Shown here: in pieces, positions 1-64,000 of the stretch
Position numbering within the stretch: the stretch's first letter is position 1
Layout of the letters: every line of letters starts with the position of its first letter
DNA from: Mucor racemosus
Lineage: Eukaryota > Mucoromycota > Mucoromycetes > Mucorales > Mucoraceae
Length of the DNA: 64,000 bases
Direction of reading: 5' to 3'
NCBI GenBank assembly: GCA_027405735.1
Contig: JAPEHQ010000006.1
Coordinates: forward strand, 248,001 to 312,000
The notes under the pieces: generated by a model
The model's database searches: none
Told to the model about the DNA's origin: nothing
Seen by the model: the letters and a program-made list of their open reading frames with translations, nothing else
Program-made: the position numbers and the translations under genes

Positions 1-995
1 AAACTCTTTCTTGTAGTTCTTATGCTTCTTGACAGCCCAAACATACATTTGCCCAGTTGCAACAATGTTGAAAAGGAAAGCTATAAAATAAAAAATGTTA
101 AAACATTACTAAGAAAATCTGCCAATTGAAGAATAACTTACCACTCCAGCTAGTTGTAAGGAAACATACAACAGTCCAAGCAAGGAATTCAAAGAAATAA
201 TTAGGGCAAGAAACGAGATCGAAGCCATAACCATAAGGAATAGCACGAACACGAGTTCCAGGAGGACGCAAATTACGAAGAGTAATATGAGTGATCAAAT
301 TGGAAAGTTCAGCCCACTAACATTAGATACAAATATCAATAAATGAAATCCCAATAATAACAATAAAAAAAAAACGAATTACTTACAGCCCAAACAGCAA
401 CGGATCCATAAATCCAAACATCGTTACGAACAGCAGCACTTTTACCTTGAGCAAACCAAGGACCATAAACCCAGAAAGCCAAATTAGCACCAGACAATAA
501 CCAATAATGAGCAGAATTCTTGAAAACATTACGGAAAGGCATAGTACCATGAGAGAAACGATGAACAAACATAGTTTCCAGTTCACGCTTAAGAAAATGA
601 GCCATTACCATATAATAAGTAACAGTTTGCATAGGTGAATGAGTGAAAGAAGAACCATAAATAAGCTTTGACAAATAGAAAAAGATGGGATGAATGAGGA
701 TAGGGCCAGCATATTCAATCATAAACACAGTACGCCATCCAATTTGTGCTCCAAGATCTTTAAAATAAACACTAGTTTGCTCATCAATACCTTGCTCTTG
801 CAAAGTCTTATCAAGGTCCAAAACCTTTTTATCCTCGGTAGTTAAACGTTGACGATCAGGATAATATTTAGGGAATTTGGCAGCAAGAGCCTTGTTCACA
901 TCAGAAGTTTTGATGGTGCTAGCAGTTCCTGCAAGTTCCAGGGTCACTGGAAACTTAGAGGACTTTGGGTTGCGTGAAACAATGGTAAGCTTCAT
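1..995 (-). CDS. TSC13: Very-long-chain enoyl-CoA reductase (TSC13/TECR), 3' end off the window
   Basis: Catalyses the last step of the ER fatty-acid elongation cycle, reducing trans-2-enoyl-CoA with NADPH to supply very-long-chain acyl-CoA for sphingolipids. Reading right to left, exons are 995-387, 316-142 and 80 to beyond base 1. Donors are GTAAGT and acceptors TTAG and ATAG, and the frame is kept across both junctions. The N-terminal 80 residues look like the ubiquitin-like domain of this family. Hydrophobic segments follow, then the steroid-5-alpha-reductase-type block with motifs LRNLRPPGTRVRAIPYGYGF and GQMYVWAVKKH. The start at 995 (MKLTIVSRNP) is chosen because the frame upstream of it reads into the leader. 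The last residues lie outside the window. LCB1, another sphingolipid gene, lies 3.6 kb away. Confidence 0.93.
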
Positions 996-2947
996 AATGC
1001 TAATGAAGATGCTGGAGAAAAAAACGCCAAACTTGAGTTTTATATAACAACTAAATTTTTTTGGGCGGCTTTTTGTAATATTGGGGCAGTTTATCAACCA
1101 ATGGTATTCGATATTCTACTTGTAACAGGATCATGTAGATGTATTGAATGCATTGGACCCAGATTATACTCTACTGGTATTCAACGGATACATAATAACT
1201 TAACTATTGACTGATATTAGCTAAAATGTAGGTGAAATCACTTATCAATTATCATATTGCGATTAAACCGACCTTTTCTTGAGCATGTGAAATAATCGTG
1301 CATCTCCTCAACAAACGTGTTTAAACCCAGTGTTCCTGGAGAGCTACAAGGCGAAACTCTGTACTGATTTCGATAAAACCACAAGCAATTGTTTTATGGT
1401 TTATCATATAGTTTTTTTCGACTTCTGTACAGTCAATCAACTGGTAATTTATTTGTTTCATTCATTTATATTTATATATATATATATATTTATCCGTGGT
1501 TTGAAAGTGACACTCTGAGGAAATGCTCCAACGCTATTTTGCTGAATATCGTTTGAATACATACCAAAAAACCGCTCCCACTTGTTTTTTTTCATGATAA
1601 GTTTTGCTGCACACAATAAAGCGTATAGTTGTTTTTAAAGCATTTTTCATGATTAGAAAAACTTTTTTAAATTCTGAGCTTTTAACTTTACAAAAACTAG
1701 ATATTTTAATCTTTTATACCATATTTTTTTTTTGATAAATTCTATTGTGTTATTTCAAAGTAAAGGCATTATCAATTCGTATATCACTGTAGATTTTCAT
1801 TTGAATTCAGACGCCGCCGCTCATTGAAATACTACTGTACAAGTTATGTTGTGTCAGAATGTCTATACAAATAAAACATTAAAGCTACGTTTCTTTAAAG
1901 AGAAAAATCGGGTTTCTTAAATTTCCATCATAAGCAGCAAATGCAATATCACAAATGGAAGCATGCATTACAGAAACCACAAAATCTGTTTTTTTTGCCA
2001 AGAAGGACTAGAAAGTATAGAGTTTAATCATCATGTTAAAGTTCAAGACCATCGAGTAGTTTTTAGATCCAATCTATTGAGATATAATCAGGTTTATTGC
2101 AGACGTTGCGGGTACAGCACATTTAAAGGGCTAGTTATTGTGTATAATACACATTGATATTTTAAAAACATTATTGTGCGTCAAAGCCATGGTTGTCAGG
2201 GGAAATATCTTGGTTACTGGACCTATTTGTTGCCAAAACGACGACACATCTGACAACAAATAATGCAAAATCTAGATTGAAATTTATAAAAGACATATGA
2301 AAAGATGTAATGTACGTTACCTCTTATGTACAGCTTCTATACAAATTTATATGCAAGGCAACCTCAAAAGTAAATTTCTTTTAGTATAGTGGTACAACTA
2401 CCACTGAAAATGACAGCATCGTCACTGGTGTAGAATGATGTAGTTATTGTTACACACTTTTCAAATTGTTATTGTCTATTGCATAGAAATGACTTACATT
2501 TATGGATCTTTTGTATTGTTATGGTAATTAATTGAATGAGCTTATTTGTTCGTTTAGATTATCATGGCGAGCATCATGATTATTATACAATGGTTTTAAT
2601 TCTATAGGTAATTTAGAAATGGATCATTAATAATGTGTGTTTGATTCCAAATTATATGCAATAATTTACTGTAAAGATGGAAATCAAATAATCAATTATT
2701 CTGATAGTATGTACAAGATGTTGATCTACCTATACCCCTTTCATACGAGATCTATTCTACTACGAAATACAGCACATAATAGAATCCTTCGTTTTACGTC
2801 ATTATGACGGACTCCCATAATTAGAGTCATTTTATTCGTTTTGGGAGATCGAGAAATGTAATATAAATGTAAACTATAAATTCCCTGATTATAACTATTT
2901 CTTCTTTTCCATCAACTCTATCCCCCCCTTTAAATATAACCAACATA
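996..2947. other. Intergenic, no convincing gene
   Basis: About 1.95 kb between the divergent starts of TSC13 (minus) and the DUF1206 gene (plus). It is AT-rich with poly-T runs and a short AT microsatellite near 1475-1490. One small frame at 1963-2157 is described separately. The remaining open frames are short and have no recognisable motif. The segment must hold both promoters. Confidence 0.6.
1963..2157 (+). CDS. Small Cys-rich open frame, possible zinc-ribbon remnant
   Basis: A 64-codon frame with two Cys pairs, CFFC near residue 10 and CRRC near residue 46, separated by a basic and His-bearing stretch. The spacing would suit a zinc ribbon. No family is recognised, there is no flanking coding sequence, and nothing shows that it is expressed. 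It could be the tail of a decayed transposase or a chance frame in AT-rich DNA. Confidence 0.15.
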   Translation: MHYRNHKICFFCQEGLESIEFNHHVKVQDHRVVFRSNLLRYNQVYCRRCGYSTFKGLVIVYNTH

Positions 2948-4297
2948 ATGTTTACTAATTTGATCGGTAAATTTCGTCGATCAAAGACAGAACAACAGGA
3001 TGATGACGAAGAAAATAACCTCAATAATCGTAGTGATTCACCACCAATTGCATCAGATAGAAATGTTCCACTAACTGTTCCTGGTGATAGAGTAACCAGC
3101 CATCAAAACGATGGACTTACATTACAAACTACAGAAGCTTCTGCTGCATCAGCACCCACAACTTCAGAACCTATAAAGGAGAAAGACCTTCGGTTTTATC
3201 AGGGCGGTGTCCGAAAGAAGCATACGACGTTTGTGAAATGGATTGGTCGAATTGGTTTCGTTGCAAAAGGTATTGTTTATGGTTGTATTGGTGTATTAAC
3301 CATTACAAATGTTACTGGTGCCTGGACACCCAACGGAAGTGAAGGCAACGAATCGCCTCAGGGCGCATTTTTATTACTCGGTGGTATTCCATCAATTGGT
3401 AGATCTATTCTCATTGTTATGGCTGTTGGTTTAGTTTTATATATTATCTGGAGAATGTGGGAATCTATCACTGGTCAAGGAAGCGATGCAACATTTGGAA
3501 AAAAGAAGAACTTTTTTAGATATCGATTATCGCCATTTGTGAGTGGTCTTGTTTATACAGCCTACGCTTATTATGTTATCCAAATGATTTTTCAGACAGA
3601 AGAAGAGCAACAACATTCAGCATCTAGCTCCACTTTTCCTGCATCTTGGACTAAATCAACGTTGGGTAAAGCAGGCATCGGTATTCTTGGTGTTGCTTTC
3701 TTGATTGCTTTTATTACTCAAATCATTAATGCTGTTACAGGCAATTTCATCAAAGACTTAAAGACAAGTGAACCAGGTACCAATAAATACCTTGCATTCA
3801 GTCTTCATTTGTTGGGCCGCATTGGTTTTGGTGGAAGAGCAGCTCTCTTTTGTACAATGTCTGGTTTCTTTTGGGACTCTTTAGCTCAAGCAAATGAATC
3901 TGGCGATAAAAATATGGTTGCTGCTGCTATTGGTAAACTTGCTAATTCTGCTGGTGGCCGTTTTTTTATGGTTGTTTTAGGTGTTAGCTTAGTAATGTAT
4001 GCTCTTTTTGCTGTTTTAAACGCTTATTTCAAATATTTCCCTACTCCACCACCTACTCGACATGAATATTATACTCATGGTGTGATTGATCCAGTAGAAG
4101 GCGATTCCTCTTCTGTCTCCTCAAACTCAGTAATGGATGATGTTCAAGGTACAAATTCTGAAATTGTAACTGCCAAAGATGAAAATATGCCTTCAACAGC
4201 TACTGAAGTTAAAGAGGCGTATGAACAGAAATCTCCTTGGTATCATAGATTTATGAGGAAATCTTCTAGAACAAAAGAAGTTGATCCTGAAAGATAG
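2948..4297 (+). CDS. DUF1206-family six-helix membrane protein
   Basis: Intronless 449-residue protein. Residues 1-90 are polar, Ser/Thr/Asp-rich and probably cytosolic. Six hydrophobic segments then come in three pairs, near residues 97-119 and 150-175, 195-216 and 240-263, 289-313 and 338-363. Segments 1 and 5 begin with the related motifs GRIGFVAKGIVYG and GRIGFGGRAALFC, which is the repeat signature of DUF1206. The tail after 365 is again acidic and hydrophilic. Family members are predicted membrane proteins without an assigned activity, so no function is claimed. LCB1 follows 255 bp downstream on the same strand with its own promoter-sized gap. Confidence 0.8.
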   Translation: MFTNLIGKFRRSKTEQQDDDEENNLNNRSDSPPIASDRNVPLTVPGDRVTSHQNDGLTLQTTEASAASAPTTSEPIKEKDLRFYQGGVRKKHTTFVKWIGRIGFVAKGIVYGCIGVLTITNVTGAWTPNGSEGNESPQGAFLLLGGIPSIGRSILIVMAVGLVLYIIWRMWESITGQGSDATFGKKKNFFRYRLSPFVSGLVYTAYAYYVIQMIFQTEEEQQHSASSSTFPASWTKSTLGKAGIGILGVAFLIAFITQIINAVTGNFIKDLKTSEPGTNKYLAFSLHLLGRIGFGGRAALFCTMSGFFWDSLAQANESGDKNMVAAAIGKLANSAGGRFFMVVLGVSLVMYALFAVLNAYFKYFPTPPPTRHEYYTHGVIDPVEGDSSSVSSNSVMDDVQGTNSEIVTAKDENMPSTATEVKEAYEQKSPWYHRFMRKSSRTKEVDPER

Positions 4298-4552
4298 TAA
4301 TAATAATAATTTTAATTGTATACTCCATTTAACTAATTGTAATTTAATACCTTCTTATGTATATATATACCCTATATTTTATAATAAATCTATTTTTTTT
4401 TTTTTCATATTATAATCTAGTGTTGCTGCAGTGAATATAAATAGGTAAATTGATTGGTGGAACAGTAGGATATAAAGCCTAGTTTTTTCGGCTTGTGGGG
4501 AGTCGATTTCATATAGCCCCTCTTTTCTTTTTCTTTTTGTTATTTGATTATC

Positions 4553-6443
4553 ATGGAACAAAATGAACAGTTGGTCCATGACCATGCTATCTTTATAAAT
4601 TCAACTGTAAATTCAGTTTATGAACTTATTGTAGCTATTCCAGGCTCTCATTTGGCTATTAATTATCTCAAAAATGCCTATCAAAATGATCCCTTCCGCA
4701 TTGCTTTGGAACTCTTTTTGGTCTTTTTTGCTATTAAATATATGCTTTCTAAAAAATACAAGCCTAATGATAACAATGTTCAGCTTACAATCAAGGTAAA
4801 TTTGGATAAATGTACTTGATGTTCCATTGTATATTTATTCCTTAATGAAAACACTCCAGGAAGTAGATGATCTTGTCGAAGATTGGCAGCCAGAACCTTT
4901 AGCTCCTAAACTCTCTTCTTATGACCGTTTCAATCTTGAAAAAATACCCATGATTGTTGGTGCTCAATCTGCCAAGGCCAAGGTTGTTGGCCATACAAAG
5001 CCTTTGATGAATTTAGCTACTACCAATTATTTGAATTTAGTTGCTTCGGAACAGATCCGCCAAAAGGCAGTTGAAACATTAAGAAATTACGGTGTTGGTT
5101 CTTGTGGTCCTCCAGGTTTCTATGGTACTATTGATGTACACATGGATTTGGAGCGTGATATTTCTCGTTTCCTTGGTACTGATGATGCTATTATTTATGC
5201 TCAAGGTTTTTCTGCTATTTCCTCGGCTATTCCTGCTTTTGCCAAGCGTGGTGATTATTTAGTCGTGTAAGTTGATTTATAATTTCATTATTCTTCTTGT
5301 ATTGATCTCTTCTCCTGTTTTTATTTTTCCCATAGTGATGAAGGTGTCAGCTTTTCTGTTCAAAAAGGTGTTCAAATTTCTCGATCAATTGTGAAGACTT
5401 TTAAACATAACGATATGGAAGATTTGGAACGTGTATTAAATGATATCAACACTGAACATACTGTTGTAAGTGTCCTCTCTTGGAATGATTGCATTGTACA
5501 TATTATTTACGGATCTTATAGCATAGAAAACGCTTGACTCGTCGTTTCATTGTTACTGAAGGTCTTTTCGCTAATTACGGTGACATTGCTCCATTAGATA
5601 AATTGGTAATTCACTCATATTGATGTTACACTTAATAGGGAAAAACTAAATAACCTCTTGCGACTATATGGTCATAGGTTGAATTGAAGAAGAAGTTCAA
5701 GTACCGTCTCATTTTGGATGAATCTCAATCTATTGGTGTTCTAGGCCGTAAAGGTGCAGGTTTGACTGATGTGTTCAATATCGATGTAAGCTTTGATTTA
5801 TGTATTTTTTTATGAACAATGTTATTAATTTTTAATAAACAAATAGGCCAAAGAAATTGATATGATTACTGGTCAATTATCTAACTCCATCTGTGCTTCC
5901 GGTGGATTCTGTGCTGCTAGTGTCGAAGTTATTGATCATCAACGCCTTTCTGGTCTTGCTTATTGTTACTCTGCTTCTATGCCTGCTATGCTTGCTGTTT
6001 CCGCCTCCGAGGCCTTCCGTATTCTTGAGCAACAACCCGCCTTATTAAAGGAATTGGCTGAGCGTACTTTGGCTTTCCGTCAAGTTTTGAGCCACAAATC
6101 ATTGGACCCTTTCATCTACATCGAATCATCAGATATGAATTCTCCCTCTCCATTTTTCCATATTCGTGTGCAAAAATCTTATCTTAATGCTCATACCCAA
6201 GATAATGAAGACCAAGTTTCTCGTGAGGCTGAGGAACGTTTGTTACAAGATGTTGTTGATGAGTGTGCGTATCAAGGTGTTTTGGTTACACGTGCCAAGT
6301 ATGTATACGAGCAAGAATTGCGTTGCCCCGCTCCAAGCATTAAAATTAATGTCACCATTGGCCTTACTAAGAAGGAAAATGATAAGGCTGCCACCATTGT
6401 CAAATCTGCAATTGTTAAAGTATTTGGCAAATGGAGAAAGTAA
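4553..6443 (+). CDS. LCB1: Serine palmitoyltransferase subunit 1 (LCB1)
   Basis: With LCB2 it condenses serine and palmitoyl-CoA, the first step of sphingolipid synthesis, at the ER. Six exons keep one frame: 4553-4795, 4860-5266, 5336-5465, 5522-5605, 5678-5785 and 5847-6443, giving 522 residues, normal for LCB1. A membrane segment lies near residues 55-72. The block [14 protein letters not shown] carries the Cys at the position altered in human SPTLC1 neuropathy. The alpha-oxoamine-synthase motif [10 protein letters not shown] follows. The segment [14 protein letters not shown] has Asn where LCB2 has the PLP-binding Lys, as expected of the non-catalytic LCB1. A TATA-like ATATAAAG lies near 4470. 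The upstream TTG-ATT-ATC triplets are not used as a start. Confidence 0.95.
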
Positions 6444-6603
6444 TGTATTCTCATTTATATATTTTTAAGCTTGATTTCTCTTTTTTTCTTTTAATAATAA
6501 CAACAATAATCCTATATTTTACAAAACAACTAATACTAATACTGACACTAATAAAGAATTGTCTTTTAAATATATTTATATCATTTATGCACTAATTAAG
6601 TTT

Positions 6604-6867
6604 AGCATTGGCAACAAATCGAGTCGAGTTTTTCAGTCCCTTGAAACACGAGAGCTCAAAAGCTCGAGTAAAGCTCAACAACTCGGGCAAAACTCGAAGG
6701 ATCAAGAAAAACTCGACGATTCGAAGAAAACTTGACAGCTCGACCAACTCGATTAGCAGCTCGACTCGACTCGAGGCACATGAGTTTTGTTTACGCAATC
6801 TCAAGTTGGCTCGTAGGCTCGAATAAAACTTGACTTGACTCGACTCATAAGGCTTGACTCCAATACT
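6604..6867. mobile_element. Non-autonomous hAT-like MITE rich in CTCGA
   Basis: A 264-bp block with inverted ends AGCATTGG and CCAATACT, extended by GTCGAGTTTT-like sequence on both sides. It is flanked by direct copies of AATTAAGTTT (6594-6603 and 6868-6877), so an 8-10 bp target duplication. The inside is packed with degenerate CTCGA/TCGAG words. A shorter relative with the same ends lies at 19123-19190, and half-copies lie near 21136 and 63470. The hAT assignment rests on duplication length only. Confidence 0.6.
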
Positions 6868-6877
6868 AATTAAGTTT

Positions 6878-7440
6878 GTCATTTCTGTCCAGCAGCGAAT
6901 GCGAAATTCAGATGCACTCACTCTTTGCGTGCCACAATTAAAACATATGCATATGTACCGTATATTCCTATTACAAATTACAAATTACAAATTACAAATA
7001 TCAATATTTAAAGCTGTGCGATCTGTGTACATGTTCCACAAAGCTTAAACATTGAAATGATATCGTGATATGATTCTTTACATGTAAGAAAAAAGAACAG
7101 CCTGTTATCATGCAGTTTCATTCAAATTAACAGTTCTTTAATATACAAGTCCCAACTTATCAAACCTGAAAACATATGACAGAGGTCAAGATTGATAAAA
7201 GGTGCATTTATTGTGTACTGGTGGTGGAAATTGCAACATTTTGATGGATAGAAATTACAGGACCAAGATGTTGTGTTTACTTCAGGATTTTCAAAAGGGT
7301 TTAAAAGCATTCTTCATTAAACTCAACTAGATGCTGAATACTCACCATATGCGATTAGTATCATTTTGTCTTTTATTTAATTGTTGCATTATTAAAAATC
7401 AAGCTTTTCATAGCTTATAACAATGACAATATAATGTGAT
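6878..7440. other. Non-coding stretch with R1-flank sequence
   Basis: No gene seen. From about 7181 the sequence matches 16861-16985 (starting GAGGTCAAGATTGATAAAAG), so this is the outer flank shared by the two direct R1 copies. A short ACAAATT tandem repeat lies at about 6974-6996. Confidence 0.5.
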
Positions 7441-7700
7441 GTTTCTGATTTTAGATTGACATTTGTCATAACGCGGGCTGATGATACGTTTGGTATTACT
7501 GCAGATGGATCCAGTCCATTTAGTATATGGAATTTGAATGCAAATACCAAGGAACCGTTTGTAAGTACTACTTAAGTTGGTTCTGGTAAAGCATTGAATA
7601 AATTGGCTTGGGATTTGGGATAAAGAGGATAAAAAGATGGCCATAGGTTTCTTCAGTAATGGCTATGTTTATGTTTAAGATATTGGAAACGTAAGATTAA
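7440..7700 (+). pseudogene. Dynein intermediate chain WD40 fragment, decayed
   Basis: Piecewise translation gives recognisable parts of the last WD40 repeats of cytoplasmic dynein intermediate chain: an IWNLNANTKEPFVST-like strand, then GSGKALNKLAWD, then a GYVYV-DIGN ending. Stops and frame changes separate these pieces, so it cannot be a gene. A shorter, independently decayed copy lies at 16970-17085, reading NKLAWDKEGK and DGHVYIYDIGE in pieces. Both sit just outside an R1 repeat. The parent gene is not in the window. Confidence 0.6.
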
Positions 7701-7784
7701 AACTCAATGTAAACCACCTCTAACGCAATAATTATAAAGTAAGACTATATTATCATCAAATAAACTACCACACAATATTAACAT

Positions 7785-9917
7785 GTATAAAGGTTTACAG
7801 TAATAAGCTTGAATCAAGTAGGTACAGCATCGTAAATTCTTGAAAAAGTTTTCAAGTATTATAAAATCTCTTATTTTTAAGGCTTACAAGGCTTATAAGC
7901 AGAATATTAATTTCGAAAATTATTTTTGTCCAGATCATCAATTTTGACATTTTTTAAATTTTTTTTTTCTGGTTTTGCAAATTTAGAGTTAATTATACTA
8001 TCAATTATAAAAACAAAAAATATACACATATAAAAAATTTAGCGCTCTATTTGCTCAATAAAAAATATACAATTTTTTTATTGCAAAATATTACATGAAT
8101 ATCCTTTAACCAAAAAACCGTTTTTGGACCAAAAGTACAAAGTTTCATTACTTAACATTTAATATTAAGCTTTTATGAAATGTGTATTATCTATAGCTAC
8201 AATTTTCTCTCACAATGTAGTATCTTTAAACGTCGATTTTGGTATCAAAATTTGATTTTTCTGTTTTTTGATCAAAATCATGAGTGTTGGTAAGGGTAAA
8301 ATGAGCCCCGAAAATGTCCGCTACAAAATCTGAATTTTCAGATAGTACATGGTTAAATATAAGTAAAGTTTAAAAAAACCCGCTTTTTTATTTAAAACTT
8401 AGATATATACGATAGTATAAGAGACTTAGCCGTTCAATCGTGCTATGCTCAATTACGGCGTCGCTCTACGGGCTCGCTTTTGCGATTTTTTAATGAATGT
8501 ATGATATGACAGACGGTTCTTCTGGTAGAAAAAATGCATATTTCTATGATAACAGATATTGCCTATTTTGTTTAGTTTATGGGTTGTTTATGCGCTGTAA
8601 TACTGCTTTTACATTGTCTGAAATGAGCAATTTAGTAGGATCTTAATTGTGCTAAATAATGTAGTAAAGCCTTGAAAATCCTTTTCTACGTGTGTTGCTT
8701 TCATATTCCAAGGATATCCTCACCGTTTGATAAGGCACGTCAGACTATCAAGCTGGTGCAGTAAATTACGATGTGATTTACTAAAATAAAAAAATATAAA
8801 AAAATAAAAGCAGTAGAAATACAATTATAATCAGCTAAAGTTTTTATTACAAAAGATTTCTGAAGAGTTAAAATAATTGAAAAGTATGAGGGTATTTATA
8901 GTGATTTGGAGAACTTGGATACCATCAGACTTGAATGGATGTATATTTAGTAATCTTCCAGTTTTGAGTACATTGTTATTGATTTGATATTTTAAGGGGT
9001 AAATTGTATAGAGCATTGACCATAAGGGATTGTATGTCAAGTGTGACAATATCGACCTTTTGGGAAATGGTTGTTTTTGTTTATTTCTGTTATATCTATT
9101 TTATGTAACCTTGATTTTTAAGGGGTAGTTTTTATATGCTTGAATCTTATTTATATTGATAGTGCAACTACGATATAGATGAGTAGTTGACTAAATTGAT
9201 ATCTTTGTTTATTATCATTATTGATTTGGATAGAATCCTGTTTTGATATATATGTCATTTGTGTAATTGATTGCGCCGTGATCAAGGGTGCTATCATCTA
9301 CACGACATGTATGGTTCAAAAAGGGTATTTCATATTTTTAGCATGCGTTTGTTATTGTGTTCAATTGAAGCGTTTGTTTATTATCGTTGTTCACATTTCA
9401 AGTGGCATCATATTTTATGAGCGACACTTGAAATTTAGGTTGTTTTATTTTTATCAAGCGTTTTTAGTATGTAATTCCACTGCAGCTGGTATTCTTTTCT
9501 TTTATCTGAATACGCATGCTAACAAAAGGGACTAATGTTTTTAATGTAGGTAGCAGCAGTCTATATTTGAGACTGATATTTTTTATTTAATTGCATTCTA
9601 AGATCAAATATCATTATTTACTACTGGATTGTTGGACGTATTTCTTGATTACCAGATCAAATCAAAGGCAATAATGATATTTATATCTACTCAATGAAAA
9701 GATAGAACTGGCTACAAACCCACGAAATGTTCCAGAAAAGTGATAAAATTTCAAATGATATAGAAACAAAAAAAAGAATAATCTAATGTTTTGTCTTATA
9801 ACTATAGTTTCGATCGTAGCTACTGTATACTTGAAACCAAATCTTTTTACAGCTGACAATCGTAAACTAAAATAGTAAGTTTAAAAAAGATTAATTTGTT
9901 TAAATTTTATGAGTGAT
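7785..9917 (+). repeat. Dispersed repeat R1, copy 1, left part
   Basis: Left part of an R1 copy that resumes at 16139 after the LTR retrotransposon. It matches copy 2 (17175-19691) and the palindrome copies (37650-39685 minus, 40862-42896 plus). No open frame is shared by the copies. The best conserved segment, about 8410-8590, includes a locally GC-rich core (GGCGTCGCTCTACGGGCTCG) kept in all four copies. The 8758-9483 portion is a later insertion. Confidence 0.75.
8758..9483. mobile_element. 726-bp non-autonomous element with 7-bp duplication (hAT-like)
   Basis: Absent from the other R1 copies at the same point. It is flanked by direct AGCTGGT copies (8751-8757 and 9484-9490) and has imperfect inverted ends, GCAGTAAATTAC on the left and, reversed, GCAGTGGAATTAC on the right. 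No transposase is encoded. The right 120 bp, including the ATTTCAAGTG / CACTTGAAAT hairpin near 9397-9436, recurs in the outer palindrome arms (37310-37450 and 43095-43240). Confidence 0.6.
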
Positions 9918-10348
9918 TGTTGCATCCACCGGTTAATCGTAAGATAATGAACCTTTTGATTTGTAATCCTTAGTTTCAAGAAGTCAGCTAACTGATCTAT
10001 GATAACATTCTCGATTGTTCTTATTTTCTAAAGCAAGATCCGGGAAGCTGGATATGTGAGACATATTCACTTGTTGGATTTAGTTATATAAAATAAGCTG
10101 AACTTAAATGTGCTGTGTTACTAATGTACATAAAATGACCTGACAATGGAATGTCAGAAAGATATAATCGATCCAAAGCTGATCTTACAGATAATTGTAA
10201 TATAGAATTTGTATATAAATAGGACAAATTATTGATATTAAATAAAGATTCTCTTCAGTTTTTGTGTGTGATTTAATTTAACAAGTTCCTTTATTAAATT
10301 ATACATTTTTTCTTGCCATAATATTTATTCTAAATCTTTGGCATTTCA
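9918..10348 (+). repeat. 5' LTR of the chromovirus
   Basis: 431 bp, TGTTGCATCC at the start and TTGGCATTTCA at the end, identical to 15708-16138. A TATA box (GTATATAAATAGG) lies near 10211 and a polyadenylation-type AATAAAG near 10240. The bases directly after the LTR are T-rich and show no TGG-type tRNA primer site. Confidence 0.96.
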
Positions 10349-10414
10349 TTTTTTTAAATCCTATAATCCAAATCTTTTTGATTATCTTTATCTTGATACT
10401 TACGTAACCTGGTC

Positions 10415-13400
10415 ATGTCTACATCCGGTCCTGCTGCTTCTCCTATCAATGCTTCCTCTTCTATGGAAATTGATGATGTTTCTGGTTCTTCCTTGATTGG
10501 TGGTGTTGATCAAGAAGCTTCGTTTGAGGTTGCTCTTCAGCAACTTCGTCAGGATGTTCTTGCTCTTGGTATTCGTATTGCTACTGCTGGTAACAAGCCC
10601 CGTGAAGAGGTTGATCCCTTGCTCCTTTCATTGAAACAAAAGAAGTCGGATTTGCAAGCCTTGGAGGAGGTTGTATCTTTGGTCAATAACTCGTCTTCTG
10701 ATTCGTCCAATGAAGGTCAAAATTTTTCTGCTTCTGGTTCAGTGGTTCCTAGTGGTTTGCCGCTATTTCAATGGATTGGTGCTGTTAGAGAGGACAAGAA
10801 GGAGGTCTTTGCTGATATCGAAGAATGCCTTCGTCGGTTTGAAGATATATTGAGTAGTCATACACTTAATTTCGACAAACATTGGTTCCGTCTGTTGCCT
10901 CGTTGCTTGAGCAATGATCTTCGTGATTGGCTGAATGAGTATATTTTAACTGTCGGATCTAAGGTTTCTTGGATCAAGCTAAAAGCTTCCATCACTGGAC
11001 GGTATGGTGTGCCTAAGGAACAACTCAGGTTCGAAAGAATCAGAGAGTTTCTTGGGTGCGCTAAACTGGGAAACGAATCTGTTGACAACTTCTTGGAGCG
11101 ATTCAAGACGTTGAAGGCTAAGTCTGAAGTAACTGATCGTTTTATTGTGGCAAAAGTATTCTTTGATGCTTTCCCGGAATCTGTTTCTCGACTCATTATG
11201 GTGGCTATGAGTCAAGCCCCCGAGTCTTCGTTCTATGACTTAGACTATGTCTCTGCTGTTGCTCGTCGTATCGACAATGCTGTTGATAAGAAGGAGTCTA
11301 GTTCTAGCAATGGAAAGAAGCGTTCTTTTCCTGATGGTTCTTTTGTTTCTGCTTCTTCAGAAGCCAAGAAATCTAAATATGCTTCTGGGTTTTCTGGTGC
11401 TGCTCGTGCTGGTTCTTCTAGGCATTCAAGTTCTTCTGGTTCGTCTGGACAAGCTGCCAAATTTGTTTCTAAGTTTGGTAAGACAATGCAAGAACACATT
11501 GCTGAACGTACTTGCAAAGATTGTAATTTGCACTTTGGTCGTGGCCACAGCTGTGATACTGCTGTTCGTACTGTTCCTTCGAATAGTAATGGTAACAAGG
11601 TGGTCCGTAGTATGTCCAAGCGTCAATCAGTCAAGGCTGCTGTGGATGCCGCTTTATTGTCTGCCCGTGTGGATCATGCTGTAGACAATCAAAAGTCTTC
11701 TTCTTCTGCTGTTGTTGCTCCTGTTCCCTCTTCCAGTGATAATGATGTTATTAAGGAAGGTGATGCTGTCATGGATTGTGATGATGATGGTATCAACGAT
11801 GATAATGATCTTCGTGATCGTGCCCAGGCAACTTTGGTTGCTGAAATGTCGAATGTCTCTGTGGAAGACAACATTGATGTTATGCAGAATATGGCTGCTC
11901 AAGAATGTAAGTTTGACGCTGTATTTAGTGCTCCTCCTTCTATGCGTACCAATTCGATTTGTGTTCCAATTGTGGTTCAAAATGTGATTTGTTTCGGCTT
12001 AGTTGATACAGGAGCTACATTTAGTTGCATTACTAACGAATTCTTTCAATTTTTAGGAGGGAGTTCTCTGGGTACGTTTAAAGCAAGTGATGATAATAGC
12101 GTCGTTCAGCTTGCTCATGAAGTAACTACTGTCCCGAGAGAGGGTACGGTCGATTTAAGTGTTAGCTATAACAAATATAATAAAAATCATATTTTTGAAA
12201 TATTTTCATTTTATTCTGAAGAAAATGTGCATGTCTTACTTCGAATGGATATCTTGTCTAAACTTGGAATTGCAATTACTGGTCTTGTTAGCCAACATGG
12301 TTTTCAGACTGGCCCACGTATTCCTAGTCCTATTGATGATTCTATTGAACCTAATGCACATCCTTTTGGTGATGAGAAGGAAAGAGAGCCTTTTCTTTTA
12401 TTGCTAAATGAATTGTTAGACCAAAATTCTCAAATTGATATGAAAAATACTCAGTGTAATTTGCCAGATTCGATTATTAAACTTGATACTAAGCCAGGTT
12501 GCGTTGCATGGCGAGCACAGTATCCGTTACCCGAAGCTTACAGAGATGCTGTAGGTAAACAAATTCAAGTTTGGCTTGATGAGGGTGTAATTGTTCGTTC
12601 TGCTAGTCATACTCGATTTAATCATCCATTGTTGGTGGTGAAGAAAAAAGATGCTGATGGAAATTATTCTATGTCTAAACCTCGAGTGGTATGTGATGTT
12701 CGTAAACTCAATGCCATCTTGGAAGTTGATGATAAGCAACAATTGCCATTAATTTCTACAATTCACCAGAATATTGGTACCAAAATGATTCATACTTGCC
12801 TGGATATCCATGCGTGCTTCACAAGTTTTGGCCTTGACAGCCAACAGGCCCACAAGGTTTCATTTACTTGTCCCTTTTCCAACGTGCAATATACCCATAG
12901 GAAGGCTGCTTATGGTATTCGGCATGTCGGATCAGTAGTAGTTCGTACACTACAAACATTGCTCTCGGATCTGAATACTTCTTCGTCTTCTCCATCTGTC
13001 TTTCCGACTGATAAGTGTTGGTCAGCTGTGTGTTACGTCGATGATATTGTCCTGAGTAGTAATGGATCGTTAGCAGATCACTTTGAGTTGGTTGCTGAAG
13101 TAATTCGTCGTTTGACAAAGGCCAATTTGGTACTAAACCCAGAAAAAGTAGTTTTCGGGCAAAAGAGTATCCATTTACTTGGTTGGAGCGTGATTAGTGA
13201 TAAATTGATGCCTGATGGTAGAAAATTAACTAACATTGCTCAATGGCCTGCTATTAAGACTGGTCGTCAATTAGCTTCATTCTTGGGTTTGATGTCCTAC
13301 TTTCGAGCTTCTATTCCGTGCTATTCGCGTCTTACGCAAGATCTTGATAACTTGAAACAATATAAAGATTTAGCACCTGTTTGGAAAGAATCTCATGATA

Positions 13401-15493
13401 AAGCTGTAGCAAACCTTAAGAATGCCCTCACACAGGCATTAATGCTGTCTCCACCTGATTTTACTGTACGATTTCATTTGGCCACGGATGCATCGTTGAC
13501 TGCAATTGGATCTATTCTTTATCAAGTAATAGATGGTGAAATTCGGTATGTAGGTCTCGTTTTTCGAAAACTGTCAGTTTCAGAGAGAAATTATAGTACA
13601 ACAAAAAGGGAACTATTGGGAATTTGTTATTCCTTGGTAAAGTTTTATCGTTTTCTGTACATGAGAGAATTTACCTTACATACAGATCATAAGAGTTTGA
13701 TCTATTTGAATACTCAAGAAGTGCCGAATGCACTGATGTTGGGTTGGTGGGAGACTATCTTTTCGTATACTTTTGACATTGTTCATCTACCTGGTGTTCT
13801 CAACGTCATTCCTGACGCTTTATCGAGACTGTATGAAGATGATGATGCAGATGCTTCTGCACGACATCTTCTGGGGGGCAGGTATTATGCTGATGGAGGT
13901 GAAAGTAATAAACGAAAGAGAAAGGGTTCTAAATTGAAAGTGAGAACGCCTTCTACTTCAATGAAACGTTCTGTTAAAATTAGTAAGGTAGCACGAAATA
14001 AGTCTTTCGGTGATATAGATAAGCATGTAGCGGTAAAAGCCACTTTAGTGAAAGATGGTACTACATCAGCCTCTGTCTCGAAAAAGCGAAGAGAACTTAT
14101 TGTACGTACACTTAAATTTGCAGATTATATGACCCCCCCTCCTAGTGAAAGAGATAATATGATTATATCTCAACATTTACTTGGTCATTATGGAATTAAG
14201 CATGTCGAGCTTGCAATTCATAAAGAAGGGTTTCATTGGAAAAACATTAGAAAAGATATTGAAAGAATATTGTCCGAATGCATTGAATGTAATAAATACA
14301 ACATTGCGAGAGAAGGATATCACCCTTTTCGTAGTACTAAGGCTGATTTGCCTCTTGACCATTGGTGCATGGATCTTGGTGACATGGGTGTTACAAGTTC
14401 ATTTGGTAGTAATTTTCTGTTCGTATTAACAGATTATTTTACAAGATTTACAATTGTAAGATGTATACCTGATAAACATGCTACCACAATTGCTAGAGAA
14501 TTACTGCAAATTTTCAGTTTGTTTGGATGGCCTAAACATTTAACGTCCGATCGAGGAAGTGAGTGGGCCAATGAAGTTGTTGATACTATGATGGAGATCA
14601 GTGGTATCGACAAACGATTGTCTCTTGCTTATAATCCCTTAGGCAACGCTACGGCGGAAAGCTATATAAAGCTTGTTAAGACAACAACCATAAAGCTGTT
14701 AAATGGTAAACGAGATCAATGGGAACATTATGTTCCATGGGTTAATTACTGTATTAATACTAAATATGCAAGGTTGCATAAATCTCGACCCTATACACTT
14801 TTATTTAATCGCCAGCCTAATGGGCTTGAAGATTATTCAAAGGTGGAACCTACTTTAAGTTTGGAAAAAGCTGATGAAAAATTAATAAACGAACGATACC
14901 AGTTTGTACAAGATGTTCTCATTCCGGCTATCTCTAAACGTATAGTAGAGACTCAAGAAAAGGATCATGCAAAGTTTGCAAAGAGACACAAGATTGTTAC
15001 TGAGCACTATCCAATTGGTAGCAAAGTAATGATCAAGAATGTGAATCGACAAAACAAACTAGATGAGCGCTATGAAGGCCCTTACTTGATTCACAATATA
15101 ACTGATAAAGGATCTTATGTACTAGCAGATAGAACTGGTGCATTACTTAGTAGAGATGTACCTACTCATCATATTAATTACAAAGCTGCTGCAAACCCTG
15201 AGCCAACTACGGTCGATGAGTTTTCAAAACAACATTTTGAGATTCAGGCTGTAATTGATCATAAGGGTAAGCCTGGTAATTATTTGTATCTTGTACGATG
15301 GAAGGGCTTTGATAACCCTAATGAAGATACTTGGGAACCTGTTGAAAACTTTAATTCTACCAGACATATTGAATTGTATTGGGGTAGAAGAAATGGTGCA
15401 AAGGTTACAGGTAAACGTCGCTCAGCTCCTAAATCAGTTAATTTAAGAAATTCTGCTATTCGCAAGAAGCGTGGTGGAAAACGAAGGTCTTAA
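10415..15493 (+). CDS. Gag-pol polyprotein of a Ty3/Gypsy chromovirus
   Basis: 1692 residues in a single frame, with no gag/pol frameshift or stop. The gag capsid region spans about residues 110-290. A divergent zinc knuckle has C367, C370, H378 and C380. The protease has DTGA at 531-534. Reverse transcriptase has D797 and YVDD at 874-877. RNase H has its first Asp near 1025 (ATDAS) and a DHKSL block. Integrase has an HHCC finger (H1254, C1289, C1292) and a catalytic triad D1320, D1379, E1415, with exactly 35 residues between the last two. A C-terminal chromodomain spans about 1608-1660 (YLVRWKGF, DTWEPVENF). All key residues are present. The last 30 residues are strongly basic. Chromodomains usually direct insertion to particular chromatin; that role here is by analogy. 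Confidence 0.96.
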   Translation: MSTSGPAASPINASSSMEIDDVSGSSLIGGVDQEASFEVALQQLRQDVLALGIRIATAGNKPREEVDPLLLSLKQKKSDLQALEEVVSLVNNSSSDSSNEGQNFSASGSVVPSGLPLFQWIGAVREDKKEVFADIEECLRRFEDILSSHTLNFDKHWFRLLPRCLSNDLRDWLNEYILTVGSKVSWIKLKASITGRYGVPKEQLRFERIREFLGCAKLGNESVDNFLERFKTLKAKSEVTDRFIVAKVFFDAFPESVSRLIMVAMSQAPESSFYDLDYVSAVARRIDNAVDKKESSSSNGKKRSFPDGSFVSASSEAKKSKYASGFSGAARAGSSRHSSSSGSSGQAAKFVSKFGKTMQEHIAERTCKDCNLHFGRGHSCDTAVRTVPSNSNGNKVVRSMSKRQSVKAAVDAALLSARVDHAVDNQKSSSSAVVAPVPSSSDNDVIKEGDAVMDCDDDGINDDNDLRDRAQATLVAEMSNVSVEDNIDVMQNMAAQECKFDAVFSAPPSMRTNSICVPIVVQNVICFGLVDTGATFSCITNEFFQFLGGSSLGTFKASDDNSVVQLAHEVTTVPREGTVDLSVSYNKYNKNHIFEIFSFYSEENVHVLLRMDILSKLGIAITGLVSQHGFQTGPRIPSPIDDSIEPNAHPFGDEKEREPFLLLLNELLDQNSQIDMKNTQCNLPDSIIKLDTKPGCVAWRAQYPLPEAYRDAVGKQIQVWLDEGVIVRSASHTRFNHPLLVVKKKDADGNYSMSKPRVVCDVRKLNAILEVDDKQQLPLISTIHQNIGTKMIHTCLDIHACFTSFGLDSQQAHKVSFTCPFSNVQYTHRKAAYGIRHVGSVVVRTLQTLLSDLNTSSSSPSVFPTDKCWSAVCYVDDIVLSSNGSLADHFELVAEVIRRLTKANLVLNPEKVVFGQKSIHLLGWSVISDKLMPDGRKLTNIAQWPAIKTGRQLASFLGLMSYFRASIPCYSRLTQDLDNLKQYKDLAPVWKESHDKAVANLKNALTQALMLSPPDFTVRFHLATDASLTAIGSILYQVIDGEIRYVGLVFRKLSVSERNYSTTKRELLGICYSLVKFYRFLYMREFTLHTDHKSLIYLNTQEVPNALMLGWWETIFSYTFDIVHLPGVLNVIPDALSRLYEDDDADASARHLLGGRYYADGGESNKRKRKGSKLKVRTPSTSMKRSVKISKVARNKSFGDIDKHVAVKATLVKDGTTSASVSKKRRELIVRTLKFADYMTPPPSERDNMIISQHLLGHYGIKHVELAIHKEGFHWKNIRKDIERILSECIECNKYNIAREGYHPFRSTKADLPLDHWCMDLGDMGVTSSFGSNFLFVLTDYFTRFTIVRCIPDKHATTIARELLQIFSLFGWPKHLTSDRGSEWANEVVDTMMEISGIDKRLSLAYNPLGNATAESYIKLVKTTTIKLLNGKRDQWEHYVPWVNYCINTKYARLHKSRPYTLLFNRQPNGLEDYSKVEPTLSLEKADEKLINERYQFVQDVLIPAISKRIVETQEKDHAKFAKRHKIVTEHYPIGSKVMIKNVNRQNKLDERYEGPYLIHNITDKGSYVLADRTGALLSRDVPTHHINYKAAANPEPTTVDEFSKQHFEIQAVIDHKGKPGNYLYLVRWKGFDNPNEDTWEPVENFNSTRHIELYWGRRNGAKVTGKRRSAPKSVNLRNSAIRKKRGGKRRS

Positions 15494-15695
15494 AGGCTAA
15501 AAGTAAAGTAGTAACAGAGTCTTTTCCTCATTGTATATAGATTTTTCCTACTGAATAGGTTTTTAAGAGGTTTTTACTGACTAACTTCTACTTTACAAAC
15601 ATTTGTATATACATGGTCTAAAAATAGTAACATATTGTTATGTCGTTGTTATCTTTAATGACTTTAAGGATTAATCTAAAAAGGTGTCATAATCT

Positions 15696-15704
15696 GGGAG
15701 AGGG
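15696..15704 (+). promoter_or_regulatory. Polypurine tract for plus-strand priming
   Basis: GGGAGAGGG lies 3 bases before the 3' LTR, the usual place of the polypurine tract. Confidence 0.7.
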
Positions 15705-15707
15705 CTA

Positions 15708-16138
15708 TGTTGCATCCACCGGTTAATCGTAAGATAATGAACCTTTTGATTTGTAATCCTTAGTTTCAAGAAGTCAGCTAACTGATCTATGATAACATTC
15801 TCGATTGTTCTTATTTTCTAAAGCAAGATCCGGGAAGCTGGATATGTGAGACATATTCACTTGTTGGATTTAGTTATATAAAATAAGCTGAACTTAAATG
15901 TGCTGTGTTACTAATGTACATAAAATGACCTGACAATGGAATGTCAGAAAGATATAATCGATCCAAAGCTGATCTTACAGATAATTGTAATATAGAATTT
16001 GTATATAAATAGGACAAATTATTGATATTAAATAAAGATTCTCTTCAGTTTTTGTGTGTGATTTAATTTAACAAGTTCCTTTATTAAATTATACATTTTT
16101 TCTTGCCATAATATTTATTCTAAATCTTTGGCATTTCA
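15708..16138 (+). repeat. 3' LTR of the chromovirus
   Basis: Identical in reading to the 5' LTR over 431 bp. It is followed by the GTGAT target duplication. Confidence 0.96.
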
Positions 16139-16793
16139 GTGATAAAGTAACATATATAATCTTAGATTTGGCTTGCATATACATTTAAGCAGTAAGTCTT
16201 ATCTAAGTCTATGCTCTAGCAAAAACCATTGTTGCCGTAAGCATTACTATAGCTATAAACATATTTACAAATAGTGATAATCGTAAATATATTGGCTCTT
16301 GCATGTATTATTGCTCTACTATATCAACAACGTATTGAATTGTATCGCCTATAATCTATATTAATAAAAGCAAATGTAATTTAAAAACCCATTCCAGTAA
16401 AAAAGATGCAATGAAACTTTGAGAACGGCACGATGCTCATGTACAAACCAATTTGTGCTCATACGATCAGCTCATTATGTTCATGGTTAGATTTTATTAT
16501 TATGCACAAATAGGGATAATGATATGCTTATGGGCAATTCTACTATTATGCACACATGGGATTAATGTTATGCACACATGGAATTAATGTAATGCACACG
16601 GACAAAATCTATAATTCTGCACATACAGGCTTAGCGTTGTGCTCGTGTGCAGTTTCTTTTGTTGTGCCCATGTGCACATTGTTATCTTTTTATCTTTTTA
16701 ACCATATTCAGTGGGCACAACAGCTCAGGCTATAGTGTGCAGCCCACCTGGGCACAACGAAATCATCTTGTGCAGCACAGGTCGACCGTAGTG
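16139..16793 (+). repeat. R1 copy 1, right part, with TGTGC motif field and CACTA-like end
   Basis: Continuation of R1 after the retrotransposon. From about 16425 to the end, the words TGTGC/GCACA, often extended to TGCACA or TGTGCA, recur every 10-25 bp in both orientations. The repeat stops at ...GGTCGACCGTAGTG, the reverse of CACTACGGTC. Dense subterminal motifs next to a CACTA end are typical of En/Spm-type transposons. No transposase is present. Confidence 0.6.
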
Positions 16794-17174
16794 CGACTGA
16801 ATATTAATGAATCAGAGAAAATACAGCTGGTAAAAAATTGAGACCCAGTGTACATCGATCGAGGTCAAGATTGATAAAAGGTGTATTTATTATGTAATGA
16901 AAATTGCAACATTTTGATGGATAGAAATTACAGGACCAAGATGTTGTGTTTGCCTCAGGATTTTTAAAAGGGTTTAGAAGTATTGAATAAATTGGCTTGG
17001 GACAAAGAAGGTAAAAGGCGGCAATAAGTTCCAGTGATGGTCATGTTTATATTTATGATATTGGAGAGGAGGTAAGACTAAATCTTAATGTAAATCACCT
17101 CTAGCGCAATAATTATAAAGTAAGATTATATTATCATCAAATAAACTACCACACAATACACAATATTAACGTGT
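16794..17174 (+). other. R1 flank with second dynein fragment
   Basis: 16861-17085 matches 7181-7690 with deletions and includes the short dynein intermediate chain remnant at 16970-17085. The rest is AT-rich and non-coding. Confidence 0.5.
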
Positions 17175-18474
17175 ATAGATATTTACGGCAATAAGTTTGA
17201 ATTCAGTGGGTACAACATCATTAATTCTTGAAAAAGTTCTCATGTATTATAAAATCTCTTATTTTTAAGACTTACAAGGCTTATAAGCAGAATATTAATT
17301 TCGAAAATTATTCTTGTCCAGATCATCAATTTTGACATTTTTTAAATTTTTTTTTCTGGTTTTGCAAATTTAGAGTTAATTATACTATCAATTATAAAAA
17401 CAAAAAATATACACATATAAAAAATTTAGCACTCTATTTGCTCAATAAAAAATATACAATAATTTTATTGCAAAATATTACATGAATATCCTTTAACCAA
17501 AAAACCGTTTTTGGACCAAAAGTACAAAGTTTCATTACTTAACATTTAATATTAAGCTTTTATAAAATGCGTATTATTTATACCTACAATTTTCTCTCAT
17601 AATGTAGTATCTTTAAACGTCGATTTTGGTATCAAAATTTGATTTTTCTGTTTTTTAATCTAAACCATGAGTGTTGGTAAGGACAAAATGAGTTCCCGAA
17701 AATGTCCGCTACAAAGTCTGAATTTTCAGACAGTACATGGTTAAATATAAGTAAAGTTTAAAAAAACGCTCTTTTATTTAAAACTTAGATATACCATAGT
17801 ATAAGAGATTTAGCCGTTTAATCTTGCTATGCTCAATTACGGCGTCGCTCTACGGGCTCGCTTTTGCGATTTGTTAATGAATGTATGATATGACAGGCGG
17901 TTCTTCTGGTAGAAAAAATGCATGTTTCTATGATAACAGATATTGCCTATTTTGTTTAGTTTATGGTTGTTTATACGCTGTAATACTGCTTTTACATTGG
18001 CTGAAATGAGCAATTTAGCCGGATCTTAATTGTGCTAAATAATGTAAAGCCTTGAAGATCCTTCTCTACGTGAGTTGTTTCTCTCTTTTTGTTTTCATAT
18101 TCCAAGGATATTATTCACCGTTTGATAAGGCATATCAGACTATTATTAAGTTGGTATTCTTTTCTTTTATCTGAATACAGATGCTAACATAAGATACTCA
18201 TGTTTTTAATATAATATATAGCAGTCTATATTAGAGGCTGATGTTTCTATTTAACAGCTTTCTAAGATCAAATACCATTATTTACTATTGTATTGTTGGA
18301 CGTATTTCTTGATAATTACCAGAGCAAATCGAAGGCAGTGATATTCATAATATCTACTTAATAAAAAGCTAGAACTGGCTACAAACCTACGAAATATTCC
18401 AGAAAAGCGATAAAATTTCAAATGATATAGAAACCAAAAAAAAGAATAATCTAATAATGTTTTGTCTAATAGCC

Positions 18475-18874
18475 TATCAGGGTTATATTATATAAGGGGC
18501 AAGAGACACAGACAAAGACTTATTTGTTATGTTAAGGTTTATTTCAGAATATATAATAAGGGAAATGATGAGGAGAACTGACGAAGAAATAAAAGGAATT
18601 ATGAAAATAAGATGGTTATTTATACTAAATTATTCAAGAGTCTAGTTCCCTTCATGAACTAGACTCCAGGGACACAGTGTTACTGAATTACTCTATAACT
18701 TGAATGCGAGTAAGTTGATATTGTAATGTGGTCATTGGTTGTGCCGCAGTGCGGGTAGTAATAGAATGTCTTGCATAAGCTGGAGATTGATATGCAATTC
18801 GGATAAGGTAATAATGTGTGATATGTTTAGGATAGTAGTATAATTAATAGATTAAGCTTGACAGGTTCATGACA
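18475..18874 (-). mobile_element. Solo LTR (minus), duplication TAGCC
   Basis: A 400-bp insertion missing from the other R1 copies, flanked by direct TAGCC (18470-18474 and 18875-18879). On the minus strand it begins TGTCATGAACC and ends CCCTGATA. It has a TATA-like TATAAATA and an AATAAA signal in that orientation. A perfect 10-bp hairpin stem, AGTCTAGTTC / GAACTAGACT, lies at about 18640-18666. The end TA instead of CA suggests decay or a different family. Confidence 0.65.
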
Positions 18875-19122
18875 TAGCCATAGTTTTGATCGTAGCTATA
18901 CTTGAAAACAAATCTTTTTATACAGCTGACAATCGCAAACTAAAATAGTAAGTTTAAAGAATGTTAATTTGTTTAAATCTTAGTTGGATAATTAAAGTAA
19001 TATTTATAACCTTAAATTTGGCTTGCATATAAATGTAAGCAGCAGTAAGTGTTATTTAGATTTATGCTCGAGCAAAAACCATCGTTGCTGTAAAAATTAT
19101 AGTTATAAACATATTTACAAAT

Positions 19123-19190
19123 AGCATTGGCGTCGAGCTGGGTTTTGCCAGCCAAATTTAATAGAATAAGCTCGGCTCGACAGCAATCCT
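19123..19190. mobile_element. 68-bp hAT-like mini-MITE
   Basis: Inserted in R1 copy 2 between direct TTTACAAAT copies (19114-19122 and 19192-19200). Ends AGCATTGGCGTCGAGC and, reversed, AGGATTGCTGTCGAGC form imperfect inverted repeats. Same family as 6604-6867; partial relatives lie near 21136-21175 and 63470-63500. Confidence 0.6.
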
Positions 19191-19691
19191 TTTTACAAAT
19201 GATAACAATCGTAAATATATTGGCAGTTGTATGTATTGCTCTACACTCTACACCAGCAATGTATTGAATTGTATTGTCTATAATTACAATGTATATTAAT
19301 TAAAGCAAATGTAATTTAAAATCCCATTATTCCAGTAAAAAATGCAATAGAATTTTGAGAACGGCATGATGATGCTCATGTACAAACCAATTTGTGCCCA
19401 TACGATCAGCTATTCATGCTCATGGTCAGATTTTATTACTATGCACAAATAAGGATTAATGATTTGCTTATGGGCAATTCTACTGTTATACGTTATACAC
19501 ACATGGGATTGATGTCATGCACATGGACAGAATCTATAATTCTGCACATACAGGCTTTTCGTTATGCTCGTGTGCAGTTTCTTCTGTTGTGCCCAGGTGC
19601 ATCTTGTTTTCCTTTTAGCAATTATTCAGTGTGCGCAACAACTACTCATCAGGCCATAATGTGCAGGGTGCAGCACAGGTCGGCCGTAGTG

Positions 19692-20430
19692 CTTTCATAT
19701 ATAAATCCTTTAAATTTGTGCTTTTATGGACTTCTTTTGAATCCGGTTGTATTATCTTATACTTTTCAAGTTAAATCCGTTATTAGACTAATAATATTGT
19801 AGGTTGTATTTATGCTTTACTTAAAGTAAGCCTTTGAATAAGTAATAGCAGCAATACATCCGAAACTTAATTTTTGTATAAAATTTTGATACCTGCATGG
19901 TGCATCCACAGATCTGGGTGCATTCCTTGGTTAAGATTACGACACAGTTTGATATGTTAAGTTCTACATTGCTGTGTATTATGTTATGAAGCTCCGTTTA
20001 TACAAGAATGTGGAACTAGTGTGTGTCGCCTAGACTTGATTGGATATATGTATATATATAAATAGACTCCTTTAAACAGGTCATATAATTAGAGAATGTG
20101 AATATAAAAGAAGATGGTTCGATCTTATAATAAAGTTCTTTAGTTTTAGTGTGCTCTTTCATTTTATAACAGTTTTCCTTTATTTTTATTAAATGATTTA
20201 GTACATATTTTAAGGTTTGAGATTGATATAATCTCCTGGCGTAACACTGCATCTTATAGCTGCTTGGAATATTTAAACAACCGCGTCCGGGATGTCCGGT
20301 AATTTTTTCTAGAGATCTAAAGCTTGGAAATATCTTTAGATGGCCGCTTCCAGAGATTGTTCGGCTTTTTTTTTGGAAGAGTGACCATTGGCAAAAATAT
20401 AAATCATATACTATATTGTGTGATGCCGTC
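19692..20430 (+). repeat. Dispersed repeat R5, interrupted by a solo LTR
   Basis: Matches the reverse complement of about 25590-25963. The copy at 25590 lacks the solo LTR and so serves as an empty site. No coding content is seen. It joins directly to the R1 terminus on its left, as does the inverted copy, so R1 end plus R5 has been duplicated as a unit. Confidence 0.6.
19898..20246 (+). mobile_element. Solo LTR, duplication CTGCA
   Basis: A 349-bp block starting TGGTGCATCCAC and ending GCGTAACA, flanked by direct CTGCA (19893-19897 and 20247-20251). It is absent from the inverted R5 copy. TATA boxes (ATATATATAAATAG, near 20050; ATATAAAAG, near 20102) and an AATAAAG signal (near 20130) are present. 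The first bases resemble the LTR of the chromovirus at 9918 (TGTTGCATCCACC), so it is probably a diverged member of that lineage left by LTR-LTR recombination. Confidence 0.8.
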
Positions 20431-20950
20431 AAGTACCATATGTTATCATCTTCTAAAGTATCAATACATCTTACAATCTATGGACTACGACATTTATTAT
20501 TGAAGTTGAAAGTCTTGATATCGGATATAAGAAACTCCTAGCGTAATAAGTTTAATCTAGTAGTTATTATGGCCGCTTGGGCCACAATTATGGCACCATG
20601 TTATTTCATCCCAGCAGCTAATCAATCAAGTAGCTATTAAATTATCAACTTCCAAGCACATTTAGCGCAGTGTTGTGACAAGGCAACTCACAAGCTCTGG
20701 AAGAACGGTTAAATTATGATTGATCCATTTCAATCCATAGATTAATATCAAACGGATCTAATGGTTTAATAGTGCCTTGAATTACACCTTAGGATCTCAA
20801 TGTCAAATCAATATAAAAGGCCGTGCTTTTATATCTAAATAAACGATATTTTGTCTTTATTATACAGTTGAAGAACTGATTCATTACTCATTCTCTTCTA
20901 ATTGTATTCTTTTTTAAGTATTATTTATCGAACTTGAAAATATACGACAA
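20431..20950 (+). repeat. Dispersed repeat X, LTR-like
   Basis: About 520 bp shared in inverted orientation with 26285-26805. It includes a TATAAAAGG box near 20815 and an AATAAACG signal near 20845, spaced as in an LTR. No clean target duplication was found, so the boundaries are approximate and the LTR reading is tentative. Confidence 0.45.
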
Positions 20951-21240
20951 GGCTAAACCTTTTGCAATTCTGAGGATCAGCGCTAGAAGTACTTGCCATT
21001 GCAACGGGAGGTTATTTGGATCCATATTCGTTGAGAAGAACTGATGGGCTTGCTGGTCTTAGTAGGTGTAAGTAGCAGGTAACCAACTTGTTGCTCAAAC
21101 TGGCTCAACGTACAATGACCCATGGATGCTGGTAGTATTGGTGTCGAGACAGGTTTTGCCAGCCAAATTTACTAGTATACATATCATATGCATTAATGAA
21201 AAAGGAAAACATTTGCTAGGAATATGCAAAACGTACTAAG
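20951..21240. repeat. Repeat fragments (R4 and half MITE)
   Basis: About 20985-21070 resembles the end of the window (63915-63995), sharing a TTGCCATTG-AACGGGAG core. At 21136-21175 there is a left half of the AGYATTGG MITE family. No gene seen. Confidence 0.4.
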
Positions 21241-21420
21241 AAAAAAAAAAGGAGGATCATATTCGATGAGAAGCAAGGGTCATCGGATATTCTCTTTCGA
21301 AATTCATATCCTAATACCAAAGGGCTTCCCCTTTGGCAGGTTTGAACTCACGAATATGTGTGTCGCACCCAATTTGTAGCGCATGCGCTACCCGTTAAGC
21401 TTGTCACTCTCCTTTGGTCT
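21241..21420 (-). ncRNA. tRNA-like Pol III unit (SINE-like or decayed tRNA)
   Basis: On the minus strand an A-box-like AAGCTTAACGGGTAG (21402-21388) is followed 38 nt later by a B-box-like GAGTTCAAACC (21349-21339), then by a run of ten T (21250-21241) that would stop Pol III. The segment between looks like a tRNA body but cannot fold into a standard cloverleaf: the T stem does not pair. The outer ends ACCAAAGG and CCTTTGGT can pair. A SINE or a tRNA pseudogene fits best. Confidence 0.4.
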
Positions 21421-21908
21421 ACAATTTTAACTCCCATACTTGTGAACATGTATTTTTTGTCAGTTTTTCACTGTAATTAAAGTCCGTATTACCTCGTTTT
21501 TCCTGCAGGTAATACGTCCATATTTTTTTAGTGTAGAGAAAATTGTGTAAGCAATGCAAAAAAATTGAGAACATTGTAGTATAATAGTAATATTTTCCAA
21601 ATAAGCAAATAAAAAAGGATCGAGGAATATAGAGAGCCCATAGAAAGTATAGAAAAATCTGGAATAAAACGTTGGAGTATGCATGCAAAATGCGAGTTTC
21701 ACCATTGTAATAAGAGCGTATTACTACACCGTATTCCGCTGTAAAGTAATATGTGAGAGTTTATGGATACATACAATCTTATTTATAGAAAGAATAATAA
21801 TAAAGACTAGTAACATTTATCATGGAGAACGTAGGCTTTATTACTAGAAAAACTAATGGTAAAAGAAAGAACAAAGAGCTTCTAGGTCTTGGTTTAAAAG
21901 ACTATTTA
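21421..21908. other. Non-coding, nothing recognised
   Basis: AT-rich sequence between the tRNA-like unit and the Tc1/mariner element. Two short overlapping frames on the minus strand have no motif. Confidence 0.4.
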
Positions 21909-23553
21909 CAGTGACCCCCAAAACTGTCCCAATGTTTCCTAGTTTTGAGTTTAGTATGATTTTCAGGTACAACAAATATATTTAAAGTACGACATATTTT
22001 ATATATTTCGGAAGATCAATTAATTTCCTTTTATATTAAACTAAAAAAATCTCGAATTTCATTGGTCCGCTATATTTATACCCTGTCTGGGACAGCATAT
22101 GCATTGGGACAGTTTTGAGAGCTTACGCGGGAAAAAATATAATCCTATTTAATAGTCCGTCCAAAGGCCGTTTCTTTCCAAATATACTTTCACACAATTG
22201 GGCATGCTATCAAAAACTTTTTGGCACTCCTCCTGTTTAATGGTGTTGTACCAAACCTCAGTTACACGCTCCGAAAGATCAAGGATTCATTTGGGCGCTG
22301 TTTTGTACTCATTAAGCCTCCTCTTTAATAAGATCCACATATTTTCGATCGGATTCAAGTCAGGAGATAGCGGAGACCAATTTATTACTTCATAGTCTTG
22401 ATCCAATAGATATTCCTTGACTAAATTTGACGTATGCTTTGGAGCATTGTCATGCTGGAAAATGATCTGATCACGACGAAGGCCTAATTTATCCAAAGTA
22501 AAATTGAAAGTCCGCTCCAAATCGTCTTCAAAGATTTGTTTATACAAATGTCGATCCACAGTACCCTCAATTCTGCATATCTATCGAACTCCGGCATACG
22601 TAATGGCCCTCCAAAACATGACACTCCCACCGCCATCTATAACGGTCATCTTCACATAATTAGATTTCAAGCTCTCACCGTCTCAAATCCAAAGCCAGCT
22701 TCTTCCATTTAAGTTAAATCTATTAGTGTTGGTCTCATCTGATCAAATCACCCTTTTCCGTTCGTCGGAAGTCCAATCCTTGCGAAGATGACACCATTCT
22801 AAACGCCTTTTAATATTAGCCGGAGACAGCATAGGTTTTTTAGGCTTGATAATTGCTCCTATGCTCCCCCTACGGAGCGATTTCGGACAGTTTCCGGGAT
22901 TTTATTAACTCCGAAATTACTCTCAAGTAGTTTAAAATGTTACTTGAATTTTTGACTGCTTTTTTTGTTGCTTGGCGAACACAAAACCTTTCATCAGATT
23001 CAAACAGCAATTTAAGTCGACCCCTTTTAGACACACCCAAACTTGTGCAACACCGTTTCTTAATTTTTTCCACAACAGGCTTACCTACATGCAATATTTC
23101 CGCAACTTGGCGCACTGATTTACCGGTGTTTAAAAGACTAATGGCATCATTCTCCTTATTCTCCTGAAGTTTTTTCATATTAATTTTCAATAGGCCAAAG
23201 CACCAGAATCTGTATATGAAATATGCATCTTTTTTATTTTCTTTACCCAATTAGGTGTTTATTTACTGATTTCCAAACGCTCAAGATACTAGTGCAAATT
23301 ATGGTTCTACAATCATCGATTATCTAAAAATCAAAAATGGCTCTCAAAACTGTCCCAATGCATATACTGTCCCAAATTGGGTATAAATTCAATTGACCAA
23401 TAAAATTCGAGATTTTTTTAATTTAATATAAAAGGAAATTAATTGATCTTCCGAAATATATAAAATATGTCGTACTTTAAATATATTTGTTGTACCTGAA
23501 AATCATACTAAACTTAAAACTAAGAAACATTGGGACAGTTTTGGGGGTCACTG
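21909..23553 (-). mobile_element. Tc1/mariner element with long terminal inverted repeats
   Basis: 1645 bp, beginning CAGTGACCCCC and ending GGGGGTCACTG, flanked by TA on each side (21907-21908 and 23554-23555), the signature of this superfamily. The inverted repeats extend about 200 bp inward with few differences and include a second inner GGGACAGTTTTGAGAG copy. The transposase inside is broken. Confidence 0.93.
22149..23178 (-). pseudogene. Tc1/mariner transposase, inactivated
   Basis: Reading from 23178 (MKKLQENKEN) there is an N-terminal helix-turn-helix (SVRQVAEILHV), then a frame break near 22870-22900. The DDE region follows with in-frame stops. Recognisable catalytic blocks are WSDETN (its Trp codon now TGA), FQHDNAPKHTS and SPDLNPIENMW, the D, D and E of a DD34E transposase. 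The frame ends LWTDY-stop at 22149. At least two of the stops are TGG to TGA changes. The family is typically about 340 residues, which this would match without the damage. The element could move only if another copy supplied the enzyme. Confidence 0.88.
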
Positions 23554-23555
23554 TA

Positions 23556-23870
23556 TAAGAATTACATTTTAATGTGAGTTAGAAATGGAATTGGCTTCAA
23601 AATTGGCTGTTTAATATCCTTGAAAACCGACAATATGTTCGATTTACCATGCGTATTCCCTGCGTATTCAGTAAAAATTAGTTACAGTGTTTCACTGTTC
23701 TGGGAAATGCAGCAAATTAAAGTGTATCTTTTCTTTTTTTTTTGGATATAATAGTAGAGCTTTCCAGAAATTGGTAGCCGATTTCGTCTAGAGAATGCGT
23801 ATTTTTGATGGAGATATAAACGAAACTCAACGTTAGTACATTAATATTAAGCTGTATAACAGAAAGTGAA
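23556..23870. other. Non-coding, nothing recognised
   Basis: AT-rich spacer between the Tc1/mariner element and the broken gene at 23871. Confidence 0.4.
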
Positions 23871-25063
23871 TATGGATGAATGTAAAGGAATCTTTACTAA
23901 AATGGGAGTTAGTATAACATCAGGGTCAAGGCCAGTCCTATCGCGTGAAGAATATCACATTCGGCAAGAAGCGCAGGTGGGTTAGCAGTATTAAGTTGAA
24001 TGATGAAGCATCAACCACGAATATTATTGAAGCAGCCCTATTGTCCATCATACACTATGGACCTTACTCCCACCAGCTCTCGAAAAGAGGTTTTACGCAA
24101 TTGAATGATGATGGTTGCCAACTCTTGAACGACGATTGGACATCCTTGCCACAATTGCGATTTGCCTGCGCCCAGCTACTTGTTGGCGCTATTATTATCA
24201 ATAAGAACAACGAAGCCGTGCCTGTCAAGTGTCAATACGGTGGAAATCTACAATCGACAACGAACACTTGTCGTCCATCGAGAAACGTTTGTTAATAAGA
24301 AGGAAATGGCAGCATTGTCATCTTTGCCATCCATAGACACCAAATATTACAACACATGGGTAACAATCATTGGAGATACCGACGGTAGTAAGCTAGTTGT
24401 GGAGACTAAAATATTAAATGCCCTAATCACTTCAAGCCTCCGAATTGATTCTGTTCATCAAGCGAGTATTGGGGGAGTCATTTCACATTTCGACTTGGAT
24501 GATAGCACCGCTTTGACGACTTCGGTATTCTTGGATAATGAATCGATTGAAAAAGCGAGCATATTGGCAAGTGATCTTAATGCAAGCAAAATAAATCGCT
24601 TTGATCTACGATACAAACGTCGACAATTACGATCGAAATTTTAATACCCTTCAACCTACCTCCTCTGTCGTGCATCAAGCATTTTTGCAAATGATCTGCG
24701 ATTACAGCCATATACCATTTTTACATTATATACAGCACCTGACACAGGCCGCGATTCGGCAACGAAAATGGTCTCCAAGCTTTTTTATAATGTCGCTAAT
24801 CTGGTCCATTCCAGCACTAATCCGACTCTTCCAAAGCAATATGTAAACACTCTATTTGTGAAATGCCAAGATGGTCAAATAAAATCTATCTTGCAATAAA
24901 TCGTTGACTTACACTATGACGATAAATATACCATCAACATATTGGACAATCATTCTCTCAATACGCTATTAACACTTTTGGATTCCTTGATGTCAGCAAG
25001 TCTCGTTTCAGCAAACAAATCTGTGGCAGAAAATGTCAAGTCTCGTGTCCTAAACGGTCATTA
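23871..25063 (+). pseudogene. Frameshifted gene of unknown family (about 390 codons)
   Basis: Coding-like sequence runs through several frames in sequence: 23871 to about 23970, 23970-24240, 24240-24610, 24600-24745, 24745-24890, then past a TAA to a stop at 25063. Each piece is free of stops where it is used, the joins are abrupt, and the pieces read as one soluble protein without membrane segments. Composition is less AT-rich and codon use more even than in the neighbouring genes. I do not recognise the family. A degenerate host gene, a transposon-carried gene or an integrated mycoviral gene are all possible. Confidence 0.5.
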
Positions 25064-25590
25064 ATACATCCTTGTATCCGCTATTACTTTTTTTTTCGAA
25101 GTTGGCACAATCACTGTTCGCTGCCCTGTTTTTATTTTAAGGCTACCTACATCTCTTTTTTATTTTTTTGACGGTTAGTCACCAATAAACTTCAAGCATT
25201 GTTGAAAAGAAAAAAAAATCGAATGCGACATACTACTATTATTTTTTTTTAAACAAACTTAGTGTTTGTTAGTCACAATAAAATTAAAAATAATGGAATC
25301 AGAGTAACAATATCTCTGTTTACGTTGAAATAATTAATTTGCTACACTAGTAATGAAATTTGAAGTAAAAGAGTTTGTCCAAATAAGTAAAAAATTTTCT
25401 GAAGTCAAAATGAGTTTGTCCAAATTAAGGAAAGAAATCATCTAAAATTAAAAATGATTCTGTCCAAAAAAAGTAAGAAAATTTCTGAAAATGTTTTGGC
25501 AAATGTCTAAAATAAAAATTGGAAATGTCCAAAAAAAAAAGGAGATGGTCCGAAATTTTTTTGAAAAGATCCGAAAACCAAGTAAAAATA
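25064..25590 (+). repeat. AT-rich spacer with diverged tandem repeat
   Basis: 25064-25360 shows nothing. From about 25370 to 25560 a unit of roughly 42-45 bp recurs in diverged form, anchored by GTTTGTCCAAA / TCTGTCCAAAA / AATGTCCAAAA followed by an AGTAA.AAATTTCTGAA-like part. At least four units are visible. Confidence 0.5.
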
Positions 25591-25963
25591 CTGTAGTATA
25601 TGATTTATATTTTTGTAAATGGTCACTCTTCCAAAAAAAAAAAAGCCAAACAATATCCGGAAGCGGCCATCTAATAATATTTCCAAGCTTTAAATTTCTA
25701 AAAAAAAATTACCGGACAGCCCGGACGCGGTTGTTTAAATATTCCAAGCAGCTATAAGATTCAGGTATCGAAATTTCATACAAAAACTAAGGTTCGACCG
25801 TATTGCTATTGATTATTTAAAGGCTTATTTTAAGTAAAGCATAAATACAGCCTACAAAATTATTAGCCTAATAACGGATTTAACTTGAAAAGTATACGAA
25901 AATACAACCAGATTCAAAAAAAAGTCCATAAAATCACAAATTTAAAGGATTTATATATAAAAG
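25590..25963 (-). repeat. Dispersed repeat R5, inverted copy without solo LTR
   Basis: Reverse complement of 19692-20430 minus the 349-bp LTR insertion. At 25750-25765 the uninterrupted site corresponding to the CTGCA insertion point is seen. Confidence 0.6.
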
Positions 25964-26284
25964 CACTAAGGCCAACCTGTGCTACACAAGATGATTTCGT
26001 TATGTTCAGGTGGGCTGCACACTATAGCCTGAGCTGTTGTGCCCACAGAATATGGTTAAAAAGATAATTAGATGCACACTGGCACAACAAAATAAACTGC
26101 ACACGAGCGCAACGAAAAGCCTGTTTGTACAGAATTATAGATTCTATCCATGTGCATTACATTAATCCCGTGTGTGCATAATAGTAGAATTGCCCATAAG
26201 CATATCATTACCCCTATTTGCGAATAATACGAAATCTGATCATGAGCATAATGAGCTGATCGTATGGGTACAAATTGGTATGTA
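25964..26284 (-). repeat. R1 terminal module (TGTGC field), minus
   Basis: Starts CACTAAGGCCAACCTGTGC and runs through about 300 bp of recurring TGTGC/GCACA words. It is equivalent to the right end of R1. The rest of R1 is missing here because repeat X follows directly. Confidence 0.6.
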
Positions 26285-26805
26285 TGCTGTATATTTTTAG
26301 GATTGATAAATAATACTTAAAAAAGAACACAATTAAAAAAGAATGAGTAATGAATCAGTCCTTCAACTGTATAATAAAGACAAAATATCGTTTATTTAGA
26401 TATAAAAGTATGGCCTTTTATATTGATTTGACAGTGAGATCCTGAGATGTAATTTAAGGCACTATTGAACCATTAGATCTGTTTGATAGTAATCTATGGA
26501 TTGAAATGGATCAATCATAATTTAACCGTTCTTCCAGAGCTTGTGACTTGCCTTGTTTCAATGCTGCGCTGAATGTGCTTGGATGTTGATTTGATAGCTA
26601 CTTGATTGATTAACCGCTGGGATGAAATAACATGATATCATAATTGAGGTCCAAGCGTTCTTGGTAATTACTGGATTAAATGTAGTACGCTAGGAGTTTC
26701 TTATATCCGATATCAAGAGTTTGTACTTCAATACATGTCGTAATCAATAGATTGTAAGATGCATTGATACTGTAGAAGGTGATAACGTATGATACTAGTA
26801 GGTGG
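26285..26805 (-). repeat. Dispersed repeat X, inverted copy
   Basis: Reverse complement match to 20431-20950, including the TATAAAAG and AATAAA-type signals. Boundaries are approximate. Confidence 0.45.
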
Positions 26806-26840
26806 AATGAATACTGTACAACACATGGGATTAATGTTAT

Positions 26841-27060
26841 TGTTATGTCAATACTCATCCTAGGTCTCACATCCAAGATCACAGTCTATAATTAGTGTTA
26901 CAGTAAATCAATGCGGATCATTGACTTACATCATATTCTTAGATAGTAAAACCCCAGTAATAGTTATAATTAATGTATATAAATACATCCAAAAGATGTA
27001 TTGTTAATAAAAGTGTAATATTCTGGCAAGATTATTTATATAGACTCTTTTGACATTTCA
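26841..27060 (+). mobile_element. Solo LTR (220 bp), duplication GTTAT
   Basis: Begins TGTTATGTCAATAC and ends TTTTGACATTTCA, flanked by direct GTTAT (26836-26840 and 27061-27065). It contains a TATA box (GTATATAAATAC near 26973) and an AATAAAAG signal near 27006. It is inserted into a fragment of the TGTGC motif field, which continues on both sides (TAATGTTAT left, TATGCACACGG right). Confidence 0.85.
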
Positions 27061-27104
27061 GTTATTATGCACACGGACAAAATCTATACTTCTGTACAAA
27101 CAAA

Positions 27105-27600
27105 TATCCTCGGTTTTGCTTCATAAAAAGATGTGTATACCCTCATCCCAAGTTCTGAATTTGAAAAAAAAATTGGACAAAAACCTCGTTTTCTCTACCC
27201 AAAATGTAGCTAGAAGATTCAGCAATAGATCTATCGATAGATAATTCTGCTGCACGTTATTTCAATTAGTTATATTTGAAATATGCTTATAAAAAGATAT
27301 GTATATCTTCAAAAAATCTTCGAAATTTCAGTCGCATTTTACGCAAAATTTAATGTAAAGTATTTATTTGATTTTTATCAAGATTGATGCAGAATTTAAA
27401 ACTGTACAAAAAACACTTAATACGATAGTTTAACTTACCTTGCAGTTCATGAGCTATTCAACAATTCTATTTTTTTGATCATTTTTCGATCGATTTTACA
27501 ACAAATCAATTTTGGAACCCAGTTATTATAGGGCTTAAGTTGTAATGTGAACTATTGTTTTGATTATCTCGACGAAAAATTAACATTTTTTGCTGAAACA
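27105..27600 (+). repeat. Dispersed repeat R2, partial copy
   Basis: Matches 36790-37270 in the left palindrome arm and 52300-52790. Shared landmarks are TATACCCTCATCCCAA, TCTCTAC near the middle and GATTATCTCGACGAAAAA near the right end. No conserved protein frame. Confidence 0.6.
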
Positions 27601-28781
27601 AAAAATGTGGAATAGTTTTCAAGTAAATCTTACCTTGTGAATGCAAAAATTATTACTTTAGTTCAGGTGCTTAATTTTTTACAGTCAATTCAAGGTCAAC
27701 TTTGGTCAATGTTAGGCTAGTGCGCCTATGTTTTGATGTTAACTCTTCTATTTTCGGACAGACATCAATGGCCTATAAGGGGAAGGTACATCTTTGTTGA
27801 AAGTTTCACATAATCTGACTCAATATTGGGCGAAAACATTCGAAAACAATTTGAAAAACATTTGAAACCTACTTTTTACAACCGTAAAAAATCGACAACA
27901 GAAACTTTATCTCGGCGAATTTTGATCCGAGTAACTTCCAATTTTACATGAGAGTAAAAGTACACATCTTTGGCACAGTGATCTCGAAGGAAAATTTTAT
28001 AACCTACTGGGTGTCGAGAAAATCATCCTCAAAGTGCTGCGCCCCTTTATTGAAAAATATAATAACCAAAACACTATCTCTATGAATACTGATTCAAGTA
28101 AACTACAACTATACATGGCCAGACATCGGTATAAATAGATACTACAGAAGTATATCAGTTATCAGCTTCCATGGGCTATGTTTTAACGTTGATGAAGTGT
28201 ATTTTTTAAGAGGGATTCCAAATGGAATGACTTCAGCGACATTTACAGACCATGGCAAACTCTTTGATCAATAAATATTATGCATCGTATTGTATTTGAT
28301 GGCTTGTGATTGCCAACAGCTTAGCGCTCTTCTGGATCGGTATTTAAGGGATGGTCATCAAACTCGTATATGATTGCTTATTAATTGCCCTGAAAAAGGT
28401 TTTGTAAAATCATGTATATAAAATAAACGAGTATGTGTACCACTGAAACCAAATATGTTAACTCTGTCGTTGCAGATTATTATCCAAAAAGGCAGCCTTT
28501 TAACCGTAACGAGTTTCTGATTGGGGCTGATGAAAATGTAACATGCCCACCATTTGTGAAACCAAATATATATGTGCATGCATCATAAGTTTAAAATAAT
28601 ATCTATATTTTAAAATGAAAATCTTACTTGGTCAATACAAATAAATGTTTTTTATTTTTTTTATTTATTTTGTGAGTGTGTAATGTTTGTGTTTGTGTGT
28701 TTTTTTGTGTACAAGTCTAAAAATAAGAACGATATAAATAGTAAAAAAAAATAAAATATGTATAATAAGTTTTATATGATT
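27601..28781. other. Non-coding, nothing recognised
   Basis: AT-rich sequence up to the 3' end of the next gene. No open frame with family features and no repeat partner noticed elsewhere in the window. The last 150 bp, with T-rich and TG-rich runs, probably form the 3' UTR of the minus-strand gene. Confidence 0.4.
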
Positions 28782-31540
28782 TTATGTAGAGGTAGAAGTC
28801 AGCATCCAGAAGGGAGGAATACCTAATCTTCCTTTCACAGCATCATCATGCATTAACTTAGCAATATCTTGTTGTTGTAAAATATCTTCCATGTCAACAT
28901 TAAAATCCTCTTGTTCTTGACCTAATAAATCCCATCGTTCACCAAAATCCGAAACATGTTGTACCATCCAAATTCGATCCGCCTCAGTTCTATCTTTAAC
29001 TGATGCATCAATTTCAATATTCTCTTGAGAGTAATGGCTGTGACTAAATGCTTCTTGTGCCATGTAAGCTAAAGGTTGTAATCTAGATTTTACAAATGCA
29101 GCATCTCCTGCAGTAAGTTGAGGTAAAGCATCCGAATATTTCTTTAAATGAGATACTACAGAATGAGATATTTGCCCTTGATTTGCAGCTGTATAATGCC
29201 AAATGTCTTTTGCAATACCCGCATTTTGAATGCCTCGAGTTAAAAGAGTCCAATATTGTAAGTTGAGTGTTTCATAATGAAGCATAGCGCGCCATTCCAT
29301 TTGTTTATCACTGCTACTGCCATCAGCACCACGACCACTATTATTAGTAGAAGATAATAAACGACCACGTGTTGAACTTTCTTCATAGGGCTGAGAACCA
29401 TCTTGCCTAAATTGCTTTCCAATACGCATACGACAACGATTGGCCACACGTAAAAATAATCTAACATCATCAGTGAAAGCAGCCATTGCTGTCACCTGCA
29501 AGTCGTACAAAACGCCTCGATGATCCGTCATTTGAGCCAAATGAATACCTGTTGGTGAAGTCACTAAATATTCCAGAAATTCTGCTGTGATCGCCTGTAA
29601 ATCGATATATTCCTTGTGTGTAAGTGCTTGCATATGTCGCAGCATCCTAATACAATCCAATAAAGATGAGATGTCAGTTTTTGTAAGGTCAGATGTATTC
29701 AAGATGCGATTGTTGCTGTATTTTGGTACTACATGTGATATACGACTAAGGCTGGGGAAATAATATCCTTGATCTGACAAGAAATCTAATAAATGGCTAT
29801 CATCGGGAATTCGGCGAGCAGAATTATATTCATCTTCATCCTCCACTGCATATTCATTTAAAAAGTGAACTCGAATCAAATTAGCTGCACCACGACCGAA
29901 TTTCTCTTCTCCTGTGAAATAATTAGCCATAGTTAAAATAGTAACATTTTGAGAAAGTGGACCTAATTCATCCTTTTCTGGTACGGCATCAAACGGAAGA
30001 CCATCTTCTTTGTCAGTAGCAGAAGACATGGGTGCAAGTCTCTTTTGACTTTCCTCTAAAATGATCTCTGCTTTCTTTTCCAATGTTTCAATAGCGAAAC
30101 GAATTTCATAATTCTTTGTCCAATGATCGTAGCGTACTTGATTCATTGGTTTTTCATCATACAAAAACAGCTTGTCATGGTGGAAAGATTTGCGAGCGAT
30201 ACTTTCATCCAAACTATCCAATGAAGATTGAATTGCCATTAGTCTGTTAAATGCACGGATTGATGAAGCTTCTTTTTTGTTTTCTTCCTGAGATGGGTTG
30301 CCTGAGAACAATCTAAAAACCCAACCAATGTTTTTAAAATTGCCTTTATCTTTACTGTATGGACGTTCTGTTGGTTCCCAAGGTACAGTTGGTCTATTTA
30401 ATCTTCTATTTTCCAAAGCACCTAAACGCCATAATAATTCAAGTTTACTTCTGCGTCCATATCTCATGTTTAAATTGTATTCTTCTGTTGCATCATGTCT
30501 AAAAATAATTTGCGGTTCTTCTGGTGTTTTTGGTCTTTCATCCAAATTATTCAATAGAACTGAATTATTCAATAATCTTGTCATTGGGACAACAAAATAT
30601 TTTGTATCTTTTCCATATTTATCTAATTGCGATCTAATTTCTTCAAATCCATTATGACTAAGATAGCAATTTCCATCAAAAGGCATTATCCATTTTGCAT
30701 TTGGTAAAGTACGACCATGTTCTATAGCTGTGTTACGACCACCATTCTACAATAATTTGAGTGATATGTTATTAATAGATAATACCAATAACTTACGTTA
30801 TTCATTGCATACAAATTCTTGACATGATAGGTATAATCGAGTGCTCTTAATTTAGATACTTTAGAGAATCTTCGATAATCATCAGAGTGAAGGAAATCAG
30901 CATCAGGAAACTTTTCTAATTGAAAATCCAATTTTTCATATTCTTGTTGAACAAAGGGAACACGAATATAATCCATATGATAGCTATCCAATAATCTTAT
31001 AATAGTTGCTTCATTAATAGGATCAATGATACGATTCAATAGGAAAATCTTGTGAGTGTCTGGAAAGCTTGGCTCATGATCCAATATAAATTGTAAATTT
31101 GATAATGTTTGACCTTCCTTGTGTCGAGGAGGTAAATCATTGCCAATAATACGGTATAATATGATTTTATCTCTTGTAGCAATATGAGGTTGGTTTTCTT
31201 TAATATTCCAAGACGGATGTGTCTTGTAGTTTGGTGTATTTCGCACAAAACGAAAGAAAGGAATATAACCAAAGATAAATAGTAAACCAACTACAATCAA
31301 AAATAATTTAAGCCATTTTGATTGTTGTGATGAATAATATAAAGATTTCTTGAGCTTTTTATCTTTTGCATATCCTCTAGGTGATGGGCCCAAGTCAAGA
31401 GATAACATTTCTGGCTGCTGTATAGTTGGAATATGTGTTTGGCTTGGTTTTCTATGTTTTGAATTAATGGAAGAGGAAACAGTTGTATTCGAAGTAGACC
31501 GACTTGAAGTTACATCATGATTTAAAAAAGATGGTAACAT
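28782..31540 (-). CDS. Type II membrane protein: glycosyltransferase-like domain fused to alginate-lyase-like domain
   Basis: Two exons, 31540-30797 and 30746-28782 (donor GTAAGT, acceptor TTGTAG), give 902 residues. Residues 1-75 are cytosolic and Ser/Thr/Lys-rich, and a single signal-anchor helix covers about 76-97. A luminal domain from about 125 to 310 opens with RIIGNDLPPRHKEGQTLSNL and includes GRNTAIEHGR and PFDGN, resembling a GT-A-type transferase. The C-terminal half, about 480-850, looks like the alginate lyase family (TMANYFTGEEKF, VLYDLQVTAMAAF). At the usual NNH motif it reads TDH, with D656 and H657. Topology suggests the Golgi. Mucoralean walls contain polyglucuronate, so uronan synthesis or trimming is a reasonable guess, no more. 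Confidence 0.75.
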
Positions 31541-32048
31541 CCTTATTTTAGGTCTGAAATTGTGGGGGGTTGAAGGGGGTTGATATTACTGTTGGAAAAA
31601 AAAAAAAAGAGCTCTTGTTTGTGTGTGTGTGTGTGTGTGTGCCAAAGGAGAAAGGATTATAAAGATATAAATATAAACAAAAAAAAAAAAGAAAAAAAAT
31701 CCTAGTGTCTAGATTGCTGTTGTGTATCACCACCTAACTTTATCTCCTTTTCAATTTGATATAAATAGTCTTATATTAGGCGGCTTTTCTATTTTTTTTT
31801 TTTTTTTTTTTTGGCTGAAATGAGTGTACAAGAGAGTATCGCACTAAAAAAACTAAAATGAAATAGAGGGAGCCCATTTCTGTATGTACTGTGTCTACGA
31901 TAAAAATACGATACATTTAAACAAACATCAAAAAGATTGGAAAAAAGGGGTATATCTTTCTCTATCCAATCACATTTTAGTCCCATATCAAGCAAAATAA
32001 AATTAAATTTATACAAAATGTTTATAAGCTTGGCAAATTACAGTTTGT
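31541..32048. other. Intergenic with (TG)n microsatellite
   Basis: Promoter side of the minus-strand fusion gene and 3' side of the aminopeptidase gene. It contains a (TG)11-12 tract at about 31619-31641, poly-A at 31591-31603 and 31680-31699, and a T18-20 run near 31793-31812. Confidence 0.7.
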
Positions 32049-34275
32049 TTAACGTAATGGCTCAGTTTCTCTTTCTAACCATGATAATGCTTTGTTATCG
32101 AGCAAGGGCTCCAAAACATCTCGACATTCTTGATGATATTTATTGATCCATAACTTATCGCTTGCTGTCAATAAATTATCTTCTAATAGCTTTCTTCCAA
32201 TTGGTACAAATGTTACATGTTCAAATCCTAATGAATCTGTATTTCCAAATCTATAAGGTGTAGATGCTCTGCGTACAGTCAATACATTTTCAATTCTAAT
32301 ACCGAATTGTCCATCTTCATAATAGCCTGGTTCTTTGTATATTTTTTTTAATTAAGATTAGTACAAATGTTATGTTTATATGATGTAATAAATACTCTAC
32401 CATTGGTCACTACCATACCAGCTTGAAGTGGTACCGTATTATAAAAAGCCCTACTTCCAATACCATGTGGTCCTTCATGCACATTTAGATAAGCACCTAC
32501 TCCATGACCCACGCCATGTCTAAAATTAAGTCCATCTTTCCAAAGCGGAAGTCTAGCGATAGAATCTAATTGATATCCAGTTGTACCTTGAGGAAATACA
32601 GATTGATCTACTGCAATATGACACTGTAAAACCCGGGTAAATGCTCTCTTTTGGAAATCAGTAGGTTCACCGTCAAACATGTATGTCCTTGTGATATCAG
32701 TTGTACCATCAATGTACTGAGCACCGGAATCACATAAATAAATACGGCGAGGATTAATGATAGCTGAATTTTTAGTATCAGGTTGATAGTGAATTATAGC
32801 TCCATTTGGACCGGTAGCAGCGATGGTATCAAATGATAAGCCAACATATGTTGGATCTAATTGACGCATAGATGCTAAGTGATCAGCGGCTTCTGATTCC
32901 CGAATAGTTTGTTTGTTGGATGTCAATGATTCAGATAACCATGAGAAATGTTTACATAATGCTACAGCGTCTCTTTTATGACAATTACGAATACCATTTA
33001 ATTCAGATTCATTCTTTATAGCTTTAGCCATACTAACAAATGAAGGTCCTTCTTTTGAAATGATATTTTCCTATGTATAAAAACAATGCAAGTTAATTTT
33101 AGATAAATTCTGTTTAATATAAATATTTACTTTTCCAATGGCTTCGCAAATAGACATATTGGTAGTGCTAGGATCAACCAAGAATGGTCGATTTAAATTG
33201 CTTAAATCAGATAAAATTTGGTCATAATGAGCAAGTTGTACACCTGCTTCTTTTAATTGTGATTTGACTTGTTCCGATAATACAACAGAAGGTTGAAGAT
33301 ATAAAGTAGCATGTTGTGGAGTTACTACTACGTATGAAAAGAACACTGGACTGCAGTGGATATCAGAACCTCTCAAGTTAAGTAACCAAGCAATTTCATC
33401 TAATGCAGATACGACGACATTGTTATTTTGGCATGTTTTACGTAATTCATTCAGCTTTGATTTTACAGATTTTCCTGCATATTGAATGGGATGAATCTTA
33501 ATAGGTTCAGAAGGCCTTGCTGGGCGATCAGTAGATCGGATTTGATCGACAGGGTTATTGGTAACATATACCAATTTTGAACCAATTGCGCTCAATTCTT
33601 TCTCTAATTGCTTAGCCTCATCCAAAGTAATGACAGATGGGTCAATCCCAATAGAGGAATTTGGTGGTAAATTCTAGTTTTTGTATTACATTGAGCCACA
33701 GATTCATTTATTATCTGAAATTTAATACCTTTAGATATTCTTGCCATGTTGGTACACCAGGTATTCCTTGCTTCATTAACTTCCAATGCTTTTCATCCAA
33801 TTCCTTTGATGCCTGCAGGAAATATCTACCATCTGTAAATAATGCTGCGTTATCTTTTGTTACAATAGCACAACCTTTTTTTATAATGAAATTGTTAATT
33901 TATGATTATTTTATCAAATAATTAAACCTGTAATTTACCTGCAGAACCTGTAAACCCTGAAATCCAAGCTCTTCTGTTATCACATTCTGCTGTATATTCA
34001 CTCTAAATTTCGTTTAATTTAAAATATTAATTAATATTCTATTTAATTTCTACCTGATGAGCATCTTCTGAAGGTACAACACTACACAAGGAAAAAAAAA
34101 AAGTTGGCAATTGCATTATACCGTATATCTCGAAAATTGCAGAAACTTACAAAGCATCGAGATTACTCATAGCAGCTCTCAAAGCAACTAATTTATTACC
34201 AGCATCTCTTTGTAAAGTAGTCGAGTATGGTCTAATGAAACTCAAATACTTGAAAATGCTTCTTCTTGTAGTCAT
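32049..34275 (-). CDS. Xaa-Pro aminopeptidase (aminopeptidase P, M24B)
   Basis: Removes an N-terminal residue preceding proline, using two metal ions. Seven exons keep one frame: 34275-34151, 34081-34054, 34002-33939, 33874-33729, 33673-33131, 33070-32401 and 32332-32049. The product has 619 residues, the normal three-domain length. The pita-bread domain shows the expected metal ligands: Asp in LCDSGAQY (near 414), Asp in GTTDITRT, His in HGVGHGVG (near 490), Glu526 in EPGYYEDG and Glu540 in IRIEN. The N-terminus (MTTRRSIFKYLSFIRPYSTTL) is basic and Ser/Thr-rich, suggesting a mitochondrial presequence or an alternative start. The 28-bp second exon is unusually short but needed for frame. Confidence 0.93.
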
Positions 34276-34767
34276 TATTCCTATTCTGTATGAACAACAA
34301 AGAAAACAAAAGGCAAACACAGCAGAACCGGTCATTCAAAACCGTCATTAGCCCGGATTTTCCAATTTTACATGGCAGAAAGCAGGTACAAAATTCGGTT
34401 ATTCAATCAAAATCGTGTATATGGTATCAATGAGGCAGGTTCTCTGCAACGATTTATAATCAAAACGAAGCTTTAATGCGTAATTTACATTGTCTGAAGG
34501 CATTTTCAGTTTAAATGTACGTTGGTAACCATGGAAACATATGTAGGGTTTTTCTTTTTTTGACAGCTTCTTCATAGCAATCAACATTATAAGCAATGCG
34601 GATCAAATTTACATGTACAAATTTGTATAATTTTAATGAATTTGTAAAAAATCTTTATTTTACGTTTTTTTTTTTCAATTATTTTGTCGTTGTATATATA
34701 TATGTAACAATTTTGAGAGTGTTGTGTTGTATTCGTAAGTGTGAGTGGGGGTGATATTCAAAGTAAC
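34276..34767. other. Intergenic
   Basis: Promoter region of the aminopeptidase gene and 3' flank of the ACP gene, both minus. A T9 run lies near 34665 and a short TA microsatellite near 34695. Nothing else seen. Confidence 0.5.
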
Positions 34768-35237
34768 TTAATGAGCATCATCACGCTTGATAATGTAATC
34801 AATGGCTTGTTGAACACTGTGAATGGCATCAGCATCTTTATCAGGAATCTCAACAGAGAATTCTTCTTCAATGGCCATGACAACTTCGACTGTATCCAAA
34901 CTATCTAAACCAAGATCCTTAACAAAGTTGGATTCAGCTGTCACCTGTTGCAAAGTTTTTTTAGTGATTCATTCATTTCATGGAAGCAGAAACGGCATTA
35001 TCCCAATTCCTTATGCCCTACATCTGCTTCTGCATTTTTCAATGTAATATTTACCTTGCCACCATCAACTTTGTCAAAACTCTTAACAACATCAAGAACA
35101 CGAGTTTGAACATCTTCTCTGGGAAGAGTAGCATACATACGGAACATGGAGGGGGTGGCCATACGGACCATGGCGGTACGTTGAGTGGTAGCGGCTCTGG
35201 AAGCAGCGCTCAAGATGACGTTAGGACGAAGGAACAT
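34768..35237 (-). CDS. ACP1: Mitochondrial acyl carrier protein (ACP1/NDUFAB1)
   Basis: Carries acyl chains on a 4'-phosphopantetheine arm for mitochondrial fatty-acid and lipoate synthesis. It is also a structural part of complex I and a partner in Fe-S assembly. Two exons, 35237-35055 and 34944-34768, give 119 residues. The first 40 residues are Arg/Ser/Ala-rich without acidic residues, a typical mitochondrial presequence. The core has the motif [20 protein letters not shown]; Ser76 of DSLD is the attachment site. The intron has GTAAAT and AACAG signals. Confidence 0.95.
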
Positions 35238-36228
35238 TTTATATTAATAATAATTTAAGGTGAAGAAGAAGAAAAAAAAAGTTAGTAGATGTTACGAGGG
35301 AGGAACCAAACGACGAATGTCCCTGCCTTTCCACGCTTTAAACCACCGATATTTAGATGCGTCACCCCGGTGCTTTTTTATTTTCTCGTAGTACACGAGG
35401 GAGAAATACGAGAACCAAATGTTGTTGTGTAGCTAGCTCAATATTTATGTCAAATGTTTATTGAAAAGCCAGCCTACCAATATTATAAATTTTAAAAAAA
35501 GCTTGATCTATCGAATGAAAGACTTCTAGAACAGGGCTGTATTTTGTAAATAAGAGTACACTAAATATACAGTTAGTATAGTTTGGATCAAGCAGAAATA
35601 ATGGTTTAGCATTTGCGTTTTTTATGGGATATTCAATTTAAAAATCGAATTAAAGGATGACCTCAATGAATGAGTATAGCTCAAAAAGTATGATTTTATT
35701 CCTGACAAGCTACAATATATAATTCAACTGGGTATTTTATTATATAGCTACAGTTTCAAAAGTAAAGTTTAGACGACACAGAATAAAATTTGCGAACAAA
35801 TGAGAATGAGAATTGAGACCAAGTAAGAGTAAAATTGGGACAAGCAGAGAATTGATTTAAGATGAATACAAGAAAAAAAGTAGGAAAGGGAGATTTAATA
35901 AAGATATTACATTTTGATAACAAATAGTTATTTACGTTGAACCAACACGAAGGCAAGCCAACGCCATCAAACTATATACAGTATGTTTTCAAATAAATCT
36001 TTTATGAATTGGTCAAAATTGATAAAATCTGTTTTTTTTTTGGGTAGAAAGACGTACTTGTATATCAGATTGGATAGCTTTCAATCATCCGTAGTCGCCC
36101 AACTTTTTTCAATAACTAGCTTCATACCAAACGATTTTTGGGATATACCTTAGATACTGTCAAATAGACATAAATTAATCGCATTATGCTACCTATTCAT
36201 AAATTTATTTTATATTTCACGAAAGACC
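35238..36228. other. Intergenic, then edge of repeat R2
   Basis: 35238-36080 shows no gene; it holds the ACP1 promoter. From about 36090 the sequence matches 51595-51720, showing that repeat R2 starts here before the palindrome proper begins. Confidence 0.5.
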
Positions 36229-37649
36229 CAAAACCAAGTAAAATTCGGTGCTTTTTCCTTAAAAACTGGATCCGATTTTTCATCCCTGCTCTACTTTTTG
36301 TTTTCATTAAATAACACGAAGAAAAAAATATATGCCAATGTACCTGAGATGCTCAAATTTAATCCAAAAACACGTATCCAGAAATATCCAATTTTTTGCA
36401 GTTAATATTAATTTTTCAATGCTAATGTTTCAGATTTTTACGCGTATTTCACTACTAAAAATGGAAAACTTTGGGGCTTCGTATCTCTGCAAAAAATTAA
36501 GCAATACTCACACTTTCTAATAATAAAACTTGCTTGTTTTGAAGTGCTCTATAACATATTTGGGTACAAAAAAATTCTGAGCACTTTTATTTTTTTTTTC
36601 AATTTTTTGGTATTTTTTGAAGTAGATTTCGAAATATTCGTTAAACTGAGCAGCAGTTTTTTTTACATTCATATCATCATCCTCGTTGAGCTCTCTCGGA
36701 ATCAATTTAGTTGTTTTCAAAATATTGATTTTTCGTGGAGATATCCTCAAAAATGCGCACAAACGAATGCTTTCGCTTCTAGCATCAAATTTTCCCTTAT
36801 ATACCCTCATCCCAAACTCTGAATTTGAAAAAAAAAATGACAAGAATCTTGTTTTCTCTACGAAAAATGCAGCTAGAAGATTCAGCAATAAATCGATCGA
36901 TAGATAATTTTGTAGTGCATTACTTCCATTACTTAAATTTGAAATATACTTATAAAAAGTAATGCGTATTTTTAAAAAACCTCCAAAATTTCAATTGCAT
37001 TTTACGCAAAATTTAATGTAAAACATTTGCCTGACTTTTGTTTAGATGGATATAGAATTTAAAATTGTACAAAAACCATATAATATGCTATTTCAACTTA
37101 CTTTGCAGTTCATGAGCCATTAAGCAATTTTGTTTTTTGCATCATTTTCTAGTCGATTTTACAACAACATATCAATTTTGAAACCCAGATACTATCGGGT
37201 CAAGCTATAATATGAACTATTATTTTGATTATCTCGACGAAAAACCATTATTTTTCGCTGAAATAAAAAAAAGGCAAGGTAGCTTCAGTTGGATCTATGA
37301 TGTTGTAAATACTGTAGTGGAATTACATACTAAAAATGCCTGATAGTAATAAAATAATCTAATTTTCAAGTGTCACTCATACAATATGATGCCACTTGAA
37401 ATGTGAACAGCAATAATAAACAAACAGCGCTCCAATTGAACACAATAACAAAAACAGACGAGCATGCTGCATTCATATATTTTTCGTATCAAGATGTCGA
37501 TGGCAATGTCACAGTTTGTTTTCAGAATACAATATATATTAAAAATCTAATTATGGAATCATTATTCCAGGATCGTAAAATGCTAGGTGCAAATGTACTA
37601 TTATAGTAGTTGCAAATTTACAAAAAGTTCACGTTGTTTATTAATATAT

Positions 37650-39685
37650 CACTACGGCCGACCTGTGCTGCACAATATGATTTTGTTGTGCCCAGGTGGG
37701 CTGCACACTATAGCCTGAGCTGTTGTGCCGTTGTGCCCACTGAATATGGCTAAAAAGATAACAAGATGCACATAGGCACAACAAGCGAAACTGCACACGA
37801 GCACAACGAAAAGCCTGTATGTGCAGGAATATAGATTCTGTTCATGTGCATAACATTACTTCCATATGTGCATAATAATAGAATTGCACATAAGGATATC
37901 ATCATTATCCCTATTTGTGCATAATATATATAAAATCTGACCATGAGCATAACGACATGATCGTATGGGCACAAATTTGTACATGCGCATCGTGCCTTTC
38001 TCAAAATTCCATTACATTTTTTACTGGAATGGGGTTTTAAATTACATTTGCTTTTATTAATATAAATCATAGACAATACAATTCAACAATACGTTGTTGT
38101 TGATGTAGAGCAATACATGTAAGAGCCAATATATTTACGATTATCCTTATTTGTAAATACGTTTATAAGCTATGATGTTTACAGAAACAACGGTTTTTGC
38201 TCGAGCATAAACTTAAATAACACTTACTGCTTAAATTTATATGCAAGCCAAATCTAAGGTTATAGATGTTTATCCAACATAAGATTTAAACAAACTAACC
38301 TTCTTCTTTAAACTTACTGTTTTAGTTTACGAGTGTCAGCTGTAAAAAAAAATTTTGTTTTCAAGTATAGCTACTACGATCAAAACTATGATTATTATAC
38401 AAGACATTCGATTATTCTTTTTTTATTTTTGTTTCTATATCATTTAAAATTTTACCGCTTTTCTGAAACATTTCGTGGGTTTGTAGTCAGTTCTAGCTTT
38501 TTATTGGGTATATATAAATATTATTGTTGCATTCGATTTGATCTGGTAATCATCAAAAAATACGTCCAATAATACAGTAGTAAATAATAATATTTGATCG
38601 TAGAATGCAGTTAAATGAAAATATTATTCTCTAATATAACGACTGCTATCTATATTATTAGAAACATTAGTTCCTTATTATGTTAGCATGCGTATTCAGA
38701 TAAAAGAAAAGAATACCAGCATGATAATAGTCTGATAATATGCCTTATCAAACGGTGAATAATATCCTTGGAATATGAAAACAAAAAAAAGAGAAACAAC
38801 ACACGTAGAAAAGGATTTTCAAGGCTTTACATTATTTAGCACAATTAAGGTCATGCTAAATTGCTCATTTCAGACAATGTAAAAGCAGTATTACAGCGCA
38901 TAAACAACCCATAAACTAAACAAAATAGGCAATATCTGTTATCATAGAAACATGCATTTTTTCTACCAGAAGAACCGCCTGTCATATCATACATTCATTA
39001 ACAAATCGCAAAAGCGAGCCCGTAGAGCGACGCCGTAATTGAGCATAGCACGATTGAACGGCTAAGTCTCTTATACTATCGTATATATCTAAGTTTTAAA
39101 TAAAAAAGCGGGGTTTTTTAAACTTTTCTTATATTTAATCATGTACTGTCTGAAAATTCAGATTTTGTAGCGGACATTTTTGGGGCTCATTTTACCCTTA
39201 CCAACACTCATGATTTTGATCAAAAAACAGAAAAATCAATTTTTGATACCAAAATCAACGTTTAAATATACTACATTGTGAGAGAAAATTGTAGGTATAA
39301 ATAATACACATTTTATAAAAGCTTAATATTAAATGTTAAGTAATGAAACTTTGTACTTTTGGCCCAAAAACGGATTTTTGGTTAAAGGATTTTCATGTAA
39401 TATTTTGCAATAAAATTATTGTATATTTTTTATTGAGCAAATAGAGCGCTAAATGTTGTACATGCTTATATTTTTTGTTTTTTTAATTGGTAATATAATT
39501 AACTCTAGATTTGCAAAATCAGAAAAAAAAAATTAAAAAATGTCAAAATTGATGATCTGGACAAGAATAATTTTCGAAATTAATATTCCGCATATAAGCC
39601 TTGTAAATCTTAAAAATAAGAGGTTTTATAATACTTGAGAATTTTTTCAAGAATTAATGATGCTGTACCCACTTGATTCAGGCTT
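37650..39685 (-). repeat. Repeat R1 in left palindrome arm
   Basis: Minus-oriented R1 copy. Its terminus at 37650 reads CACTACGGCCGACCTGTGC, followed by about 340 bp of TGTGC/GCACA words. It contains neither the chromovirus nor the 726-bp insertion of copy 1. Confidence 0.75.
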
Positions 39686-39833
39686 CACTATGAAAAAGAA
39701 ATCCCTTAATTCTCTTAATTGTGCCACATTAAGGGAAATAAGACAAAATTTAAAAAAAATAAGCAGTGAAAATTTTCTTATTTTCCTTAATGTGGCACAA
39801 TTAAGAGAATTAAGGGATTTTTTCTTCATAGTG
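39686..39833. mobile_element. CACTA-type MITE, left arm copy
   Basis: 148 bp, starting CACTATGAAAAAGAAATCCC and ending in the inverse, with inverted repeats of about 60 bp each and only a 10-20 bp centre. It is flanked by direct CTT (39683-39685 and 39834-39836). The uninterrupted site is visible in R1 copy 1 near 7803-7815 (AATAAGCTTGAATCAAG). CACTA ends with a 3-bp duplication define the En/Spm (CMC) superfamily. Confidence 0.85.
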
Positions 39834-40235
39834 CTTATTACTGTAAATATTTATACATGCTTTTATAATCGCCAATTTTTCTGCATGTAGATATCGACTT
39901 TAGACCAAAAAAGCATTGATTATAACTTAGATGATGGAACAAAATGACTAACTAGTTTTGGAAGCTTTTTTTGTTCGAGGAAAATATCTTAACACGCCTT
40001 AACATTAACAGTTACGTTAATAATTCATTTCCAAATAAACAATAGGAAAAACATGTACTTACGCCTTCTACTTGATTTCAGTTTATAAAAATTATTGGTC
40101 TTTTTGTTGTAGTTTTAAACGTAAATAAAAGAGCTGAGGAAAGAGTAGGGAAGAAAAAAGATTCTGTGTCTTGCAGACAAAAATTTACAAATAAGGTGGC
40201 CAAAGTATTGTCGATTTTTTTTTGTCGTTTTTTTC

Positions 40236-40308
40236 AAAAATTTGTCGTATTTATGAAAAGGTGATATTTGTGCCTATCTAATGAATACAAGAAAATGTAA
40301 TTTTTTGG
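40236..40308. other. Palindrome spacer
   Basis: 73 nt of unpaired AT-rich sequence between the arms, bounded by GTCGTTTTTTT on the left and AAAAAAAAAACGAC on the right. Confidence 0.85.
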
Positions 40309-40713
40309 AAAAAAAAAACGACAAAAAAAAAATCGACAATACTTTGGCCACCCTATTTGTAAATTTTTGTCTGCAAGACACAGAATCTTTTTTCTTCCCT
40401 ACTCTTTCCTCAGCTCTTTTATTTACGTTTAAAACTACAACAAAAAGACCAATAATTTTTATAAACTGAAATCAAGTAGAAGGCGTAAGTACATGTTTTT
40501 CCTATTGTTTATTTGGAAATGAATTATTAACGTAACTGTTAATGTTAAGGCGTGTTAAGATATTTTCCTCGAACAAAAAAAGCTTCCAAAACTAGTTAGT
40601 CATTTTGTTCCATCATCTAAGTTATAATCAATGCTTTTTTGGTCTAAAGTCGATATCTACATGCAGAAAAATTGGCGATTATAAAAGCATGTATAAATAT
40701 TTACAGTAATAAG

Positions 40714-40861
40714 CACTATGAAGAAAAAATCCCTTAATTCTCTTAATTGTGCCACATTAAGGAAAATAAGAAAATTTTCACTGCTTATTTTTTTTAAATT
40801 TTGTCTTATTTCCCTTAATGTGGCACAATTAAGAGAATTAAGGGATTTCTTTTTCATAGTG
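40714..40861. mobile_element. CACTA-type MITE, right arm copy
   Basis: Mirror of 39686-39833 with the same CACTATG ends. Because it sits at the mirrored position, it was in place before the inverted duplication. Confidence 0.85.
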
Positions 40862-42896
40862 AAGCCTGAATCAAGTGGGTACAGCATCATTAATTCTTGA
40901 AAAAATTCTCAAGTATTATAAAACCTCTTATTTTTAAGATTTACAAGGCTTATATGCGGAATATTAATTTAGAAAATTATTTTTGTCCAGATCATCAATT
41001 TTGACATTTTTTAATTTTTTTTTCTGATTTTGCAAATCTAGAGTTAATTATATTACCAATTAAAAAAACAAAAAATATAAGCATGTACAACATTTAGCGC
41101 TCTATTTGCTCAATAAAAAATATACAATAATTTTATTGCAAAATATTACATGAAAATCCTTTAACCAAAAATCCGTTTTTGGGCCAAAAGTACAAAGTTT
41201 CATTACTTAACATTTAATATTAAGCTTTTATAAAATGTGTATTATTTATACCTACAATTTTCTCTCACAATGTAGTATATTTAAACGTTGATTTTGGTAT
41301 CAAAAATTGATTTTTCTGTTTTTTGATCAAAATCATGAGTGTTGGTAAGGGTAAAATGAGCCCCAAAAATGTCCGCTACAAAATCTGAATTTTCAGACAG
41401 TACATGATTAAATATAAGAAAAGTTTAAAAAACCCCGCTTTTTTATTTAAAACTTAGATATATACGATAGTATAAGAGACTTAGCCGTTCAATCGTGCTA
41501 TGCTCAATTACGGCGTCGCTCTACGGGCTCGCTTTTGCGATTTGTTAATGAATGTATGATATGACAGGCGGTTCTTCTGGTAGAAAAAATGCATGTTTCT
41601 ATGATAACAGATATTGCCTATTTTGTTTAGTTTATGGGTTGTTTATGCGCTGTAATACTGCTTTTACATTGTCTGAAATGAGCAATTTAGCATGACCTTA
41701 ATTGTGCTAAATAATGTAAAGCCTTGAAAATCCTTTTCTACGTGTGTTGTTTCTCTTTTTTTTGTTTTCATATTCCAAGGATATTATTCACCGTTTGATA
41801 AGGCATATTATCAGACTATTATCATGCTGGTATTCTTTTCTTTTATCTGAATACGCATGCTAACATAATAAGGAACTAATGTTTCTAATAATATAGATAG
41901 CAGTCGTTATATTAGAGAATAATATTTTCATTTAACTGCATTCTACGATCAAATATTATTATTTACTACTGTATTATTGGACGTATTTTTTGATGATTAC
42001 CAGATCAAATCGAATGCAACAATAATATTTATATATACCCAATAAAAAGCTAGAACTGACTACAAACCCACGAAATGTTTCAGAAAAGCGGTAAAATTTT
42101 AAATGATATAGAAACAAAAATAAAAAAAGAATAATCGAATGTCTTGTATAATAATCATAGTTTTGATCGTAGTAGCTATACTTGAAAACAAAATTTTTTT
42201 TTACAGCTGACACTCGTAAACTAAAACAGTAAGTTTAAAGAAGAAGGTTAGTTTGTTTAAATCTTATGTTGGATAAACATCTATAACCTTAGATTTGGCT
42301 TGCATATAAATTTAAGCAGTAAGTGTTATTTAAGTTTATGCTCGAGCAAAAACCGTTGTTTCTGTAAACATCATAGCTTATAAACGTATTTACAAATAAG
42401 GATAATCGTAAATATATTGGCTCTTACATGTATTGCTCTACATCAACAACAACGTATTGTTGAATTGTATTGTCTATGATTTATATTAATAAAAGCAAAT
42501 GTAATTTAAAACCCCATTCCAGTAAAAAATGTAATGGAATTTTGAGAAAGGCACGATGCGCATGTACAAATTTGTGCCCATACGATCATGTCGTTATGCT
42601 CATGGTCAGATTTTATATATATTATGCACAAATAGGGATAATGATGATATCCTTATGTGCAATTCTATTATTATGCACATATGGAAGTAATGTTATGCAC
42701 ATGAACAGAATCTATATTCCTGCACATACAGGCTTTTCGTTGTGCTCGTGTGCAGTTTCGCTTGTTGTGCCTATGTGCATCTTGTTATCTTTTTAGCCAT
42801 ATTCAGTGGGCACAACGGCACAACAGCTCAGGCTATAGTGTGCAGCCCACCTGGGCACAACAAAATCATATTGTGCAGCACAGGTCGGCCGTAGTG
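40862..42896 (+). repeat. Repeat R1 in right palindrome arm
   Basis: Plus-oriented R1, ending with the TGTGC field (about 42551-42890) and GGTCGGCCGTAGTG at 42896. Together with the terminus at 37650 it bounds a 5.2-kb segment with CACTA...TAGTG ends. Confidence 0.75.
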
Positions 42897-44318
42897 ATAT
42901 ATTAATAAACAACGTGAACTTTTTGTAAATTTGCAACTACTATAATAGTACATTTGCACCTAGCATTTTACGATCCTGGAATAATGATTCCATAATTAGA
43001 TTTTTAATATATATTGTATTCTGAAAACAAACTGTGACATTGCCATCGACATCTTGATACGAAAAATATATGAATGCAGCATGCTCGTCTGTTTTTGTTA
43101 TTGTGTTCAATTGGAGCGCTGTTTGTTTATTATTGCTGTTCACATTTCAAGTGGCATCATATTGTATGAGTGACACTTGAAAATTAGATTATTTTATTAC
43201 TATCAGGCATTTTTAGTATGTAATTCCACTACAGTATTTACAACATCATAGATCCAACTGAAGCTACCTTGCCTTTTTTTTATTTCAGCGAAAAATAATG
43301 GTTTTTCGTCGAGATAATCAAAATAATAGTTCATATTATAGCTTGACCCGATAGTATCTGGGTTTCAAAATTGATATGTTGTTGTAAAATCGACTAGAAA
43401 ATGATGCAAAAAACAAAATTGCTTAATGGCTCATGAACTGCAAAGTAAGTTGAAATAGCATATTATATGGTTTTTGTACAATTTTAAATTCTATATCCAT
43501 CTAAACAAAAGTCAGGCAAATGTTTTACATTAAATTTTGCGTAAAATGCAATTGAAATTTTGGAGGTTTTTTAAAAATACGCATTACTTTTTATAAGTAT
43601 ATTTCAAATTTAAGTAATGGAAGTAATGCACTACAAAATTATCTATCGATCGATTTATTGCTGAATCTTCTAGCTGCATTTTTCGTAGAGAAAACAAGAT
43701 TCTTGTCATTTTTTTTTTCAAATTCAGAGTTTGGGATGAGGGTATATAAGGGAAAATTTGATGCTAGAAGCGAAAGCATTCGTTTGTGCGCATTTTTGAG
43801 GATATCTCCACGAAAAATCAATATTTTGAAAACAACTAAATTGATTCCGAGAGAGCTCAACGAGGATGATGATATGAATGTAAAAAAAACTGCTGCTCAG
43901 TTTAACGAATATTTCGAAATCTACTTCAAAAAATACCAAAAAATTGAAAAAAAAAATAAAAGTGCTCAGAATTTTTTTGTACCCAAATATGTTATAGAGC
44001 ACTTCAAAACAAGCAAGTTTTATTATTAGAAAGTGTGAGTATTGCTTAATTTTTTGCAGAGATACGAAGCCCCAAAGTTTTCCATTTTTAGTAGTGAAAT
44101 ACGCGTAAAAATCTGAAACATTAGCATTGAAAAATTAATATTAACTGCAAAAAATTGGATATTTCTGGATACGTGTTTTTGGATTAAATTTGAGCATCTC
44201 AGGTACATTGGCATATATTTTTTTCTTCGTGTTATTTAATGAAAACAAAAAGTAGAGCAGGGATGAAAAATTGGACCCAGTTTTAAGGAAAAAGCAGTGG
44301 ATTTTACTTGGTTTTGAT

Positions 44319-45377
44319 TTTCCATAACTGTTTCCTGGAAAACAGCATGATACGTTGTACATTTTCCAAGTAGTTAAGAGCCTGAGCTCAATCTGGTTTA
44401 CTGAGTAAATATAAGGACTCACACTTGATAGATCAAACTCCAAATAGTAAATTTCAAATCATCATAGTTGCTTGTGGAAAATTGTGTTCAAAAACAAATA
44501 ATGAATTTCGAGCGAATTTATTTACTTATTTAAGTACTTTTGTTGACAAAAATATAGTTATCGTTTTGATGAAGCACTTTATCTATAGCAATCGCTATAA
44601 TGTTCCTTTATATCAACCCATTTATTTTTGAATTCCCATTTCAGAGTTTATGTTTTAATTCAAAAACGTCATTGTAAGCGATCTAACCGTAAGACAGTTT
44701 ATAACGCAATTGGCTTTATCCAGGTAGGACATCTAAAACTCTAAATAATATTTGTAGCCCACGGATTCAGCTTATCATGCGCTATCTGCATTTTTTATTT
44801 TTGATTAATTTTGTCAGCGATTCTCGATTGTAAACTCAGCTAAGCGGCTTCTTCAGTTGACAGATCAGCATATTGAATTTTGATATAAAGTTATAATTAA
44901 ACGTCAAAGAATGTAACAGTATATACATACGGGTAACTCATTAAATCTGCTACACTGCACAAACTTGGAATCGTCTAGGATGCGGTCTTCTTACCGAAGA
45001 TTTAACGCGTTCTACATAATGTTAAATACCAAGATCAATTGTAAGATGTTCCGATGGTTGTGAAGTACGTGTTTTGTACTAAATAATAATATATACATAT
45101 ATGGTACAATTATTCAAGTTGTTTTACCTGATACGAAATGAGTTTAGTATATCACTATCTTTTAATACTTGTGTGGATATTAATCAATTTTGTAGTGATA
45201 ATTTAATATACCCTGCAGGTTTTTTTTTAGTGCCACAACTCTTAATAATCACAACCATTTAATATGTTTCAAAAGGAAAATTTGCCAAATCGATCCAGTA
45301 AAAAGTTGTTTAATATAAATACATAGCATTTATGCAAGATTAGTTGGCTTTATCTGATCTAATAGAAAAACCATAAA
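44319..45377. other. Intergenic
   Basis: Unique AT-rich DNA between the palindrome and the broken esterase gene. A short frame at 44425-44631 has no motif. The last 200 bp probably contained the esterase promoter. Confidence 0.45.
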
Positions 45378-46740
45378 ATGCTAAGATTGACTTCCTTATT
45401 TATGTTGGCTGTTGGTGCTCTCGCTACAGTAAATGCAACAAATGCAACAAGTGTATCAAATTGCCCTGCCCTTACTATCCGCACAGGTACCACCAGTGTT
45501 TGTGATCTTCGTATTGATGATGTCAAAGTAATCGGTTTCTTGGGTGATAAGTAAAATAATTTAAAGAATTTGAATCGAATTAAATTTTTAATTAATTTGT
45601 TATGTTATAGTTTTGCTGCTGGATTTGGTGCAATGGGTACTAATACCAACTCCCCTTCTGCTGGCACCAGTGATGAATTTGGCACAAATAAAGAATATAT
45701 AGGCATTAGTTATGGTGTCGGTGATGATGATGATGTATTGACAATTACTAACTATATAAAGCATCATCAATCAAATCTTGCTGGTCCATCTCTTGGTTCT
45801 CATGCTACCGAACTGTGTTCTAGTAAATTATACACTATGATTTGTTTTTCTACTGTTTCTAATTCAAACATTTTATTCCATAGAGGATAGTTGTAATGCC
45901 AGATGTAAATATTAAGTAATGTTTCAAATAGTTATTTGAGTACTAATGGATTATTTTAGATATTCCTGAGCAAGATGTATTTAATTCTGCTCAAAGTGGT
46001 ACTGCTATGCATTTGGAGCACATGTTGGATTATTTGATTCCTGGTATTAGGGATAAATATTGATCAATTTGAAGTAGAATGTCAATCAAATTTATAATTA
46101 GAAATAAAATCTATCGCAGGCGTTAGTTTTGAGAATGATTGGGAGCTAATTAGTATTCAAATAGGTGGAAATGACATGCGTAGCTCCTGCAACAGCTCTG
46201 CTAATGTTACAGCTGATCTTTATGGTGGCTATGTTGAATATGCTATTGAAAGAATCCCAGCCAACATTCTTGAAGTTCTTGTCAATCTCATCGGTTATTG
46301 TATTATGACCAACAATGGTACCAGTACCATTGGAAACAAAAAGTTGTGCCAATGTGCCTCCAGCCGATGATCGTGTTAATATGGTCGAGCATTACAATGG
46401 TAATAAATTACAATAGAAATACAGAAATTCCAAATTGCGTGGCTAATATTTTGATATTAGCTTACAACACTAAACTGCAATCTGTTTACAAGTACTATCA
46501 AGATAATCAAGCTGATGATTTTGCGGTCGTTTATCAACAAAATATATCTCTAGTTTCCCTATTGAAGCATTTAGTAATCTCGACTGTCTCCATCCTAGTT
46601 TAAAAAGTCATCAATGGCTTTCAAAATTCTTATGGAATCAACTCTTCCTAGATCAAGCTTCCAAGCCTCAAATCATCAATTATGAAGATAACCTCGCAAT
46701 TTATTGCCCAGTAGACAATGATAGAATTGCAATTGAATAA
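45378..46740 (+). pseudogene. Secreted GDSL esterase / phospholipase B-like gene, inactivated
   Basis: Begins with a signal peptide (MLRLTSLFMLAVGALATVNA). Predicted exons 45378-45550, 45611-45822, 45884-45904, 45960-46043 and 46120 onward join in frame through the GDSL blocks: VIGFLGD, NSAQSGTAM, ISIQIGGNDM, and later DCLHPS with its Asp and His. The nucleophile of the GDS motif is replaced: codon 58, split by intron 1, reads AAT (Asn). A one-base frame change near 46540 separates DFAVVYQ from the DCLHPS block. The region 46300-46450 does not fit the family in any single frame. Loss of Ser plus broken frame argue for a dead gene rather than a non-catalytic relative. Confidence 0.75.
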
Positions 46741-46962
46741 AGAGATCATGATTTGTATTGCAATGCATGATGTGACTCCACATTACATTTATTTAGCTCG
46801 TGATGATTTGCTGTTGATTCCTATGTGAAAACTCCAAAATTTGCATAACTTATCTACTGTACATTTTCTCCCTTTTTCTCTTTCTTTCTTTCTTTTATAT
46901 CTTTTTTTCAAGGTCTAGCTATATAAAACAATCAATTTAATTGTACGAGTATTTATATAATA

Positions 46963-48742
46963 ATGACACAATATTCTAATGAACAAAAGAATGCCGATAA
47001 GGAGCTGCCTCAACCACACAACAGCAACCATATTAGTACAGCTCCACTAAAAGATAAATTGTTGACAAACTCTAGTTATTTGGCAGCAGAAATACCACTA
47101 AAACTGGGTCATTTCATGTCAAATTTATGGATTTCTGGTTCAGAGCTTTCCAACTCTTTCTTTCTTCAAAATGGAGAATGCAATCCAGATTCAGAAAATG
47201 CTCAAATAATTTGGTTATTAGGCCGTCCATATCAGTCTAAACCATTGAATCATATGCAACAAGCTATTTTGGATGCTCAACGGGATGAAATGTTTAGACC
47301 GGGCGCAGATAGAGAAGACGAAGAGATTCATAAAGACAATGTCTCTTTGGTATGGCCGCCTGATTTCTATGATGATTTTACTTCCCGATTATGGATGACC
47401 TATCGTCATAATTATCCTCCTATTCGCCCATCTAATCACAAGACAGATATAGGTTGGGGTTGTATGTTGAGAAGTGGACAAAGTCTATTAGCAAACACAT
47501 TGTTAATTCATTTTTTATCAAGAGGTATTTGTATTTTTATGCAGACACTTGATTTGATGTGCTGCGGTTCATTTATTGACCAATGATGATTTTAGATTGG
47601 AGACGACAAAAGCAAACAGCAGCAGCCAAGAAGCAATATGGAAAGGTAATATAACATTTAAGGTAATGAGTATATAGCAGATATTGACATTTTTCTATTA
47701 AAGATCATACATTGGTTTTTGGATGAGCTATCACCCAGAGCGCCTTTCTCGATCCACAGGATTGCATTATTAGGCAAGCAGTTGGGCAAAAACATTGGAG
47801 AGTGGTTTGGCCCCAGTACAATTAGTCAAGTGATTCAGTAAGTTGAACATCAAATGCTTATTGTCTCGAGAATTAAAATAATCATTTCCATTGTTAGAGC
47901 ATTAGTATCTGATTTTCAACCCGCTGATTTATCAGTTTATATCGCCACAGATGGCACAATTTATTTAGATGGCATACAAGATGTTACCACTGGAAAAAAG
48001 CCACGAGGTGATTTCAGCTATTTGTCCAATAAGTTATCTTCAAACAGCTCAGATGAAGGACGAGAGGAAGCAAAAAATCTATACGATGCAAGCAGTACTC
48101 CACAAGAAGATGCTATACCTCCCAATGACATGTTACCAGACGACAAGGAAACTGTATTCAAGCCTGTACTCATGCTAGTTGCTTTGAGATTGGGCATTGA
48201 TTCACTTCATCCAACCTATTACCCTGCACTTAAAGCATGTTTTGAGCTACCATCATTTGTAGGTATTGCAGGTGGTAGACCAAATTCATCTCTATATTTC
48301 ATAGGTCTACAAGGAGATGATTTAATATACCTCGACCCTCATTTTTCAAGACCAGCATTGGAAACCAAAAGCTTATCAGAGTATACAAGAGAAGATTTTA
48401 GTACTTATCATTGTACAATACCTCGCAGAATTCCCATTTCTAATCTCGATCCCTCAATGATGCTTGGATTCTATTGCCGCACTCAAAAAGAGCTCGATTT
48501 GTTTTGTGATCAAGTCAAAACAGTAAGTTAAAATTAAGCGAATTGTTTGATTAAAGCTAAATTTAAATATTTAGATATCTCAAAAGTATAGTGCTATATT
48601 CAGTATTCAACAAAACGCACCTGAATATGATGAAGATGTTCGTAGCGAAAACGACTTTGGGGTGATGAGTGATGAAGATGATCAATTGGAAGAAGAGTGT
48701 AAAAATGATAGCAATGATAGTGATTGCAATTCTATTTTTTAA
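46963..48742 (+). CDS. ATG4: Autophagy cysteine protease Atg4
   Basis: Trims Atg8 to expose its C-terminal Gly and later removes it from phosphatidylethanolamine. Five exons, 46963-47524, 47596-47645, 47704-47837, 47898-48522 and 48575-48742, give 512 residues in one frame. The catalytic Cys167 lies in GWGCMLRSGQ, and Asp395 and His397 in YLDPHFSRPAL. A GG-rich block GIAGGRPNSSLYFIG precedes them. The tail is rich in Asp/Glu and ends FGVMSDEDD..., SDCNSIF. The insert at residues 280-330 is Ser/Asp-rich, as in other fungal Atg4 proteins. A CT-rich leader and TATATAAAA near 46918 precede the start. Confidence 0.95.
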
Positions 48743-50318
48743 TAAGTGTGTTCAATATAAAGATATACCAGCAAAAAATAAATTAAAAAATGTGTATTTA
48801 TAAATTTAAAAATGGTATTTATACGGTATGTCATTCTAATGATTTATTATAAGGTAAATCATCAAACACATAATTATTCCATAGTTTGGTAATTGGCTGC
48901 CACATGATGTTTACCAAAGGGACATCATGCTATTTCTAAAACACTTTTCACAAGTTAATCAAGATGCTCAACTTCATCTTCATTCGGGAAGTTTTTCTGT
49001 GAGCTTCGTTTGCTTTATATGTTAACAGTGGGAATGTCTTTTATTGAATGATATTACGCTGAATAAATCGTAATATAAAAGGATGATCTATGATAAACTT
49101 TTTCGTCATAAAATCAAATGTTACCTCTAATTAATCTATATACCCTTTTTATTATCATGTAAATGGATATACCATTAATTCATAAACAAATTTCCAAGTG
49201 TGATTTTCTTTCAAGCATACAGCTTTTGGCACAGTAATAAGGTCAAGTTTTATAGCTTCAAATCTTTCCTATCCCCTTTTTCTAAACGCAAAAGTATATT
49301 TACCATCACATTAGATCTTCAAAGATTCTATAAAGAACTAAGAAAAGGGCTATAAAGGTATACAAATACTCTTCCATTACATTTTTTTTGTAAGCAAAAA
49401 AGTTTGTGGTAATCTTTATTCATGCGAACTCATACATTTGTCGATCTGAAAATTATACACAGTAGACAAGCTCACTGCTTCAAATTTATCGGTTTTTTTT
49501 TATTTACAACAAATACTTCATGACAAAAGTAAACAGTATTTTTGATTAGTTTGTTACATAATTTTTTGATTATCCACACTTTTCAATGTTAACATTTAAG
49601 AAGGGTTAGAGTAGTCGCATTGTAAGCAATAAAATCTTATTTAGTATAATCTTAGCCCTTCATTTGGTATTGATACCATTAGAGCAGCTATACGCTAAAA
49701 CAAGGAAACTTTTTCAAAGAAGAATGAGACGCTTGCAATGCAATTTGTAGGCAATTACCGGTTAGTAAAACAGCAATTGTGGTACGAAATTGGCCATTGG
49801 AAACATAGCAAAGATAATTCAAGTATTATGCTGTAGCAAACTACACTGTAAATCATATTCATATGTAAATAACTATTTCGTCCAATTCAGCAGATTGACT
49901 TAGTGGCGAGGAGGGGGGGGGGATCTGTACTTGATTAATCAGGCAAGTTAAAAAATAATTGATCGAGTCATTGTTGGTTTTGTCAATCTACAGATGTTAA
50001 AAAGTGTATACTAGTTGGTTGCACTAGAACGCCCACCCCAATAATTGTTTGAATCTCGCGGACGAGACAGAATAAATGGAAACCACGGTTTCGATATCAA
50101 AATAAAATTAGTTTATTATTTTAAGTTATATCAGGTTTTCAATGTATAACGAGCTGGTCAACACCGCTACGCGGTATACAGCTCGTGCTGCTGCAGGCCT
50201 CTTTTTATCGTACTGTACCAATAGTTAGAAAGCATATATGTATATATATATAACTGTTATTTTCAAAGATATACTAACGGTAACTGCGTATGTTGTCTCT
50301 TGCTTTTCCATAATCATC

Positions 50319-50356
<38 letters not shown>

Positions 50357-50497
50357 ATACAATAAAATAATACTAAATTACTTCTATTATATAAAGCAAT
50401 GTTCAACTATTTCTATTACAAAAAACTATAACTTCTTTGAGAAGAACAATACCTCAAAAAAGGGGTAGTATCATCTCAAGGAGCTGTAACAGCTAAA
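48743..50497. other. Intergenic, nothing coding recognised
   Basis: AT-rich. Features are a G9-10 run near 49913-49921, a GC-rich hairpin CCGCTACGCGG near 50165-50175, a TA-rich stretch near 50236-50250 and a poly-T run of about 30 at 50321-50350. No gene was found on either strand. Confidence 0.45.
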
Positions 50498-50870
50498 ATG
50501 ATTACTTTACGCAACCATTATTTGTATATAAATACAGGTCATTTTAACAGCTTCATTTCAACATCTCATCTCCTCATTCATATTCAAATTCTACCAACAA
50601 CAAACATACAAAAGCCCCCTCAAAACGGGTATCTGCTGTCCGCAGACAACCCATGCTTGACTGGAAACCCCCTTCTCTCCTCCATTCGATTGATCATCAT
50701 CCTTGTAAGTAATATTAGGAATGAAATTCTCGCCTAATATATCGTTCTTTTATAGCGGGATCAAGTTTATAAACAAACTCACCAAAAATCTTCCGGAGTG
50801 ATTGCCGCTATCCTTGATCCATTGGTGTCAGACCCGGCTTTTGCAGGCATAAGCGGTCGTCAGTACATTT
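50498..50870 (+). CDS. Possible small spliced gene
   Basis: A frame from 50498 reaches a strong donor (GTAAGT at 50705). A second exon after TTTTATAG (50755) continues in the same phase to a stop at about 50870, giving roughly 120 codons. The second exon reads RDQVYKQTHQ through GISGRQYI. The local composition is less AT-rich than the surroundings. Against it, a TATA-like GTATATAAATAC sits inside the proposed first exon near 50525, so the true transcript may start downstream, where only a short frame from the ATG near 50654 is left. No family is recognised. Confidence 0.25.
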
Positions 50871-51590
50871 AATGATAATGCAAAGACAAGGTACTAAATA
50901 ATTGTATCACTTTTTTTTTGTATATTCTTGTTCTCCTCTTCTTTCATTCTATTGTCTTCCTTCTCTTCCTTCTTCTCTTTGGTTGTTCTTCTTCATTCTT
51001 TTTGTTTGGGTGTGCTTTATCGTTGCATGATCCTTTTTTTTTTATTTAAATTATTGTATACAGTATATTTATTTAATTTTGACTGTGAAATACGACCATA
51101 TGATTTAAAAAATAAAGTAATAATCAAATAGAAGTATGTGAATACGCTTAAGGCCTTAATATTCAATACACTTTTAATTAATTTGATCTCAAATCCTCCA
51201 AGAACCAAAAAAAAAAAAAAAAAAACATCCCCTAAATATACGGCTTCATGTTTCTACTATTGTGCGTTTTAGATTCATCGGAAAAAGCGGATCAAAAAGC
51301 AATTTATGCTTCGAAAATAGGCACCAAATAGCACTGTCTCCCAGTTGTAATTTCGCTGATCAGTCGTTATTTTTGAGTGCATCATAATATGTAAATTGAG
51401 TGTTTTTCGGCCAACTTTAATCTAAACGAGCACAAATTTGGACATATATATATATAAGCCTTGGGAACATCCACAGATTTGCCAGTTATCAACTTCTATG
51501 AGTTGTTTTTGGTTGTTTATATCCAAAATTTGTCATTTTCTCCTATTTTGTAATATAAGTCCCGCCGCCCTAATCATCAGAATTGGAGGG
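50871..51590. other. Intergenic, pyrimidine-rich
   Basis: A long CT-rich stretch lies at 50910-51010 and a poly-A run of about 19 at 51209-51226. No gene recognised. Confidence 0.45.
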
Positions 51591-52790
51591 TTCAACTTTT
51601 TCTAATAACTGGCTTCATACTAAACGCCTTTATGATATACCTTAGTTCCTATTAAATATATATAAATTATATAATTGCATTATGCTACCTGTTCTTGAAT
51701 TTATTTTATACCTTACGAAAGACCCAAAAAACACGTAAAATCCACTGCTTTTTCCTTGAAAACTGGTTCCAACTTTTCATTCCTGCTCAACTTTGTTTTT
51801 TATTAAATAACACCAAGAAAAAATTATATGCCAATGTACCTGAGATGTTCAAGTTTAATTTAATAAGGCGTCTCAGGATATATCCTATTTTTTGCAGTTG
51901 GTATAACTATTATAGTGCTAATGTTTCAGATTTTTACAGATATTTCATATTTCACTGCTAAACCTAAAAATTAAAAACTTGGAGCCTGAATATCTCTGCA
52001 AAAAATTAAGCTATATTAACACTTTTTAATAATAAAACTTACTTGTTTTGAAGTTCTCTAACAAATTTAAGTATAAAAAAATTCTGAGCACTTTTGTTTT
52101 TATTTTATTTTTTTGACATTTTTGTATTAGATTTCAAAATATTCTTTAAATTGAGCGGCATTATTCTTACATTTATGTCATTTATCACATTGAGATCTAC
52201 CAAACCCAATTTACATTTTCTCAAAATATTGATTTTTCGTGGAGATATCCTCAAAAATGTGTACAAAAAGATACATCCATTTCTAGCTTCCATTTTTCCC
52301 CTGTATACCCTCATCCCAAATTCTGAATTTGAAAAAAAATTGACAAAAATCTCGTTTTCTCTACGACAAAGGTAGCTATAAAGCTCAATAATAGCGCATT
52401 CGATAGATGATCTTGTTATACATTATTTCCATTACTTATATCTAAAAAATATCTATAAAAATTGATGGGTATCTTCAAAAAACCTCCAAATTTTCAATCG
52501 CACTTTACGCAAAATTTAATGTGAAACGTTTACCTGACTTTTGCTTAGATGGATACAGAATTTAAAACTGTACAAAAACCATTTAAAACGCGAGGTCTAC
52601 TCGCTTTGCAATTCATGAGCTATTAAATGATTTTGTTTTTTTGATCATTTTTACTTTTTAGTCATTTTTTTCATCATCAAATCAATCGTGGAACTCAGTT
52701 CATATAGGTACAAAATACTAAACTGTAGTATAAACCATCATTTTGGTTATTTCCATGGACTTTGATCCTAGTAAATATGGTAAATCAGGT
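51591..52790 (+). repeat. Dispersed repeat R2, long copy
   Basis: Collinear with 36090-37270 in the left palindrome flank and arm at moderate divergence, and with part of 27105-27600. Shared landmarks are GCATTATGCTACCT, ACTGCTTTTTCCTT, ATGCCAATGTACCTGAGATG, ATTTTTCGTGGAGATATCCTC and TATACCCTCATCCCAAA. A minus-strand frame containing FLRISPRKINIL is shared with the palindrome copy, but the rest of that frame is not conserved. Confidence 0.7.
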
Positions 52791-54377
52791 TTTTCAATGC
52801 CTAGATTTTGTTTCATTGTTTAAATTTATTCTTTTGATTAGAGACTCTTGAACTATTAATTAATAAAAAATGGAATCTGTGATTCGAAATTGAATTTTGG
52901 AACGGCATTTAATAGATATTGATTAACCTCTATGTATGTATTGTAATTTTATCAGAAACTGTCTTAATTTTTGAAATGAAATATATACTTGTGTTTGTTG
53001 TGTATTCTAAGGGTTGGCTACACCTAGATTTCTTGAAACTAGATTCAATTCACGTATACATGACATACAATACGGTGTAAATGGGTGTTTTTGACGACAG
53101 ACAAGGCAAAATCAGGTTTGATACGTGCATGTATCAACGGTAAATCACATCTTAAAACGTGGAGCGTGAGATCCTACACTGATAAAAATTTATTTAATAA
53201 CCAAATTAAAATTGATAAACTATCAAGAACCGAAGCAACCTATTTATTTAGTGAAATTAAAGCATACATCAGTAAAGATACATTATTAAGTAATTTTATT
53301 ATATTTGTTTACTCGTAGTTGCATGAACTATTTACACGTTGACAAAAGAAGAAAGTATCTAGAAATTAATTAATGCAACAATGTCCGTGTCAATACCATG
53401 CTACCACGATAAAAAGACAATTTGCTACATTCTACCGCCCTAATAAACGTGGCAAACAATTGACAACATTGTAATATATCCTAATATATACTACAATTTC
53501 GATCAATACGTCTCGGAAATATATATATATATGTACATCGTTGTAAGTAAATTACGATATTTGGGAATTGAAATTTTTATCCACTCCTTGAATTGTACAA
53601 TAACAGTTATTGTATGATATATACGCGGCACAATATTTCATTTTACTTTCTACCAAATTTGAACCGGTTTACACCTCATAGGTGTACAGATTGATTAAAA
53701 AAGAAAGCTACACCAGATAGAATTACCAGCGACATTGTGATTAGGTCGATCATGATAGTAGAAAATTTTACAATAATATCTTACGTCTGTTTTTGATTGC
53801 AAATGATGAAAGAAATCAAATGATAATCAAAGACAATGATACCCAGCATAACGGATTCCAGATTACTAGTTTAATTCGTCTCTTTATTGTTTCATGAGAG
53901 AGAACAATTGAACATGTGCTAAATGAATCATCAATCTACAATGGTATGATCAGCTCATGTGGTTATTTTTTGAATTCTTTATTAAAATATGATTAAGGGA
54001 GGAAAAAGGGGACAATTCAAATTGGAGGTTAGCAAGTGTGAAAGATCAACATTCCAATAAAGATGATTAAAATGCCATTTTGGCTTGATTTATTTAATAT
54101 TGTGTATAATTCATATGGTTGATTGATTGATTGTTAACATACATACAAATATTATATAAAAAAATTAACATGCAACTTGAGGTTGGACAAAGAGAAAGAA
54201 AAAAGAATATACAACTTTAGTAAAAAGAGAAAAAAAAAGACTAATAAAAAAGGAAGACGAGGAGAAGGAGAAAAGAATAAAAGCGGGAGAGTGGGGTATG
54301 CATTGAACGAACAAACTTGGACAATTGAAGAAAAGAAATAGAATGAAATAAAATGAGTATAATAAGTTTGTTTTGAT
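52791..54377. other. Intergenic, nothing coding recognised
   Basis: AT-rich. A 77-codon frame at 53085-53318 has no motif and no neighbouring exons. A TA microsatellite lies near 53520-53532. The last 200 bp are the probable 3' UTR of the minus-strand acidic protein gene. Confidence 0.45.
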
Positions 54378-55403
54378 TTACAAGATTGTAACAGCAGAAG
54401 AAGCAGATGATGTGGATGCTGAATCACTCAGTGTTTCTTTTCCTTTGTGTTTGGACATGTACTTTGGTGGTGATAATGCTCTCATAAATCGCAATTTGTG
54501 TGGTTTTCTACTTGACAATACCATCTTCTTCTTTACTGGTAAATCTTCACTGTCTGAATAATAATCTTCAACGTTAATTTCTCGTAATGGGATTCTATCT
54601 TGCACTGCATTCTCTTCTTCTTGTGGTGATGTGCGTCTTATTTTCTTTTCGTATTGTTGTCGACTGTGCCAATGACGAGGAGGTCTATTCTCATCATCAT
54701 CTTCGTTCTCGTCATCGTCTTCATCATCATCATCTTGAAAGATGTTATTACTAATGTTATTATTGTCCTGATAGATACAAGATAACCATGCTGAACTTGG
54801 ATCGTAAAAATCACCAAATTCATTGTCGTTAATGCCTTGTTCTTGATCTTCTTCTTCTTCCTCGTCGTCATCTTCATCAAAGATTGATTTTCTAAGCTTG
54901 TTTGTTGTAACAGGAGGTGATTGTTGGTGCATCGGTTCATCATCAAAGATTGATTTTCTATTTATTGGGCGTTCAGGTGAAGACATTGGACATAAACTAG
55001 ATGAGAAAAAATCCCCTTCATCGGATTCTTCGTCTTCGGAAAACGAGAAATCTTTTGAAGGTTTATCCATTATGCTTATTTTGTCAGCATTTAAAAACAT
55101 ATCCAAATTTGGGTGAGAAGAGTTTGAAGATGGTGTAGCAGCTTTTGCATCTTGTTCTTCTTTTTCTTCGCGGATAACTTGCATCAATTTATCATTAAAA
55201 CTTGTAACTGGAAGCTGATATTGAACAGCTCTCATTCGAGAACCACTTGATTGTGAATTAATTGTCATACGAGAAAGTCGAGTACATGGTGTGAATGTGA
55301 AGCATGGGTTTTGTGTATTATCTACTGGCGTGGGCTCGGCATCATCATCAAAGATATTGAAAGTCGGACGTCGAGGTGTTTGTAAACCTTGTTGATTTGA
55401 CAT
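54378..55403 (-). CDS. Acidic, low-complexity protein with IFDD repeats, unknown function
   Basis: Intronless frame of 341 residues from the Met at 55403 (MSNQQGLQTPRRPTFNIFDD). The frame stays open upstream, but that part is Phe/Leu/Ser-rich and comes from a CT-rich leader, so I reject the longer start. Four related acidic motifs are seen: NIFDDDAEP, SIFDDEP, SIFDEDDDE and NIFQDDDDE, the second and third preceded by RK. Two long Asp/Glu runs follow. The C-terminus is basic, then Ser-rich (RKPHKLRFMRALSPPKYMSK). It contains several SP/TP sites. The composition suits a nuclear, phosphorylated, largely disordered protein. No family is recognised. Confidence 0.65.
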   Translation of the reverse strand: MSNQQGLQTPRRPTFNIFDDDAEPTPVDNTQNPCFTFTPCTRLSRMTINSQSSGSRMRAVQYQLPVTSFNDKLMQVIREEKEEQDAKAATPSSNSSHPNLDMFLNADKISIMDKPSKDFSFSEDEESDEGDFFSSSLCPMSSPERPINRKSIFDDEPMHQQSPPVTTNKLRKSIFDEDDDEEEEEDQEQGINDNEFGDFYDPSSAWLSCIYQDNNNISNNIFQDDDDEDDDENEDDDENRPPRHWHSRQQYEKKIRRTSPQEEENAVQDRIPLREINVEDYYSDSEDLPVKKKMVLSSRKPHKLRFMRALSPPKYMSKHKGKETLSDSASTSSASSAVTIL

Positions 55404-56276
55404 GTTTGTGTTATTTGCGTATATGTGTGTATCAAGAAGGTTCTGTTCGAACGGATAATGAAAAAAAAAGGATAAAAAGGGAGAAAAGAGGAAAAGGGGA
55501 GATAAAGAGAAAGAAATAATCCTTGGGAATATCATGGTTCCATTTGTTTGTTCTACACCTGCCCAATCAACGCTGCTAAACTACCACCTCAATCACCTTA
55601 TTAGGGAATCAGTTGCTTTTTTACGCGTCTAGGTTGAGGAAAAATATTTTCATCCTATCATACACCCTCAATTGTGACGCATGTTAAATGTCTAAAATGT
55701 AACAAATATGCCTTGACGCTTCAAGTTTTAGTTGATATGCATAAAAAAAGTAAGGCAGTAAGCAAACAATTCGCTTTGATGATTGCCGATCACTTATAAT
55801 GTAGACCCCAAACCCCATTTTTATTCAAGGATGTAACAATGTATAAACAAAATGTTGCTTACAATTGTACATGATGTATCAAACTCACATTGCGTTGTCA
55901 AATTATCAACAATATCCGTTGCCATGGACTCCGAACGGAGTTAATCAAAGGTTGCATAGAAACCAATTTCTGTGCCTGGTTTCTATAGCAACAAAAGAAA
56001 TCATAGTAACAGACTATAGTTACTAGACATGTTCAAAAGTTGCCTACTCCTCTGTACGAAAATAAAGTAAAAAAAGAAAAAGAATAAAGTTAAAAATAGG
56101 TAGCTTGAACTTGATGATTTACTACTAGCATTCGTGTAACGAGAATTAAGAGAATAATGATAAACGGAAAGGGTATAATGGAAGATACCTAGTATAAAAG
56201 TTCACAGGAATATTTAATAATTACTTTTATTTTACTCTCTTTCTTTTACAAATCTGTAAAAAAAAATATTCAAAAA
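55404..56276. other. Divergent promoter region
   Basis: Separates the minus-strand acidic protein gene from the plus-strand deaminase gene. It contains CT-rich leaders on both sides. No gene recognised in between. Confidence 0.5.
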
Positions 56277-56832
56277 ATGGCCATCAATTCTTCTCCTAAT
56301 CGTGAACAAATGTTAAAGCATCTTACTCAAACAGTCAAAGTTGCATCAAGAACAAAGACTTTTGGTCGTCATCCATTTGGTAGTATCCTTGTTGGCCCTG
56401 ATAATGAAACCGTCTTGTTGGAGCAAGGTAACATTGATACACTTCATCACGCCGAGAGTACTCTTTGCCATGTAGCTTGTAAGTGTGTGTTTTTTTTTAT
56501 ATCGAAAATAAATTTATCTCTGAAATGTTTGATTTATTCAAGGGACCAATTTCTCGCCCGAATATCTGGCTAATTGCACACTCTATACCAACTTTGAACC
56601 TTGTGTCATGTGTGCTGGATCATGCTATTGGGCCAACATTGGCAGAGTGGTTTATGGCATTGCTGAAGAACGTTTACTAGAATTGACAGGTAATAATGAA
56701 GAAAACCCTACAATGTCAATGCCTTGTAGGAAGGTATTTGAAGCAGGGCAACGTCAAGTTCAAGTAGAAGGACCATTCCCTGAATTGGAAAAGGAAATCA
56801 TAGCAGACCATTTAGAATTTTGGGCAAAATAA
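56277..56832 (+). CDS. Cytidine/guanine-deaminase-type nucleoside deaminase
   Basis: Zinc hydrolase of the CMP/dCMP deaminase fold. Two exons, 56277-56478 and 56543-56832, give 163 residues. The zinc site is complete: HAE at 58-60, with Glu60 as proton shuttle, and PCVMC at 87-91. The short single-domain form and the FEPCVMCAGSCYWANIGRVV block resemble guanine deaminase and related small nucleoside deaminases rather than the tRNA adenosine deaminase Tad2. The substrate cannot be fixed from motifs alone. The intron uses GTAAGT and TTCAAG. Confidence 0.85.
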
Positions 56833-56964
56833 AATTATTTATATAAAATCCGCGAATTTATTTAATGCTTAATTCAAGAAATCTTTTCTTTTTCTTTCTC
56901 TCTCTTTTCGTTATCTATACTTGTTTGTGTAACAAGAAATCCGCAATCTTGACATTATTATAAA

Positions 56965-58248
56965 ATGGGACAATGTTGTTCATCAAATGAAACCAATAGC
57001 GAGCAAGCTATTAATAAGTTACGTGATCAAGAGATTGATGAACAACTGAAAAGAGATAGACAAAAAATGAGCAATGAGGTCAAATTACTCTTGCTGGGTG
57101 AGATTTCTTTATAGTCATTATATGTATATTTAATTAACGTGTGTTATAGGTGCTGGTGAATCTGGTAAATCAACGCTATTAAAACAGATGAGAATTATTC
57201 ATGAAGGTGGATTCCAAAAAGATGAAAAAATATCTTATCGTGAGATTGTATTCAGCAATGTCATTGAATCAATGAAATCCATCGTAAATGCAATGCAAAA
57301 ATTTAATATTCAACTTGTATCACCAGAGGAAGAATACAAAGCAGCATTTGATCTTATAAACGGACTACCTGCACAATGGGAATGGGAATATGATTTACCA
57401 CCAGAAATCGCATTAGCTATTAAATTATTATGGGAAGACGATGGTGTCTTACAAACATATAACAAGAGAAATGAATATCAATTGCATGACTCTGCAGCCT
57501 AGTAAGTTTTCCACTTTCTCTCCTTAATTTGCTTATAAATACGTGTAAAAAATGCTCCTAATTTTAAACTTTCTTTGTTCACTAGTTATTTTGATGCCAT
57601 CGATCGTATATCTGAACCAGATTATATACCTGATGATCAAGATGTGTTGAGAGCTCGAGTAAAAACAACTGGAATCACAGAAACAAAATTCGATGTAGGA
57701 CAATTGACTTACCGAATGGTAGATGTAGGTGGACAAAGATCAGAACGTAAAAAATGGATTCATTGTTTTGAGGATGTTACAGCAATTATATTCATGGTGG
57801 CTATCTCTGAATACGATCAAGTATTATTTGAGGATGAAACTGTAAACAGAATGACCGAATCATTGACGTTATTCCAATCCATTTGTGATATGGAATGGTT
57901 TGAAAAGACTTCGATCATTCTGTTTATGAATAAAACTGATTTATTCAAGAAAAAGTTGAAATCAAGTCCATTAAAGTTGTATTTCCCCAGATACAAAGGT
58001 AATTTCCATCACCAAGTTTTCTTACACATACCAATACATTTTTAATTTTTACAACAGGCAATGATGATTATGAAACTGCGTCTCATTTCTTGATGGAGCA
58101 ATTCCAAAATTTGACAATTAAAAATTCTGATAAAAGAGTTTATACGCACTTTACTTGCGCAACAGATACCAAACAAATCAAGTTTGTCATGTCTGCAGTT
58201 AATGACATTATATTACAATCAACATTAAGGGATGTTGGATTGTTATAA
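56965..58248 (+). CDS. Heterotrimeric G protein alpha subunit
   Basis: GTP-binding switch relaying signals from seven-helix receptors at the plasma membrane. Exons 56965-57097, 57150-57501, 57586-57998 and 58058-58248 give 362 residues. N-terminal MGQCCSS carries Gly2 for myristoylation and Cys4/Cys5 for palmitoylation. Nucleotide-binding motifs are GAGESGKST (45-53), DVGGQ (208-212), NKTD (277-280) and TCAT near the end. The helical domain lies between. The last five residues are DVGLL, so the Cys at position -4 that pertussis toxin modifies in Gi-type subunits is Val. Mucorales encode many alpha subunits; which one this is needs a tree. Confidence 0.95.
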
Positions 58249-58663
58249 ATCACCTATTTATTTATATCACCTCTTTCTTTTTCATTTAATCAATGTATTT
58301 TTATACCCTATTATCAATAAAATTCGCGTATTTCACCGAGAAAATGCTGTAATTGAAAATGCATATTGCAAATATTTGTATATGCAATGTTATGAGTTAT
58401 GGTATGTTCTCTCAAATTAAAAAATATCACACTAAAACTGACATAATAAAGAGTACTATTCAGTTAAATGTTTTGAAAAATTCTAATTTTCCATTGCAAA
58501 AGAACTCTTGAAACATTGGACATTGGTACAAAAATTCCAGATTTGGGTATGTATGTGTGTGTGGCTTATATGGTAACTGCCGTAGACAGCTTTTTTTTTT
58601 CAAGAAACGTCGAAAAAAAAAACAAAAACATATCACTTTTGCCTTCATCATTTATAATCAACT
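58249..58663. other. Intergenic
   Basis: 3' end of the G-alpha gene and promoter of RPC2. No gene seen. Confidence 0.5.
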
Positions 58664-61600
58664 ATGGTCGACAAAATGGATCACGATCATGAAGAACATG
58701 AGCATGAAAAAGACTCATTTGAACCCTTAAAAGCCGAATTCTACGAAGGAAAACATTTATCTGCTCCTGTCAAAGAAATCCAGGTTAGTATTCACATATT
58801 TGCATCATTTATCATGACAATTAAACCTTTTAATTTAGGATAAATGGAAGTTGTTGCCTGCATTTTTAAAGGTCAAGGGTCTTGTCAAGCAACATATCGA
58901 TTCATTCAATTATTTCATTAATGTTGACCTTCGAAAGATTATCAAAGCCAACGAGAAAGTTACTTCAGATGTTGATCCACATTTCTATCTCAAGTAAGAT
59001 ACTGATTAGACGGAAAATACAATCAACTAACATTCTGTGTATTTAGATATACCGGTATTCGTGTTGGTAGTCCAGAACGTACTGATGCAGATGTCGCAAA
59101 TCGTAGTTATACACCACACGAATGTCGTCTTCGTGATTTAACTTATTCAGCCAATATTTTCGTCGATGTGGAATATACTCGTGGTCGTCAAATTGTAAAG
59201 AGAAAAAATGTCATGATCGGTCGTTTACCCATCATGCTGCGTTCATCTCATTGTGTCTTGACAGGCAAAAATGAAGCAGAATTAGCCCGTATGAAAGAAT
59301 GTCCTCTTGATCCAGGAGGTTATTTCGTTGTCAAGGGTACCGAAAAGGTTATTTTGGTACAAGAACAATTATCCAAAAATCGTATCATTGTCGATGTAGA
59401 TAAAAAGAACAACATTATCGCCAATGTTCAGAGTTCTACTCATGAACGTAAATCAAAGACTGCCATATTTGTAAAGCATGGCAAGATTTACTTGAAGCAC
59501 AATTCGATTGCAGAGGATATTCCCGTAGCCATCTTTTTAAAAGCATTGGGTGTTCAATCAGATAGAGAAATTGCTCAATTGGTGTGTGGTAATGATCATG
59601 ATTTAAACGATGTTTTCGCTATCAATATTGAAGAATCATCCCGTTTGCGTGTCTTTACTCAAATGCAAGCTTTGGATTTCATTGGTGCTAAAGTCAAAGT
59701 CAATCGTAAATTATCGACTGTTCGTAAAACGTTAGCTGAAGAAGCATTGGAAGTACTTGCAACTGTTATTTTGGCTCATGTGCCTGTAGAGAATTTGAAT
59801 TTCAGAGAGAAAAGTGTTTATGCTGCTGTCATGATCCGTCGTGTTTTGATTGCCATGACTGATGAAGTACAGGTAGATGATCGTGATTATGTTGGTAACA
59901 AACGTTTGGAATTAGCAGGTCAATTGCTATCACTTTTATTTGAAGATTTATTCAAGAAATTCAACTCTGATCTCAAATTGAATGCTGATAAAGTGCTCAA
60001 AAAGCCTAATCGTACACAAGAATTTGATATTTTCAATCAATTGGTGTTGCATGGTGATCATATTACTAGTGGCTTTATTCGTGCTATTTCAACTGGTAAT
60101 TGGGTATTGAAACGTTTCAAGATGGACCGTGCTGGTATTACACAAGTCTTGTCTCGTCTATCTTATATTTCTGCTTTGGGTATGATGACCCGTATTTCAT
60201 CTCAATTTGAAAAGACAAGAAAGGTTTCTGGCCCAAGAGCTTTGCAACCATCACAATGGGGTATGCTGTGTCCCTCAGATACACCAGAAGGTGAAGCATG
60301 TGGTTTGGTTAAAAATTTGGCCTTAATGACGCATATTACCACGGATCAAGAAGAAGATCCTATCCGTAAAATTGCATTTGCATTGGGTATTGAAGATGTC
60401 AATTTATTGACTGGTGCAGAACTTTATCAACCCAATACATTCATTGTTCTTATGAATGGTGTTATTTTGGGTGTTACTCGTCGTGTACAGCAATTTGTAG
60501 GCAGTTTCCGTCGTCTTCGTCGTGCTGGTCGTGTTTCTGAATTTGTTTCTGTTTTTGTTAACACTCATCAAAGAACTGTTAATCTATCTTCTGACGGTGG
60601 TCGTATTTGTAGACCTCTTATTATTGTAGAAGATGAAAAACCAAGAGTTACTCAACAGCATGTGAATGATTTGATCGCAGAGAAATTGACATTTGACGAC
60701 TTTTTGAAATTGGGTCTTGTAGAATACGTTGATGTAAATGAAGAAAGTGATTCCAACATTGCAGTTTATGAAAAGGACATTATACCACAAACCACCCATT
60801 TAGAAATTGAGCCTTTTACTATTCTTGGTGCAGTTGCGGGGCTAATTCCTTATCCTCATCACAATCAATCTCCTCGTAATACTTATCAATGTGCTATGGG
60901 TAAACAAGCTATTGGTGCCATTGGCTATAATCAATTGAATCGTATTGAAACTTTGATCTATTTGATGGTTTATCCTCAACAACCTATGGTCAAGACAAAG
61001 ACAATTGAATTGATTGGCTATGATAAATTACCTGCTGGTCAAAATGCTACTGTTGCTGTCATGAGTTATTCTGGTTATGATATTGAAGATGCTTTGGTAT
61101 TGAATAAATCTGGTTTAGATAGAGGTTTTGGTCGTTGTCAAGTTATGCGTAAATATGCCAATTTGGTTAAACGTTATCCTAATGGTACACATGATCGTTT
61201 AGCAGATCCTCCTGCTAGAGATTCTGAATTATGGAATGATAGTTTCGATGCTGTTGAAGCAGATGGTATTGCTGGTGTAGGTGAACCTCTTGAAATGGGT
61301 TCCGTATTCATCAATAAACAAACTCCTGTTAGTAGTGGCATTGATGCTGGTGTGCCTGGTGCCTCTCAAAGTGTTGCTTATAAACCTCAACCTCAACGTT
61401 ACAAATCTCCTCAAACTGGTTATATTGATAAAGTACTCTTTACTACTACAGAATCAGATCAAACATTAATCAAGGTGAATATTCGTCAAACTCGTCGTCC
61501 TGAATTGGGTGATAAGTTTTCATCTCGTCACGGACAAAAGGGTGTTTGTGGTATTATTGTTCAACAAGAAGATATGCCTTTCTCTGATCTCGGTGTATGT

Positions 61601-62288
61601 CCTGATATCATTATGAATCCTCACGGTTTCCCATCTCGTATGACAGTTGGTAAAATGATTGAATTGTTGGCTGGTAAAGCAGGTGTTTTAGATGGTTCAT
61701 TACAATATGGTACTGCATTTGGTGGTTCCAAGGTAGAAGATATGAGTCAAATTTTGATCAATCATGGTTTCAATTATTCTGGTAAAGATTATGTAACATC
61801 AGGTATTACTGGAGAACCGCTTTCTGCATATATTTTCTTTGGTCCTATTTATTATCAAAAGTTGAAGCATATGGTTATGGATAAGATGCATGCTCGAGCA
61901 AGGTAAGATCATATTTTTATTATTACTTTTATAAATGAATATTAACATAACAAAAAAAAACAGAGGTCCTCGTGCTACTTTAACTCGTCAACCTACAGAA
62001 GGTCGTTCAAGAGATGGTGGTCTTCGTCTTGGTGAAATGGAACGTGATTGTTTGATCGGTTATGGCGCCTCCATGTTATTACTTGAACGTCTTATGATTT
62101 CTTCAGATGCTTTTGAGGTTCATATTTGTGATAAATGTGGTTTAATTGGTTATTCTGGATGGTGTCAATATTGTAAGAGTTCTAAATACATGAAGACTAT
62201 GGAAATACCCTATGCTGCAAAATTGCTTTTCCAAGAATTAATGGCAATGAATATCTCTCCTAGAATGATTTTAGAAGATGCCATTTAA
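58664..62288 (+). CDS. RPC2: RNA polymerase III second-largest subunit (RPC2/POLR3B/RET1)
   Basis: Forms one side of the Pol III active centre, making tRNA, 5S and U6 RNA. Exons 58664-58783, 58839-58993, 59047-61902 and 61964-62288 give 1151 residues. The N-terminal block [20 protein letters not shown] and [13 protein letters not shown] [14 protein letters not shown] are those of Pol III rather than Pol II or I. Later blocks are [11 protein letters not shown] (hybrid and nucleotide binding), [18 protein letters not shown] and the C-terminal zinc ribbon [16 protein letters not shown]. The His/Glu-rich start [15 protein letters not shown] is specific to this protein; the second Met at codon 5 is an alternative start. 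Confidence 0.96.
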
Positions 62289-62552
62289 GATCAAAGCAGT
62301 TCTTATTTTTCATAACATATCACTTGCCCCTAAATATTGTAAATAAAAAAAAATCACATTTCTTCACTAATTAAACACATTTGCATGAATCATGACGATT
62401 TCATCTACTGTTCCCAGAAACTTGAGTCGGTATCTTCAAGTGATTTCTAACCAATCAAGCATAACCAAGCTTTTCATAATCTATAACATCTGCAAAGCAA
62501 ATTCTTATTTTCTCTTTTTCTTTCCTAGTAGTTATTTCTCTTTCTAGTAATC

Positions 62553-62950
62553 ATGTTGAAAATCATCACCTTTTTATTATTCTTATTTGTAGCCTTAATC
62601 AGCGGTAAGTTTTGTAATATAACAATGCTGCGTTTAACCGACTTATTGATTCTTTTCTCAAATATAGCTGCCAATGTAGATTATATCATGGCTTTAAAAT
62701 CGCCAGTGACAGATAAGACTTACAAAGATGCAAAGACTGATGTAGAGTCTGCTGGCGGTAAAGTTACCTACGAGTTTCGTGCAGCATTCAAAGCTGTTCT
62801 TGTATCCTTACCGTCCGAGCATGTAAGCACTTTGAGCACAAAGCCTTACGTTGAGTTTATGGAGGAAGACAAGTCAGGTTTGTGGATAAATATACAAATA
62901 TATGAATAATATATTCTAATTTTTAAAACCATATAGTCCATATTGCTTGA
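62553..62950 (+). CDS. Small proteinase inhibitor I9 domain protein with signal peptide
   Basis: Related to subtilisin propeptides and yeast proteinase B inhibitor Pbi2. Three exons, 62553-62604, 62668-62877 and 62937-62950, give 91 residues. The tiny third exon is supported by GTTTGT and ATATAG splice signals and yields the family-like ending EEDKSVHIA; reading through intron 2 instead gives an unlikely tail. A hydrophobic start, MLKIITFLLFLFVALISA, is a likely signal peptide. The I9 core has DYIMALK, GGKVTYEF, FKAVLVSLPSEHV and YVEFMEED. It lacks any protease domain, so it is a stand-alone inhibitor or chaperone of a secreted or vacuolar subtilase. Confidence 0.8.
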
Positions 62951-64000
62951 ATAGTTTATCCAAATTATTTTCTCCGTACTGTAAATATAGTGGCCCCTAT
63001 CAGATTATTATAAAATAAAAATTATGCTTGTAAAAATTGGCTACAAGAAATTATAATTGTATGTTGCAATGCATTCAAAGCATTTTTTCGTCTCGAAATA
63101 GTTTTTTATTTTACTAAAATTAACATTATTTGGCACTTATTTATCATTAGTGTCTTGTAATATTATTTTTGTCTGATGTTTTTATATTAACTGAAGCTGT
63201 AATCGATTGTAGAAGTAACAGTTGTTTTACAGAATCGTTCTTCCACTACCACGAAACAGGCGTTTTAAGTTTTAATAAAAATTTCATGACCGAATTATTG
63301 ATTCAAAGAATTTAAACAAAACCATTTACTATAATTTATATATTCAGTTGCTGATATCCGTGCTGAAATCAGATAAAAATCGTTATGTTATGCACTTTTT
63401 GCACAAGTCCGAGGGTCAAAAAACTATTTTTTGGATCAAATGCTTTATTGCTACATCTTAATAAATTTACTAGTATAAGCTGGGCTCGACAGCATTCCTA
63501 GTTTAACGATCAAATCAATAGGATGCTAAAATATTAATTCTAGATACTGTTACGGTTTTTTATATATTTTGAAATTTTCAGCCCATTTGGATCAATATTC
63601 ATTGATTACAAACATTTTTCCAGTTTCTTTATTTTTTTTAAGCAAAGAGAGATTTTAGCCTGAACACAGCGCTCGACTTCTTCAAAAGTATCTATTATAG
63701 CTAATGAAATCAAAATGTTATTAATATATTTACTGCGCATCAAGTGCAACTTCAAAATTCAATTATGAACTATTGTTTCATTTTATAAAAAGTTTCAAAG
63801 AATATCTGAAACAAACCATCATACAAAATAGTTTTAAAGAAAGAGCGTGTTTTCGTTTTCCTATTTCCACAACACAGGTAAGATAAAACTTTGTAATACT
63901 ATGCTTAAACCCTTGCAGTATTTGCCATTGTAACGGGAGCTCATTTAAATCTATATCGCTACATTTCGTGGGAACTGGTGTCTTTACTGGCTTTATTAGC
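62951..64000. other. Intergenic with repeat fragments at the right edge
   Basis: No gene recognised. Near 63465-63510 is a right half of the AGYATTGG MITE family (GTATAAGCTGGGCTCGACAG). From about 63915 to the window end the sequence resembles 20985-21070, so a further repeat-rich region may begin here. Confidence 0.45.

What the first reader, a model, noticed from the sequence alone, without database searches (positions are those of the whole stretch)
36229..44318. Near-perfect 8-kb palindrome with a 73-nt spacer
Two arms of about 4.0 kb are inverse copies with a constant coordinate sum (80546-80548). The MITE and R1 copies are at mirrored positions, so the duplication came after those insertions. 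Long perfect palindromes are unstable and rare in assembled genomes. A fold-back assembly or read artefact is the main alternative. Against a trivial artefact, I see two substitutions (39565, 39576), homopolymer differences near 39523 and at the centre, and a diverged outer 50 bp. The right breakpoint falls inside repeat R2. Basis: direct reading; origin is inference.
Basis: partly seen in the sequence, partly recalled or inferred. Interest (0 to 1): 0.85.

Follow-up and report, generated by a model that had tools for sequence, protein, structure and literature searches.

The report
Homogenised transposon palindrome in a fungus
An 8-kb near-perfect DNA palindrome in a mould of the order Mucorales is probably real rather than an assembly error, and is one of at least fifteen near-identical mirror-image repeats found in its genome, which suggests that this fungus often rewrites one side of an inverted repeat from the other.

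Summary
The palindrome is there: window 36229-40240 mirrors 40305-44316 around a 64-72 nt loop. The genome is a 53-Mb Mucorales fungus. It is not isolated: near-identical inverted pairs were confirmed at 14 loci of a repeat called A, plus one pair of its end piece, though 7 of the 14 were checked over 200-350 bp only. Among linked A pairs, near-identical are 12 of 12 inverted under 10 kb, 2 of 6 inverted at 10-25 kb, 0 of 5 direct under 25 kb. In six palindromes read at length, arm differences crowd into the outer 150 bp (46 events/900 bp) and inner 50 bp (11/300), against 13 in 22.8 kb of interior. In the window's outer 52 bp, left and right differ as much as unrelated R2 copies do. Best reading: inverted-repeat-directed DNA synthesis copied one side onto the other, from a short A/T-tract hairpin out to an inverted R2 pair. 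A long-lived palindrome kept alike by gene conversion is the main rival. A fold-back artefact is unlikely, but no reads were available.

The parts
36229..40240 (+). left arm of the palindrome (inferred donor side)
   Evidence: self-alignment; R2 is continuous across the left outer edge, and the outside 150 bp, the edge and the 1.2-kb R2 all have C6:245578 as nearest other copy
40305..44316 (-). right arm, inverted near-identical copy (inferred recipient side)
40241..40304 (.). loop; 64 nt as cut here, up to 72 nt (40237-40308) if the T/A tracts are counted in
   Evidence: 40190-40356 folds as ssDNA at -47.7 kcal/mol, z -11.6, as any such palindrome would
36103..37298 (+). R2 repeat copy on the left, crossing the outer edge of the arm at 36229
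   Evidence: many of the 40 listed matches align from query base 3-4 to 1195-1199 of 36100-37300; alignment
44265..44316 (-). outer 52 bp of the right arm: R2 sequence that differs from the left edge as much as unrelated R2 copies do
   Evidence: L-R 88.5%; best other copies 90.2% for L, 90.6% for R; L-R distance 0.132, other pairs median 0.154
37312..37452 (+). fragment of another repeat, also at 9348-9485
37650..40191 (+). A composite repeat (A plus the end piece first labelled MITE2), interrupted by MITE1
39686..39833 (.). MITE1, 148 bp, itself an 84% palindrome, lying inside A (A resumes at 39833-39851)
   Evidence: the name MITE is a label, no target duplication was checked
39523..39576 (+). 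cluster of three interior arm differences, all at A-family variable sites
40208..40234 (+). inner end of left arm: TTGTCG/T-tracts, facing A-tracts/CGACAA at 40309-40339; inferred priming site

Best explanation
This is a real chromosomal palindrome made by inverted-repeat-directed DNA synthesis. Shown: near-identical arms, an inner end at a hairpin-prone A/T tract, and an outer end inside R2 sequence that on the two sides differs like two separate R2 copies. Inferred: a 3' end at the A-tract folded back over the ~70-nt loop (or a fork switched template there), copied the left arm outward for about 4 kb and, on reaching R2, crossed onto an inverted R2 already present on the right, so that the right flank was kept and whatever lay between was overwritten. 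The same kind of event has happened at other places in this genome, chiefly at inverted copies of the A repeat less than 10 kb apart. I know of no function for the cell; I take it as a by-product of repeat density and repair or replication.
For: Window outer 52 bp: left-right distance 0.132, within that of other R2 copies (105 pairs, median 0.154, one third at or below 0.132; one of the 15 'others' is the right edge itself trimmed by a base); 5 of 6 differing sites show both states in other R2 copies. C6b: left-right 67.6%, left to best others 75.6-86%, right to best other 73.5%. Sharp step from 46 events/900 bp (outer) to 13/22.8 kb (interior). Orientation and distance: near-identical are 12 of 12 inverted A pairs under 10 kb, 2 of 6 at 10-25 kb, 0 of 5 direct under 25 kb; sampled A copies of different loci are 85.5-92% (7 comparisons). 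Insertions with target duplication in one arm only: Tc1/mariner-type in C18, LTR-like in C1b. In yeast ssDNA, inverted repeats 30 kb apart and up to 25% different still fold back (PMC10164571, abstract and discussion); breaks near inverted repeats give inverted duplications by Pol delta (PMC10622511, abstract).
Against: The window edge test rests on 52 bp, i.e. on one or two differences, and on the R2 copies held, not all in the genome. C1b's outer edges are clearly related (L-R distance 0.072, below all 28 other pairs). C26's edge is not R2, and mirrored homology of 78-83% goes on for over 2 kb outward. C1b and C26 thus look like older inverted repeats later homogenised. C18 and C1a show almost no outer-edge divergence (0 and 1 events). 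No pre-event chromosome is available, so the overwriting step is inferred. Mre11, and by a partial match (34 of 110 positions) SAE2, which restrain fold-back duplications in yeast, are present.
Confidence: 0.5

Rival explanations
1. A long-lived palindrome whose arms are kept alike by continuing arm-to-arm gene conversion, as in primate Y palindromes; edges diverge because conversion fades near the ends of homology.
For: Edge divergence is expected. C26 lies in an older 78-83% mirrored repeat; in C1a and C26 the identical core stops at a one-sided insertion beyond which 78-85% homology continues; in C1b 34 bp of 94% homology follow the one-sided insert on the inner side. C1b's edges are related. 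A-family variants in one window arm suggest that ectopic conversion occurs.
Against: The window's edges (and C6b's) differ like separate R2 copies, so no ancestral full-arm duplication is needed there; no mirrored homology beyond the arms in 7-kb flanks of win, C1b and C6b at E 1e-4. Direct A pairs are not near-identical (0 of 5), though direct pairs can also be lost by deletion.
Confidence: 0.34
2. Assembly or read artefact: whole-genome-amplification chimeras, missed adapters or fold-back reads built into the contig.
For: Such palindromes occur: 40-50% of amplified Arabidopsis PacBio reads, 0.5% of reads of the unamplified control (PMC6218980, passages). No reads could be checked. Many palindromes in one assembly is what amplified DNA would give.
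Against: Flanks differ on the two sides; the right edge is R2 sequence unlike the left; one-arm insertions with target duplications in C18 and C1b; loops of 362-3367 bp in the six other palindromes measured. Near-identical pairs go with A (28 of 132 listed copies) rather than R2 (2 of 116 listed copies; two further linked R2 pairs not read, and R2 copies in the C1b and C6b arms not in the lists); random artefacts should hit both alike.
Confidence: 0.08
3. A transposon with very long terminal inverted repeats, or an inverted dimer of A.
For: A is in all 14 A palindromes, but by construction of the search; about half of the C1a arm (696 of 1441 bp) matches the window's A.
Against: Arms read at length differ in length (1.4-6.1 kb), content, A orientation (+/- in win, C18, C9; -/+ in C26, C2, both C1, C6:918k) and loop; outer ends differ and on the left of the window R2 simply runs on. 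Target duplications at the outer ends were not formally sought.
Confidence: 0.04
4. Inverted-repeat regional centromeres of the Candida tropicalis kind.
For: There, 3-4 kb inverted repeats flank the centromere cores (PMC7292649, passages).
Against: Near-identical pairs lie at two places each on C1 and C5 and three on C6; genes for an Atg4-like peptidase, a G-alpha protein and RPC2 lie 3-16 kb away; loops of five palindromes share nothing except ~200 bp between C26 and C1b.
Confidence: 0.02

Closest known systems
Fold-back / inverted-duplication rearrangements at inverted repeats in yeast (PMC10164571 abstract and discussion; PMC6103520 and PMC10622511 abstracts)
   Same: inverted repeats up to 30 kb apart and up to 25% different; copying primed by fold-back; palindromic product
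   Different: the yeast products go through dicentric or hairpin-capped chromosomes healed by telomere capture; here both flanks are kept in an interstitial palindrome, at many places
Template switching between short imperfect inverted repeats (PMC8604942, abstract)
   Same: arms of an imperfect inverted repeat become identical
   Different: short repeats there; here arms of 1.4-6.1 kb
Palindromes with arm-to-arm gene conversion (human Y as cited in PMC5490193 passages; willow W, PMC7023750, listing only)
   Same: arms nearly identical inside
   Different: those are on sex chromosomes and bear genes; here dispersed, made of repeats and tied to one repeat family. The springtail palindromes of PMC5490193 showed no sign of concerted evolution
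Homogenised inverted repeats at Candida tropicalis centromeres (PMC7292649, passages)
   Same: kilobase inverted repeats made alike in a fungus
   Different: all seven centromeres there; here several per contig with unlike loops

Membership tests
Inverted-repeat-directed palindromic duplication | near-identical inverted arms | tested here: met
Inverted-repeat-directed palindromic duplication | short inverted homology at the inner junction that was there before | tested here: inconclusive
   A/T tracts and TTGTCG/CGACAA at the window centre are part of the arms and cannot be told from copied sequence; C26, C18 and C6b show mismatched then matching inner ends, C1b and C1a none
Inverted-repeat-directed palindromic duplication | outer end in separate inverted homology | tested here: met
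   window: distance like unrelated R2 copies, on 52 bp; C6b alike; not so in C1b; C26 not R2
Inverted-repeat-directed palindromic duplication | palindrome absent from the pre-event chromosome | not testable with these tools
   no relative of this genome is held
Gene-converting palindrome | old arms with young-looking sequence | tested here: inconclusive
   supported for C26, partly C1b and C1a; not for the window
Long-TIR transposon | fixed termini | tested here: not met
   outer ends, content and A orientation vary; left flank continues R2
Regional centromere | one per chromosome, CENP-A bound | tested here: inconclusive
   several loci per contig speak against it; CENP-A not testable
Assembly artefact | no spanning read | not testable with these tools
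   no reads available

The most novel reading that the evidence does not exclude
In this fungus, inverted copies of the A repeat within about 10 kb of each other are rewritten into near-perfect multi-kilobase palindromes by an active, orientation-specific copying process, so that large palindromes are a steady-state feature of the genome (perhaps tens to hundreds) rather than rare accidents, with A acting as the fork-stall or break site that starts it; such palindromes of repeats might also be read into hairpin RNA that feeds RNAi against the same repeats.
Probability: 0.22. Interest if true: 0.8.

Novelty: new variant of a known kind. Interest (0 to 1): 0.55.

Why it matters
Long palindromes are known to be unstable and are usually thought rare in assemblies. 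A fungus with at least fifteen near-identical inverted pairs found by following one repeat gives a natural series on which the ends, loops and homology limits of inverted-repeat-directed copying can be read. It makes testable whether such palindromes arise once and are soon lost, or persist under gene conversion. It also warns that tools which split palindromic reads could destroy real structure in such genomes.

Tried and rejected
Long-TIR transposon: ends, content and A orientation vary. Loss of Mre11 or Sae2/CtIP as cause: an Mre11_DNA_bind match (E 5.5e-45) and a partial SAE2 match (34 of 110 positions, E 7e-5) are in the genome (the 14 control genomes ring in 0 for both); other parts of the pathway were not searched. 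MITE1 hairpin as shared trigger: in the DNA held it occurs at the window, at C6:372.8k and, weaker, at one C26 place. R2 as sole driver: of 4 listed inverted R2 pairs under 10 kb, one is near-identical (the window's), one is about 78% (window 51593), two were not read. The B pair C1:4348535/4350091 (scores 647 and 661) was not read and looks unlike. The end-piece pair C1:1760360/1768273 (401 and 399) was not read. An unbiased genome-wide count was planned and could not be done. In the 145-kb stretch of C6 around the window, one palindrome, the window's, passed 97% and 800 bp. Papers: searches listed none that I recognised from title and abstract start as describing this in Mucorales; open-licence papers only, not read in full. 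That some Adineta vaga palindromes were assembly artefacts is recalled only.

Limits of the A-pair count. If palindromes arise by copying, the second A copy is itself a product, so '12 of 12' shows that close inverted A pairs are all recent or all homogenised, not which. The lists are the best 40-41 matches of each of four A queries (132 distinct copies); the genome holds more, and only neighbours in one list were paired. Of the 14 near-identical A pairs, seven rest on arms of 1.4-6.1 kb (C2 cut by the fetch at 1.86 kb), C9 on 350 bp with two single-base gaps, five on 200 bp with no difference, one on 200 bp with one difference. Not near-identical: inverted C6:355k (652 of 682 columns), C6:265k/287k (about 90%), C22 and C14:1252k (unequal scores only, not read); direct C5:2827k (95%), C8 (343 of 353), C6:255k (645 of 688), C21 (195 of 200), C6:537k (unequal scores only). 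In the script one superfluous N stands before C6:353000, so positions beyond it are shifted by one base.

Full report
Setting. The window is G000:C6:248001-312000 of a 53.2-Mb genome in 54 contigs; the window is 33% G+C. Frames around it match alginate lyase, Peptidase_M24, peptidase C54 (Atg4), G-alpha and RPC2 domains. Much of the rest is repeats, among them an LTR retrotransposon at 9918-16138 with two identical 431-bp LTRs.

Observation. 36229-40240 and 40305-44316 are inverse copies with 13 difference events in 4012 bp: six in the outer 46 bp, four within 46 bp of the inner end, three at 39523-39576. The centre folds as a strong hairpin, as a palindrome must. The arm is made of R2 (about 36103-37298, cut by the arm edge at 36229), a fragment of another repeat, and an A composite of about 2.5 kb with MITE1 inside. 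The two arm frames of 108 and 123 aa that were scanned matched nothing in Pfam.

It is one of many. Searching the genome with 801 bp of the arm returned inverted neighbours of equal score. Six palindromes, the window's included, were read at length: C26 with 5.9-kb arms and a 1092-bp loop, C1 (3.65 Mb) 4.6 kb/1070, C6 (0.92 Mb; 'C6b') 6.1 kb/3367, C18 2.0 kb/1813, C1 (5.56 Mb; 'C1a') 1.44 kb/1212 (C1 at 3.65 Mb is 'C1b'). A seventh, C2, has at least 1857-bp arms at 99.95% and a 362-bp loop. Samples support C9 (349 of 351 columns) and, by the A end piece, C16 (344 of 346), and C4, C21, C6:121k, C5:2656k, C14:1320k, C5:824k (199-200 of 200 each). Across four A queries (132 distinct copies) linked neighbours within 25 kb number 18 inverted and 5 direct (one-sided binomial 0.005). 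Near-identical are 12 of 12 inverted under 10 kb, 2 of 6 inverted at 10-25 kb and 0 of 5 direct (3 of these 5 under 10 kb). A copies of different loci were 171-184 of 200 in 7 comparisons. The direct pairs are somewhat more alike than that (94-97.5% where read), so they are related too, but not near-identical. R2 behaves differently: 2 of 116 listed copies are in a confirmed near-identical pair, the window's; two linked inverted R2 pairs under 10 kb were not read, and the R2 copies in the C1b and C6b arms are not among the 116.

Edges. In the six palindromes read at length the outer 150 bp carry 46 events in 900 bp, the inner 50 bp 11 in 300, the remaining 22.8 kb 13. The outer excess comes from C6b (23), C26 (8), C1b (8) and the window (6); C18 has 0 and C1a 1. 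For the window's outer 52 bp left and right are 88.5% alike; the left's best other copy is C6:245578 at 90.2% (its next are lower, 84.6%), the right's best are two other copies at 90.6%. Their distance, 0.132, lies inside that of other R2 pairs (median 0.154; a third at or below 0.132), and at 5 of 6 differing sites both states occur in other copies. They behave as separate R2 copies that face each other, on only 52 bp. C6b is alike (67.6% left-right; 73.5-86% to best others). C1b is not: its edges are closer to each other than any other pair (0.072 against a minimum of 0.101). In C26 the edge (82%) is not R2, and mirrored homology of 78-83% continues for over 2 kb with a ~640-bp one-sided gap. 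In C1a the identical core ends at a 529-bp one-sided insertion with 85% homology beyond.

Against an artefact. C18's left arm holds a ~1.35-kb Tc1/mariner-type element (336-aa frame with DDE_3 and HTH_Tnp_Tc3_2) with a TA duplication; the right arm has the empty site, and the arms go on at 100% for 240 bp beyond it. C1b's left arm holds a 348-bp TGTT...AACA insert with a TATTT duplication, absent on the right ('LTR-like' rests on its ends only); on its inner side 34 bp of 94% homology follow. In the window, 39565, 39576 and the 39523 A-run lie at sites where A copies differ among themselves (30 aligned rows, some loci twice and the window's own included). These are hard to get from one folded-back read. 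The first two concern other palindromes, and read support for the window itself is untested.

Mechanism. Shown: identical interiors; an inner A/T tract able to form a hairpin; an outer end in R2 sequence that differs like separate copies; dependence on inverted orientation and short distance in the A lists. Inferred: fold-back or template switch at the inner tract, copying outward, return by recombination between inverted R2 copies, with the left arm as donor because left R2 is continuous and its outside, edge and whole share the nearest relative C6:245578. In yeast, inverted repeats up to 30 kb apart and up to 25% divergent interact in ssDNA (PMC10164571, abstract and discussion); 1-kb-spaced repeats near a break anneal and divert repair to break-induced replication (PMC6103520, abstract); fold-back duplications need Pol32 and are frequent without Sae2 or Mre11 (PMC10622511, abstract); arms of short inverted repeats are made alike by template switching (PMC8604942, abstract). 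The origin-dependent model (PMC10766186, abstract) starts from an inverted triplication; the window self-alignment shows two copies of the arm, not three. Continuing arm conversion remains a serious rival, better than mine for C26 and perhaps C1b and C1a; both may act.

Comparison and novelty. Converting palindromes, fold-back duplications and homogenised centromeric repeats are known kinds. What differs is a dispersed, repeat-only, orientation-specific set that goes with one repeat family in a Mucorales genome. My searches listed no report that I recognised as this, but they cover open-licence papers only and were seen as listings. I rate it a new variant of a known kind.

Noticed in passing
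window 9918-16138: LTR retrotransposon with reverse transcriptase, RNase H, integrase and chromodomain in one 1692-aa frame and two identical 431-bp LTRs, lying inside an A-composite copy; looks like a very recent insertion.
   Followed up: partly
L009, about 1056-2404 (C18): Tc1/mariner-type element with a 336-aa open transposase frame and TA duplication in one arm of another palindrome.
   Followed up: yes
L015-L017 (C6:354-373 kb): Mirrored repeat pieces of 86-95% about 15-18 kb apart that hold close relatives of the window's A and MITE1; may be a related earlier event.
   Followed up: partly
window 21907-22122 / 23340-23555: 216-bp inverted repeat, 94%, 1.2 kb apart; possible DNA transposon ends.
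   Followed up: no
G000:C5:824472-848929 (L063, L064): Inverted A pair 24 kb apart, identical over the 200 bp sampled; possibly a much larger palindrome.
   Followed up: partly
window 36517-36888 (mirror 43658-44029): 123-aa frame in R2 that resembles, by eye, a 97-aa frame in another R2 copy (L012:973-1266) but has no Pfam match; what R2 is remains unknown.
   Followed up: partly
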